NCBI GenBank assembly: GCA_902776455.1
Contig: CACYQI010000039.1
Location: forward strand, 1 to 46,257
Reading direction: 5' to 3'
DNA length: 46,257 bases
Source: an uncultured Bacteroidales bacterium
GTDB lineage: Bacteria > Bacteroidota > Bacteroidia > Bacteroidales > Bacteroidaceae
Shown: positions 1-46,257 of the stretch, piece after piece
How positions within the stretch are numbered: the first letter of the stretch is position 1
Layout of the letters: each line of letters starts with the position of its first letter
The notes under the pieces: generated by a model
Seen by the model: only the letters and a program-made list of their open reading frames with translations
What the model was told of the DNA's origin: nothing
Database searches by the model: none
Program-made: the position numbers and the translations under genes

Positions 1-1
1 G

Positions 2-115
2 AACAGCGACAGGATACGAGCTTTACTCCGCAATGCATTAACCGACAAGATAGACGACCGCGAGACCTTTATGAAGGGTATCGACTATTCGTACTATTAC
101 GAGCAAGAAGACTAA
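2..115 (+). CDS. C-terminal fragment of an unidentified protein
   Basis: The frame is open from the window edge to a TAA at 113-115 and gives 37 residues ending in YSYYYEQED. The 5' part lies outside the window. The composition is charged and polar with no membrane segment. I do not recognise the family. It lies on the opposite strand to, and converges with, the smalltalk/P5 pair, so it probably belongs to the same integrated element. It could still be a chance open frame, because only 37 codons are visible. Confidence 0.4.
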   Translation, partial: NSDRIRALLRNALTDKIDDRETFMKGIDYSYYYEQED

Positions 116-264
116 AGTAAAGGTGAAAAAGTGAAAAGGTAAAAAGGTAAAAAAAGATTTGTATTTCTAATACTTTCTGCCAAACTTCTTTCCGTCCAGC
201 GCTTCAGCAATTATGCCCTGAAATTGTCTTCCGAGCGAATCCGCCATTCTTAACCGACGAAAAA

Positions 265-294
265 TCTCCCTTACCTGCAAAGAGATAAGGGAGA
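265..294. terminator. Hairpin between convergent genes
   Basis: A perfect 9-bp inverted repeat (TCTCCCTTA at 265-273, TAAGGGAGA at 286-294) has a 12-nt loop and is followed on the plus strand by an A/T-rich run ending in TTTTT near 301. It lies between the plus-strand fragment ending at 115 and the minus-strand smalltalk gene ending at 318, as expected of a shared terminator. The rest of 116-317 holds only A-rich short repeats (AAAAGGTAAA type) and no gene that I can see. Confidence 0.5.
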
Positions 295-317
295 AATAGT
301 TTTTCACCTTTTCACCT

Positions 318-428
318 TTATAAAGGTCCGTGGCCCATGCAGGAGGTGGTTGTGATGACGGTCAGGGCGGCTGTGATGGCGGCGACGATGACCTTCAGGA
401 TGATTTCCCAGACGTTGTTCTTTTTCAT
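318..428 (-). CDS. smalltalk family small membrane protein
   Basis: This is a 36-residue protein starting MKKNNVWEIILKVIVAA and ending TTSCMGHGPL. The pattern of a short lysine-rich start, one hydrophobic helix (about residues 8-25) and a TTSCMG tail matches the Bacteroidales small proteins annotated as 'smalltalk', which are found in prophage-like and conjugative elements. Their function is unknown; the Ala/Ile/Val-rich helix implies membrane insertion. The ATG at 426-428 overlaps the TGA of the upstream P5-like gene (ATGA), so translation is probably coupled. A longer upstream frame exists but is only the P5 gene read in another phase. The identification rests on memory of the family pattern. 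Confidence 0.75.
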   Translation of the reverse strand: MKKNNVWEIILKVIVAAITAALTVITTTSCMGHGPL

Positions 429-739
429 AGCTTTTCGTTTTTGTAGAGTTGATAACTTTGGTTGAGTGTTTCTTCGGTGAGGTTCATGCCGCTTTCCAGC
501 CTTGCCATGGCCCCCACGAGCCGCGGCCAGTCGTTTTCGGTGAGCCTTTCTTTGCCGCCGAAGCCTGTGAGCTTGCAGCAGTCGCAGATGTACCTTCGGG
601 TGTCGTTTTCCGTGGGCGGTGCCCAGCGCGTGATGATGTCTTCGATGCATACCAGTTTGTATTTGTCGCGGTAAGTGCGGAAGATGCAGAAAGCGGCTCG
701 GAGGCCCGACTCTCGTCCGCACCGCGAAAAAGTACAAAA
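425..739 (-). pseudogene. 5'-truncated P5-like phage structural/muramidase protein
   Basis: The readable C-terminal part has about 97 codons and contains GLRAAFCIFRTYRDKY, then DIITRWAPPTENDT, then a four-helix-like tail ending YKNEKL. This resembles the C-terminal half of the 'structural protein P5' family in Bacteroidales prophage-like elements, where the same helix follows an N-terminal NPLNIR-type segment. That N-terminal segment is absent. Recognisable homology stops at about 716, exactly where the 90-bp tRNA-Asp-derived repeat (714-803) begins, and an in-frame TGA lies at 740-742 with no ATG in between. The gene was therefore cut by the recombination that created the repeat junction. 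Its TGA overlaps the smalltalk ATG. Confidence 0.65.
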
Positions 740-803
740 TCATGGCGAATGAAACCTCAGTCCACAAGCTGAGGTTTTATTCTTTAACGAGAAGATGTAC
801 TGA
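714..803 (+). repeat. Probable attachment-site copy: tRNA-Asp 3' end plus terminator
   Basis: These 90 bases match 45965-46054 with one difference (G at 768, A at 46019). The first 11 bases are the last 11 of tRNA-Asp, and the rest is the sequence downstream of that tRNA including its terminator. No tRNA body precedes this copy; the sequence to the left is the truncated P5-like gene. This is the expected appearance of the distal end of an element that integrated at the 3' end of a tRNA-Asp gene, with the element on the left and chromosome on the right. Confidence 0.65.
752..786 (+). terminator. Intrinsic terminator inside the attachment repeat
   Basis: The stem AAACCTCAG (752-760) pairs with CTGAGGTTT (769-777) over an 8-nt loop, followed by a T-rich run (TTATTCTTT). 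The identical structure follows the complete tRNA-Asp gene at the right edge, so this is a duplicated tRNA terminator rather than one serving a local gene. Confidence 0.6.
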
Positions 804-855
804 ATTTCCGGCACGAAAGTACACTATTATAATAGGAGCAGAAAGAGACGCTAGG

Positions 856-1254
856 CTATTTGAGAATTACCCAGATTCCGGTTTTTGTTGCACCTTGTTT
901 TTCAATAAAACCATTTTTTCGAAGCAATGAGATTTCGCGTTCAATGGTTCGTTGTGCGATATTCAGTTTTGATGCTAGGGATTTGTCGGTATGTTTATCA
1001 TTTTCCTCAAGTGCCCGTAAGATGACTGACTGGCGTTCTGTGAGCGTCTGTCTTTCTTCAACAGAAACAGCCTTGTTTTGCTCGCCATTTCTCTCGCCAT
1101 TTCTCTCGCCAAGTTGTCGGTAGAAAGTAACATCGGAAAGTAACAAATCCGTATGGAATACTACATCCATCCCAGTTTTCTCTTTCCAGACCAGCATTTT
1201 GTCGAAACCGTAACCACTGTTCTCACTAATCTTGGCAGGCGAGCCGAATTCAGT
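856..1254 (-). pseudogene. C-terminal remnant of an AlbA_2/RecG-like ATP-binding HTH protein
   Basis: The open frame begins after an in-frame TGA at 1255-1257 and reads about 132 residues: a segment with SENSGYGFDKMLVWKEKTG, a low-complexity stretch GERNGERNGEQNK, and a C-terminal winged helix (LASKLNIAQRTIEREISLLRKNGFI). In full-length proteins of this family (AlbA_2 domain, ATPase-like middle domain, HTH tail) the SENSGYGFDKM region sits near the end of a 400-600-residue chain. The AlbA_2 and most of the middle domain are missing, so this is a 5'-deleted remnant. The first ATG (1197) would give 113 residues. A promoter-like box (1281-1288, minus) sits just upstream, so the stub may still be transcribed. 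A shortened functional HTH regulator cannot be excluded. Confidence 0.6.
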
Positions 1255-1280
1255 TCAACAACTTTAGTAAAAGTTTTCCG

Positions 1281-1288
1281 CAAAGGTA
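1281..1288 (-). promoter_or_regulatory. -7 box (TACCTTTG) facing the AlbA_2 remnant
   Basis: The minus strand reads TACCTTTG, matching the Bacteroidetes -7 consensus TAnnTTTG. It lies about 25 bases before the open frame of the truncated gene at 856-1254. No clear -33 TTTG is seen. Confidence 0.4.
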
Positions 1289-1357
1289 CGGACAGAAAAT
1301 TAAACGCGAAAAGACAGATTAACAAGGTGGAGGCATGATTATTCAAAATTATTTTTG

Positions 1358-1365
1358 TACCTTTG
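1358..1365 (+). promoter_or_regulatory. -7 box (TACCTTTG) for the lactonase-like gene
   Basis: TACCTTTG matches TAnnTTTG and lies 19 bases before the ATG at 1384. A TTG start inside the box would give seven extra residues, but the box occupies that position, so the ATG at 1384 is the likelier start and the leader is very short. Confidence 0.6.
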
Positions 1366-1383
1366 CAGGAGAAATCTGAAATC

Positions 1384-2238
1384 ATGGAAAAGATAAAGGT
1401 ACACATTTTGAGGACAGGCGAGGTACGAGTATCGCCTTATTTGCCCTTTGGCGGCGACGATTGCAGCATCATCAAAGCATCCGGTATAACAACCCCGAAA
1501 TCGAAGTGGATATGGCTCCCTGTGTTCAGCTACCTGATTGAACATCCGAAGGGCAAGATACTCTTCGATACGGGGTGGCACAGAGACATGTCGCCCGAAG
1601 GAGAATACGACAGGAAAGCCCAAATCAAATCGCTTGGTTCGTTCTTGCTTTATCAGATCAACCAGGGCCGAATCACCAAAGGCGAGGCCATCAACGAGCA
1701 TTTGGAGCAGATGGGACTGAAGCCATCGGATATCGACTATGTGCTTCTCTCGCATCTTGACTGCGACCATGCCAACGGATTGCGACAGGTGAAGGATGCC
1801 AAGCATATCCTTGTCTCCGAAGCCGAGATGGTGGGCACCACGAGAAAGAACTTCCAGATCTGCATCCGTTTTCAGAAGCGATGGTGGAAAGGCGTTGACC
1901 TGAAAACATTCGACTGGAACGGCACAGAAGGACCAGTCGGCAAGTCGTACGACGTGCTGGGCGATGGCAGCCTTGTGATGGTGAACATCCCGGGCCACAG
2001 CGAAGGACTTTGTGCGCTGAAGATAAGAAATGCTGAAGGCAAGTATGTCCTTCTCTTTGCCGATGGCGGCTATGCCACAAAGTCGTGGAAGGAAATGATT
2101 ACGAGCGGCATCACGCTCGACAAGCAGATGCAGCGACGTTCTCTCCAATGGATACGGGAGCAAAGCATGTCGCCCGACTGCATCGCCTCGTTTGCCACCC
2201 ACGATACAGACGTCAAACCGCATGTTATTGAACTGTAA
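1384..2238 (+). CDS. MBL-fold hydrolase of the N-acyl homoserine lactonase family
   Basis: This 284-residue protein has the metallo-beta-lactamase fold signature: LFDTGWH early, LSHLDCDHANGL in the middle, NIPGHSEG, LFADGGY and ATHDTD later. Family members bind two metal ions and open lactone rings or hydrolyse related esters; the closest named type is the AiiA-like AHL lactonase. One oddity is that the usual HxHxDH metal motif reads HLDCDH, so the second histidine is aspartate. That variant occurs in a subgroup whose substrate is not firmly established, so true quorum-quenching activity is uncertain. There is no signal peptide, so it is cytoplasmic. The acyl-ACP thioesterase follows 11 bases downstream and is probably co-transcribed from the box at 1358. 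Confidence 0.8.
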   Translation: MEKIKVHILRTGEVRVSPYLPFGGDDCSIIKASGITTPKSKWIWLPVFSYLIEHPKGKILFDTGWHRDMSPEGEYDRKAQIKSLGSFLLYQINQGRITKGEAINEHLEQMGLKPSDIDYVLLSHLDCDHANGLRQVKDAKHILVSEAEMVGTTRKNFQICIRFQKRWWKGVDLKTFDWNGTEGPVGKSYDVLGDGSLVMVNIPGHSEGLCALKIRNAEGKYVLLFADGGYATKSWKEMITSGITLDKQMQRRSLQWIREQSMSPDCIASFATHDTDVKPHVIEL

Positions 2239-2249
2239 AAAAGGAAAAC

Positions 2250-2954
2250 ATGTATAGCCTACAATATAAAGTAACGACAAGCACCTGCGACAGCGAAGGA
2301 CGGCTGAAGCTCTATTCGGCCCTCCAGATGATGCAGGACTGCTCGGAGATGTGGATAGACTCAGAGCCAGGCGTCAAGCAGTATTTCGAAGAGCAGAACA
2401 TGGCCCAGTTGTTGGCAACCCGACAAGTGGAGGTCGTCCGTGTCCCCGAATACAAAGAAGAGCTGACGGTAACGAGTACGGTATATGGCATGAAGCCTAT
2501 GTTTGGCTTCCGCAATACGTTCATCTACGACGCTCAGGGCAATCCCTGCTACAAGACTTGGAGCATGGGAGCCTTCGTGGACAAGACTACAGGCAAGCTG
2601 AAACGGGTGGATGATGCCACCATCGCCTCGATGAAGCTGGAGCCGCAGTTGGAGATGAACTACAAGAACCGCCGTATCATCCTGCCCAAGATGGAGGGTG
2701 AGGTGCTGGAGCCTGTCAAAGTGTTGCGTGCCGACATCGACTACAACCGCCATCTGAACAACGCCAACTACATCCGCATGGCTATGGAACTGCTGCCCGA
2801 AGGGTTTGTGGTTCGAGGTCTTCGCGTGGAATATCGCGTACCGGCCAAGTTGGGCGACATGCTGACTCCCACCATCTACAATACGGATGCAGGTATCGTC
2901 GTGGCCCTCTCAGCCGGAGCAGACGTTTGTGCTTTGATGGAGTTTAGCGAGTAA
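2250..2954 (+). CDS. Acyl-ACP thioesterase
   Basis: This 234-residue protein has two hotdog-like halves. The N-terminal half carries YSALQMMQDCSEMW and later FRNTFIYDAQG; the C-terminal half carries ADIDYNRHLNNANYIRMA, the D-x-N-x-H-x-N-N motif typical of bacterial FatA/FatB-type enzymes. It would release free fatty acids from acyl carrier protein in the cytoplasm and so set membrane acyl-chain supply. Length is normal for the bacterial family. The ATG follows the lactonase stop by 11 bases, which suggests an operon. Substrate chain length cannot be read from the sequence. Confidence 0.85.
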   Translation: MYSLQYKVTTSTCDSEGRLKLYSALQMMQDCSEMWIDSEPGVKQYFEEQNMAQLLATRQVEVVRVPEYKEELTVTSTVYGMKPMFGFRNTFIYDAQGNPCYKTWSMGAFVDKTTGKLKRVDDATIASMKLEPQLEMNYKNRRIILPKMEGEVLEPVKVLRADIDYNRHLNNANYIRMAMELLPEGFVVRGLRVEYRVPAKLGDMLTPTIYNTDAGIVVALSAGADVCALMEFSE

Positions 2955-3184
2955 TCAAGACTAAATCTGACTGAATCAACATGATAAAGTCCTATAAGGA
3001 CTAAAAGCGCATGTTATCCACCAACTTCCTGCCAGCAGCATCGCCCTACACAGCACGCGCCTCAACTTTAACCACCTGTTTCCACTTTCCATTTTCCATT
3101 TTCAACTTTCCATTTTCAACTTTCCATGAAGATTTCTACCGTCACCCGTCACTTTTTGCCCTAACAGCGTGAAAATAAGCTAAT

Positions 3185-3212
3185 AGTAGGGTGACAGTAC
3201 TGTCACCCTACT
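3185..3212. repeat. 28-bp perfect palindrome
   Basis: AGTAGGGTGACAGT is followed directly by its reverse complement ACTGTCACCCTACT. More GTCACC/GTGACG motifs flank it (3140-3285), and an AGGTGACGGAGTGACAG stretch near 3265 is a partial inverse of CTGTCACCCCTTCGTCACCT near 3211. This looks like a REP/MITE-type intergenic repeat. An operator is possible but unsupported. Confidence 0.6.
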
Positions 3213-3317
3213 GTCACCCCTTCGTCACCTCGCATCCTATTGAATCACAATGCAATAAGTGGAAAGGTGACGGAGTGACAGTAATTATGCAACATTCACA
3301 CACACACCTCCACATTC

Positions 3318-3364
3318 GTAAGCATTCGACCAAGTACAGGACCTGTACTTGGTCGAATGCTTAC
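3318..3364. repeat. 47-bp perfect inverted repeat
   Basis: Two perfect 23-base arms (GTAAGCATTCGACC... and its reverse complement ...GGTCGAATGCTTAC) are separated by one A at 3341. Twelve bases of the right arm (TCGAATGCTTAC) recur in direct orientation at about 3453. The palindrome lies about 225 bases beyond the zorD stop with no T-run, so it is an unlikely intrinsic terminator. It may be a mobile-element footprint or a recombination site at the island boundary. Confidence 0.7.
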
Positions 3365-3589
3365 CATAAATCTAACAATTGTAGTCGGGTTGCACTATTG
3401 CGACTGCAAAGGTACGACGAAAATACAACTGCTACAACGGGGTATTGTTCGAATGCTTACTGACAACCTCAATCAACGGAGATGTTCACACAAGTAAGCA
3501 AATCCATAGGCGGTGTCAGGGTAGAACACAAACCATGCCAGGATAATTCCCGAAGCAGTTTTTGATATAACGATGATAGAGCTAAAATA

Positions 3590-6343
3590 TCATGACTCGT
3601 TATTGAATAACATACGCCCAAGTTCCTCTGTTTTAACTTCAACTCTTTCTGTTGGGAATATGGTAGAAGTGGCAAGTGATGTCTTTCTAGAAAGCAGCTC
3701 ATCAAGGGTTTCGTCAAAAGCCTTAAATTCCTTATTCACAGCCATAGGATAATAAACATAGACATCTTTTTTCTGTCCGATTCTATAGGCTCTGTCGGTA
3801 GCCTGACTTTCTTTTGCAGGATTCCAATGGCGACTGTAATGAATGACATGGTTAGCGGCTGTAACATTTAATCCCATGCCAGCTGCTATAGGTGACATGA
3901 TGATAACATTAAAACCATATTCAGATTGGAAATCATCAATACTTGCTTGACGAGATTGTCTTCCTGATGCTTGGCGGGAAACGACAGATGGCGTGTCTCC
4001 ATTGATGATTTTTGCAACTACACCATATTTCTCAAGACATACTCTTTGCAGCATCTTTTGGGTTTCCTTGTGTTCTGCAAAAATTATAACCTTTTCATTA
4101 TTAGCTTTTATCTTATCCAAAATAAGGATTGTAGCAAGTAATCTGGCCGAAGACTCAACAAGTTCGTCGTATTTGTGTTCATGAAGAGATCTGTCGTAAA
4201 GGTATGGATGCTCGGAGATTTCTCGCATATCCATAATAGTCACCAACATGTTAGGCTGTATTCCAGTAACATATTTGTTTATAACATTTCGATACGTATC
4301 ATCTTGTATAGAAGGCATTTCAATACGCTCTTTTATTTCGTATTTTTCAGGAAGATCTTTCGCCGCATCTTTCTTCAATCGCCTCATGAAGAATGCGCCG
4401 AGCTTTTCATGCACCTCGTTTCCGAGAGCTATTAAATCTGTATCTTCATTTTTGAGTGGACTCTGGTATTTAGCAGAAAAAGCTTTAGCATTACCCAATA
4501 AACCAGGCACACAGAAGTCCATAATACACCATAGGTCTAATAATGAATTTTCTACAGGTGTACCAGTCATCGCGACTTTAAAATTGCTTTTCAAAGCTTT
4601 AGATGCATTTGTAACAAGGGTGCCAGGAGTTTTAATTTTTTGAGCTTCGTCCAGTATTACGATATCAAATTCAACCGCACAAAAATTAAGCTGTGAAATT
4701 CTAAGTGATTCGTAGCTAGTCAGAATAATGTCCATATTCTGCATCGCGTCAACAACACGCCTATTAAATTGACGAGATACTTCCTTAGATGTAAGCCTAC
4801 TGATACGCATACGAGGCATCTTAAAGAAGCGAGAGTACTCATTCTCCCAGTTTTCAAGTAGAGAAACAGGTGCAACAATCAAATATGGTTTGTGATTGGG
4901 ATATTGTCTAGAATGCCAGTCTATGAAATATAGGATTTGTAGAGTCTTACCTAATCCCATATCGTCTGCCATCAAACATCCGCTAGCTTTGCTGATATAT
5001 AAATGTTGAAGCCAGGCAACGCCTTCCTCTTGATGTTTTTTTAGAGAGAAGTCATCTTGAAGGAAGTTGTTTTTATATAATATGTACCTATCTTCCTTTT
5101 CAATTAACTGGTTTTGAGCAGAAAATCCTACCTGTTCGGCATTTTCTTCTATAATCAACACCTTTCGACCACTTCCTTCTGTTTCTACAGGCTTATTAGG
5201 ATTCTTAAGCTGTCTCTCAGCTGTATCAGCAAGGAAGCGTGCATCTTCTATGTCAATTTGAGTATCTTTGAAGTCCACAAGAGAATTATTTTTATTCTCT
5301 GCTTCTTTTATACAGTGTCTCAAATTCTCCAACTCATCTTCATTGCTGATGTTAATCTTAGTAGTTCCGTTTTCAGGCGTTTCAACTGTGGCCCCAACAA
5401 TCCAACAAGATTTGTATGGACTGATAAACGGATAAAATTTAGGCTTATATACGCCAATTTCTATTACTCTATCACTATATAGTTCAGAAAGGTCAAAAAC
5501 ATCCGGGTCAAAGAACTCTGTAGGATGATCTGTCAATTCTTTAATTTGAACTCGTGTTTTGTGTCGGCCTCCATCCTGTTTGAGCTTTTCAAGATTAGAT
5601 TTTTGTTCTGGGTTCAGTACAACACGGACTCTTTCACCATTTTCTCTCTGCAATGGATACTGACCTTGAACCTTCCTCATTCTATCGAAGGTTCGCTGGA
5701 ATTTGTCATTTTCCTCAATATCTATCGATGGGTCAACAGTAAAACCTTCTTCGTCAGCTCCTACCTCTATTTTAATTTTACCAGGAACATAAACATTCTC
5801 ATTACTGAGGTAACTGTCAAGTTCACACCCAGCTTGGATTGCCAACTCTTTTATTTCAGCGAAACTACGCAAATTAAAGTCGGCAGTTTTCGTTTCAATG
5901 TCATTGCCATTAAACTCTTCGACTTTTCTTAACAATTCAAATTGTTCTTCAGAAAGAAGATAGTCATTATCGGCATAAGAGATTATATTCCCTTGATTTT
6001 CGCAAACGAGCAAATCTCCATCTGGTACATGTGTAAGAAATTCTAGACGATATTTGAACTCAGGAGTATTCAACATTCCTTCGCCTCTAAGTCTCATTGC
6101 CTTATCATATTTCTTGGGAATACCAAGAATGAATTGTTCTTCTTCATCAAGAAGATAAATGTTTTCAAAAGGGACAAGACATCCCGCATCTAAAACCTCG
6201 GCATATCCGTTGTCAACAAGAGTTGCCAATGGAAGGTAATAGATACAATCATCTATCTCTTTCCAGTCGGAGAAGTAAAGCTTTTGACCATTGTAAATAA
6301 CAGAGAAAAGCAACCCATTTGATCCAATGCTACGTTTTAACAT
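3590..6343 (-). CDS. zorD: ZorD-like SNF2-family helicase of type I Zorya
   Basis: This 917-residue protein has an N-terminal region of about 440 residues without clear motifs, followed by a SNF2-type helicase core: DDMGLGKT (Walker A, about residue 456), APVSLLENW, ILDEAQKIKT (motif II, DEAQ, about 564), MTGTPVEN (motif III) and QATDRAYRIGQ (motif VI, about 848). In type I Zorya, ZorD is the DNA translocase/nuclease effector acting on invading phage DNA after the ZorAB motor senses it. The gene begins one base after the zorC stop and is the last gene of the array. It is visibly richer in A+T than hsdR and hsdM. I see no recognisable nuclease motif outside the helicase core. Confidence 0.88.
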   Translation of the reverse strand: MLKRSIGSNGLLFSVIYNGQKLYFSDWKEIDDCIYYLPLATLVDNGYAEVLDAGCLVPFENIYLLDEEEQFILGIPKKYDKAMRLRGEGMLNTPEFKYRLEFLTHVPDGDLLVCENQGNIISYADNDYLLSEEQFELLRKVEEFNGNDIETKTADFNLRSFAEIKELAIQAGCELDSYLSNENVYVPGKIKIEVGADEEGFTVDPSIDIEENDKFQRTFDRMRKVQGQYPLQRENGERVRVVLNPEQKSNLEKLKQDGGRHKTRVQIKELTDHPTEFFDPDVFDLSELYSDRVIEIGVYKPKFYPFISPYKSCWIVGATVETPENGTTKINISNEDELENLRHCIKEAENKNNSLVDFKDTQIDIEDARFLADTAERQLKNPNKPVETEGSGRKVLIIEENAEQVGFSAQNQLIEKEDRYILYKNNFLQDDFSLKKHQEEGVAWLQHLYISKASGCLMADDMGLGKTLQILYFIDWHSRQYPNHKPYLIVAPVSLLENWENEYSRFFKMPRMRISRLTSKEVSRQFNRRVVDAMQNMDIILTSYESLRISQLNFCAVEFDIVILDEAQKIKTPGTLVTNASKALKSNFKVAMTGTPVENSLLDLWCIMDFCVPGLLGNAKAFSAKYQSPLKNEDTDLIALGNEVHEKLGAFFMRRLKKDAAKDLPEKYEIKERIEMPSIQDDTYRNVINKYVTGIQPNMLVTIMDMREISEHPYLYDRSLHEHKYDELVESSARLLATILILDKIKANNEKVIIFAEHKETQKMLQRVCLEKYGVVAKIINGDTPSVVSRQASGRQSRQASIDDFQSEYGFNVIIMSPIAAGMGLNVTAANHVIHYSRHWNPAKESQATDRAYRIGQKKDVYVYYPMAVNKEFKAFDETLDELLSRKTSLATSTIFPTERVEVKTEELGRMLFNNES

Positions 6344-6344
6344 C

Positions 6345-8363
6345 CTATTTAATATTGATAGTCATATATGAGGATAATGCTAAGTCTTGTTTGAACAAGA
6401 GACCACCACCTGCTTGTTTGATATAACCTACTATAAACTCTTGTTTTGAGGCCAATGCGTAAACGATAGTATTCCATCCGTCCGAATTAGTCCCTTTTAT
6501 CCAGATATTTCCAAATGGCAAGTTGTTGCCATTGATGCCTCTTACTTTCACAAATCTCTTAGTCTTATATATGTGGACATAAAAGCCATCATCATTTGCC
6601 ACGACTCTGCAAATATCAAAGAAGAAATACTTGCTAGTTCTAGAGTAATTGATATTACCTTTATACTTGGTTTCGGTTATTGGAAGGGTAGTAAGCTGAA
6701 GTTCAGGCTTTGGTTCTGATTTATATTCCTGTTTTGGCTCTTGCCTTGTTTGTGATAGAGCGTTCGAAGGGGAATGATATCTTTGCTGAGATGAAGCCTT
6801 AACAGGTTCACCAAAAAGGTCTAATTGCATGGGATTAGTTGTCCTTTCGGATTTGTTCAACGCAACTTTAACTTCAGGCTGAGGTTTTCTTATTTGTTCT
6901 TGTTGGGGTAGAGGTTGAGCTGTAAAGATGTCATCGTATAATGCATCAAAGAAAGGAGAGCCATAACTAGAACTTGTTATAACATTGAATTCCAGCCAAG
7001 ATTTCAATCTATCTTTCCAATTTCCTTTATGATACAATCGTCCTTCATCATTATAATTGTTGTACCAATAATCACTTTTTACAAGCATGTCCATCGATGG
7101 CTCTTTTAGCTCACTGATAGAAGAAATGGTCCTAGCTCCTTGTTTAAGGAACTTTATCTTTCGATTGTCTTGCTTGTAGGCATAAAGACAGCCAGTATCC
7201 GAGAATTCTATAAGAATATAATCTTTAATGTTCAATATTAAGGCAGAGGTTTGAGAAATCCTGGAATTAGTTTCAATGAAATGCCTCCTGAACAAAGATC
7301 CTATTCTCGAATCATTCTGAAGGATGTGCTTTGTTATATCCGAGCCAGCAATCCTAAAACCTCTAACGTATTGGACATAGTCCAACCAGAATTTCTTTCG
7401 TTCTCTATCTTGCACACAAATTTCGAAGAATGTTTCAATAATCCTTCGCGTAAACCATAAGTTCACTTTTTGCATGGTTTCTTTTAATTTCAGTGCTTCA
7501 TCTGCAGTTGCACCAATGAAAGGAGCCCATGTTTTCGTTAGAGTAACGTCACCCAAAGTGCGATTGATGAAGTTGCTGAGCTGAGTTTGTTTCATGGGGT
7601 CAGCTTCATCGTCAGCTTTCTTTACAAGATCAGCAAATACAAGCTGTTTAGTTCTTTGATTATTGTGAATGCGAAAAAGCTCTTCTAGAGTGTTCTCATC
7701 CAGCGTTTTTTTTGCATTATATTTGATTATAACATCAGAGAAATATGACTGGGAAATAGCTGAATTTTTGAAGCCAAGTAATTTGGGAGCTTCACGGACG
7801 TCTATTTTTTTGCTTATGAGAAGATATGCCAACCTTTCAGGTCCGGCTTCTTCAAACATATTTGCATGATTTTTCAGCGTATTATATCTCTGATTGTTGT
7901 CTTCATATTCCTGAAGTTTTTCTATGATAAGTTGAGAAGTGCTCACCCTCTGGTGTGGTTTAATCAGACACCAGGAATTCATCAAGTAAAATATCAAGCC
8001 ATTAAAATAGATATTTTTCCATCCCTTTTCTAACAACTTCAATGCGTAATCAAAAGCAAGCTCTTCATCTTGGAGCTTCATCATGTAGTATGAAACAATA
8101 CGTAGTTCACGCATTGTCCAATCCTCCATAACAATTTCTTTTTTCAAAGCTGCTTTTACAACCTTATACAAAACTTCATCAATAGAATGTTTAGACACAT
8201 TAATACCTCCATCGGCTAACATTCGTTCTTCGATGGATTTCAATTGGCGCAAGTTTGTATTGATGACTTTTTCCGTTTGATAGTCATCAACCAATTTTGC
8301 CAACAAATGAAAATCCGTTAGCACATCTTTGTTTAAGCCAAGAAGTGTATAAGCGTCATTCAT
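6345..8363 (-). CDS. zorC: ZorC-like protein (EH_Signature type) of type I Zorya
   Basis: This 672-residue soluble protein is largely helical in appearance over the first 480 residues. A Pro/Gln-rich linker follows (about 490-570, with repeated KPEPK/QEPKQE elements), then a C-terminal segment of about 90 residues. The segment around residues 240-340 (ADEALKLKETMQKVNLWFTR and DRERKKFWLDYV) fits the EH_Signature domain of ZorC, which works with ZorD in the cytosol. The assignment rests mainly on gene order zorA-zorB-zorC-zorD and protein size; motif evidence is moderate. Its ATG overlaps the zorB stop by 8 bases, and zorD follows after one base. Confidence 0.8.
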   Translation of the reverse strand: MNDAYTLLGLNKDVLTDFHLLAKLVDDYQTEKVINTNLRQLKSIEERMLADGGINVSKHSIDEVLYKVVKAALKKEIVMEDWTMRELRIVSYYMMKLQDEELAFDYALKLLEKGWKNIYFNGLIFYLMNSWCLIKPHQRVSTSQLIIEKLQEYEDNNQRYNTLKNHANMFEEAGPERLAYLLISKKIDVREAPKLLGFKNSAISQSYFSDVIIKYNAKKTLDENTLEELFRIHNNQRTKQLVFADLVKKADDEADPMKQTQLSNFINRTLGDVTLTKTWAPFIGATADEALKLKETMQKVNLWFTRRIIETFFEICVQDRERKKFWLDYVQYVRGFRIAGSDITKHILQNDSRIGSLFRRHFIETNSRISQTSALILNIKDYILIEFSDTGCLYAYKQDNRKIKFLKQGARTISSISELKEPSMDMLVKSDYWYNNYNDEGRLYHKGNWKDRLKSWLEFNVITSSSYGSPFFDALYDDIFTAQPLPQQEQIRKPQPEVKVALNKSERTTNPMQLDLFGEPVKASSQQRYHSPSNALSQTRQEPKQEYKSEPKPELQLTTLPITETKYKGNINYSRTSKYFFFDICRVVANDDGFYVHIYKTKRFVKVRGINGNNLPFGNIWIKGTNSDGWNTIVYALASKQEFIVGYIKQAGGGLLFKQDLALSSYMTINIK

Positions 8364-9057
8364 GTTTTTTCCTATTGAAACGTTTATCAGCTATATCTTC
8401 GAGTTGCTTTTCGGCATTTGTCCTTACTCTAAATTCTACACGTCGAGAGAGGTCTTTATTCTCTTCACCATCCTTTGTTAAAATGAGGTGACTGGAAGAC
8501 AACCCATTTGCAGTTACCAAGCCTTTCAGCCAGATAATATCATTTACATCCATTAAACCGAAACAGTACTGCAGTACAGCTCTAGTTCTGTCCTGGGATA
8601 ACTTCATATTTGAATAATAGCCACCATTCGTATTGGTATGTCCTTCAATACGGATTTCTTCTATATTGTCCTTATATTGTGGCCTGCTAAGAACAGCAAT
8701 ATAACGAGGGAAGAAGTCGTCAAGAATATCTTTAAATTTAGGTTTAAGAATATCTTTTCCTTCGTCAAACAACATCGATGGCTCTTGGAATCTGATACAA
8801 AGTGTAGAGTCTATTGTAGCTCTCCACACAGTGAGATCCTCTTTGAACTCCTCTTGAAGGTCAATATATAGTTGGGTCTTTATCTGGTCATATCGCTTTA
8901 CTATTTCTTCATCTTGCTCTGCTTTCTCCTGCACTTGCAGTAGAGCACCCATGAGTAGCAAGATGAAGATGAACAGTAAGCCTGCCATTAAATCGCCAGT
9001 CGAAAGAGAGAAAGCATTTTCCTCTTTCTCAGTATATTCGGTAATCTGCTTTTTCAT
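8356..9057 (-). CDS. zorB: ZorB: MotB/OmpA-like stator subunit of Zorya
   Basis: This 233-residue protein has a short cytoplasmic N-terminus, one membrane helix (about residues 22-41, beginning STGDLMAGLLFIFILLL) and a periplasmic OmpA/MotB peptidoglycan-binding domain with EIRIEGHTNT and LSQDRTRAVLQY. Asp22 at the start of the helix corresponds to the proton-accepting aspartate of MotB/ZorB. With ZorA it forms a proton-driven inner-membrane motor anchored to the cell wall. The ATG directly follows the zorA TAA with no gap, and the 3' end overlaps zorC, so the order is tightly coupled. Length agrees with other ZorB proteins. Confidence 0.9.
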   Translation of the reverse strand: MKKQITEYTEKEENAFSLSTGDLMAGLLFIFILLLMGALLQVQEKAEQDEEIVKRYDQIKTQLYIDLQEEFKEDLTVWRATIDSTLCIRFQEPSMLFDEGKDILKPKFKDILDDFFPRYIAVLSRPQYKDNIEEIRIEGHTNTNGGYYSNMKLSQDRTRAVLQYCFGLMDVNDIIWLKGLVTANGLSSSHLILTKDGEENKDLSRRVEFRVRTNAEKQLEDIADKRFNRKKHE

Positions 9058-11016
9058 TTATCGATTTTTAGAAAGCGTTTCGGTAAGCATCTCTACAATT
9101 TCACCTTGTTGTTGAATTGTACTAGATAAAGCATCCGTTGTTTGTGTCAGACTTGAACTATATTGGTCAAGATACTTTTGTGTGGTAGCTTTCACAGTAT
9201 TGCTGTATTCAGTCAGACCGCTTTGAAGTTGGCTGAATATTCCACCAAGTCCCTGCTTAATAAGCTCAAACTTCTGGGCGTAATCATCAGTCATTTTACC
9301 CGAACTTCTTAAAAGTTCAGCTATTTGGTCTATGCCACGTTGACTAGACAACTGTAATTGATTAAGTTTTTCTGTATATTCACTTTGAATCTTGTTAAAT
9401 AATTCAGTAGCCAACTTCATGTCACCGCTGATAGTTCTAAGATTGCCCGTACTGATGCTTATTTCGCCTTGTGCTTGCTTGAAGCCATCCATGGTATTAG
9501 TGACATACTCGTTCATCTTTTCAAGACGTTCAAGTCCTACGTTAAATGCTTCAAGCAGTTTCTTTGTTTGTGATGTTGTGTCTTCTTGTAATGCGATTAG
9601 GTCAGCTTGTTTAGACGTAACATCATCTGTAATAGATTTTACGGAATTCTGTACAGAAGAGGACAAACTTGAAATAGTATTATCCAGGAATGATCCCATC
9701 TTTTCTGCCGCATCAGAAAGCTTAGCAATCATTTGGTTGCTTTGTTCCTGAGAGCTTTGTGTGATACCATTCATTACTTCTTTCACTTCTGAGATGGCAT
9801 TGCTTATAGAACTTGTAGCAAAAGCGATTTGTTCTTGCATCTGTTGCATAGCAGTGGAATTGGCATTAGCAGAAGTCTTGCTGATTTCGGAAATAGCATT
9901 CTTAACCTCTTCAATTGTAACCTGAAGAGTATTAGAAATATTCTCCATGTTATGCGGGAAGTCACCCATCGCCTGAGACGCAGTGCCAAGTTGCTGAGCA
10001 AGTGTTTCAAGTTGTGACGTAGCAGAGCTAGAAAGACTTGTTTTGAACTCATCAATGATGGCAGACATGCTTTTCTTCAGTTCTTCAACTACACTATCCA
10101 TCATACCAGATGCTGGTGAAGCGACAGTATCGGCCATTTTGTCGATGTGTTCAATTACAGACTTAGTCGTATTATCGACGCTTTCCATAAGAGGTAATAT
10201 CCTTTGTTGCATCTGTCTTGATAGAACCTCGTCAAATCCGTTATTCAGTTCTATAGCCAAATCAGTAGAGAATGATTTTAGTGCTTTAGACTGTTCCATG
10301 TTTTCTGTCAGAATCTCACGGATAGCATTTCCAGCCGTTACATTTTCTCCAGCCTCATTAGTATACATGAGCTTGCTATCAAGTTCAGAACGAACTATAC
10401 CAATTAATTTATCTACTAATGCCGCTTGATATTGTTCTTGCAGAATAGTGTCGTCAACATAGTATGTGTCATCAAGCTTTCCTGTCAAAGCATGAATATT
10501 CCTATGTAATTTGTTTCTAACAATTTTATCAAAGAATGTAAATATGAGCGAGCAAATCATGCCAACGAGAGACGTAATAAATGCAGTACTCATACCGTTT
10601 AGCAGGTTCTGAATGCTTTGTTGGATATTATCCGAGTTAGAGCTGTCAAAATCTCTAACGCCCATTGTTAATCCCCAAAATGTTCCTAAGAGACCTAGAC
10701 CTACCAAAACACCAGATGCAGAATCTAAAAATCTAAAGTTTACTTTAAAAATTTTAGATACACTATTGCCGTTGAAATAGAATGAGGATGGAGTGTTTGA
10801 TTTTAAACCATTAAGCGTGTTAAAACTTACGGATTTATAAAACATCTCCCATAATTCTTTAAGCTTTGAATTCTTAAAGGCTTCAGGAATGTTATCCGAA
10901 TCGCTAATAGCCTTTATCACATTCTTTGCCTTGTAAGTTTTAAAAACCCCATCCATACACAGGATGAACACAAAAGCAATAAATACACATACAGCTATAG
11001 TTGAAGCACTTCCCAT
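9058..11016 (-). CDS. zorA: ZorA: MotA/ExbB-like motor subunit with a long coiled-coil tail
   Basis: This 652-residue protein has an N-terminal membrane helix (about 5-25), a second (about 99-120, SGVLVGLGLLGTFWGLTMGV) and a third (about 141-162, TSLVGMICSLIF); the latter two are the MotA/TolQ/ExbB hallmark pair. From about residue 240 to the end the chain is a Gln/Ser/Thr-rich helical repeat region (many TSSISNAISEVKE-like heptads), matching the long cytoplasmic tail of ZorA. In Zorya this tail is thought to pass the phage-sensing signal to ZorC and ZorD. The gene starts 33 bases after hsdR in an A/T-only spacer with no promoter box that I can see, so it is probably read through from the RM genes. 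Confidence 0.9.
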   Translation of the reverse strand: MGSASTIAVCVFIAFVFILCMDGVFKTYKAKNVIKAISDSDNIPEAFKNSKLKELWEMFYKSVSFNTLNGLKSNTPSSFYFNGNSVSKIFKVNFRFLDSASGVLVGLGLLGTFWGLTMGVRDFDSSNSDNIQQSIQNLLNGMSTAFITSLVGMICSLIFTFFDKIVRNKLHRNIHALTGKLDDTYYVDDTILQEQYQAALVDKLIGIVRSELDSKLMYTNEAGENVTAGNAIREILTENMEQSKALKSFSTDLAIELNNGFDEVLSRQMQQRILPLMESVDNTTKSVIEHIDKMADTVASPASGMMDSVVEELKKSMSAIIDEFKTSLSSSATSQLETLAQQLGTASQAMGDFPHNMENISNTLQVTIEEVKNAISEISKTSANANSTAMQQMQEQIAFATSSISNAISEVKEVMNGITQSSQEQSNQMIAKLSDAAEKMGSFLDNTISSLSSSVQNSVKSITDDVTSKQADLIALQEDTTSQTKKLLEAFNVGLERLEKMNEYVTNTMDGFKQAQGEISISTGNLRTISGDMKLATELFNKIQSEYTEKLNQLQLSSQRGIDQIAELLRSSGKMTDDYAQKFELIKQGLGGIFSQLQSGLTEYSNTVKATTQKYLDQYSSSLTQTTDALSSTIQQQGEIVEMLTETLSKNR

Positions 11017-11049
11017 ATAATTGAATTTTAAATTATTATTTATTATTTT

Positions 11050-14000
11050 TTAGTATGAATGAGATAAATCTTCTGCTGCCATTGGCAGAGAATCTTCTTC
11101 TTTGGAATAGACACGAATGACTTGTTCGTTATCTTGGATTTCAGGTTCATCGTAGAAGTTCTCTTCGTCGTCGGCCCATTTGTTGCATTGTGCCATTACG
11201 GTCTGCAGAGCCTGTTCCTGCCCTTCTGGGGGATAATGGTACTTCTTGAGCAATCGCTTCACCATGACGCGCATTTTGGCTCTTGCCGTTTCCTTATGGT
11301 TCCAGTCGATGGTGCGGTTCTTGCGAAGCTGTTCTGTCAGTTCCTTTGTCAGTTCTATGAACTCTTCGCTCGTATAGGCTTCACGAACCCCTTCTGGTGT
11401 TGACAGAGCGTCGTAGAAGGCTTTCTCTTCTGCTGTCAGCCCCAGTTCGTCCTCTTCCTCTTCCGTTCGCTTTATTTCGGCAGCTATCCTAAGCAGTTCC
11501 TCTATCACCTCTTCGTTGGTGAGCAGACCTTTCAGGTAGTTCGAGAGGGCGTTGTTCATCATTTCGCTGAACTTCAGGCTCTGCACGATGTTGGTGCGTT
11601 CGTATTTGCGTATGCGTTCCACCATCAGTTCTTCCAGCAGTTTCATGGCGAGGTTCCTTTCCTTCATCTTCTTGAGTTCCTCTAGGAACTTCTCGTCGAA
11701 GAGGTTGAACTCCACACCTGGATTCAGCACTTCCACACCCTCGCTTTGCAGACTTTGTTCCAGCAGATGGGCGATGCGCTGGTTGATGTCGTGCTTGGTG
11801 ATTCGTGTGCCTTTCGCATCCAGCCTGATCAACATGACTCTCACAGCATCCAGGTAGGCGACTTCCTGCCTTTCCCTTACGGAGATAAGCGATTTGCAGA
11901 GCGTTTGAGCGTTATGCAGGAGTTGGCTTTCCTTCACGAAGAGGGTTTGGAGCTGGCTAGAAGCCCTAGAATCTCTAGAATCTCTAGGATTTCTAGAATC
12001 TCTAGCCTCTCTAGGCTCCAGCATGAAGTTCACGCCTCCCTTTATCAATTGGCTGCGTTCTGAGTCTGAGCCTTCGTACCAGCCTTCGTAGTTGAAGCCA
12101 TAAAGCAAGCCTCGACACACTTCCAGCTTCTCCTGGAACTTCACCAAAGCCGTCTTCTCGATGTCCGGGTCGCCAAACTGCTGACGGTCGCGGCTGGTGT
12201 AGTCGTGCATGGCTTGCTTCAGGGCTTGGGCGATGCCCACATAATCGACGATGAGTCCGCCCTCTTTGTCTGGGAATACGCGATTCACACGGGCGATGGC
12301 TTGCATCAGGTTGTGGTCGCGCATGGGCTTATAGACATACATCGTAGCCAGACTGGGCACATCGAAGCCCGTCAGCCACATATCCACCACGATGGCTATC
12401 TTCATGGGGCTTTCGTCGTCCTTGAAGAGGGCTGCATATTCCTTGTTCCTGCGTGCGTCTATCACATCGTGCCACTCTTCTTTGTCCTGATTGGCCGCAC
12501 TTGCCACAACATGCATCTTCTCTGTCCAGTCCGGTCGGAGTTCCAGAATCTGACGATATATCCTGACTGCCGCTTCCTTGTTGTAGGCCACAATCATAGC
12601 TTTGCCAGTCAGTTCGTTCTGGCGGTACTTTTCGTAGTGCTCCACAATGTCCTTGCAGAGGCTCGCTATGGTGTCTGGGTGGCAAAGTATCTCTTTCAGT
12701 CCGCTATTGTCCTGACGGGCTTTTTGGATTTGTTCGTCTGTTGCCCCTTCGCCCTTCAGGAGGTCGAACTCGTCGTCCAAGCGTTTCAGGGCTTCTTTGT
12801 TCAGGTTCAGTTTGATGACGCGACTCTCGTAGTAGACTGGCCTTGTAGCCTTATCGGCCACAGCCTGCGTCATATCGTAGATGTCGATGTACTGGCCAAA
12901 CACTTCCTTCGTATCGCGGTCGCGTTCGGAGATGGGTGTGCCTGTGAAGCCGATGAAGGATGCATGGGGCAAAGCCTCGCGCATGAGCAGAGCAAAGCCT
13001 TTCTTCATCTTCTGCGCCTTCACATCCCAGTATTCGTCGCCATATTGCGAACGGTGGGCTTCGTCAGTGATGACGATGATGTTCTCCCTTTCCGAGAGCA
13101 GACCTGTGCCTTCCTCGAACTTCTGGATGGTAGTGAAGATGATGCCGCCTGTCCTGAGGTCTTTCAGCTTTCGCTTCAGGTCCTCGCGCCCGCCAGTCTT
13201 GGTGAGTTTGCCCTTCTCGTTCAGGTCGAAGCCCACGCGCTGGGGTTCCATGCGGAGGAACTTCTGGCATCCTGCAAACTGTTCGTAGAGTTGCTGGTCC
13301 AGGTCGTTGCGGTCTGTCACAACCACGATGGTGCATTCCGGGAACTTCTGTACGAGTTGATGCACATAGAAGACCATCGAGAGACTCTTGCCTGAGCCCT
13401 GAGTGTGCCAGAATACGCCTATCTTGCCGTCTCCTGCAATGGCGGCATTCGTGTTTCTGAGGGCTTTGTTCACAGCAAAATACTGGTGGTAAGCGCCCAT
13501 TATCTTTGCGGTTCGTCCGTCTTTATGGTCGAAGCAGACGAAGTTCTGCAAGATGTCGATGAGCCGTCTCTTCTCGAAAATCCCCTGGAAGAAGGTGTCG
13601 TAGTGAATGGCTTCGTTGGTCACATTCACACCGTCTGTGCTCTTCCAGTCCATATAGCGATTCGCCTTCGAGGTGATAGTGCCAGCCTTCGAGGTGAGCA
13701 AGTCGCTCGTCACAGAGAAAGCGTTATAGACGAACAATGTGGGGCACTTCTGCTGATACTGCTTGATTTGCAGATAAGCGTCCTCTTCGTCCGTTTCTTC
13801 CCTTGTAGGCGATTTGAGTTCAATCACCACCAGGGGCAAACCGTTCACGAAGACCACCAGGTCGCAGCGAATCTTCTCGTGCTCGACCACAGTCCATTGG
13901 TTGCAGACCTTGAACTGGTTCTGCAGAGGGTCGTCGTAGTTGATGAGTCGCACCAGAGCCGTCTTTGGGCGCCCGTCTTCGTTATGCTTCACCTCTATGC

Positions 14001-14268
14001 CGTTCTGCAGGTAGTCTGTCAGCGTTTCGTTCCTTTGCTCCAGAATGCCCTCGTTCACATGCGTGACGATGCGGAAGGCTTCCTCCAGCACATCGTCTGC
14101 CAGCATGGGGTTCTGACGGCGAAGGGCGGCCTTCAGGTCAGCCTCGTAGTACGGATTGCGGAAGTCGCGCTCCACATCGTAGCCGCACTCGTACTCGTAG
14201 CCCAGCTCTTGGAACAACTCAATAAGTGTTCTCTCGTAGCCTTCCTCTGTGAGTTGAATGGTGCTCAT
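11050..14268 (-). CDS. hsdR: Type I restriction endonuclease subunit R (HsdR)
   Basis: This 1072-residue protein has an N-terminal nuclease domain with the PD-(D/E)xK motif in CDLVVFVNGLPLVVIELKSP (about residues 130-152). A SF2 helicase/translocase core follows: GSGKSLSMVFYV (about 293), ITDEAHRSQYG (DEAH, about 399) and GFTGTPISERD (about 441). A helical C-terminus binds the methylase. With HsdM and HsdS it cuts unmodified DNA after ATP-driven translocation. At about residues 751-772 there is an Arg/Asp/Ser run (RDSRNPRDSRDSR) encoded by a 9-bp tandem repeat at 11952-12014, which looks like an insertion in a linker. The gene is GC-rich relative to the adjoining zor genes. Confidence 0.93.
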   Translation of the reverse strand: MSTIQLTEEGYERTLIELFQELGYEYECGYDVERDFRNPYYEADLKAALRRQNPMLADDVLEEAFRIVTHVNEGILEQRNETLTDYLQNGIEVKHNEDGRPKTALVRLINYDDPLQNQFKVCNQWTVVEHEKIRCDLVVFVNGLPLVVIELKSPTREETDEEDAYLQIKQYQQKCPTLFVYNAFSVTSDLLTSKAGTITSKANRYMDWKSTDGVNVTNEAIHYDTFFQGIFEKRRLIDILQNFVCFDHKDGRTAKIMGAYHQYFAVNKALRNTNAAIAGDGKIGVFWHTQGSGKSLSMVFYVHQLVQKFPECTIVVVTDRNDLDQQLYEQFAGCQKFLRMEPQRVGFDLNEKGKLTKTGGREDLKRKLKDLRTGGIIFTTIQKFEEGTGLLSERENIIVITDEAHRSQYGDEYWDVKAQKMKKGFALLMREALPHASFIGFTGTPISERDRDTKEVFGQYIDIYDMTQAVADKATRPVYYESRVIKLNLNKEALKRLDDEFDLLKGEGATDEQIQKARQDNSGLKEILCHPDTIASLCKDIVEHYEKYRQNELTGKAMIVAYNKEAAVRIYRQILELRPDWTEKMHVVASAANQDKEEWHDVIDARRNKEYAALFKDDESPMKIAIVVDMWLTGFDVPSLATMYVYKPMRDHNLMQAIARVNRVFPDKEGGLIVDYVGIAQALKQAMHDYTSRDRQQFGDPDIEKTALVKFQEKLEVCRGLLYGFNYEGWYEGSDSERSQLIKGGVNFMLEPREARDSRNPRDSRDSRASSQLQTLFVKESQLLHNAQTLCKSLISVRERQEVAYLDAVRVMLIRLDAKGTRITKHDINQRIAHLLEQSLQSEGVEVLNPGVEFNLFDEKFLEELKKMKERNLAMKLLEELMVERIRKYERTNIVQSLKFSEMMNNALSNYLKGLLTNEEVIEELLRIAAEIKRTEEEEDELGLTAEEKAFYDALSTPEGVREAYTSEEFIELTKELTEQLRKNRTIDWNHKETARAKMRVMVKRLLKKYHYPPEGQEQALQTVMAQCNKWADDEENFYDEPEIQDNEQVIRVYSKEEDSLPMAAEDLSHSY
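11952..12014. repeat. In-frame 9-bp CTAG tandem repeat inside hsdR
   Basis: There are seven consecutive 9-mers ending in CTAG (plus-strand forms AAGCCCTAG, AATCTCTAG twice, GATTTCTAG, AATCTCTAG, CCTCTCTAG after a leading TGGCTAG-type unit). The period of nine preserves the hsdR frame and encodes alternating Arg-Asp-Ser. Related CTAG-centred repeats with a period of ten lie in spacers of the same operon at 14291-14380 and 15071-15118. Confidence 0.75.
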
Positions 14269-14290
14269 AGCTTTTCTTTTTTTGATAGGA

Positions 14291-14380
14291 TTTCCTAGGG
14301 TTTCCTAGGGCTTCCTAGGATTTCCTAGGGCTTCCTAGGATTTCCTAGGATCTCCTAGAATTTCCTAGAATCTCCTAGTC
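14291..14380. repeat. Decamer CTAG tandem repeat between hsdR and the four-helix gene
   Basis: Nine consecutive decamers of the form TTTCCTAGGG / CTTCCTAGGA / TCTCCTAGAA occur with no register slip, preceded by one decayed unit (14281-14290). The last units lie inside the 3' end of the four-helix gene, and its TAG stop (14355-14357) is the TAG of one CCTAGA unit. This fills the short spacer ahead of the hsdR start. Confidence 0.85.
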
Positions 14381-15035
14381 TCTCTAAAGCCTTCTTCAGT
14401 TCTTCCTCCAAGGCTTTGACCTTTGTTTTCAGTTGTTGGTTTTCTGCTTCCAGCGCCTGCACATGGGCATCTACTGTCTGGCGGTAGCCGGTGCGGGCTG
14501 CATACATGCGCTCCTTGATTCCTCCCTCGGTCACAAAGCGATGTTCCAGTTTCTCTATATAGGAGCACATCATCTTGTCTGTCTGGTGGCAGAGGGTAAG
14601 CAGCAGATTCGCCATTTCCTCGTCGCTCATCTTCACTACAAAGGGAGCATAGTCGCTGTAGTCGTTGTGAGAATGACAGAATTCACGAAGCCGTTGCTGC
14701 CGTTCGCTGTCTGCTGGCCACATCGGCAGATGATGCGTGTTGAGGTAGTCCTGATAGTCCAGGCGCAGTTCCTGCAGACTGCCACGTGCCACGTTTAGCA
14801 GTTTTATTTCCATCTCAGAGCTGGTCTGTCCGTCCTCGCTTCCTTCCACGATGTTCTGCTTACCACTTCGGGCAGCCTGTACCATCTGATCTACTGTTCG
14901 GTCGCCGTGAGCAGGAAGGAAGCGCTTGCAGAACTCTACCGTCAGTTGGTAGATGGCATCACTCTTGCGGTAGAAATAGAGTTCATTCCAGACAACCGCT
15001 TTCTTCAGCACTTTTCCTTTGGTATCGTAATCCAT
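14355..15035 (-). CDS. Four helix bundle suffix domain protein
   Basis: The 226-residue all-helical protein begins with a 23S rRNA-intervening-sequence-type four-helix bundle (YFYRKSDAIYQLTVEFCKRFL, TVDQMVQAARSGKQNIVEG). A second helical region with GGIKERMYAARTGYR follows, then a C-terminal coiled coil (LEAENQQLKTKVKALEEELKKALERL, about residues 190-220). This arrangement fits the 'four helix bundle suffix' family, which often occurs inside type I RM operons; its function is unknown. The last residues (RKF) and the stop codon derive from the CTAG decamer repeat, so the original C-terminus may have been different. It sits between the RhuM chimera and hsdR. Confidence 0.8.
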   Translation of the reverse strand: MDYDTKGKVLKKAVVWNELYFYRKSDAIYQLTVEFCKRFLPAHGDRTVDQMVQAARSGKQNIVEGSEDGQTSSEMEIKLLNVARGSLQELRLDYQDYLNTHHLPMWPADSERQQRLREFCHSHNDYSDYAPFVVKMSDEEMANLLLTLCHQTDKMMCSYIEKLEHRFVTEGGIKERMYAARTGYRQTVDAHVQALEAENQQLKTKVKALEEELKKALERLGDSRKF

Positions 15036-15070
15036 CTTTCTGTTTTCTTTTTTTCTTTTAATCGTAGGTC

Positions 15071-15118
15071 TTCTTAGGTTCTCCTATGAAATCCTATGAA
15101 ATCCTAAGAAATCCTAAA
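15071..15118. repeat. Decamer repeat between the four-helix gene and the RhuM chimera
   Basis: Units TTCTTAGGTT, CTCCTATGAA, ATCCTATGAA, ATCCTAAGAA and ATCCTAAA run in a period of ten. They are a diverged form of the repeat at 14291-14380. The TAG stop of the RhuM chimera (14 reverse-complement bases into the repeat, at 15114-15116) lies in the last unit. Confidence 0.7.
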
Positions 15119-15542
15119 TGACTTCATTTACTTTCAGTTCTCCACTCATCAAGCGAGGCAAAAGAGCATCGCGAAGGGAAGCATTTTTCTTCCAAATACG
15201 GAACATCGTACCCTGACGAGACTTCACACGGTAGCCGACGGAAATGATAACGTCAAGGTTGTAATATTTCACTTCTTGGGTTTGGAAAAGTCCCTCAATG
15301 GCACCGTGCTGAGTGGTATGTCGGAATTTCCGACATACCTTCTCTTCTTTCAGTTCTCCTTCTTTGAAAATATTGCCGATATGCTCTGTGATAGTCGTTC
15401 TTCCTTTACCAAATAGTTGAGCCATTTGTTCTTGTGTTAGCCATACTGTTTCGTCCTGAAACAGTACGTCAACTTTCACATTACCATCTTCCGATTGGTA
15501 AAGGACTATCTCATCTTGTATTGGTATAATATTATCTTTCAT
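15114..15542 (-). CDS. Truncated RhuM-family protein fused to an HsdS tail
   Basis: The protein has 142 residues. Residues 1 to about 116 match the N-terminus of virulence RhuM-family proteins: VWLTQEQMAQLFGKGRTTI (a DNA-binding-like helix), EHIGNIFKEGEL, and YYNLDVIISVGYRVKSRQGT then FRIW. Normal RhuM proteins continue for about 200 more residues. Here the chain switches after FRIW to ASLRDALLPRLMSGELKV, the last helix of an HsdS subunit. The DNA for that tail (15133-15183) matches the 3' end of the neighbouring intact hsdS (15646-15696) at 49 of 51 bases. It is therefore a chimera formed by deletion or recombination. Whether it is functional is unknown. Confidence 0.8.
   Translation of the reverse strand: MKDNIIPIQDEIVLYQSEDGNVKVDVLFQDETVWLTQEQMAQLFGKGRTTITEHIGNIFKEGELKEEKVCRKFRHTTQHGAIEGLFQTQEVKYYNLDVIISVGYRVKSRQGTMFRIWKKNASLRDALLPRLMSGELKVNEVI
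15133..15183 (-). repeat. hsdS 3'-end repeat, copy in the RhuM chimera
   Basis: These 51 bases encode the HsdS tail ASLRDALLPRLMSGEL. They match 15646-15696 at 49 of 51 positions in direct orientation. They form a homology tract through which specificity-subunit sequences can be exchanged or deleted. Confidence 0.85.
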
Positions 15543-15614
15543 AACTTACAATACAATTTCATTTACTTTGAATTTCATTCGACCTTTTCTCGCCATGCCA
15601 AAGCATAAACAAGT

Positions 15615-16733
15615 TTAGCTTTGGTCATTTGGCTTATCGAAAACGTTCAGTTCTCCACTCATCAAGCGAGGCAAAAGAGTATCGCGAAGAGAAGCAAGGC
15701 GACGGGATTCTATAGAATTCGTCTTTATAGTTTCCATTATTACATTTGCTCTCATGCCAAATTGCTCTATAAGATGGATTGGTATATCAGGCATAATATA
15801 GTTCTCAATATCAGATGCTGAAACTCTCTGCCTACCACTACTTCCATTCATATGTGCAACAGCATAGGATACAAAATCTTCATTCCTCGCTAAAAAATAA
15901 AACATCTCAGAAGGCATTCCTTCATGAGGAGCCATAATAATATACTCCGTTGAGCCAAAGGCTATTTCATCTTTTTTCAGAAAATTTATATACGCAGTTT
16001 TACCATTTTCAAGACAAGGAGTAATACGAGCCATTAATGTATCACCATTTTGAAACTTCATTCCTCCATTATATAGTTTATCAACCCAATCTGAAGGGAA
16101 ACTACCTTTTGTAGGCAAAGAAGTCATATCAATATATCTTGCCAATTCACCCTTTTTCAAAGTTCTAGTTGGATTAATAAATGCATAATCTTTTAGAAGT
16201 CTATCACGAGGGAATACTTCATTCATTAACATTTCATTGAACAAAGCCTGAGCCTGAGCCTCTAAATTCGCATTTATCTTCCTGTTCAACTCTATCTTGT
16301 CATCAAGAGATTTTATGATTGCAGAAACCTTCCTCTGATAGAAGACGGATGGTAAGCAAACATGCTGCTTGGATAATGTTTGCACAGAAATGCCAGGTTG
16401 TGCTGATTGAGCAGAAAGATTGCCTAAGTGCATTAAAGAAAGGAGGCAAGCAAGAAAGCGAGTGTCAGCATATTCATTACCGACAGCAACTACAGCATGT
16501 TCTGTCATGTAAGCTTTCCCCTCAAAAAAGCGTACATTCCCGCAATATGCCCCTTGACGGCCTATAACAGCTGCTTGTCCTTCAAAGTTAGATTCATCGG
16601 CATAGCCTCGAACTCCATTACCACCAATAACAGGATATTTTCCTGTATTGAAAACGGAGTCTGCTTTAATGCCTTTGCCACTCCTTAAACGAGAACAGAC
16701 ATCCCCCAACTTATATTCCTTCCACTCTTCCAT
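15615..16733 (-). CDS. hsdS: Type I restriction specificity subunit S (HsdS)
   Basis: This 372-residue protein has two target-recognition domains, each followed by a conserved helix. TRD1 starts WKEYKLGDVCSRLRSGKGI and ends before KIELNRKINANLEAQAQALF (about residue 165). TRD2 begins near DYAFINPTRTLKKGEL and ends before SIESRRLASLRDTLLPRLMSGEL. The subunit sets the DNA sequence recognised by the HsdMSR complex. The start chosen is the ATG at 16731-16733 (MEEWKEY); an upstream in-frame ATG at 16787 would overlap the microprotein gene and adds a basic unconserved stretch. TRD regions are AT-rich, as usual for exchangeable specificity modules. Confidence 0.9.
   Translation of the reverse strand: MEEWKEYKLGDVCSRLRSGKGIKADSVFNTGKYPVIGGNGVRGYADESNFEGQAAVIGRQGAYCGNVRFFEGKAYMTEHAVVAVGNEYADTRFLACLLSLMHLGNLSAQSAQPGISVQTLSKQHVCLPSVFYQRKVSAIIKSLDDKIELNRKINANLEAQAQALFNEMLMNEVFPRDRLLKDYAFINPTRTLKKGELARYIDMTSLPTKGSFPSDWVDKLYNGGMKFQNGDTLMARITPCLENGKTAYINFLKKDEIAFGSTEYIIMAPHEGMPSEMFYFLARNEDFVSYAVAHMNGSSGRQRVSASDIENYIMPDIPIHLIEQFGMRANVIMETIKTNSIESRRLASLRDTLLPRLMSGELNVFDKPNDQS
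15646..15696 (-). repeat. hsdS 3'-end repeat, copy in intact hsdS
   Basis: This is the partner of 15133-15183 with two mismatches. Between the two copies, at about 15543-15595, the minus strand also encodes a KVNEIVL-stop stretch that resembles the end of another HsdS tail (compare KVNEVI in the chimera), suggesting a third decayed hsdS end. Confidence 0.7.
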
Positions 16734-16737
16734 ACTA

Positions 16738-16863
16738 CTATTGCTTTTTCTGTTCTTTCTTAGCCTGAATGACCGATATGATGCCAATCAAGACACCAAG
16801 GACTCCAAACCCAAGACTTATCAGGTCGTAATTCTCCTTTGCCCAAGTTATGATTGCTTCCAT
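16738..16863 (-). CDS. 41-residue single-pass membrane microprotein in the RM operon
   Basis: This short frame runs from ATG (16861-16863) to TAG (16738-16740): MEAIITWAKENYDLISLGFG then VLGVLIGIISVIQAKKEQKKQ. It has an amphipathic start, one strong hydrophobic helix (about residues 15-32) and a lysine/glutamine-rich tail, so it is predicted to be a membrane protein with a basic end in the cytoplasm. It sits 4 bases ahead of the hsdS start and 45 bases after the fic stop, in the same direction, so it looks like a true operon member. I do not recognise a family. A role linking the RM complex or Zorya to the membrane is speculation. Confidence 0.65.
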   Translation of the reverse strand: MEAIITWAKENYDLISLGFGVLGVLIGIISVIQAKKEQKKQ

Positions 16864-16908
16864 ACTCATCTTACTTCAAATCCAATACTCTATTCCTTTT
16901 ATTCTTCA

Positions 16909-17643
16909 TTAATACTTGATTCTGAAATAGTCAAGCGTTGCTTTATATTCGTCCTGTGCCGAAAGGCATGTGTCGGTCAGATAGCCGTCAAGATGTCCCC
17001 ATTCGCGCAGGCCACGATAGTAGAACATCTTCAACTCGTCGGTGATGATGAAGGGGACAATGCCGCTGCGCAAACATTCCTTGAACATGATGAGACGCCC
17101 TACGCGACCGTTACCATCCTGGAACGGGTGTATCTTCTCGAAGCGTACATGAAAGTCGAGGATGTCTTCCAAGGTGTGTTGTTCCTTGGCATTGTAGCCA
17201 TCAATGAGTCGCTCCATGCTCTCATGAACCAGCTCTGGCTCGCAGGTCTTTTCTCCACCTACCTCATTAGGCAAACGCTTGTAGTCGCCTACGGCAAACC
17301 AATCCTTGCGGCTGTCCGATGTGCCTGATTTCAGGATGCCGTGCAACGTCTTGGCCAGTTCTTCCGAAAGCGCTTCTGCAGCCCTGTCTATTATCAGGTC
17401 GATGCAACGGAAATGATTCATCGTCTCTACAATATCATCGACATTTACCGTTTGGTCGGCAGAGAGGCCAATGGTGTTTGTCTCGAAGATGTATCGTGTC
17501 TGGTCGTGCGTCAAACGACTGCCCTCGATATGGTTCGAATTGTAGGTCAGGTCTATCTGCGTCTTGTGATAGATGCCGCCTTTCATCCCCCCCTTCTTCT
17601 GCTCACGGAGTGCTGCGAGTAATGGTGTAACTTTATTTTCCAT
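16909..17643 (-). CDS. Fic-domain AMP-transferase, class II (N-terminal inhibitory helix)
   Basis: This 244-residue protein carries the full Fic active-site motif HPFQDGNGRVGR (about residues 171-182) and, at residues 36-41, the inhibitory (S/T)xxxE(G/N) motif as SNHIEG. It therefore belongs to class II Fic proteins, which can transfer AMP to a hydroxyl side chain and are held off by their own glutamate. The target is unknown. The gene lies two bases after hsdM and ahead of the microprotein and hsdS, all in one direction, so it is translated with the RM subunits. Fic genes embedded in type I RM loci recur in bacteria; whether the protein modulates the RM complex or acts as a toxin is open. 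Confidence 0.88.
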   Translation of the reverse strand: MENKVTPLLAALREQKKGGMKGGIYHKTQIDLTYNSNHIEGSRLTHDQTRYIFETNTIGLSADQTVNVDDIVETMNHFRCIDLIIDRAAEALSEELAKTLHGILKSGTSDSRKDWFAVGDYKRLPNEVGGEKTCEPELVHESMERLIDGYNAKEQHTLEDILDFHVRFEKIHPFQDGNGRVGRLIMFKECLRSGIVPFIITDELKMFYYRGLREWGHLDGYLTDTCLSAQDEYKATLDYFRIKY

Positions 17644-17645
17644 TT

Positions 17646-19154
17646 CTATTGAATTTCAAATCCTATGCTGCCGAGTTGTTTCTTTATCTCCTCTTCCAGG
17701 CGATGACTTTCCTTGAAGAGGCCTGAGAGTTCGCTGGTCAGCCGCTGCATCTTCTCTGCGAAAGGCTCTCCATCGTCTTCCTGCTCGGCGATGCCCACAT
17801 AGCGACCAGGTGTGAGGATGAAGTCCTGAGCCTGGATGTCCTGCAAGGTCTTCACGGCACAGTAGCCTGCCTCGTCCTCGAGGGTGCCTTTCCTGTAGGC
17901 CTCGAAGGTCGCTGCTATCTTCTGGATGTCCTCCTGCATCAGTTCGCGGACGGCTCGGGTCACCATTGTGCCCATGTTTCGTGCATCGATGAAAAGCACC
18001 TTGCCCGGCTGTTCCTTATGGCGCGAGAGGAACCAAAGCGAGACGGGAATGCCTGTTGAGTAGAAGAGTTGCGAGGGCAGAGCGATGATGCCTTCCACAA
18101 GGTCGGCTTCGACTATCTTCTGGCGTATCGTTCCCTCGCCTCCTGTCTGGCTGCTGAGTGCGCCATTCGCCAACACAAGGCCGATGCGACCAATGGGCGA
18201 GAGGTGGTGAATCATGTGCTGCATCCAGGCGAAGTTGGCGTTGCCTGCTGGGGGCAATCCGTACTTCCAGCGCGGGTCTTTCTCCAGTTTGTCTGCGCCC
18301 CAATCGCTCAGGTTGAAGGGCGGATTGGCCATAATGAAGTCGGCCTTGAGCGTTGGGTGCTGGTCGTTGAAGAAGGTGTCGGCATACGACTGTCCCAGGT
18401 TGGCTTCCAGTCCGCGAATGGCGACATTCATGTGTGCCATCTTCCAGGTGGAGGGGTTCGCTTCCTGACCATAGACGCTGATGCAGTTGATGTCTTTCTG
18501 GTGGTTCTCGATGAACTTCGCACTCTGCACAAACATACCTCCCGAGCCGCAGCAAGGGTCGTAAACGCGGCCCTGATAGGGTTGCAGAATCTCGACTATG
18601 GTACGAACGATGCACGAGGGCGTATAGAACTCGCCAGCGTTCTTGCCTTCCATCGAGGCGAACTTCTGCAGGCAGTATTCATAGACGCGACCCAGCAGGT
18701 CCTTCTCGTCGCCGCTGGCCAGCATGTGGATGTTCGTGAAGAGGTCCACCACATCGCCCAGACGGCGTTTGTCGAGTTCGGGGCGGGCATAATTGCCAGG
18801 CAGAACGCCCTTCAACTTGGGGTTCTCGCGCTCGATGGCTTCGAGGGCATCGTCTATGACTTTGCCTATTTCAGGCGTATGCGCAGCAAGGCTGATGACG
18901 CTCCAACGCGCATCCTGAGGCACGAAGAAGACGCCATCTGCTTCGTATTCGTCCTTGTCCTCCACGTCGGCATATTCGTCCTTGAGCAGTTCTTGGAACT
19001 TCGCCTCGAACTTGTCGCTGATGTACTTCAGGAAGATGAGTCCAAGCACCACACCTTCGTACTCCGAAGCGTTCAGATTGCCGCGCAACTTATCAGCAGC
19101 CCTCCATATCGCATCCTCGAACCCAATCGAGGTAGTATTGTCCTTTTTTGCCAT
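17646..19154 (-). CDS. hsdM: Type I restriction-modification methyltransferase subunit M (HsdM)
   Basis: This 502-residue N6-adenine methyltransferase has the N-terminal HsdM helical domain (LRGNLNASEYEGVVLGLIFLKYISD), the SAM-binding motif I as DPCCGSGGMFVQS (about residue 201) and the catalytic motif IV as NPPFN (about 278). Together with HsdS it methylates the target site and protects host DNA. It is the first gene of the minus-strand defence array; fic follows within two bases. Length and motif order are standard. The upstream leader is about 200 bases and contains purine-rich short repeats. Confidence 0.95.
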   Translation of the reverse strand: MAKKDNTTSIGFEDAIWRAADKLRGNLNASEYEGVVLGLIFLKYISDKFEAKFQELLKDEYADVEDKDEYEADGVFFVPQDARWSVISLAAHTPEIGKVIDDALEAIERENPKLKGVLPGNYARPELDKRRLGDVVDLFTNIHMLASGDEKDLLGRVYEYCLQKFASMEGKNAGEFYTPSCIVRTIVEILQPYQGRVYDPCCGSGGMFVQSAKFIENHQKDINCISVYGQEANPSTWKMAHMNVAIRGLEANLGQSYADTFFNDQHPTLKADFIMANPPFNLSDWGADKLEKDPRWKYGLPPAGNANFAWMQHMIHHLSPIGRIGLVLANGALSSQTGGEGTIRQKIVEADLVEGIIALPSQLFYSTGIPVSLWFLSRHKEQPGKVLFIDARNMGTMVTRAVRELMQEDIQKIAATFEAYRKGTLEDEAGYCAVKTLQDIQAQDFILTPGRYVGIAEQEDDGEPFAEKMQRLTSELSGLFKESHRLEEEIKKQLGSIGFEIQ

Positions 19155-19365
19155 TTGTATCCTATTATATACTCAACTTTCGCAAGCTCCGCTTGCCATG
19201 TAGATAGAAGGAGTTAGAGGGAGATAGAAGAAGATATGTGGCTTCGCCACGAAGATAAAGGACAATAGCTCCGGAACCTAGTTGTATCGTCTTTTATCTT
19301 CTTCTATCTTCTTTTACCTTCTTCTATCTTTATCTTCTTTTACCTTCTTCTATCTTCATCGGGTA
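19155..19365. repeat. Leader of the defence operon with TTCTATCTTC/GAAGATAGAA repeats
   Basis: The stretch at 19202-19236 has AGATAGAAGAAGATA-type repeats and the stretch at 19292-19356 has CTTCTATCTTCTTTTACC-type repeats, so the two ends are inverted copies of the same degenerate unit. On transcripts of the hsdM operon this would form a long imperfect hairpin in the 5' leader. No gene is seen. Confidence 0.5.
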
Positions 19366-19373
19366 CAAAGTTA
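19366..19373 (-). promoter_or_regulatory. -7 box (TAACTTTG) for the hsdM-to-zorD array
   Basis: The minus strand reads TAACTTTG, a match to TAnnTTTG, about 210 bases before the hsdM ATG. About 20 bases upstream lies TTTC as a weak -33 element. It is the only consensus box I see ahead of the eleven minus-strand genes. Confidence 0.5.
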
Positions 19374-19552
19374 GCAAATTTCCGTTATAATCAGAAAGCG
19401 CAGAGGGAATTTCTCTACATTATAATTGATTTTGTGTCCTCAAACCTATCTATTCCGTAACTTTCCGCTCGGAATTTCAAACAAAAATGCTTAACTTTGA
19501 CTCATAATTACAGAAATAAAGGGGATTTCGAAGAATGTATTCTTTTTTTTTA

Positions 19553-19560
19553 TAACTTTG
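19553..19560 (+). promoter_or_regulatory. -7 box (TAACTTTG), plus strand, ahead of the sialidase
   Basis: TAACTTTG preceded by a T-run fits the Bacteroidetes -7 box. It lies about 300 bases before the sialidase ATG, with the palindromic element 19571-19641 in between, so the leader would be long. Confidence 0.45.
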
Positions 19561-19570
19561 CAGCATCCCA

Positions 19571-19641
19571 TAGGAGCCGACGCTTCCAAGCGTCGGAATC
19601 CGGCAGTCAATCGTACCGACGCTCGGAAGCGTCGGCTCCTA
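19571..19641. repeat. Double-hairpin palindromic element
   Basis: Perfect 17-bp terminal inverted repeats (TAGGAGCCGACGCTTCC at 19571-19587 and its complement at 19625-19641) enclose a short core. Each end can also fold alone: CCGACGCTT/AAGCGTCGG on the left and CCGACGCT/AGCGTCGG on the right. This looks like a REP-doublet or MITE. Downstream (19688-19835) a second block with AGTTAAATAGGAAGTTACGCC...TTAACTTCC-type inverted short repeats fills the space to the sialidase. Confidence 0.7.
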
Positions 19642-19861
19642 CTGCAAAGCGTTAAATATAAGAAAATTTTAGTTTCGGGAGTTATAAAATGAAGTTAAAT
19701 AGGAAGTTACGCCAGCGTTGCTGGCTGGAAGTAAAGCACTTCGTGCTGGACGATAGCCTTGGATCGTTTACTATTGTCCATTTTAACTTCCATGAGTGTA
19801 GCGAATTTACTTCCATTTTTACTTCCGAAAGCTCAGTAAGAAAAGATAAGACTAAACAACT

Positions 19862-21403
19862 ATGAAGACACGACTCTACCTATTCACTCTGATGCTGCTG
19901 ATGGCTGTCTCGGCTTGGGCAGGAGACGCGGAAGGGAATGATGCCCGCACCTCGGGATACGCGAAGATGCCGCAACGCACGACCCTATTCAGCACCCTGA
20001 AGGGCGGCATGGACATCCCCCCCTACCGCATTCCGGGCATCACCTGCGGTAAGAACGGCCGACTCATAGCCAGCGCGGCACGTCTCGTCTGCGGTACCGA
20101 TCCGGGATACGGACAAGTGGATTGCGTGGTGAAGATAAGCGACGACAACGGCTTGACGTGGAGCGACAAGGAGATAGACGTGGCTGTAGGCGATGCTTCG
20201 TTGATAAATAATGTGAAGACTCCGATGGAAGCAGCCTACGGCGACCCGGCCGTCGTGATGGACCGCGAGCACAACGAGGTGCTGGTGATGGCTGTGGCCG
20301 GATGTACCGTTTACACCTACGGCTCGACCAACCGACAGAACCCCAACATGATAGCCACTATCCGCAGTCTCGATGGCGGAGCGACATGGCAGCAACCCGT
20401 TGACCAAACGGAAGACATCTACGGCCTCTTCGACAAGGGCAACCCGATGGCAGCCGCTTTCGTGGGAGGCGGACGAATCTTCCAGAGCCGCATCGTGAAG
20501 GTGGGCGACTACTACCGCATCTATGCTGCCCTGGCTGCTCGTCCCAACGGCAACCGCGTCATCTACTCGGACGACTTCGGTCGGACGTGGAAAGCACTCG
20601 GTGGTGCCAGCGCAACACCTGTCCCCAATGGCGACGAACCTAAATGCGAGGAACTGCCCGACGGACGTGTCATCATCAGCAGCCGCACCGGTGGAGGCCG
20701 TCTGCTGAACATCTACACCTATACCAACACCCGTACCGGAGCAGGCAAGTGGGAGGTGGAGACCAAGGCAACCATGAGCGGCCTGAGCGCAAGCCCCAGC
20801 AGCAACCCCACAAACGGCGAGATGCTCATCGTGCCTGCCAAGCGTCTGAGCGACAGCCGAATGCTATACGTCGCCTTGCAGTCCGTGCCGACAGGTGGCG
20901 GTCGCAGCAACGTGGGCATCTTCTTCAAAGAACTGGCCGACATCAGCGACATCCGCAATCTGACGGCCTTCTCTGCCGGATGGGACGGCTTCTACCAAGT
21001 GAGCACTACGGCTTCGGCCTATAGCAGCATCGAACTCCAAGCCGACGACAAGATAGCCTTCTTCTACGAGGAGACGTTGACGAAATGGGGCACAAAGCCC
21101 AATCCTGTGAGCACAAGCTTCCCAACAGGAGATGGCATACACAACTTCGACGGCTTCGAAAACATCTACCTGGCCCTCGACCTGGAGATGATTACGGGCG
21201 GGAAGTACAGCATAAGCCATGAGGTGAATCGAGGCGAGTATCTGAAGACATTCTTTGGCGCGCTCATCGACGAGGTGGAACTGACAGCCGAAGAGAAGAC
21301 TACAGCAAGGGCTTTGGTGGCCAGTCTGACAGCCGAACCCGCACCAGAGCAGATAGATGCCATCTACACGTTGCTCGCCAGCAAGGAACCTGCCGACAAG
21401 TGA
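19862..21403 (+). CDS. Secreted exo-alpha-sialidase (GH33)
   Basis: This 513-residue protein has a signal peptide (cleavage after about residue 20, SAWA). The mature part is a six-bladed sialidase fold: the YRIPGI arginine motif near residue 55 and Asp-boxes SDDNGLTW, SLDGGATW and SDDFGRTW. A conserved arginine cluster residue is visible in RTGGGRLLN. It removes terminal sialic acid from host glycoconjugates in the periplasm or outside. The C-terminal 60 residues after the fold are acidic and helical. The TGA stop is followed in the same frame by another open stretch (to 21724). The neighbouring sulfatase points to mucin-type substrates. Confidence 0.88.
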   Translation: MKTRLYLFTLMLLMAVSAWAGDAEGNDARTSGYAKMPQRTTLFSTLKGGMDIPPYRIPGITCGKNGRLIASAARLVCGTDPGYGQVDCVVKISDDNGLTWSDKEIDVAVGDASLINNVKTPMEAAYGDPAVVMDREHNEVLVMAVAGCTVYTYGSTNRQNPNMIATIRSLDGGATWQQPVDQTEDIYGLFDKGNPMAAAFVGGGRIFQSRIVKVGDYYRIYAALAARPNGNRVIYSDDFGRTWKALGGASATPVPNGDEPKCEELPDGRVIISSRTGGGRLLNIYTYTNTRTGAGKWEVETKATMSGLSASPSSNPTNGEMLIVPAKRLSDSRMLYVALQSVPTGGGRSNVGIFFKELADISDIRNLTAFSAGWDGFYQVSTTASAYSSIELQADDKIAFFYEETLTKWGTKPNPVSTSFPTGDGIHNFDGFENIYLALDLEMITGGKYSISHEVNRGEYLKTFFGALIDEVELTAEEKTTARALVASLTAEPAPEQIDAIYTLLASKEPADK

Positions 21404-21445
21404 GACGGCAAGACGCTTCCCTGGCTCTCATACAACGACTACAGC

Positions 21446-21724
21446 ATGAAGGCTCCCAAGAAGATGCCTGTTCTGCTCATAGAGACCATGAACGGAACAC
21501 CAGAGAGAAACAACAGTCAAGGCTACGGTTCGATAGAGTATTGCATCGAGACAGCACTTGGCAAGCCCGAGCGTCTTATTGCCTACAACACCTATCAGGT
21601 GAAGAACTACGACCGCTACGAACTTGCTGGTTTTTCCGAAGAGGCAAAGCGTCAATGGCGCGACGAGCATTGGGAAGAGGACCTGCAGAAAGCCTTCGAA
21701 GCTGGAAGACTGTTGGCTGAGTAG
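21446..21724 (+). CDS. Unidentified 92-residue protein or domain remnant
   Basis: The frame from the ATG at 21446 gives MKAPKKMPVLLIETMNGT... ending FEAGRLLAE. The frame is also open back to the sialidase TGA at 21401-21403, reading DGKTLPWLSYNDYS before the ATG. The composition (balanced, acidic helical tail with WRDEHWEEDLQKAF) looks like real coding sequence. I recognise no family. It could be the remains of a separate gene whose 5' part was lost at the junction with the sialidase, or an in-frame extension after TGA. There is no signal peptide. Confidence 0.45.
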   Translation: MKAPKKMPVLLIETMNGTPERNNSQGYGSIEYCIETALGKPERLIAYNTYQVKNYDRYELAGFSEEAKRQWRDEHWEEDLQKAFEAGRLLAE

Positions 21725-21772
21725 AAGGAGCATGAGCGGCCGCAGCCCATGCTGGAGGCGGTTGCGATGGCC

Positions 21773-22414
21773 TCAAGTCAAGCTAAAGAGGAACTGTTGG
21801 GCGGTGTATTCCCAGCGGACGTTGCCGAAGCGGACGAGGCGGGCAAGGAGGCTGACAACTTTGTGGCGAGGAAGACGGGAGAGGCGGACTATCTGACTGA
21901 GCGTCAGAGTGCCCTTCATGGCGTCGAGCAGTTGGCGGATGTCGCCGTCCAAACGGGTAACGGAACCTTGTAGTTTCTGTCCTTCACGCCAAAGGGCAAG
22001 GTGGACGGGCGAAGCTACGATGTTCTCGTCCTTGATGCGGATGTAGGCTATCATGCGCCCTTCCTCGTTTCGTGCAAGGACGGGACGGCGGGGAGAAGGC
22101 GGAACGGTGGCAACGACGATGGTGCGACCCTCGGCATGATAGGTGTCGAACTGGATGCTTGGCTCGGGTTTGCAGTACTTGTAAGCGGCCTGATGCATCA
22201 TGAAAATCTCCTCTTCCGAGCGGACACCCGAGAGGAAGCCATCGTCGCGAACCCCGATAAGCAGCCGTCCGCCATCGGTATTGGCAAATGCCGAAACCGA
22301 CTTGGCAAGCTTGCAGGCATCGGCCACGCGGTACTTGAAGTCCTGCCTCTGGTGCTCGCCTTCACGAATCAGGCGGAGAAGAAAGGCTTTGTCGTCAGGG
22401 ATTCCTCCTACCAT
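21773..22414 (-). CDS. AlbA_2 (Schlafen-type) DNA-binding-domain protein
   Basis: This 213-residue protein has the N-terminal AlbA_2 domain with HQRQDFKYRV, VSAFANTDGGRLLIGVRDDG and YIRIKDENIVASP (about residues 18-140), then a C-terminal helix-turn-helix-like region (LTLSQIVRLSRLPRHKVVSLLARL). Such proteins are thought to bind nucleic acid; the function of this short form is unknown. The ATG overlaps the last codons of the sulfatase gene (ATGGTAG, 7 bases), so the two are translationally coupled. It differs from the truncated AlbA_2-type remnant at 856-1254, which represents the opposite end of a longer protein. Confidence 0.8.
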   Translation of the reverse strand: MVGGIPDDKAFLLRLIREGEHQRQDFKYRVADACKLAKSVSAFANTDGGRLLIGVRDDGFLSGVRSEEEIFMMHQAAYKYCKPEPSIQFDTYHAEGRTIVVATVPPSPRRPVLARNEEGRMIAYIRIKDENIVASPVHLALWREGQKLQGSVTRLDGDIRQLLDAMKGTLTLSQIVRLSRLPRHKVVSLLARLVRFGNVRWEYTAQQFLFSLT

Positions 22415-23925
22415 TCATCGACATTTTGCTCCGCGCGGAAGGCGACGAGCTGTTTTTGCAAACGCTCCCTGTGCCCTCGATACTTGTCCTCCGAGATGAC
22501 ATTGTTCAGCTCGTTGGGGTCTTTCCTGAGGTCATAAAGCTCGTCGTACGTTCCCTCCGGGCCATAGAAGTGAATGAGTTTGTAGCGTCCGTCGCTCACT
22601 CCGTCGTGACGCGACACGTGGTGGACGGCCGGGAAGTCGTAGTAGTGATAGTAGATGTACTTGCGCCAGTCCTTGGGCTGCTTGCCTTTCTGCAGGACAG
22701 GCAGCAGCGAGCGGCCCACCATCTCCTGCGGCTTCTCGATGCCTGCAATGTCGAGATAGGTTGGGGCGAAGTCGATGTTTTGCACCAATGCCTGGCTCTC
22801 GCGGGCTCGACGAGCGTCGGGGGCATAGACGATGAGCGGGGTACGGAACGACTCCTCGTACATGAAGCGCTTGTCGAACCAGCCGTGTTCGCCCATGTAG
22901 AAGCCTTGGTCGCTGGTATAGACGATGAGCGTGTTGTCCATCAGCCCGTTCTTCTCGAGATAGTCGAGCAGACGTCCCACCTGTTCGTCGATGGCATGAA
23001 TGCATCGCATATAGTCGCGAATGTAGCGTTGGAACTTCCATCGCACCAGTTCGTCGCCCGTCGGGTTCTGTTTCTCAAAGGCTTCGTTGCGCGGTGCCAC
23101 TGTGTCCCACCACTTTTTCTTCTGCTCCTCTGTCATTCGCCCCAGGTGGTTCTGCTCGCCTCGACGGACGTCGGTCTTCAGGTCGTAGTGCAGCTTCATG
23201 TTCTTCTCTATGCTCATCTCCTGCGCATGGGCAGCGTTGCCGCGCGTCTCGTAGCGGTCGTAGAATGTCGCAGGCAGTGGGAACTCCACGTCTTCGTAGA
23301 GGTCGAGGAAGCGCGTGGGCGGCATCCAGTTGCGATGAGGCGCTTTGTGATGGACGAAGAGGGCAAAGGGTCGGCTCTTGTCGCGCTGCTCGAGGAACTG
23401 GATGGCATGGTCGGTGATGAGATCTGTCACGTAACCTTCCTCGGGAATATACTTGACTCCGGACTCCGGCGAACGGAAACGCGGACGATAGTACTCGCCT
23501 TGATCCTCAAGAATGTGGTACTGGTCGAAGCCTTTCGGCTCGCATCGCATGTGCCATTTGCCCATGATAGCAGTCTCGTAGCCTGCGGTTTGGAGCATCT
23601 CGCTCACGAAGGTGATGGTGCTGTCGATGCCTTCGTCCAGCCGCCTCTGCCCATTTTGGTGACTATACAAGCCGGTCATCAGACAGGCGCGACTCGGCGT
23701 GCTTAAAGAGTTCTCGACATAAGCGCGTCGGAACAGGGTGCCTTGCTCGGCCAGGCGGTCGATGTTGTCTGTCCTTGCCTGCCGGCTCAGGGCATGTCCG
23801 TAAGCACTAATGGCTTGATAGCTGTGGTCGTCGCTCATGATGTGGACGATGTTCCACCGCTTGGCTTCCTGTGCGGAAAGATTTGCAGCAATGCCTGCAA
23901 GGAGGTAGAGTGGGGCTTTGGTCAT
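22408..23925 (-). CDS. Secreted S-type sulfatase
   Basis: The protein has about 505 residues from MTKAPLYLLAGIAANLSA, a signal peptide. The alkaline-phosphatase-like core contains the metal-binding IMSDDHSYQ and the modification site LSTPSRACLMTG, where the first Ser of S-x-P-S-R is converted to formylglycine by an anaerobic maturase. Later motifs are MGKWHMRCE and YTSDQGFYMGEHGWFDKRFMYEESFR. It hydrolyses sulfate esters on glycans, by resemblance to the N-acetylglucosamine-6-sulfatase/S1 group; the precise substrate is not readable. An upstream ATG at 23940 would add five residues without improving the signal. It probably acts in the periplasm. Confidence 0.9.
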   Translation of the reverse strand: MTKAPLYLLAGIAANLSAQEAKRWNIVHIMSDDHSYQAISAYGHALSRQARTDNIDRLAEQGTLFRRAYVENSLSTPSRACLMTGLYSHQNGQRRLDEGIDSTITFVSEMLQTAGYETAIMGKWHMRCEPKGFDQYHILEDQGEYYRPRFRSPESGVKYIPEEGYVTDLITDHAIQFLEQRDKSRPFALFVHHKAPHRNWMPPTRFLDLYEDVEFPLPATFYDRYETRGNAAHAQEMSIEKNMKLHYDLKTDVRRGEQNHLGRMTEEQKKKWWDTVAPRNEAFEKQNPTGDELVRWKFQRYIRDYMRCIHAIDEQVGRLLDYLEKNGLMDNTLIVYTSDQGFYMGEHGWFDKRFMYEESFRTPLIVYAPDARRARESQALVQNIDFAPTYLDIAGIEKPQEMVGRSLLPVLQKGKQPKDWRKYIYYHYYDFPAVHHVSRHDGVSDGRYKLIHFYGPEGTYDELYDLRKDPNELNNVISEDKYRGHRERLQKQLVAFRAEQNVDEW

Positions 23926-24023
23926 AGGCGAATTAAGCAATGGGTGCAGGCCAATTCCCTTTCACTTCTTTTTGTAGGTGGAAAAGCGGGTGGCTGCAGC
24001 TTTCAACTTCCGATTATCAACTC

Positions 24024-25463
24024 TTAACTCTCAATTACCTTGTTCTCTTCCTCAAGGGTATATGCGGAGCTTCCGTCGAAACAGTGGGTGCAGATGCGGT
24101 CCTTGGGCAGTCCGATGGCCTTGACGAGTGTCTCGAGCTTGGAGAAACGCAGCGAGTCGAGGTTCAGGCGGCGGGCTATCTCATCGACCATGCGCTTGTA
24201 CTCGGGGCTGTCGGTACGGGTGTAGGCTTCAAGGTTCTTGCTGTCGTCGCCCTCAAAGTCCTTGATGATGCGACGGGTGAGCAGTTCCAAGTCGCTCTTG
24301 CTTGCGCTGTAGTTGACGAAGGGACAGCTATAGACGAGCGGCGGACAACCGATGCGCATGTGTACCTCCTTGGCTCCCAACTCGTGGAGCACTTTCGTGT
24401 TGTCGCGAAGCTGTGTGCCACGAACGATGCTGTCGTCGCAGAAAAGCACCCGTTTGCCCTGGAGCACGTCCTTGTTGGCGATGAGTTTCATCTTGGCCAC
24501 GAGGTTGCGCATCTCCTGATTGCTGGGTGTGAAGGAACGCGGCCAAGTGGGTGTGTATTTACTGATGGCACGCATATAGGGGCATCCGTGACCCTGAGCA
24601 TAGCCCACGGCCATGCCTACGCCGCTATCGGGAATGCCGCAGGCACAATCCACTTCCGTCTTGTCCTCTTGTCCCATGACCCGTCCGCACTCGTTGCGCA
24701 CTATTTCGGTGTTGCGACCTTCGTAGCTGCTGGTAGGGAAACCATAGTAAACCCATAGGAACGAACAGATCTGCATGCCGGGATTAGGCTTTCTGAGTAC
24801 CGTCATCTGCTCGGCATCGATGCGGACTATCTCTCCGGGACCGAGGTAATGGGAGGTCTCGAAGCCGAGATTGGGGAAAGCCGACGTCTCGCTTGTCACG
24901 GCCAATGCGCCTTCCTTCTTGCCAACGACGATGGGCGTGCGGCCCCATGAATCGCGGGCTGCTATGATGCCGTCTTCGGTGAGCAGCAGCATGGAGCACG
25001 AGCCTTTGATGTGGAGGAACAACTTCTCTATGCCATCTACAAAGTCCTTGCCCTTTATGATGAGGAGAGCGATGAGTTCCGTCTGATTGATTTTGCCGCT
25101 GCTGAACTCGCTGAGATGTCCGCCTTCATCGAGCAACTGCTGTGCCAATTCCTCCTGATTCTTGATTTTTGCTACGGTGACGATGGCAAAGCGTCCCAGA
25201 TGGCTGTTCATGAGCATGGGCTGAGCATCGGTGTCGCTGATGACGCCTATGCCGGAGTTGCCCTGAAACTTGTCGAGTTCCGGCTCGAAGCGTGTCCGAA
25301 AGTATGTGCTTTCGAGGTTGTGGATGCTTCGCAGGAACTCGCCCGATTCGTTCAAAGTGGCTATGCCACCGCGTTTCGTGCCGAGATGCGACTGATAGTC
25401 TGTGCCGTAAAAGAGGTCGTTTGCACACTTTTGTTTCTGTACCGTACCGAAGAAACCGCCCAT
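24024..25463 (-). CDS. PurF-like amidophosphoribosyltransferase paralog lacking the N-terminal cysteine
   Basis: This 479-residue protein has an N-terminal Ntn-hydrolase (glutaminase) fold (GGFFGTVQKQKC, HLGTKRGGIAT, SDTDAQPMLMNSHLGRFAI) and a C-terminal phosphoribosyltransferase domain with the PRPP loop VLFCDDSIVRGTQ and the C-D-C-A-C-G-I-P-D-S-G region. Canonical PurF begins MCGI/V with Cys as nucleophile; here it is M-G-G-F-F-G, so glutamine hydrolysis by that residue is impossible. A second, canonical PurF is common in Bacteroidales. The start is set at MGGFFG (ATG 25461-25463); an upstream frame is encoded by ATTGAAAATTGAAAG repeats and is not credible. Confidence 0.85.
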   Translation of the reverse strand: MGGFFGTVQKQKCANDLFYGTDYQSHLGTKRGGIATLNESGEFLRSIHNLESTYFRTRFEPELDKFQGNSGIGVISDTDAQPMLMNSHLGRFAIVTVAKIKNQEELAQQLLDEGGHLSEFSSGKINQTELIALLIIKGKDFVDGIEKLFLHIKGSCSMLLLTEDGIIAARDSWGRTPIVVGKKEGALAVTSETSAFPNLGFETSHYLGPGEIVRIDAEQMTVLRKPNPGMQICSFLWVYYGFPTSSYEGRNTEIVRNECGRVMGQEDKTEVDCACGIPDSGVGMAVGYAQGHGCPYMRAISKYTPTWPRSFTPSNQEMRNLVAKMKLIANKDVLQGKRVLFCDDSIVRGTQLRDNTKVLHELGAKEVHMRIGCPPLVYSCPFVNYSASKSDLELLTRRIIKDFEGDDSKNLEAYTRTDSPEYKRMVDEIARRLNLDSLRFSKLETLVKAIGLPKDRICTHCFDGSSAYTLEEENKVIES

Positions 25464-25620
25464 ATTATGAAAATTGAAAATTGAAAACTGAAAGTTGAAA
25501 ATTGAAAGTTGAAGAGCCTCCTCTAAATCCAGATCCACTCTAACTCCCCCTAAGGGGGAGAACCCCTTCCCTTACGGGAGGGATGGGGAGGGTCTTTCTC
25601 CTTGCTCCTTTTTCCGCGTA
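25464..25620. repeat. Leader of the PurF-like gene: simple repeats and a GC-rich palindrome
   Basis: Bases 25468-25512 are imperfect GAAAATTGAAAATTGAAAACT units. Bases 25544-25592 contain CTCCCCCTAAGGGGGAG (a 17-bp hairpin) and CCCTTCCCTTACGGGAGGG, the same type of GC-rich palindrome that occurs near 31064-31200 and inside the ABC-F gene. Confidence 0.6.
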
Positions 25621-25628
25621 CAAAAGTA
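25621..25628 (-). promoter_or_regulatory. -7 box (TACTTTTG) for the PurF-like gene
   Basis: The minus strand reads TACTTTTG (TAnnTTTG) about 158 bases before the ATG. The long leader contains the repeats described for 25464-25620. Confidence 0.5.
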
Positions 25629-25728
25629 CTGCAAAACGTGCTTTTCTGCAACTTTTTTCTTTTCTTTTTCTGCAATGAGGCGCAAAAAAGTTTTCAAGCC
25701 CAACTTTCGGGCAGAAAAGCGGCGTATT

Positions 25729-25872
25729 TAGGGGTTAGGGGTTAGAGGTTAGGGGTTAGAGGATAGTGGGGGATACTGATTAGGGGTTAGGTGTTAGAGG
25801 TTAGGGGTTAGAGGATAGTTGGGGATGCTGATTAAGGGCAAAGGTATTCTCTAACCCCTAACCTCCTACCTC
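25729..25872. repeat. Two 52-bp tandem units built of GGGGTTAGAGG, plus an inverted tail
   Basis: Units at 25729-25780 and 25781-25832 differ at only a few positions. Each consists of TTAGGGG/TTAGAGG heptamers followed by ATAGTGGGGGATACTGAT. At 25849-25870 the complementary CTCTAACCCCTAACCTCC follows, so the block can fold into a hairpin. It runs up to and slightly into the 3' end of the M15 peptidase gene. No spacers separate the units, so it is not CRISPR. Confidence 0.75.
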
Positions 25873-26652
25873 CTACTTCTTACCCCTCTCCTTATTCTGC
25901 CCCGTTTCGATTAGTTCGAAGTGCTGGTAGTCCTTGCACGATTTCCAGTCGCCGCCCCACTCGAAGCCTGCTTCTATGAAGAGACGGTAGCAGAGGTCGC
26001 GGTGGTCTATCTTATAGGGGAACTCCTTCGAGCGCTCGAGGTATTTCTCTGCTGTTGCTGGCTGAACGAAGCGGGAGCCGTCGGCACGAATCTTGAAGTA
26101 CGGGTTGTAGAGGGTGTTGATGTCAACGGCCAGTCCGCGGGCATGCTTCGAGAGCTTGGCAGAGCCGGCTACGACGCGGTAGCAGAACGACGACGAATTG
26201 TTGTCGCGCATCTGAGCTTCGTCGTCGGCATCATAGACATCGGGCAGGAGCATGCGCTGAATGGGGTACTTGGCATCGAAAAGCTGGCGGAGAATGCGCA
26301 CCACGCGGTCGGCTATCTCGGCTCCCACTACCATCTCCCCGACGTGCATCTGCTGGTCGTAGTCCCAATGCAGAGCGCGAATGTGGCGAAGGTCGTTGCG
26401 CCCGATGTATGGGTTCTCCTTATAGGTCTTCCCTTGCATGCGCTGCCAAACCGCATCGGGAATCGGTTCTGCTGCGAAGCATTTCTCTATCCCGCCGAAA
26501 GCCGCTACAGCCTCTGCGCTGACGGTCTTGCCCACCTGCCACTCGATGAGCACGGTCGTATCGATGCCCTTCGGCTGTTCTTTGCTACTGCAAAACGCTG
26601 CCATGCTGAAGCTTAAGAGAATGGCAACGAGCAACAAGAGAGCTGACTTCAT
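25873..26652 (-). CDS. M15-family D-Ala-D-Ala carboxypeptidase-like protein
   Basis: The protein has 259 residues from MKSALLLLVAILLSFSMAAF (signal peptide). It carries the M15 zinc site: SKHARGLAVDIN (SxHxxGxAxD) and the downstream HFEL, with FRLF-like FIEAGFEWGGDW between. Enzymes of this type trim peptidoglycan peptides in the periplasm. The start chosen is five bases beyond the RNase R stop; an upstream in-frame start would overlap RNase R and mask the signal peptide. The last residues (NKERGKK) are encoded by the edge of the TTAGAGG repeat block, so the C-terminus may have been altered by it. Confidence 0.82.
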   Translation of the reverse strand: MKSALLLLVAILLSFSMAAFCSSKEQPKGIDTTVLIEWQVGKTVSAEAVAAFGGIEKCFAAEPIPDAVWQRMQGKTYKENPYIGRNDLRHIRALHWDYDQQMHVGEMVVGAEIADRVVRILRQLFDAKYPIQRMLLPDVYDADDEAQMRDNNSSSFCYRVVAGSAKLSKHARGLAVDINTLYNPYFKIRADGSRFVQPATAEKYLERSKEFPYKIDHRDLCYRLFIEAGFEWGGDWKSCKDYQHFELIETGQNKERGKK

Positions 26653-26656
26653 GAGG

Positions 26657-28930
26657 TCAATCGGGGCGGATGAGTTTGAAATCGAGCTGTTTGCGGTAGA
26701 GGTCGGCACGGCTGACCTGCACTTTGACGCTGTCGCCGAGGTTGTAGCAATGGTGATAGCGGCGGCCTTTCAGACAATAGTTCTTCTCGTCGAAGTCGTA
26801 GTAGTCGCCCTCCAAGTCGCGCAGAGGTATCATGCCTTCGCACTTGTTCTCGTCGATTTCCACATAAAGCCCGAACTCCGTGACGCCCGATATGGTGCCC
26901 TGGAAGGTTTCGCCCAAGTGGTCGCTCATGTACTCCACCTGCTTGTACTTGATGCTCGACCTTTCGGCCTGAGCAGCAGTCTGTTCCATGTCGCTACAAT
27001 GGTCGCAGTATTCCTCGTATTTCGTTTGGTTGACGTTACGGCCGCCTTCTGCATAGCGGGTGAGCAAGCGGTGAACCATGAGGTCGGGATAGCGACGGAT
27101 GGGCGAAGTGAAATGGGTGTAGTAGTCGAAGGCGAGACCGTAGTGGCCCACGTTGAACGTGCTGTACTTGGCCTTCATCATGGCCCGGAGCGTTATCATC
27201 TCGATGACATTCTGCTCGCGCTTGCCTTTGACGTCGCTCAAGAGGCGGTTCAGGTTGCGGCTGATGTCGGTCCTGCTGCCCGTGGTCTTGAGCTTGTGCC
27301 CGAACTTCGTGACGAAGTTAGCGAGGTTCAGAAGCTTTTCCGGGTCGGGATTCTCATGGATGCGATAGGGCAGAACTTTGGGCTTTTGGTTCTTAGGAAC
27401 CTTGCCGACGCTTTCGGCCACCGTTCTGTTTGCCAACAGCATGAACTCCTCGATGAGCTTGGTGGCGTCCGTCGCCACCTTGAAATAGACGCTGGTCGGG
27501 TGTCCGTCGTCGTCGATATTGAAGCGCACCTCGCATCTGTCGAAATCGACAGCCCCCGCAGCAAAACGCCTCTGACGCAACTGCTTGGCCATGCGGTTCA
27601 GGATAATCAAAGAGTTTTCCATTTCAGGGGCAAGGGGCAAGGGGCAGGGGGCAGGAGAATTGTTGGGGTAGGAGGTGCTCTCTTGCCCCTTGCCCCTTGC
27701 TCCTTGCTCCTTATAATCTTCCGGACTTGCCTCGCCGCGCTCCTCGAAAATCTCCTGCACCTCTTCGTATGAGAAGCGGCGGTCGCTGCGCGTTACCGTA
27801 TGGACGAGCTTCCAGTTCTTCACTTCCGCCTTCTCGTTCATCAGGAAGATGACGGAGAAGGTCAGCTTGTCCTCATCGGGACGAAGCGAGCAGATGTAGT
27901 TGCAAAGGCGCTCCGGCAGCATCGGTACCGTGCGGTCCACAAGATAGACGCTCGTGGCACGCTTGTAGGCTTCCTTATCTATAATAGAGCCTTCCTTGAC
28001 GTAATGGCTGACGTCGGCTATGTGGACACCCACCTCATATAATTTACTATTTGACGATTTACCGTTTGACGGTTTTATTTCTCGGAAGCTGAGTGCATCG
28101 TCGAAGTCCTTGGCGTCGGCAGGGTCGATGGTGAACGTCAGCACGTCGCGCATGTCGAGCCGTCGGGCCACCTCCTCTTCGGTGATGCCGGGCGTGAGCT
28201 TCTCGGCAGCTTTCTCCACGGCTGCGGGATAGACATAGGGCAGTCCGTATTCGGCCAGAATAGCATGCATCTCGGCATTGTTCTCGCCCGTCTTGCCCAG
28301 AATGTCAACCACCTTGCCTATCGGGTTCTTCGCTCTCTCGGGCCACTCCACGATGCGCACCACGGCTTTGTCGCCCGTCTTGCCCTTCTTGAGGTTCTCC
28401 TTCGGGATGAAGATGTCGTTGGCGAGCGTCCTGTCCTCGGTCAAGAGGTAGGCATAGCCCTTCTGCACCTGTAGGGTTCCCACGAAAGTCTTGTCACTGC
28501 GCTTGATGATTTCGGTGACGGAAGCCTCGCGGACGTGGTGCCTGCGGCGGGCGAAGAGCGTCACACGCACCGTGTCGCCGTCCATAGCGTGCTGGCTGTT
28601 GCGCTCGGCCACAAGGATGGGTTCGCCGCCATCTTCCGGCTCGAAGGTGTTCTTGCCATTTGCTTTGCGGTGGAACGTGCCGGTCATCACCTGCGAAGGC
28701 ATGTTCAGCGTGTAGTGTCCGCGCGGCTGCTCCTTGATGAAGTCATCCATGAGAAGCCCGTCGAGCACATCGACGAGAAGCATCTTGGCGCCGCTCGTGC
28801 GCAGATGAAGCTGTTTGCAGATACTCTTCAAAGGGAACGTCACGGACGGATTCTCCTGAAAAAAATCAATCACCACGCGTTCCAAATCGACTTTTCGCAG
28901 ACCTATGCTGCCCGTTTTCTTCTTTCCCAT
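26657..28930 (-). CDS. rnr: Ribonuclease R with two in-frame insertions
   Basis: This 757-residue 3'-5' exoribonuclease has N-terminal cold-shock/OB regions, the RNB catalytic domain with FTIDPADAKDFDDALS (about residue 275) and YICSLRPDEDKLTFSVIF, and a C-terminal S1 domain (GTISGVTEFGLYVEI). It degrades structured RNA and takes part in mRNA and tmRNA-linked turnover. Two segments have no counterpart in usual RNase R: KPSNGKSSNSKL at about 285-296, right after the catalytic aspartates, and about 29 residues at 406-435 (with GKGQE and APCPLPLAPE) from an 87-bp repeat element also found in typA. Both keep the frame. The promoter box is 17 bases upstream. Confidence 0.93.
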   Translation of the reverse strand: MGKKKTGSIGLRKVDLERVVIDFFQENPSVTFPLKSICKQLHLRTSGAKMLLVDVLDGLLMDDFIKEQPRGHYTLNMPSQVMTGTFHRKANGKNTFEPEDGGEPILVAERNSQHAMDGDTVRVTLFARRRHHVREASVTEIIKRSDKTFVGTLQVQKGYAYLLTEDRTLANDIFIPKENLKKGKTGDKAVVRIVEWPERAKNPIGKVVDILGKTGENNAEMHAILAEYGLPYVYPAAVEKAAEKLTPGITEEEVARRLDMRDVLTFTIDPADAKDFDDALSFREIKPSNGKSSNSKLYEVGVHIADVSHYVKEGSIIDKEAYKRATSVYLVDRTVPMLPERLCNYICSLRPDEDKLTFSVIFLMNEKAEVKNWKLVHTVTRSDRRFSYEEVQEIFEERGEASPEDYKEQGARGKGQESTSYPNNSPAPCPLPLAPEMENSLIILNRMAKQLRQRRFAAGAVDFDRCEVRFNIDDDGHPTSVYFKVATDATKLIEEFMLLANRTVAESVGKVPKNQKPKVLPYRIHENPDPEKLLNLANFVTKFGHKLKTTGSRTDISRNLNRLLSDVKGKREQNVIEMITLRAMMKAKYSTFNVGHYGLAFDYYTHFTSPIRRYPDLMVHRLLTRYAEGGRNVNQTKYEEYCDHCSDMEQTAAQAERSSIKYKQVEYMSDHLGETFQGTISGVTEFGLYVEIDENKCEGMIPLRDLEGDYYDFDEKNYCLKGRRYHHCYNLGDSVKVQVSRADLYRKQLDFKLIRPD
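27626..27712 (-). repeat. 87-bp in-frame repeat element in rnr
   Basis: The plus strand begins CAGGGGCAAGGGGCAAGGGG and ends CTTGCCCCTTGCCCCTTGCT..., so the ends are inverted repeats of each other around a unique core. By hand alignment 67 of 87 bases match 31823-31909 in typA with no gap. Both encode a peptide with GKGQE, TS and APCPxPLAPE at the same positions. Confidence 0.85.
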
Positions 28931-28946
28931 AGCTCAAATGTTTTCG

Positions 28947-28954
28947 CAAAGTTA
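28947..28954 (-). promoter_or_regulatory. -7 box (TAACTTTG) for rnr
   Basis: The minus strand reads TAACTTTG, 17 bases before the rnr ATG, giving a very short leader. Confidence 0.55.
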
Positions 28955-29303
28955 CGAAAAAAAACGTAAAGTAAAAAGCAAAATGCAAAAAAAATTATCG
29001 GATAATCCATGGTGGAGTGAAGAGTGAAGAATTTGCTACCGCGCTGTCGCAAGTGAAAAGTGAAAAGTGAAAAATCAAAGTTACCTGCCGCCCTGTAAAT
29101 AGTTAAATTACTAAGACCCCCCTCCATCTCCCCCGAGGGGGGAGAGTTTCACGGCAGGAAGCCTCCCCTCGGGGCAATTGCCCGTTAAAAGCGGAGCAAT
29201 TGGGGAGTGTAAGCGACGGAGGCCCGAAGGGTTTGGAAGGAGTCTGTAAATAATTAAATTGCTAAATAGTACATAAATAGTAAATGGTCAAATTGTAAAT
29301 TAT
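28955..29303. other. Gene-free spacer with a GC-rich block between direct repeats
   Basis: No gene is seen. CTGTAAATAGTTAAATTACTAA (22 bases at 29093-29114) recurs with three changes at 29244-29265. Between them is a GC-rich block with palindromic parts (CTCCCCCGAGGGGGGAG and CCCCTCGGGGCAATTGCCCG). The arrangement resembles a small non-autonomous insertion bounded by a target duplication, though the flanks may simply belong to a wider A/T repeat family (AAATAGTACATAAATAGTAAAT follows). Confidence 0.5.
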
Positions 29304-31154
29304 TTATCGTTCCCAAACGAAGCGGTAGGCGAAGCGGCGGTTGGGGGCGGTGTCGCCGGTGGTGGAGACGGAGATGATGTCGCCGGGATAGGTGGGATTG
29401 TCGGCCCACTTGAAAGACAAACTGAAACGCTTTCCCTTCTTACCAAGCAACTTGCGCGGAATGGCCACTTCGACACACTTCTCCCCTACTGCAACATCCC
29501 AGTCTTTCTCGAACTTCAGACTTACCAGTCTTAAATCTTGGATTCCGATGTCATATTTTCCGTCCTCGTCGGTGTCGATATAGAGCAGCATCCAATTCGG
29601 GTCTGTGCTGGGCGTAAGCGGCTCGGCTGTCTCGGCTGCAAAATAGATGTTCTTCTTATCGACTGCAACAAGGCAACGTGTTATATCGTTGCGGCCGGTA
29701 TTGTCGATGTAGTGCAGGTCGCCATAGCCGTTGTGGTCGCGATGAAGGACGTCGCCTCGGGTGTCGAGGAAACTGCTGTCGGGCTGCCACTCGTCGAGTT
29801 TGCCGTCGAGCACGATGTGCTGATAACCGCGATGCACGGGCATGGGCGGAACGCCTTTATAACGGCGGATGTTCTGAACCATCTGCATGTAGTAGTTGTC
29901 GGTGTATCCACCTTTCATGGGCGCGATGGTGCGGTTGAACTCGGCATTGTACTGGTCCACGAAGTAGAAGGGGTTGTCCTTGCGGCCGAGGAAGTCGATG
30001 TGCATGTCGGCCTGTCCGCTGGGGTCTTTGCCGTTGCGGTACTTGCCAGCCGTCCATTCGTTCCAGTCGTTGAGGTAGATGAAGTCGGGATCGACCTGCA
30101 GGGCCTCGTCCCAACGGTCCTGGAAGTATATGCCATACTGCGTCGGATTCTCCTTTTCCTCTTCAAGCCATGGCACAAAGGCCTTTGCTGGCATGTCCTT
30201 CCCGTCAAGCTCGGGCTCCAATGTCTCGCGTCGCCAACTCTTTCCGGTAATGCTGATGGGATGCTGGGCAGGCGTGACGGCCATCTCCTCCAAGCGACCT
30301 TGATGTTTGGCGCAAAGCTCTTCGGGCTTGAGGGCTGAGACCTTCTTGTCGTTCATCTCGTAGCCGAAGCTCCATTTGTCCTCGCCTCCCACATACGGTT
30401 CGCCTGCCCATTGATGGTAGCCCCACCACATGTTCCGCAAGGTAAAGAAGGCCTTGACCTCCGGGCTGTAGTCCTTGTCCTTTTGTCCTCCATTCGGATT
30501 GGCATCGACAGAAGGCGTGGCGTTGTAGAGGAGCAGCGGCTTGCCGTCCCAATAGAACCAGCAGTCCTCGTAGCGAGGCGTCTTGTAGAAGCGCTCGTAG
30601 AGGCTCTGAACCACATCGACCACGTTGCCGTTGAAGGCCCAGAAGCAGAACTTCGGCACCTTGTTTCCGAGGGCTTTCATCTCCTGCATGGTGGTGAAGA
30701 GCACTTCCCATTCGTCCCAATAGCAGACGGCATTCGTCACGTCCATGATGAGGACATCGACGCCCGCATCGGCCAGCATCGAGAGGTCGTGGAAGCAGAC
30801 GTATTTGTCTTGGCTGAGGAAGTAGCCGTATTCGGGTTCGCCCCAATGATAGGTGGCGTAGGGGAAATCGGGATTGCCTTTCGCTCGCATCGGATTCTCG
30901 TCGAGCAACTTCGTCACGTCGAAGGTATAGGGCTGTCCGTTATGAAGATTTTGTGTGTGCCAAGTGATGTAGAAGATGCCTACAGTCCGCTGTTTGTCTG
31001 TCTTAAGCGGGCACTCCTCGGCGGTGGGCAAGGTGCGACCCAAGCCGTCGGTGGCAACAAGAGAAGACCCCCCATCCCCCTTTAGGGGGAGTATTTCGCC
31101 GCAGCATATAGAGGAACTGACAGACAACAGGAACGCGAAAAGATACTTCTTCAT
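29304..31154 (-). CDS. Secreted GH71/GH99-like glycoside hydrolase with C-terminal CBM9-like domain
   Basis: This 616-residue protein has a signal peptide (MKKYLFAFLLSVSSSICC). The central region has GIFYITWH, PEYGYFLSQDKYVCFHDL, DVLIMDVTNA and FIYLNDWNEWTAGKY, which suit an (alpha/beta)8-barrel of the GH71/GH99 type acting on extracytoplasmic glycan. From about residue 440 a beta-rich C-terminal domain (IVLDGKLDEWQPDSSFLD, MLLYIDTDEDGKYDIG) resembles CBM9-like carbohydrate-binding modules. The catalytic acids are not assigned. Residues about 20-30 (EILPLKGDGGSS) come from a GC-rich palindromic repeat whose partner arm lies just upstream of the ATG. Family assignment is moderate. Confidence 0.6.
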   Translation of the reverse strand: MKKYLFAFLLSVSSSICCGEILPLKGDGGSSLVATDGLGRTLPTAEECPLKTDKQRTVGIFYITWHTQNLHNGQPYTFDVTKLLDENPMRAKGNPDFPYATYHWGEPEYGYFLSQDKYVCFHDLSMLADAGVDVLIMDVTNAVCYWDEWEVLFTTMQEMKALGNKVPKFCFWAFNGNVVDVVQSLYERFYKTPRYEDCWFYWDGKPLLLYNATPSVDANPNGGQKDKDYSPEVKAFFTLRNMWWGYHQWAGEPYVGGEDKWSFGYEMNDKKVSALKPEELCAKHQGRLEEMAVTPAQHPISITGKSWRRETLEPELDGKDMPAKAFVPWLEEEKENPTQYGIYFQDRWDEALQVDPDFIYLNDWNEWTAGKYRNGKDPSGQADMHIDFLGRKDNPFYFVDQYNAEFNRTIAPMKGGYTDNYYMQMVQNIRRYKGVPPMPVHRGYQHIVLDGKLDEWQPDSSFLDTRGDVLHRDHNGYGDLHYIDNTGRNDITRCLVAVDKKNIYFAAETAEPLTPSTDPNWMLLYIDTDEDGKYDIGIQDLRLVSLKFEKDWDVAVGEKCVEVAIPRKLLGKKGKRFSLSFKWADNPTYPGDIISVSTTGDTAPNRRFAYRFVWER

Positions 31155-31200
31155 AGTTGTAACATAAAAGAACTCCCCCTAAAGGGGGCAGGGGGGTCTT
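31064..31200. repeat. Inverted repeat arms bracketing a start codon
   Basis: Arm 31064-31092 and the reverse complement of arm 31172-31200 agree at 27 of 29 positions (CCCCCTTTAGGGGG core). The ATG at 31152-31154 and the signal-peptide codons lie in the 79-base loop. The left arm is coding; the right arm is in the leader and touches the typA stop codon. Confidence 0.75.
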
Positions 31201-33077
31201 TACTCCTTATTCGCCCTCTTCCTCTCCAGATGGTCGAGGATAACCTTTCGCATACGCATGCTCTTTGGCGTCACCTCCACGTATTCGTCGGCTTTGATGT
31301 ACTCCAAGGCTTCTTCGAGCGAGAAGATAGTGGCAGGGATGATGTGTGCCTTTTCGTCGGTTCCGCTGGCGCGAACATTGGTGAGCTGCTTGGCCTTGCA
31401 GACGTTGATGACGATGTCGTTCTCGTGGACGTGTTCGCCTACCACTTGGCCTGCATAGACTTGGTCCTGCGGCTCGATGAAGAAGCGTCCGCGGTCTTGC
31501 AAGTGGTCGATGGCGTATGCGTAGGCATTGCCTGTTTCGAGCGCGATGAGTGAGCCGTTGACGCGGCGGTTGATGTCGCCCTTATAAGGCTGGTATTCCT
31601 TGAAGCGATGGGCTATGATGGCTTCGCCCTGACTGGCCGTCAACATGTTGGTGCGAAGGCCGATGATGCCGCGAGAAGGGATGAGGAACTCGATGTTGAC
31701 GCGTTCGCCCTGACTCTCCATGCTCGTCATCTCGCCTTTGCGGCGCGTCACCATGTCAATCATCTTCGACGCGAACTCTTCCGGCACGTTGATGGTCATT
31801 TCCTCGATAGGCTCGTACCTTTCAGGGGCGAGGGGCGAGGGGCAAGGGGCAAGAGATTTGCTGGAGCCACTGGTATCCTCTTGCCCCTTACCACTTGCTC
31901 CTGGCCCCCATTTATATATGACCTGCGGCTGACCGACCTGCAGTTCGTAGCCCTCTCGACGCATGGTCTCAATGAGCACGGACAGATGCAACACTCCCCT
32001 ACCCGACACTATCCAGCGGTCGGTATAGCCTTCGGGCACTTCTACGCGAAGGGCGAGGTTCTTCTCCAACTCGCGCTCGAGGCGTTCACCTATGTGGCGG
32101 CTGGTGCAGTACTTGCCTTCCTTGCCGAAGAAGGGCGAGTCGTTGATGGTGAAGAGCATGGACATCGTAGGCTCGTCGATGCTGATGGGAGGCAACGGTT
32201 CGGGGTTCTCGAAGTCGCAAAGCGTGTCGCCTATCTCGAAGCGTTCCAAGCCGACAATCGCACAGATGTCGCCCGAACCCACTTCCTGCGTCTTCTGTCG
32301 GCCCATACCCGTGAAGGTGTGGAGCTCCTTTATCTTCGTCTTTTCCATCTGTCCGCTACGATGGGCAATGGTGATGTTCATGCCCTCCTTCAACGTGCCA
32401 CGATGCACGCGGCCCACCGCTATGCGACCTGTATAGTTGCTGTAGTCGAGACTCGTGATGAGCATCTGCGGCGAGCCTTCGAGTACCTCGGGAGCGGGGA
32501 TGTACTTGAGGATGCAGTCGAGCAGATAGGTGATGTCTGTTGTCGGCTTCTGCCAGTCCTCGGACATCCAGCCCTGCTTTGCCGAGCCGTAGATAACGGG
32601 GAAGTCGAGCTGATCCTCCGTTGCATCGAGGTCGCACATGAGGTCGAACACCATCTCATACACCTCTTCGGGGCGGCAGTTGGGCTTATCGACTTTGTTG
32701 ATGACGACGACAGGCTTCAAGCCAATCTGCAAGGCTTTCTGCAGCACGAAGCGCGTCTGCGGCATCGGTCCTTCGAAGGCATCGACGAGCAGCAGGCAGC
32801 CGTCGGCCATGTTCAGGACGCGCTCCACCTCGCCGCCGAAGTCCGAGTGGCCCGGCGTGTCGATGATGTTTATCTTCGTGTCCTTGTAGTTGATGCTGAC
32901 GTTCTTCGAGAGGATGGTGATGCCTCGCTCGCGCTCCAGCTCGTTGTTGTCGAGCATGAGTTCGCCCGTCTGCTGGTTCTCGCGGAAGAGATTACCTGCC
33001 AAGAGCATTTTATCTACGAGAGTTGTCTTGCCGTGGTCAACGTGTGCTATGATGGCTATGTTCCTGATGCTTTGCAT
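31200..33077 (-). CDS. typA: Translational GTPase TypA/BipA with an in-frame insertion
   Basis: The protein has 625 residues from [19 protein letters not shown]-domain motifs are AHVDHGKTT (G1), ERGITI (G2), [14 protein letters not shown] (G3) and NKVDKP (G4); domains EF-G III/V and the TypA C-terminal domain follow ([26 protein letters not shown]). It binds the ribosome and supports assembly and stress adaptation. An insert of about 29 residues ([18 protein letters not shown]) lies between [10 protein letters not shown] and [18 protein letters not shown], where homologs are continuous; it corresponds to the 87-bp element. The start chosen is MQSIRN; the longer frame has an unconserved extension lying over the promoter. 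Confidence 0.93.
31823..31909 (-). repeat. 87-bp in-frame repeat element in typA
   Basis: This is the partner of 27626-27712 in rnr, with equal length, same orientation relative to the gene and same reading frame. The ends (CAGGGGCGAGGGGCGAGGGG and CTCTTGCCCCTTACCACTTG) are imperfect inverted repeats. Confidence 0.85.
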
Positions 33078-33125
33078 ATCGATGTATGAAATGTCTGTAT
33101 ATGTGGGGTTTTGGAAATTCGCGTG

Positions 33126-33133
33126 CAAAGATA
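33126..33133 (-). promoter_or_regulatory. -7 box (TATCTTTG) for typA
   Basis: The minus strand reads TATCTTTG about 49 bases before the chosen typA ATG. Confidence 0.5.
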
Positions 33134-33207
33134 GCTAAATTTCCCGAATTAACAGTCCGAACCCATGAAGAAAATGTTTCAAAAGACACATTTCCGCTGC
33201 CCGTGCT

Positions 33208-33687
33208 TCAATAATTCTTCTTAAACTGGCGGTCGATAGCACGTCGGTCTTCTTTTTCCTTGAGCGTCTCGCGCTTGTCGTATTCCTTCTTGCCTCGTGC
33301 TATGTAGATGTCGAGTTTGGCTCGTCCGTTCTCGTCGATGAAGAGAAGTGTAGGCACGATGCTGAAGCCAGGCGACTTGACCGTCTGCTGCATCTTGCGT
33401 ATCTCCCTTCGGTTGAGCAGAAGTTTGCGGTCGCGCCGCTCTACGTGGTTGTTGTAGGAGCCTTGCTCGTAGTGCGCTATGTACATGTTCTTCACCCAAA
33501 CCTCGCCGCCTATGATGTAGCAATAGGTATCGACGAGGCTTGCCTTGCCCTTCCGGATGCTCTTTATCTCCGTGCCGGTCAGAACGATGCCTGCCGTGTA
33601 CTGGTCCATGAGCAAGTATTCGAACTCAGCACGCTTGTTCTTGATGTTTATCTTTGCCCCTTTGTTGGGAATGAGTGTCTTTGACAT
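33208..33687 (-). CDS. smpB: SsrA-binding protein SmpB
   Basis: This 159-residue basic protein has [35 protein letters not shown] at the start (beta-barrel), then [12 protein letters not shown]-type and [17 protein letters not shown] towards the C-terminal tail. It binds tmRNA and brings it to stalled ribosomes for trans-translation. Length and motif order are normal. It may be co-transcribed with the DMP19 gene upstream; the 44-base gap is filled by ATTTACGATTTGACGATTT-type repeats. No own promoter box is seen. The ssrA RNA itself is not in this window. Confidence 0.95.
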
Positions 33688-33731
33688 CCCTGATTTATTT
33701 ACGATTTGACGATTTACGATTTATGATTTAT

Positions 33732-34250
33732 TTACGATTTAGCAATTTTGCTTTGGGGTCTTATGAACTCAACTAAGTGGTCATCGACATAGTGTGCGAT
33801 GGTGTCTGTCACCTCTTCTTCCATCTCGATGAAGGCGTCGTCGAGGTCGTCGAACTCGGGGTACTTCTCGAAGAGCGCCATGAACTCCTCGTCGGTACAG
33901 TCGGCCGTAAGCTCATCGCCATACCGCTCGAAGAGCTTGCGCCCCTTATAGACGAGCTTGCTGAACTCGTGAGCGCCCCACAGCCGCATCGCCTTGGCAA
34001 AAGGATTGAGGAAGATGAAAGGGCCGTAGCCGTTGTGTATGAGCTGGATGAAGCCTCCGTCCATCACCTCTTCCCTCAGGATGAAATAGGCCAGCAAAGT
34101 CGTCTGCTCGCCACTAAGAAGCGGCAGAGTCTCGCCATTCACCTCGCCTCCGACAGCTTCGAGGATTGCATCGTGAACTGCCGAAAGGAAGGCATCCGTC
34201 CCCTTCGCTGCAGCCTCCAGGAGCTTTGATTCTTGTATGATTACGTCCAT
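33732..34250 (-). CDS. DMP19-family protein
   Basis: This 172-residue acidic protein carries the DMP19 core FILREEVMDGGFIQLIHNGYGPFIF then NPFAKAMRLWG (about residues 56-95). The family was named from a Neisseria DNA-mimic protein; in Bacteroidetes the function is not established. The C-terminal third is very acidic (EFDDLDDAFIEMEEEV), in keeping with a DNA-mimic surface. It is cytoplasmic with no signal. A -7 box lies 20 bases upstream, and smpB follows in the same direction. Confidence 0.75.
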   Translation of the reverse strand: MDVIIQESKLLEAAAKGTDAFLSAVHDAILEAVGGEVNGETLPLLSGEQTTLLAYFILREEVMDGGFIQLIHNGYGPFIFLNPFAKAMRLWGAHEFSKLVYKGRKLFERYGDELTADCTDEEFMALFEKYPEFDDLDDAFIEMEEEVTDTIAHYVDDHLVEFIRPQSKIAKS

Positions 34251-34270
34251 CTTCTTCTTGTTTTGTTTTG

Positions 34271-34278
34271 CAAAGTTA
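34271..34278 (-). promoter_or_regulatory. -7 box (TAACTTTG) for the DMP19-smpB pair
   Basis: The minus strand reads TAACTTTG, 20 bases before the DMP19 ATG. It is divergent from the MNT-HEPN promoter at 34342. Confidence 0.55.
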
Positions 34279-34341
34279 CGAAAAATAATTCATTCGACGA
34301 ACATTTCCCGCCGTTTCCTTTGCCGGAATAGGATAATTTAC

Positions 34342-34349
34342 TAACTTTG
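34342..34349 (+). promoter_or_regulatory. Promoter of the MNT-HEPN pair (TTTG-N19-TAACTTTG)
   Basis: TAACTTTG at 34342-34349 is preceded after 19 bases by TTTG (34319-34322), an exact Bacteroidetes -33/-7 arrangement. The ATG follows 20 bases later. Confidence 0.65.
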
Positions 34350-34369
34350 CAGGTGCTTAGCGATATATT

Positions 34370-34690
34370 ATGACTGCAAAGGAAGAAGAAGTAATCCGGA
34401 AAATCAAAGAGACCAGCCATAAGGTTGTACCGCCAGACGGACAGGTTTGGCTTTATGGTTCCCGTGCCCGCGGCAATGCCCATGAAGGTTCGGACTGGGA
34501 CATATTGATTCTTTTGAATAAGCCCAAACTGGAAGCAAGCGACTATGATGTAGCCTATCCCTTCCGTGAACTTGGCTGGGACATAGGCGAAGAAATCAAT
34601 CCTTCACTTTACACCCAGAAGCAATGGAACGAATGGACATTTCTTCCCTTTCATAAAAATGTAGAACAAGACAAGTTTATACTGCAATGA
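34370..34690 (+). CDS. MNT-type nucleotidyltransferase antitoxin
   Basis: This 106-residue protein has the minimal nucleotidyltransferase motif GSRARGNAHEGSDWDILI, an exact GSx10DxD, at about residues 30-47. In characterised MNT-HEPN pairs the enzyme AMPylates the HEPN partner and neutralises it. The gene overlaps the HEPN gene by four bases (ATGA), the usual toxin-antitoxin coupling. It is cytoplasmic. Whether AMPylation is the mechanism here is inferred from the family. Confidence 0.87.
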   Translation: MTAKEEEVIRKIKETSHKVVPPDGQVWLYGSRARGNAHEGSDWDILILLNKPKLEASDYDVAYPFRELGWDIGEEINPSLYTQKQWNEWTFLPFHKNVEQDKFILQ

Positions 34691-35091
34691 GTCTGAGCAA
34701 CGACGAACGCAACACTTTAGTAACATTGGAGTTGAAGAAAGCCCATGAGACTTTCGAAGAGATAGCTATCCTCGCCGATGCCTGCAAATGGAGCGGAGCA
34801 GCCAATCGTCTTTATTATGCTGTATTCCATGCTATTAACGCACTCCTCATTCATGATGGTCACATCACGAACACCCATAAAGGCTCACACGCTGTCTTCA
34901 ATCTCAATTATATCAAGACTGGAATCCTTCCGATTGAGTTCGGTCGCCTCTACAACCAGTTGCAGACTATGCGCGAAGAAAGCGACTATAATTGCGTATA
35001 TGAAGTAGAGGCAGAAGAATTGAAAGGAAGAATTGAACCGGCAAAAAGGCTTATTGAAGCGATTGAAGAGCGGGTGAAGAAATCTGAATAA
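34687..35091 (+). CDS. HEPN-domain toxin partner
   Basis: This 134-residue all-alpha protein has the HEPN signature AANRLYYAVFHAINALL (R-x6-H, with neighbouring YY) at about residues 38-54. HEPN toxins are metal-independent ribonucleases. The ATG overlaps the stop codon of the MNT gene, so the pair is a complete two-gene module between the DMP19/smpB genes and a repeat-rich spacer. Confidence 0.87.
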   Translation: MSLSNDERNTLVTLELKKAHETFEEIAILADACKWSGAANRLYYAVFHAINALLIHDGHITNTHKGSHAVFNLNYIKTGILPIEFGRLYNQLQTMREESDYNCVYEVEAEELKGRIEPAKRLIEAIEERVKKSE

Positions 35092-35537
35092 CGAACCAAA
35101 ACTCCTCCTCCCATTCTGACACAATGCTCGGATAATGGCGAATTTGCTGACATCTTGAATCTTCTTCACTTGCCGAGAATGCGATAAAATCGGCCGCGAC
35201 TTGTTGAGGCTCAAAATAACGCATTCTCGTCGATTTTTCGCAACCGTCTGAAAGCTTGGCAATTGCTATTCGGCAGGGCAAAATGAGGGGGTTGAATTGA
35301 CATCTTCTCCTTGCAAAATGAGGGAAAAAAGCAGGCTTTTCGGCTGAATTTGACGCGGAAAAACGAATCATGCAACGTGGAGAATTGCTCAACACAACGT
35401 GCTGTGTCGGCTCACTCAACGTGGAGCATCGGCCAACACTCCATGTGATGTCGGCAAATACGGCCTGCTACGAGACCCTTTTCTTCTATTTGCGTCCCGA
35501 GATGCCACGTTTTGCAAGTGACAAAATGAAAGCGAAT
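35092..35537. other. Gene-free spacer with inverted repeat and CACTCCACGGAGCATCGG-related repeats
   Basis: No gene is recognised. CGAGAATGCG (35174-35183) and CGCATTCTCG (35220-35229) are a perfect 10-bp inverted repeat around GGCCGCGAC. At about 35380-35450 the units CAACGTGGAGCATCGGCCAA and ACACTCCATGTGATGTCGG are diverged copies of the 22-bp tandem unit at 40775-40862. Confidence 0.5.
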
Positions 35538-36047
35538 CTACTCTTTTGCTATACAGAATGGATAGACGAGCAGGTCGCCGAGTTCGCCGATGGTTTTGCC
35601 CTGAAGGTTGACCAGTATGTACTCTCCGGCCTGCAAGGGCTGCAAGGGCTGACAGACGAAGCTGTCGCCGTCGGCCTTGATGTCGAAGAGATTGAGGTCC
35701 AGCCGCTTGTAGTTGTTCTCGATGGGCAACGGCTTGAACATCTTCCTGTAGTACTTCGAGTCGTTCAGGCGGATGATGGCATAGCTGGCAAGCACTTCGT
35801 TTTCGCCCGGCGTGATACGGAAGACGGGGCGATTGCCTTCGGCCAACTGGCTGGCATGACCGCCTGAGAGGTAGCGCGTCAGACGGCTTTTCATCTGATA
35901 GTCAACGATTTTCCAACCGGGCTTCAGTTCGCTTTGCGTCTGCTGGACAGGTATCTCAGCCCAGTTCCCGCTAACGGAAATCTCCACCTTCTGCGCCTTC
36001 ATCATCAAGGCACAGAGCATAAACATCATAATGAAAATGTACTTCAT
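35538..36047 (-). CDS. Secreted protein of unknown function
   Basis: The protein has 169 residues from MKYIFIMMFMLCALMMKAQ, a signal peptide. The mature part (WAEIPVQQTQSELKPGWKIVDYQMKSRLTRYLSGGH, VFRITPGENEVLASYAIIRL, GEYILVNLQGK) is beta-rich and similar in style to Bacteroidales periplasmic or outer-membrane proteins of unknown role. A 9-base duplication (CTGCAAGGG twice) gives LQPLQPLQAG. I recognise no family. The upstream in-frame start at 36077 only adds a polar stretch before the signal peptide. No clear promoter box is seen. Confidence 0.7.
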   Translation of the reverse strand: MKYIFIMMFMLCALMMKAQKVEISVSGNWAEIPVQQTQSELKPGWKIVDYQMKSRLTRYLSGGHASQLAEGNRPVFRITPGENEVLASYAIIRLNDSKYYRKMFKPLPIENNYKRLDLNLFDIKADGDSFVCQPLQPLQAGEYILVNLQGKTIGELGDLLVYPFCIAKE

Positions 36048-36166
36048 GTCAAAAAAACGATAAGAACATCTCTGCATTTTGTTATCATTAACTATCTTTT
36101 CACCACAAAATTACATGTTTTACAAGAAATAGCCATGAAATGCTTGCTGTTTTGAGGAATTTTAAC

Positions 36167-36174
36167 TAACTTTG
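36167..36174 (+). promoter_or_regulatory. Promoter of nhaD (TTGC-N19-TAACTTTG)
   Basis: TAACTTTG is preceded 19 bases earlier by TTGC, a good Bacteroidetes -33/-7 pair. It lies 42 bases before the nhaD ATG. Confidence 0.6.
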
Positions 36175-36216
36175 CACGTCAAAGAGCGAAGTCTTAACAC
36201 TTAACGAACTACAGCC

Positions 36217-37620
36217 ATGACCATTGCAATCGTCACTCTGATGATACTCGGCTACCTGCTTATCTGCACGGAGCACATCACCCACATCAACAAGGCCACC
36301 GTGGCCGTCTTCTGCGGCGTATGTGGATGGGTGCTCTACGTCTGCGTAGGCCCCTATTATGTTGAAACCCTTCACGACGCCGGATTCCAGGAGTTCCTCG
36401 GCAACGAGGACTTCAGCATCAAGGCGGTCAACGAGTACATCCGACAGAATGTCTTTGCCGGACACGTCGCTCAGCTGACGAACATCGTGATGTACCTGCT
36501 GACAACGATGGCGATAGTCGATGTGCTGTCCAACAACGGATGCTTCGACTTCGTGCCGAAGCTCTGCCGCCAGCGAAGCACGTGGGCTACCGTATGGATG
36601 CTCGCCCTGTGCAGTTTCCTGCTGAGTGCCAACCTCGACAACCTGACCACAGCTGTCGTGATGCTGACCATGCTGAACCGTCTCGTCGTCAACCACAGGC
36701 AACGGATGCTGCTGGGCACCATCATCGTCATCGCCACAAACTGCGGCGGCTGCTTCACCGTCATTGGCGACGTCACGTCGCTGCTCGTCTGGACGCGAGG
36801 CGCCGTTACCCCTACGAACTATACCGCCGCTCTCGTGCTGCCAGCCCTCTTTGCCACAGCCATCCCCACCTACCTCATCGGCAGGAAACTGCCCTCGCAC
36901 CTCGACCTGAAACGGAGCGGAGCGATGATGTTCCGAGGCAACGACGAAGACGTGAAGCTCTGGCAGCAAATCCTGATGTTCATCATCGGAATGGTTGGCC
37001 TCTGGTTCGTGCCGACATTCTATCGCCTCACCAATCTGCCGCCCTTCCTTGGCGCTCTCTGCGTGCTCGGCGTGCTCTGGGTGGTGAACGAGATAGTCAA
37101 CCGCAAACGCATCCTCAGCGACCAGCCCCTACAGGCCGGCATGAACCGTAGCCTGCAATACGAGGTGATACAGATGATTATGTTCTTCCTCGGCATAGGT
37201 CTCTCGGTGGACATCCTCATCGAGGTGGGCGCCATGAACCAGGTGGCACTTTGGTGCGACGCCTATATACATAATATATATATATTGTCGCTCGTCCTCG
37301 GAGCCGTCAGCGCATTCATGGACAACGTAGCCCTCGTCATCAGCGGCATCTCCATCTATCCCGTCCTCGACGGCACAGCTGCCCCCCTGACCGAATACAT
37401 GCAGAGCTTCGTAGAAAACGGACAGTACTGGCACCTCATCACGCTGAGCGGATGCGTAGGCGGATGCCTGCTGCCCATCGGCAACACCGCCGGCTATGCG
37501 CTCATGAAGGCAGAGGACGTCAGCATCTGGTGGTATCTGAAGAACATCACGTGGAAGGTGTTCGTCGGCTGGTTCTGCGCCCTGGGCATCTATTTCCTCG
37601 TGGACTATTTCCTCAGATAA
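36217..37620 (+). CDS. nhaD: NhaD-type sodium:proton antiporter
   Basis: This 467-residue membrane protein has about twelve hydrophobic segments. NhaD features are visible: AIVDVLSNNGCFDFV, LLSANLDNLTTAVVMLTML, IATNCGGCFTVIGDVTSLLVW, AFMDNVALVISGISIYP and LSGCVGGCLLPIGNTAGYALM; the two N-D/D-N loops form the ion-binding site of the ion-transporter superfamily. It exports Na+ (or Li+) in exchange for protons across the inner membrane. Length is typical. It is monocistronic as far as can be seen; the helicase downstream is separated by a palindromic repeat. Confidence 0.92.
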   Translation: MTIAIVTLMILGYLLICTEHITHINKATVAVFCGVCGWVLYVCVGPYYVETLHDAGFQEFLGNEDFSIKAVNEYIRQNVFAGHVAQLTNIVMYLLTTMAIVDVLSNNGCFDFVPKLCRQRSTWATVWMLALCSFLLSANLDNLTTAVVMLTMLNRLVVNHRQRMLLGTIIVIATNCGGCFTVIGDVTSLLVWTRGAVTPTNYTAALVLPALFATAIPTYLIGRKLPSHLDLKRSGAMMFRGNDEDVKLWQQILMFIIGMVGLWFVPTFYRLTNLPPFLGALCVLGVLWVVNEIVNRKRILSDQPLQAGMNRSLQYEVIQMIMFFLGIGLSVDILIEVGAMNQVALWCDAYIHNIYILSLVLGAVSAFMDNVALVISGISIYPVLDGTAAPLTEYMQSFVENGQYWHLITLSGCVGGCLLPIGNTAGYALMKAEDVSIWWYLKNITWKVFVGWFCALGIYFLVDYFLR

Positions 37621-37687
37621 AGCCTCACCCCCTCCTCCTCTCCGAGGAGAGGGGAGCTACAGATGCCGTTATTATGAATTGAGAATT
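37621..37687. repeat. GC-rich hairpin followed by ATTATGAATT repeats
   Basis: CTCCTCTCCGAGGAGAGGGGAG (37633-37654) folds into a hairpin just beyond the nhaD stop and could terminate its transcript. It is followed by TTATGAATTGAGAATTATGAATTATGAATTG units that run into the start of the helicase gene and supply its ATG and the NYEL codons. Confidence 0.55.
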
Positions 37688-39082
37688 ATGAATTATGAAT
37701 TGAGCAAGCTCGGCATTTCAGCCCTCACCGCCATGCAGCAGGACATGCTCGCCACGGCGCGAAAGGGCGCGTCGGTAGTACTTCTCAGCCCTACCGGCTC
37801 CGGCAAGACGCTTGCCTACCTGTTGCCCTTGCTCCAGAAACTCGATGCCAAGAGCGACGCCCTGCAGGCCCTCATCATCGTCCCCTCGCGCGAACTGGCG
37901 ATGCAGACAGCCGACGTGGCCCGAAGGCTTTGCTCCGAGCTACGCGTCTGCGCTTGCTATGGCGGACGCCCTGCTATGGAGGAGCACCAGCAGATGCGCA
38001 GTCTCAAGCCTCACCTCGTGGCTGCGACACCCGGCCGACTGCTCGACCACCTGCAGAAAGACAACCTGCCGACGCAAGACGTCAGCACGCTCGTCATCGA
38101 TGAGTTCGACAAGTCGCTCGAACTGGGCTTCCGCGAACAGATGCAAAGCATCCTCTCCCTCCTGCCACGCCTCAGCCAACGCATCCTCCTCTCTGCCACC
38201 GATGCCGAAGAAATCCCGGCTTTCGTGGGAACAAAAGACTATGTCCGCCTCGACTTCCTCGACCATGAGCGCGACGACCGCATCAGTCTCCGCATCGTCA
38301 AGTCGCCCGAAAAGGACAAACTTCAGACGCTCTTTCGCCTCCTCTGCAAGCTGGGAACGCAGAAGAGCCTCGTCTTCGTGGGCTACAGGGAGAGCGTAGA
38401 ACGCGTGGCCGGCTTCCTTGAGAAACAAGGCATCATGGCCGACGGCTTCCACGGAGGCATGGAGCAACGCGACCGCGAAAGGGCGCTCTACCGCTTCATG
38501 AACGGCTCGTCGAACGTTCTTGTCAGCACCGACCTCGCTTCCCGCGGGCTTGACATCGAAGCAGTCGATAACATCATCCACTACCACCTGCCCCTCAACG
38601 AGGAAGTCTGCACGCATCGCAACGGCCGCACGGCAAGGTGGGACATGCAAGGCTCAGCCTATTTCATCCTCGGCCCCGAGGAACAACTGAATCCTTCCCT
38701 CTTCCCCTCAGCCCTCTCCCCCTACCCCTCCTCCAGGGAGGAAGGGAGGAAAGGAAGCTGCCAACTTATCGAAGAAAGTCTCTCTCCTCGGAGGGAGAAT
38801 GGAGAGAGGCTGGAGGATTCACGAGAGACCACTCCGCCTTTGCCGCTTTGGGTTACATTATATATAGGTAAAGGCAAGAAGGACAAGCTCAGCCGCGGCG
38901 ACATCGTGGGCTTTCTCACGAAGCAAGGCGGCCTCGAAGCCAGCCAAATCGGCCGCATCGACGTGCTGCCCCATTGGTCGTACGTCGCCGTCGAGCGTGC
39001 CGCAGCACGCGATTTACTCGCTCGCATCAAAGGCCTCAAGATTAAGGGGCAAAAGACAATCTATGCCCTCGCTGGGCGATGA
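37688..39082 (+). CDS. DbpA-like DEAD-box RNA helicase with an in-frame insertion
   Basis: This 464-residue protein carries SPTGSGKTLAYLLPLL (Walker A), PSRELAMQ, ATPGRLLDH, VIDEFDKSLELGF (motif II, DEFD rather than DEAD), LSATD (SAT), STDLASRGLDIEAV and HRNGRTAR, then a C-terminal DbpA RNA-binding domain (LYIGKGKKDKLSRGDIVGFL, IGRIDVLPHWSYVAV). It probably works in ribosome assembly. Between the helicase core and the DbpA domain is a Pro/Ser/Arg/Glu-rich insert (PSALSPYPSSREEGRKG, SLSPRRENGERLE) from a palindromic repeat at 38707-38812. The ATG is provided by an ATTATGAATT repeat. Confidence 0.88.
   Translation: MNYELSKLGISALTAMQQDMLATARKGASVVLLSPTGSGKTLAYLLPLLQKLDAKSDALQALIIVPSRELAMQTADVARRLCSELRVCACYGGRPAMEEHQQMRSLKPHLVAATPGRLLDHLQKDNLPTQDVSTLVIDEFDKSLELGFREQMQSILSLLPRLSQRILLSATDAEEIPAFVGTKDYVRLDFLDHERDDRISLRIVKSPEKDKLQTLFRLLCKLGTQKSLVFVGYRESVERVAGFLEKQGIMADGFHGGMEQRDRERALYRFMNGSSNVLVSTDLASRGLDIEAVDNIIHYHLPLNEEVCTHRNGRTARWDMQGSAYFILGPEEQLNPSLFPSALSPYPSSREEGRKGSCQLIEESLSPRRENGERLEDSRETTPPLPLWVTLYIGKGKKDKLSRGDIVGFLTKQGGLEASQIGRIDVLPHWSYVAVERAAARDLLARIKGLKIKGQKTIYALAGR
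38707..38812 (+). repeat. Palindromic repeat of about 106 bp inside the DbpA-like gene
   Basis: CAGCCCTCTCCCCCTACCCC at the left end and the reverse complement of the right end (CCAGCCTCTCTCCATTCTCC) form an imperfect inverted repeat. Inner hairpins CCTCCAGGGAGG and CCTCGGAGG are also present. The ends resemble those of the element in the ABC-F gene (AGCCCCCTCCCC). Frame is kept and about 35 residues are encoded. Confidence 0.7.
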
Positions 39083-39151
39083 TGATTGCACAAAATACCG
39101 CCTTAATGTGCATTTTCTTTTAAAAAACTTGCACAGTTTAGATAATTGTGT

Positions 39152-39159
39152 TACCTTTG
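39152..39159 (+). promoter_or_regulatory. Promoter of the porin gene (TTGC-N19-TACCTTTG)
   Basis: TACCTTTG is preceded 19 bases upstream by TTGC. It lies 31 bases before the ATG at 39190. Confidence 0.65.
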
Positions 39160-39189
39160 CGGCCGATTTTAACCAATTTAAGGTAAAAT

Positions 39190-40620
39190 ATGAAAAAAAC
39201 AACACTTCTTATGATGGCACTTGCCTGCGGCAGCAGCGCATTTGCCGGCGGTCTCTTGACCAACACAAACCAGAATGCAGCCTTCAACCGTAACTTTGCG
39301 CAAGAAGGCAAGATTGACATCACAAGTATCTACGCCAACCCCGCCGGCGGAGCCTTCCTCTCGAAAGGATGGCACCTGAGCCTCAACAACCAGACGGCTT
39401 TCCAGCGGCGAAACATCGATACAAGTTTCCCCCTCTTCCAAAGAAACCTCGACAACCCGTCCACTACACATTACTTTAAGGGTGTTGCTACAGCTCCTGC
39501 CATTCCTTCGGTTACTGTCTCCTACAACCGCGAGAAGTGGAGCGTCTCTGCCCACTTCGGCCTCAACGGCGGCGGCGGCAAGTGTGAGTTCGACAATGGC
39601 CTTGGTTCCTTCGAGGCTGCCTATGCCGGCGTCCTCGAACAGAGGGTTCCCGGCGTCCTGCCTCTGCTGCTGACCCAGGGGCTCATGGCACAAGGAATAG
39701 ATCCTGTAAAGGCATCTGCTTTGGCTGCTACAGGAAAGTATCAGGGCTATAAGCTCAACAGCTTCATGAAGGGACGCTCCTACAACTTCGGCCTTCAACT
39801 GGGCGGCACCTATAAGTTCACAGAGAACCTTGCCGGCTATGTAGGCATCCGTGGCATCTTTGCTACTAACAACTACAACGGCGCTGTCAACCCCTCCATT
39901 GCTTATGGTCTTCCTGCAGCCGGCATAAAGAGCAATACCGTTGCCCTCAACAACTACGGTATCGAACTGAACTGCGACCAGACAGGTTTCGGCATCTCGG
40001 GCATCGTGGGCATCGACTGGAAGATTAACGAACATTGGAATGTTGCAGGTAAGTACGAAGCTCCTACACGTCTCAGTCTGAAAAACAAGAGCGAGATAAA
40101 CATAGCAAGCGATGAGGTGAAGGCAGCCGCAGCTCCGGTTCTCGGCCAGTTCGAGGACGGAACGAAGGTTCGTGAGGACGTGCCTGCCATGCTGGCTCTC
40201 GGCGTGCAGTACTCCCCCATCGAGGAGGTACGCCTCAGCGCCGGCTACCACCAATTCTTCGACAAAGCTTCCAAGAAGTACAACGGCAAGCAGAAGTACA
40301 TCAACCACAACACCCACGAGTTCCTCGTTGGCGCTGAGTACGACATTTGCAAGCTCATCACCGTCTCTGCTTCTTGGGAAATCACGCGCTACGGTCTTGC
40401 CGACGAGTTCATGAACGACCTCTCGTTCAACCTCTCTAACCACATGGTAGGCGGCGGCATCCGCATCAACGCCACGAAGAGGTTCAACATCGACCTCGGC
40501 TACATGTGTACCTTCTACAACAGCCGCAACGTCACCACGATGACAGTAGCAGGTCCCAAGACCGACCACTACGACCGAAAGAACCAAACCTTCGGCGTCG
40601 GACTCAACTTCTTCCTTTAA
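39190..40620 (+). CDS. OmpP1/FadL/TodX-family outer-membrane porin
   Basis: This 476-residue protein has a signal peptide (MKKTTLLMMALACGSSAFAG). The mature N-terminus GGLLTNTNQNAAFNRNFAQEG and IYANPAGGAFLSKGW match the hatch region of FadL-type channels. The remainder has alternating beta-strand pattern with aromatic girdle residues and ends NQTFGVGLNFFL, a typical C-terminal aromatic strand for beta-barrel insertion. Members carry hydrophobic compounds such as long-chain fatty acids through the outer membrane. Length is within the family range. It is followed by a strong terminator. Confidence 0.9.
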   Translation: MKKTTLLMMALACGSSAFAGGLLTNTNQNAAFNRNFAQEGKIDITSIYANPAGGAFLSKGWHLSLNNQTAFQRRNIDTSFPLFQRNLDNPSTTHYFKGVATAPAIPSVTVSYNREKWSVSAHFGLNGGGGKCEFDNGLGSFEAAYAGVLEQRVPGVLPLLLTQGLMAQGIDPVKASALAATGKYQGYKLNSFMKGRSYNFGLQLGGTYKFTENLAGYVGIRGIFATNNYNGAVNPSIAYGLPAAGIKSNTVALNNYGIELNCDQTGFGISGIVGIDWKINEHWNVAGKYEAPTRLSLKNKSEINIASDEVKAAAAPVLGQFEDGTKVREDVPAMLALGVQYSPIEEVRLSAGYHQFFDKASKKYNGKQKYINHNTHEFLVGAEYDICKLITVSASWEITRYGLADEFMNDLSFNLSNHMVGGGIRINATKRFNIDLGYMCTFYNSRNVTTMTVAGPKTDHYDRKNQTFGVGLNFFL

Positions 40621-40662
40621 TTTAAATAAGTTCCGCCTTCCCCTGAACCTTGGGGAAGCACG

Positions 40663-40695
40663 CGCCGCCTGAGCATCCCTCGGGCGGCGTTTTTT
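40663..40695 (+). terminator. Intrinsic terminator after the porin gene
   Basis: The stem CGCCGCCTGAG (with G-T/flank variation) pairs with CTCGGGCGGCG around CATCC, followed by TTTTTT. A weaker hairpin CTTCCCCTGAACCTTGGGGAAG lies just before it. Confidence 0.8.
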
Positions 40696-40774
40696 CTATG
40701 GAGCAAGGGGAAGACTCTCCTGAAGCCTCCCCTAAGGCCTCTCCTAAATCCTCCCCTAAAGGGAAGGACTTTAA

Positions 40775-40862
40775 GCATCGGTTCACACTCCACGGAGCAT
40801 CGGCCTACACTCCACGGAGCATCGGCTCACACTCCACGGAGCATCGGCTTACACTCCACGTT
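40775..40862. repeat. Four 22-bp tandem repeats (GCATCGGCTCACACTCCACGGA)
   Basis: Units start at 40775, 40797, 40819 and 40841. They differ only at the CTC/TTC/CCT/CTT position and at the last bases of the fourth unit. There are no spacers. They lie between the porin terminator and the ABC-F promoter; diverged copies occur at about 35380-35450. Just upstream (40722-40770) are CCTCCCCTAAGGCCTCTCC-type repeats. Nothing coding is recognised in 40696-41068. Confidence 0.8.
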
Positions 40863-41068
40863 GTTCTGGCTGGGGTACTATTCCCCGCAGTTTTCAGCCT
40901 ACCTTTCTATAACTTCTGCTAACGTAGCGGGGCTGTTTCCACTTTAGCTTCAGAAACTTCGGCAACCTCATCGTCTTTGCGCGACTGAAGCACGCCGAAG
41001 TTAAGCTATTTATGCCTCAACTTCCAAAATAATTAGGCCTAATGAACCAGGAATTATGAATAATTTCG

Positions 41069-41076
41069 TACCTTTG
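41069..41076 (+). promoter_or_regulatory. -7 box (TACCTTTG) for the ABC-F gene
   Basis: TACCTTTG lies 20 bases before ATG 41096. An in-frame ATG at 41078 directly abuts the box, so it would precede the transcription start and is rejected as the start codon. Confidence 0.6.
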
Positions 41077-41095
41077 CATGCGAAAAACAAACAGA

Positions 41096-43012
41096 ATGAA
41101 TGCCGTCTCAATTGACAACCTATGCGTAGAGTTCAGCGCGAAGCCGCTCTTCAATAACATCAGCTACGTCATCAACGACCACGAACGCATTGCCCTCGTC
41201 GGCAAGAACGGGGCCGGAAAGAGCACGATGCTGAAGGTCATCGCCGGTTTGCAACAGCCCACAAGCGGAACTGTCAGCGTGCCAAAGGACGCCACCATCG
41301 CCTACCTGCCGCAAGTGATGGTGCTCACCGACGAACGCACCGTTAGGGAGGAGGCTGAACGAGCCTTCGAGAACATCACAGAGATGGAGGAGGAACTCGA
41401 CCGCCTCAATCGTCAGCTTGCTGAGCGAACCGACTACGAGAGCGAGGCTTACATGGCTCTCGTGGAACGTTTCTCCCACCTCAACGAGCACTTCCAGATG
41501 ATGGGAGGCACGCACTATCAGGCCGAGCTGGAACGCACCTTGCAGGGACTGGGTTTCCGCCGCGAAGACCTCGACCGCCCGACGAGCGAGTTCAGCGGCG
41601 GATGGCGCATGCGCATCGAGCTGGCGAAGCTTCTGCTGCAGCACCCCGATGTCCTGCTGCTCGACGAACCCACGAACCACCTCGACATAGAGAGCATACA
41701 ATGGCTCGAGAACTTCCTCACTACCAGCGCCAATGCCGTAGTGCTCGTCAGCCACGACCGTGCGTTTATCAACAACGTGACGAACCGAACCATCGAAATC
41801 AGCTGCGGAAAGATATACGACTACAAGGTGAAGTACGACGAGTACGTCACCCTTCATGCCGAGCGTCGCGAGCAACAACTGCGCGCCCTCGAGAACCAAC
41901 AGAAAGAGATAGCTGATGCCAAAGCCTTCATCGAACGCTTCCGCTATCAGGCCACGAAGGCCATTCAGGTGCAGCAGAAGATAAGGCAGCTCGAGAAGAT
42001 CGTGCCGATTGAGGTCGATGAGGTCGATAACAGCGCCCTTCGCCTCAAGTTCACGTGCTCGATGCGCAGCGGCGACTTCCCCGTCATCTGCGACGAGGTG
42101 GGCAAGTCGTACGGCGACCATTGCGTCTTCCGCGGCATCAACCTGACCATCAGGCGAGGCGAGAAGGTGGCTTTCGTCGGGCGAAACGGCGAAGGCAAGA
42201 CAACGCTCGTGAAGTGCATCATGGGCGAGATTCCCTTCGACGGCATGCTCAAGGTCGGGCACAACGTGCAGATAGGCTACTTCGCACAGAATCAGGCACA
42301 ACTGCTCGACGGCGAACTGACCGTCTTCGACACCATCGACCGCGTGGCAAAGGGCGACATACGCACCAAGATACGCGACATCCTCGGCGCCTTCATGTTT
42401 GGCGGAGAGGCCAGCGAGAAGAAGGTGAAGTTCCTCTCCGGCGGCGAACGAACCCGTCTGGCCATGATTAAGCTCCTGCTCGAACCCGTCAACTGCCTCA
42501 TCCTCGACGAGCCGACGAACCATCTCGACATGCGCTCGAAGGACGTGCTGAAGGCTGCCATCCGCGACTTCGACGGCACAGTCATCGTGGTGAGCCACGA
42601 CCGCGAGTTCCTCGACGGCCTTGTGACGAAGGTCTATGAGTTCGGCGGAGGCAAAGTCAGGGAGCACCTGGGAGGCATTTACGACTACTTAGCCACCAGC
42701 CCCCTCCCCGCTCTCCCTCTGGGGGAGTGCCTGACAAACAGCGAAACAACGGGAATGAAGCCCTCCCCCAAAGGGGGAGCGGGGAGGGGGCTTTACGCCG
42801 AACAGAAAGCCCTTGCACGCGAACAGAAGCGAAAGGAGAAGGCTCTGCAAGAGGCCGAGGAAAAGGTGACGCAACTCGAAGCTGCCATCCGCATCCTCGA
42901 AGACCAGATGTCAACGCCCGAAGGCTGTCAGGACGTCGCTCTCTACGAGAAGCACGGCCGCCTGAAAGCACAGCTCAAACAAGCCGAAGAGGAATGGGAA
43001 GCCCTGATTTAA
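41096..43012 (+). CDS. ABC-F family ATPase with an in-frame palindromic insertion
   Basis: This 638-residue protein has two ABC domains and no membrane segment. ABC1: LVGKNGAGKSTML, EFSGGWRMRIELAKLLL, LLLLDEPTNHLD. ABC2: FVGRNGEGKTTLV, LSGGERTRLAMIKLLL, LILDEPTNHLD. The linker (about residues 240-310) is the arginine- and glutamine-rich helical P-site motif. ABC-F proteins act on the ribosome. Between ABC2 and the C-terminal coiled coil (EQKRKEKALQEAEEKVTQLEAAIRIL), about residues 535-566 are encoded by a palindromic element (42698-42792), giving Pro/Gly-rich residues (PLPALPLGE, PSPKGGAGRG). The start is set at MNAVSIDNL. Confidence 0.9.
   Translation: MNAVSIDNLCVEFSAKPLFNNISYVINDHERIALVGKNGAGKSTMLKVIAGLQQPTSGTVSVPKDATIAYLPQVMVLTDERTVREEAERAFENITEMEEELDRLNRQLAERTDYESEAYMALVERFSHLNEHFQMMGGTHYQAELERTLQGLGFRREDLDRPTSEFSGGWRMRIELAKLLLQHPDVLLLDEPTNHLDIESIQWLENFLTTSANAVVLVSHDRAFINNVTNRTIEISCGKIYDYKVKYDEYVTLHAERREQQLRALENQQKEIADAKAFIERFRYQATKAIQVQQKIRQLEKIVPIEVDEVDNSALRLKFTCSMRSGDFPVICDEVGKSYGDHCVFRGINLTIRRGEKVAFVGRNGEGKTTLVKCIMGEIPFDGMLKVGHNVQIGYFAQNQAQLLDGELTVFDTIDRVAKGDIRTKIRDILGAFMFGGEASEKKVKFLSGGERTRLAMIKLLLEPVNCLILDEPTNHLDMRSKDVLKAAIRDFDGTVIVVSHDREFLDGLVTKVYEFGGGKVREHLGGIYDYLATSPLPALPLGECLTNSETTGMKPSPKGGAGRGLYAEQKALAREQKRKEKALQEAEEKVTQLEAAIRILEDQMSTPEGCQDVALYEKHGRLKAQLKQAEEEWEALI
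42698..42792 (+). repeat. 95-bp palindromic element inside the ABC-F gene
   Basis: Terminal arms AGCCCCCTCCCCGCT (42698-42712) and AGCGGGGAGGGGGCT (42778-42792) are perfect 15-bp inverted repeats. Inner arms CTCCCTCTGGGGGAG and CTCCCCCAAAGGGGGAG lie next to them. The element is read through in frame. Confidence 0.88.
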
Positions 43013-43137
43013 GAATGAAAGAATGAAGAAATGAAAGAATGAAAAGATGAATCGTCATAACGAGACATCGAAACCTCGAAATAACGAAATATCGTAATAA
43101 CGTAATAAAGCAATCACGAAATAAAGAAAAGAAAACT

Positions 43138-45180
43138 ATGAAGAAGCATCTCTTTACGGCCTTTGCACTTGCTGCAATGGCTACGGCTTGCACGCCTGGC
43201 GGCAAGCAACTGGCATCGGGCATCAACCTTGCCAATCTCGACACATCCTACAAGCCTGGTACGGACTTCTACATGTACGCCACGGGCGGCTGGCAAAAGG
43301 CTCATCCCCTCACGGCCGAGTACAGCCGCTTCGGCTCTTTCGACGTTTTGCAGGAGAACAACAACGAGCGTCTGCGCTCGCTCATCGAGGAAGTTTCTGC
43401 GAAGGAGAACGAGAAGGGATCCATCGAGCAGAAGATTGCCGACCTCTACAACTCGGCGATGGACAGCACGAAGCTGAACGGCGAATACTATTGGTACGAC
43501 CTCGAAGGCTTCCTCCTCTGCGACGGCTATCAGAACACCCGCGAAATCACGAACCAATGGCTCAAGGAAGTCTGGCCGCGCATGCAGAGGCAAGGCGTGC
43601 CCGGCCTGTTCGCCATGTACATCTCTGCCGACGAGAAGGACTCGAAGAACAACCTCGTGACCATCGTTCAAGGTGGTCTGACGCTCGGACAGAAGGACTA
43701 CTACGTTGACAAGGACGCAAGGTCGGAGGAGATTCGAAAGGCCTACCAGAAGTACATCGTTGACCTCAGCCAGCATTCGGGCTTTGGCGAGGAGGACGCA
43801 AAACGCATCAGCGAGGACGTGCTCCGCATCGAGACACGGATTGCAGAGGCAAGCAAGAGCCAAACAGAGCTTCGCGACCCGGAGGCCAACTACAATAAAA
43901 TTTCCTACGCAGAACTGAAAGAGCAGTTCCCCGGCATCGACTGGGACGGCTTCTTCAGCAACCTCGGCATGGAAGGCGTGAAGAAAGTGTGCCTCGGCCA
44001 GCCTGCCAGCATTCACGAAGTGGAGAAGGTCTTGAAGGAAGAAACGCCCGAAGCTCTGCAGAACATCTACCTCTGGCACGCCATGGACATGGTGTCGTCC
44101 TACCTCGACGACGAAAGCCGAGCCCTCAACTTCGGCTTCTACGGAAAGGTGCTGAGCGGCAAGGAGGAGGACCGTCCGCGCTGGAAACGTGCCGTCGCTG
44201 CTGTCGAAGGCGGCCTTGGCGAAGCTCTTGGTCAGCTCTATGTTGCCAAGTACTTCCCGCCCGAAGCTAAGGCCCGCATGGAGAAGCTCATCAGCAACCT
44301 GCAAGTGGCTCTCGGTGAGCGCATCGACGTGCAGGAATGGATGAGCGACGAGACAAAGAAGGTGGCTCGCGAGAAGCTCGATGCCTTCTACGTCAAAGTA
44401 GGCTATCCCGACAAATGGAAAGACTACAGCGACCTCGAGATTGGCGACAGCTACCTCCTCAACATGCTTGCCGTGGGCGAATGGGAGATAAAGGACATGA
44501 TACGTACGAAGTTCAACAAGCCCGTTGACCGCGACGAATGGTACATGACCCCGCAGACGGTCAACGCCTACTACAACCCCACAACCAACGAAATCTGCTT
44601 CCCCGCAGGCATCCTGCAGCCACCATTCTTCGACATGCAGGCCGACGATGCCTTCAACTACGGAGCCATCGGTGTTGTCATCGGCCACGAGATGACGCAC
44701 GGCTTCGACGACCAAGGCAGCAAGTACGACAAGAACGGCAACCTCGTTACCTGGTGGAGCGAAGAAGACACGAAGCAATTCGAAGAACGCATCCAAGTGA
44801 TGCGCGCCTTCCACGACAGCATCGAAGTCCTGCCCGGACTGCATGCCAACGGCTCCCTCACCCTTGGCGAGAACATGGCCGACCACGGCGGACTGATGGT
44901 TGCCTTCCAAGCCTTCAAGAATGCCACCAAGGACGCTCCGCTGCCCGACATCGACGGCTTCACCCCCGAGCAGCGCTTCTTCCTGGCCTATGCCAACGTC
45001 TGGGGGCAAAACATCCGCGACGAAGAGATACAGAAGCGCGTCAAGAGCGACCCGCATCAGCTGGGCATGTGGCGCGTAAACGGCCAGATGCCACACATCG
45101 ACGCCTGGTACGAAGCCTTCGGCATCACGGAATCCGACCCGATGTTCGTGCCCAAGGCAAAACGCGTCACCATCTGGTAA
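43138..45180 (+). CDS. M13-family zinc metallopeptidase (lipoprotein)
   Basis: This 680-residue protein has a lipoprotein signal (LAAMATAC, Cys18). Peptidase M13 (neprilysin/PepO) motifs: VIGHEMTHGFDDQGSKYDKNG, where HEMTH binds zinc, GENMADHGGL providing the third zinc ligand, and a C-terminal MWRVNGQMPHIDAWYEAFGI then PMFVPKAKRVTIW. It cleaves small peptides outside the inner membrane. The leader (43013-43137) consists of GAATGAAAGAATGAA and AACGAAATATCGTAATAACG simple repeats; no consensus promoter box is seen there, so readthrough from the ABC-F gene is possible. Confidence 0.93.
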   Translation: MKKHLFTAFALAAMATACTPGGKQLASGINLANLDTSYKPGTDFYMYATGGWQKAHPLTAEYSRFGSFDVLQENNNERLRSLIEEVSAKENEKGSIEQKIADLYNSAMDSTKLNGEYYWYDLEGFLLCDGYQNTREITNQWLKEVWPRMQRQGVPGLFAMYISADEKDSKNNLVTIVQGGLTLGQKDYYVDKDARSEEIRKAYQKYIVDLSQHSGFGEEDAKRISEDVLRIETRIAEASKSQTELRDPEANYNKISYAELKEQFPGIDWDGFFSNLGMEGVKKVCLGQPASIHEVEKVLKEETPEALQNIYLWHAMDMVSSYLDDESRALNFGFYGKVLSGKEEDRPRWKRAVAAVEGGLGEALGQLYVAKYFPPEAKARMEKLISNLQVALGERIDVQEWMSDETKKVAREKLDAFYVKVGYPDKWKDYSDLEIGDSYLLNMLAVGEWEIKDMIRTKFNKPVDRDEWYMTPQTVNAYYNPTTNEICFPAGILQPPFFDMQADDAFNYGAIGVVIGHEMTHGFDDQGSKYDKNGNLVTWWSEEDTKQFEERIQVMRAFHDSIEVLPGLHANGSLTLGENMADHGGLMVAFQAFKNATKDAPLPDIDGFTPEQRFFLAYANVWGQNIRDEEIQKRVKSDPHQLGMWRVNGQMPHIDAWYEAFGITESDPMFVPKAKRVTIW

Positions 45181-45205
45181 ACTTCACACAGCGTGCAGCA
45201 TCGCC

Positions 45206-45247
45206 AGTCCCACCACGGGAAAACTCCAGTCCTCCCATGGTGGGACT
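45206..45247 (+). terminator. Hairpin after the M13 peptidase gene
   Basis: AGTCCCACCA(CGGGA) and (TCCCA)TGGTGGGACT form a 10-bp perfect stem with a further imperfect extension. It is 26 bases beyond the stop. No long T-run follows, so it may be a repeat rather than a strong terminator. The rest of 45181-45434 shows nothing else recognisable. Confidence 0.45.
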
Positions 45248-45434
45248 GACATCTTGGCACGCGATGATTTCCCCGTTCCCGAAGGCGCGAAGTTCAGGCT
45301 TCATCCAAGGCATGATGGAGCGAAATGGCATGAAACCACCCCACTTATATATAATATAATGTATTGTTGGTACAAAAAGTATGTTCTGCACGAAAAAAAA
45401 CCTGAAAAAGTTTGGCCAGTTCAATAAATTGCCG

Positions 45435-45442
45435 TATCTTTG
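45435..45442 (+). promoter_or_regulatory. Promoter of the tRNA cluster (TTGG-N19-TATCTTTG)
   Basis: TATCTTTG is preceded 19 bases upstream by TTGG. It lies 51 bases before the first tRNA and faces the whole cluster. Confidence 0.6.
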
Positions 45443-45492
45443 CATCGCAATTCGCAAATGAGGGCCAAGCGAGGCCCTCGGAAAGACGAATT

Positions 45493-45567
45493 GGGCGCTT
45501 AGCTCAGCTGGTTCAGAGCGTCTGCCTTACAAGCAGAGGGTCGGGGGTTCGAATCCCTCAGCGCCCA
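45493..45567 (+). tRNA. tRNA-Val (anticodon TAC)
   Basis: Acceptor GGGCGCT pairs with AGCGCCC, the D-arm is GCTCAGCTGGTTCAGAGC, the anticodon loop CTTACAA lies between TCTGC and GCAGA, and the T-arm is GGGGGTTCGAATCCCTC. 3' CCA is not fully encoded. Confidence 0.95.
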
Positions 45568-45584
45568 CCCAAGATGATGGTTAT

Positions 45585-45658
45585 GGCTCCTTAGCTCAAC
45601 TGAATAGAGCATTTGACTACGGATCAAAAGGTTGTGGGTTTGAATCCCGCAGGAGTCA
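45585..45658 (+). tRNA. tRNA-Arg (anticodon ACG)
   Basis: Acceptor GGCTCCT pairs with AGGAGTC (one G-T pair), the anticodon loop CTACGGA lies between TTTGA and TCAAA, and the T-arm is TGGGTTTGAATCCCG. Confidence 0.95.
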
Positions 45659-45683
45659 CCATTCTGGCGAAAGTCAGTGGACT

Positions 45684-45766
45684 GGGTAGGTAGGTAAGTG
45701 GTTAAAACGGGCAGACTGTAAATCTGTTGCCTCACGGCTTCGGCAGTTCGAATCTGTCCCTGCCCA
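45684..45766 (+). tRNA. tRNA-Tyr (anticodon GTA)
   Basis: Acceptor GGGTAGG pairs with CCTGCCC (one T-G pair), the anticodon loop CTGTAAA lies between CAGA and TCTG, and there is a long variable arm typical of type II tRNA (TTGCCTCACGGCTTCGGCAG). Confidence 0.93.
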
Positions 45767-45773
45767 CGATAAT

Positions 45774-45886
45774 GCGGAAATAGCTCAGTTGGTAGAGCAC
45801 TTCAAACTGACAAAAACAGCGAGTCTCGTCTTCCGCCAAGGAAAAAGAGGTCAAGATGACAAAAGCATCAAGTCTCGATTTCCGCT
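45774..45886 (+). pseudogene. Broken tRNA-like sequence with a duplicated 3' end
   Basis: The first 26 bases (GCGGAAATAGCTCAGTTGGT...) are a perfect tRNA 5' half: acceptor strand plus D-arm. No anticodon arm can be formed after it. Two possible 3' ends follow, TTCCGC at 45831-45836 and TTTCCGC at 45879-45885, each complementary to GCGGAA(A). Each sits in one of two imperfect copies of a roughly 43-base unit (TGACAAAA...AGTCTCG...TTCCGC...AGAAAAAAGA). The T-loop is missing: GCGAGTCTCGT looks like GCGAGTTCGAGTCTCGT with six bases deleted between GAGT repeats. It therefore appears to be a decayed tRNA, perhaps Gly or another GCGGAA type. Confidence 0.6.
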
Positions 45887-45901
45887 TAGAAAAAAGAAAA
45901 T

Positions 45902-45975
45902 GGTGCGGTAGTTCAGCTGGTTAGAATACTAGCCTGTCACGCTAGGGGTCGCGGGTTCGAGTCCCGTCCGCACCG
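45902..45975 (+). tRNA. tRNA-Asp (anticodon GTC)
   Basis: Acceptor GGTGCGG pairs with CCGCACC, the anticodon loop CTGTCAC lies between CTAGC and GCTAG, the T-arm is GCGGGTTCGAGTCCCGT, and G is the discriminator. Its last 11 bases and downstream terminator are duplicated at 714-803. Confidence 0.95.
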
Positions 45976-46054
45976 CGAAAAAGTACAAAATCATGGCGAA
46001 TGAAACCTCAGTCCACAAACTGAGGTTTTATTCTTTAACGAGAAGATGTACTGA
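45965..46054 (+). repeat. Second copy of the 90-bp attachment repeat
   Basis: This begins inside the tRNA-Asp T-arm and ends after the terminator. It matches 714-803 except A at 46019. The sequences diverge beyond 46054, so this is either attL of an element to the right or the undisturbed tRNA-Asp 3' region. Confidence 0.7.
46003..46037 (+). terminator. Terminator of the tRNA cluster
   Basis: AAACCTCAG and CTGAGGTTT form a 9-bp stem followed by TTATTCTTT, directly after tRNA-Asp. Confidence 0.75.
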
Positions 46055-46202
46055 TACACAAGTAGTTAGTGAGTATTTTTTATCCTTTTTGTACCCGAAT
46101 AAGTGTTTAACTTGCGGGGAAATCACTAACTGCTGAAACCCTCTGATTTAGACATGATTGGACAAATTGGTGATAATTTGTGATACCGAATTTTCACAAA
46201 AT

Positions 46203-46249
46203 GTGTTACCAACAACACTTTTTCCATACTGAATGAAAAGTGGTAACAC
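46203..46249. repeat. Inverted repeat at the right edge
   Basis: GTGTTACCA (46203-46211) and TGGTAACAC (46241-46249) are perfect inverted 9-mers around an A/T-rich core. The surrounding AT-rich sequence with TTGTGATACCGAATTTTCAC is unlike the adjacent chromosome and could be the control region of an element that starts just past the window. Confidence 0.4.
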
Positions 46250-46257
46250 AAATCTCT

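Follow-up and report, generated by a model that had tools for sequence, protein, structure and literature searches.

How does the same palindromic sequence come to lie inside two different genes of one bacterium, each of which remains open through it? The question arises from rnr and typA in a window of 46,257 nucleotides (the whole stretch of DNA that was analysed; contig CACYQI010000039.1, assembly GCA_902776455.1) from an uncultured Bacteroidales bacterium of the rumen. The best-known source of protein-coding palindromes is Rickettsia, and an element of gut bacteria is a separate case. The relevant features of the window are as follows.

26657..28930, minus strand: rnr (RNase R), host gene, ORF of 757 aa open through the element; match to a solved RNase R, E 3e-127
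27625..27711, minus strand: element copy in rnr; 67/87 identity to the typA copy, peptide of about 31 residues, frame +0
27626..27653, no strand given: heptamer arm of the rnr copy, AGGGGCA, 4 units (Tandem Repeats Finder)
27654..27681, no strand given: spacer of the rnr copy (hairpin loop region) between the two heptamer arrays, from the fold
27682..27712, no strand given: complementary heptamer arm of the rnr copy, CTTGCCC, 4.4 units (Tandem Repeats Finder; inverted repeat I3)
31200..33128, minus strand: typA/bipA, host gene, ORF of 642 aa open through the element; match to a solved BipA, E 2e-182
31823..31909, minus strand: element copy in typA; covariance model score 84.0 bits, peptide of about 31 residues
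31825..31855, no strand given: left arm of the typA copy (inverted repeat I5)
31878..31908, no strand given: right arm of the typA copy (inverted repeat I5)

The typA ORF is listed from a TTG codon, and the true start probably lies further in, before QSIRNIAII. The covariance model match of the rnr copy spans 27625-27713 (102.7 bits). A preliminary description had reported two gap-free copies of equal length with 67 of 87 identical positions. The identity was right and the rnr coordinates were one base off: 27625-27711 against 31823-31909 gives 67/87, and 27626-27712, as first proposed, gives 33/87. When the typA copy was compared without gaps with any 87-mer of the window, the mean identity was 21.8 (sd 4.3); therefore, 67/87 is far beyond chance. 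That the two copies share orientation and frame was confirmed, both being in minus-strand ORFs. The imperfect inverted repeats described at the ends do exist but are not confined to the ends, since arms of 31-33 nt dominate the element. The hairpin z-scores of the two copies at the DNA level are -6.0 and -2.4.

Neither copy is a native loop of its protein. In TypA, all 29 fetched relatives of the genus carry a short native turn (YKEIDG...EP) and lack the element, which rules out a homologous native loop; the native codons are missing where the element sits and have been replaced by it. With loop positions set by sequence alignment, a solved BipA has 4 residues at the site versus 29 in the window TypA, and a solved RNase R has 9 versus 37 in the window protein. 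In RNase R the element occupies a variable loop that measures about 20 residues in near relatives and is shorter in Bacteroides (L136). A homologous loop is ruled out here as well, most aligned relatives having an unrelated loop; the one relative with the insert, L061 (genome G020), shares the rnr copy of the window genome. Thus the orthologs, which had been described as continuous at the two sites, mostly lack the element as supposed but carry a short native loop there. Likewise, the frame does stay open, as had been claimed, but native loop codons are replaced, so that this is no clean in-frame insertion.

The two copies belong to a dispersed hairpin repeat with a core of about 87 bp. A covariance model search placed it at at least 54 places in the genome, a count that may be too low because 150 of 1835 candidates were scored, after 40 of 107 in an initial screen; the earlier expectation of many further copies is thereby borne out. 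Within the genus, 7 of 37 genomes carry it, and outside the genus none of 24, with 72 candidates scored per genome and stricter filters than in the own-genome search. Each copy consists of four AAGGRGC heptamers, a spacer of about 30 nt and the complement; the arms hold about four units each, some with A replacing G (Tandem Repeats Finder, consensus). As terminal inverted repeats of 31-33 nt, 84-88% complementary, the arms account for most of the length. The consensus of 30 copies, about 87 bp long, contains neither a GTAG nor a CGTC word and is without a stop in all six frames, as are 0.2% of shuffles. No Rfam family matched window positions 24000-34500 at the gathering score, and viral contigs searched for exact occurrences of a 28-base pattern gave none, a weak test of a viral vehicle. 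Searches of open-licence papers found no such element for Bacteroidota or Prevotella, in line with the initial statement that no such family was known for Bacteroidales.

Among 51 classified copies, 31 lie inside gene ORFs, add about 30 amino acids and leave the frame open, and 20 are non-coding. Pfam or PDB matches were obtained for 29 of the 31 element-carrying ORFs, many of which are conserved genes. Being in frame is partly so by construction, because a gene-breaking copy would count as non-coding; in that class of 20, some flanks were checked for broken genes. Over the six frames, use is 17, 8, 4, 1, 1 and 0, and falls as hydrophobicity rises. One obligatory frame is ruled out, five of six being in use; the common frame noted at first is true of the two window copies and not of the family. 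Coding copies are nevertheless non-random in both frame and strand, contrary to what random landing would give. A copy in a gene may survive if the frame is kept, the loop is tolerant and the frame is hydrophilic, and we propose that a stop-free sequence readable in six frames would make many landings tolerable. The host genes have no evident common function, and most relatives lack copies at the compared sites. Annotators should be aware that peptides like GQGARSKGQEN...PAPCPLPLAP in these genomes are repeat-derived.

How new copies enter was considered from the junctions. At element sites, relatives mostly carry a short native loop whose place the element takes, and native codons are missing at the inspected direct sites, as at TypA. 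No target duplication was seen by eye at TypA or at these sites, the comparison being with orthologs. Microhomology at the left junction was 2.43 vs 1.11 nt (0 of 5000 shuffles as high), and at the right junction it was at chance (1.07 vs 0.87, P 0.21); in both cases the relatives' sites stand in for the true pre-insertion sequence, which they are not. We favour, with moderate confidence, the explanation that a palindromic repeat of about 87 bp has been copied to new places within one uncultured genus of the gut Bacteroidaceae/Prevotellaceae clade, entering as a replacement patch, with its peptide a neutral passenger and its same-site copies recently exchanged. The best mechanism, as yet unproven, is a microhomology-guided replacement patch, made by template switching or by a short single-stranded hairpin fragment that would anneal at the replication fork. 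Replacement between two junctions would remove native bases and leave no target duplication. The right junction at chance speaks against such a patch, and native loops may also have been trimmed after insertion. The encoded peptide would then be carried along neutrally, and same-site copies in sister species may reflect recent exchange of the element together with some tens of flanking bases.

Alternatively, the repeat could be a non-autonomous mobile element of MITE or REP type that depends on a transposase acting in trans, such as Y1/RAYT, the loop being trimmed later by selection. Its discrete size and ends, dispersal and patchy occurrence agree with this. In a search limited to one family, Y1_Tnp, strong matches occurred in 3 of 7 carriers (G013, G027 and G035) vs 2 of 34 other genomes (P 0.03), where 30 of these 34, all but G061-G064, had been tested for the element; this weak association favours a transposase. 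However, in the window genome, the densest in copies, even the best Y1 match is weak (E 2e-5), and the carriers G005, G020 and G036, which are draft genomes, have none. The lack of a seen duplication, the missing native codons and, for the REP type, the absent tag also count against it. We regard this origin as possible but rather unlikely.

Some sister species have unrelated hairpins in the same loops. At 105 sites, 13 long inserts of other kinds were present, 5 of which fold not clearly better than shuffles. A broader view, which we offer tentatively and with considerable doubt, is that loops of housekeeping proteins are exchangeable cassettes, in which unrelated hairpin families might replace the loop and one another and cross species as patches of element plus flank, by transposase-free, hairpin-driven short-patch recombination. 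The term short-patch double illegitimate recombination had no match in the open-licence papers searched.

Synonymous divergence bears on the proposed exchange. From 22 shared-site pairs, ten coding pairs were tested; left out were five pairs without the window genome, two upstream of ruvB, and L010, L012, L025, L301 and L307, which were judged independent or too gapped. In these ten pairs, 14/216 synonymous sites differ in the element, 17/72 in flank codons 1-5 and 524/1268 beyond codon 20. In 8 of the 10 pairs the element ranks among the lowest 4% of sliding windows; the exceptions are the two PfkB pairs, where 172/337 and 142/347 windows are as low, a result that counts against our reading. 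Near flanks are not conserved in control pairs without a shared element (29 and 99 pairs). Outside the ten, the AroE pair of the window genome and G027 has dS of 0.21 vs 0.98. Copies of G013 at the ABC and biotin-ligase sites are divergent (insert dS about 1.1), and therefore some same-site copies look independent.

Low synonymous divergence, together with strong hairpins, would also be expected if copies were selected for function, either as a hairpin in mRNA or DNA or as a linker peptide of use to the protein, and nucleotide constraint lowered the divergence. In addition, direct coding copies lie furthest from the consensus (0.86, against 0.92-0.93 for non-coding or nested copies) and yet are stable between species; this distance agrees equally with old copies under constraint and with the exchange of older versions, and it counts against our favoured reading. 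However, synonymous changes are fewest (2/72) in the spacer, the part that forms the hairpin loop, with 0.049 nonsynonymous vs 0.028 synonymous changes per site; stem selection is therefore disfavoured as an explanation. The lowered divergence reaching into flank codons 1-5, the lack of an evident common function among the host genes and the absence of copies from most relatives also make selected function improbable. Finally, it is very improbable that the copies arose as artefacts when repeat-rich metagenome-assembled genomes were assembled or binned: the compared genomes are drafts and repeats are known to cause misassembly, but separate genomes, including G020 (SRR12081299_bin.10) and G027 (RGIG2699) from different data sets, repeat same-site copies with site-specific spacers, and 31 copies keep the reading frame open.

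About 40 genomes of the genus are available, so that the sites of insertion, their age and turnover and the choice of frame can all be counted. The element is a natural experiment that can show which loops of proteins accept 30 foreign residues, and it offers a testable path from non-coding repeat to protein.

Several known systems resemble the element in part. In Nematomorpha mitochondria, long inverted repeats lie inside functional coding sequence (PMC6649704); there both arms encode conserved protein, whereas the present palindrome is dispersed and has been added to its genes. In Xanthomonas and Nostoc, heptameric G-rich repeats are built in units of seven with a reported preference for four (PMC4692102), like the tandem heptamers and four G-tracts (about four units per arm) seen here; however, those are direct repeats under-represented in coding regions, and ours form an inverted pair with 31 of 51 classified copies coding. 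MITEs share the terminal inverted repeats (arms of 31-33 nt) but differ in target site duplication, none being seen at TypA and the direct sites against orthologs. REP repeats are short palindromes with many copies, some inside ORFs (PMC3733652), as here, but measure 20-40 bp rather than about 87 bp, and our element lacks the GTAG/CGTC tag. The closest parallel is with the Rickettsia palindromic elements (RPE, with the Wolbachia WPE), described in PMC3767692 and PMC10969869 as dispersed palindromes of about 100-150 bp, many in ORFs with the frame intact; a given locus is reported to hold different RPE families from one species to another. The likeness first suggested is upheld by dispersal and by in-gene copies with an open frame, and other hairpins in the same loops extend it. 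Our element differs in its phylum, its heptamer-built arms, its six-frame-open consensus and its slightly shorter length, and in that native loop codons are replaced, several frames are used and same-site copies are less diverged than their genes. By analogy with how RPEs are described, the element is RPE-like rather than an RPE, and works as a Rickettsia palindromic element does, in another phylum.

The element copies in rnr and typA lie at the following places in the window:

27625..27711, minus strand, element copy in rnr
31823..31909, minus strand, element copy in typA

The preliminary description of two related 87-bp copies holds (67 of 87 positions identical, no gaps), except that the rnr copy starts one base further left. 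Each is a hairpin in which a spacer separates about four AAGGRGC-type heptamers from the complementary heptamers, and both fold as DNA better than dinucleotide shuffles (z -6.0 and -2.4). Both strands of the 3.39-Mb draft genome were searched by a single-sequence scan and then with a covariance model built from 30 copies. At least 54 distinct element places were found (counted from 107 match rows), bearing out the prediction of further copies genome-wide. In 61 genomes (E up to 1e-8), the model matched seven of 37 from the same genus and none of 24 from other families; the element family is narrow and patchily distributed. Most of the RNase R relatives that carry a name come from rumen and gut Bacteroidaceae/Prevotellaceae genomes. 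At five loci (L303, L306, L308, L312 and L313), the central element is a variant about 129 nt long that keeps the heptamer arms and has a different, longer spacer; four of these five sit within or next to another palindrome (GAAGCTTTGCTTCC...GGAAGTGCAAACTTCC). The window also contains G+C-rich, CCCCCTTTAGGGGG-type palindromes at 31064-31200 and 42698-42792, and similar palindrome halves flank the copies in L009, L013, L014, L015 and L030, as if these were nested.

TypA had been described as continuous at the insertion site. The element is absent there from all 29 fetched genus relatives, but each has a short native turn, which the element has replaced; solved BipA has four residues at this site. 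In the window typA, the element occupies the place of about seven native-turn codons (net gain 75 nt), and alignment with the genus relatives showed no duplication. For 16 further coding copies, the joined flanks were searched in seven genus genomes; the conserved flanks are less than 60 nt apart at 85 of the 105 gene-by-genome sites aligned. At direct sites, where the element is not nested in another palindrome, the own gene lacks the native loop codons of the aligned relatives, and no duplication was seen at those inspected. The left junction overlaps native sequence by 2.43 nt, against 1.11 nt by chance (0 of 5000 shuffles), and the right-junction overlap is not above chance (P 0.21). Loss of native bases with one-sided microhomology fits a replacement patch, which we infer would arise by template switching or by annealing of a short hairpin fragment at the fork. 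The element consensus has neither a GTAG nor a CGTC tag, and a Y1 enzyme is not consistently present, although strong matches are commoner in carriers (3/7) than in other genomes (2/34).

The preliminary description had proposed tabulating coding against intergenic copies and the frames used. Among 51 of the 54 places (C9:38307, C43:2449 and C37:13154, contig:position, left out), 31 copies lie within genes with the frame open across the element and the other 20 stand between genes or at their edges, an excess that is partly by construction, since a gene-breaking copy would count among the 20, for some of which flanks were checked. A Pfam or PDB match was obtained for 29 of the 31 host ORFs, including RNase R, TypA, RecG, shikimate dehydrogenase, EPSP synthase, ArgRS, EngB-like GTPase, RsmF, PrmA, polyA/CCA polymerase and biotin/lipoate ligase, among others (short names partly inferred from Pfam matches). 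Neither was found for the ORFs of L003 and L060, the former aligning in four of seven relatives searched. The copy at the centre of L018 (EngB-like GTPase) has about three right arms in tandem and keeps the frame. The GATase gene of L255 (G027:C63:62891-63801) carries a greatly expanded version, in which a unit of some 14 residues (EGHGARSKEQENTL) recurs within a 291-nt in-frame insert.

The consensus is stop-free in all six frames, as are 12 of 30 aligned copies, a property shared by 0.2% of shuffled sequences and 1.9-2.9% of hairpins built from random heptamers. Because 7 and 3 are coprime, the arm gives the same cyclic peptide whatever the frame; the spacer peptide differs. The 31 coding copies use frames +0, +2, -0, +1, -1 and -2 in 17, 8, 4, 1, 1 and 0 cases (assignment uncertain for L026, L302, L304, L307, L310 and L317), with GRAVY values of -1.20, -1.00, -0.41, 0.01, 0.42 and 0.64, respectively (Spearman -0.99; +0 excess P 1.4e-6). 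The two copies first described share one frame; across the 31 coding copies, five of the six frames are used. The simplest reading is that the element lands in many frames and that selection then favours hydrophilic peptides.

Across sister species, 22 pairs of copies stand at a shared site, and ten coding pairs were compared between the own genome and comparison genomes G005, G013, G020 or G027. Synonymous differences per synonymous site were 12/144 in the arms and 2/72 in the spacer, against 17/72 in flanking codons 1-5, 21/67 in codons 6-10, 62/139 in codons 11-20 and 524/1268 beyond (Fisher test with sites treated as independent: element, P 1e-27; codons 1-5, P 0.003). The element is among the lowest 4% of same-gene sliding windows in eight of the ten pairs, and its divergence is ordinary by this measure in two PfkB pairs. 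Control pairs lacking the shared element, in sets of 29 and 99, show no conservation of codons 1-5 (pS 0.66 and 0.76). Plain vertical descent predicts equal divergence of insert and gene; the same-site copies would therefore have been exchanged after the species split, or else their nucleotides would be constrained. Selection on the stem is disfavoured by the conserved spacer, but direct coding copies are farther from the consensus (0.86) than the remaining copies (0.92-0.93); if exchanged, they would have been exchanged as already diverged versions.

The same loops also hold other inserts. In-frame spans of at least 60 nt occur at 20 of the 105 aligned sites; seven resemble the element and 13 do not, eight of the latter folding at z -2.4 or lower, among them those in AroE of G013 (-11.4), the ligase of G027 (-9.7) and RsmF of G036 (-8.5), the last with GAGTGAA-type heptamers. 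In L062, L064, L068, L074 and L090, different, repeat-like inserts stand in the RNase R loop. In L061-L094, relatives' DNA picked without regard to the element, exact tandem runs occur 18 times with period 7, six times with period 14 and no more than three times with each remaining period between 4 and 15. Unrelated sequences share the period of 7, and further heptamer arrays lie in the window at 25468-25513, 25728-25884, 29051-29073 and 37671-37701, with the unrelated units TGAAAAT, TTAGGGG, AAGTGAA and ATTATGA. A second small rnr insert (28042-28075, peptide KPSNGKSSNSK) is built from repeats like AAATCGTCAAATAGTAAATT; KSSNGKSSNGK-like inserts occupy the same place in L061, L062, L064, L068 and L090, shorter ones in L070, L077 and L079, and KKG in other relatives.

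As the preliminary description proposed, the element behaves like the Rickettsia palindromic elements (RPEs); both are dispersed palindromes with many copies inside genes. The likeness described here is one of behaviour, so we withhold the name RPE and refer to an RPE-like family in Bacteroidota. Passages in two reports (PMC3767692, PMC10969869) describe different RPE families at one locus, a situation comparable to the unlike hairpins that occupy the same loops in sister species here.
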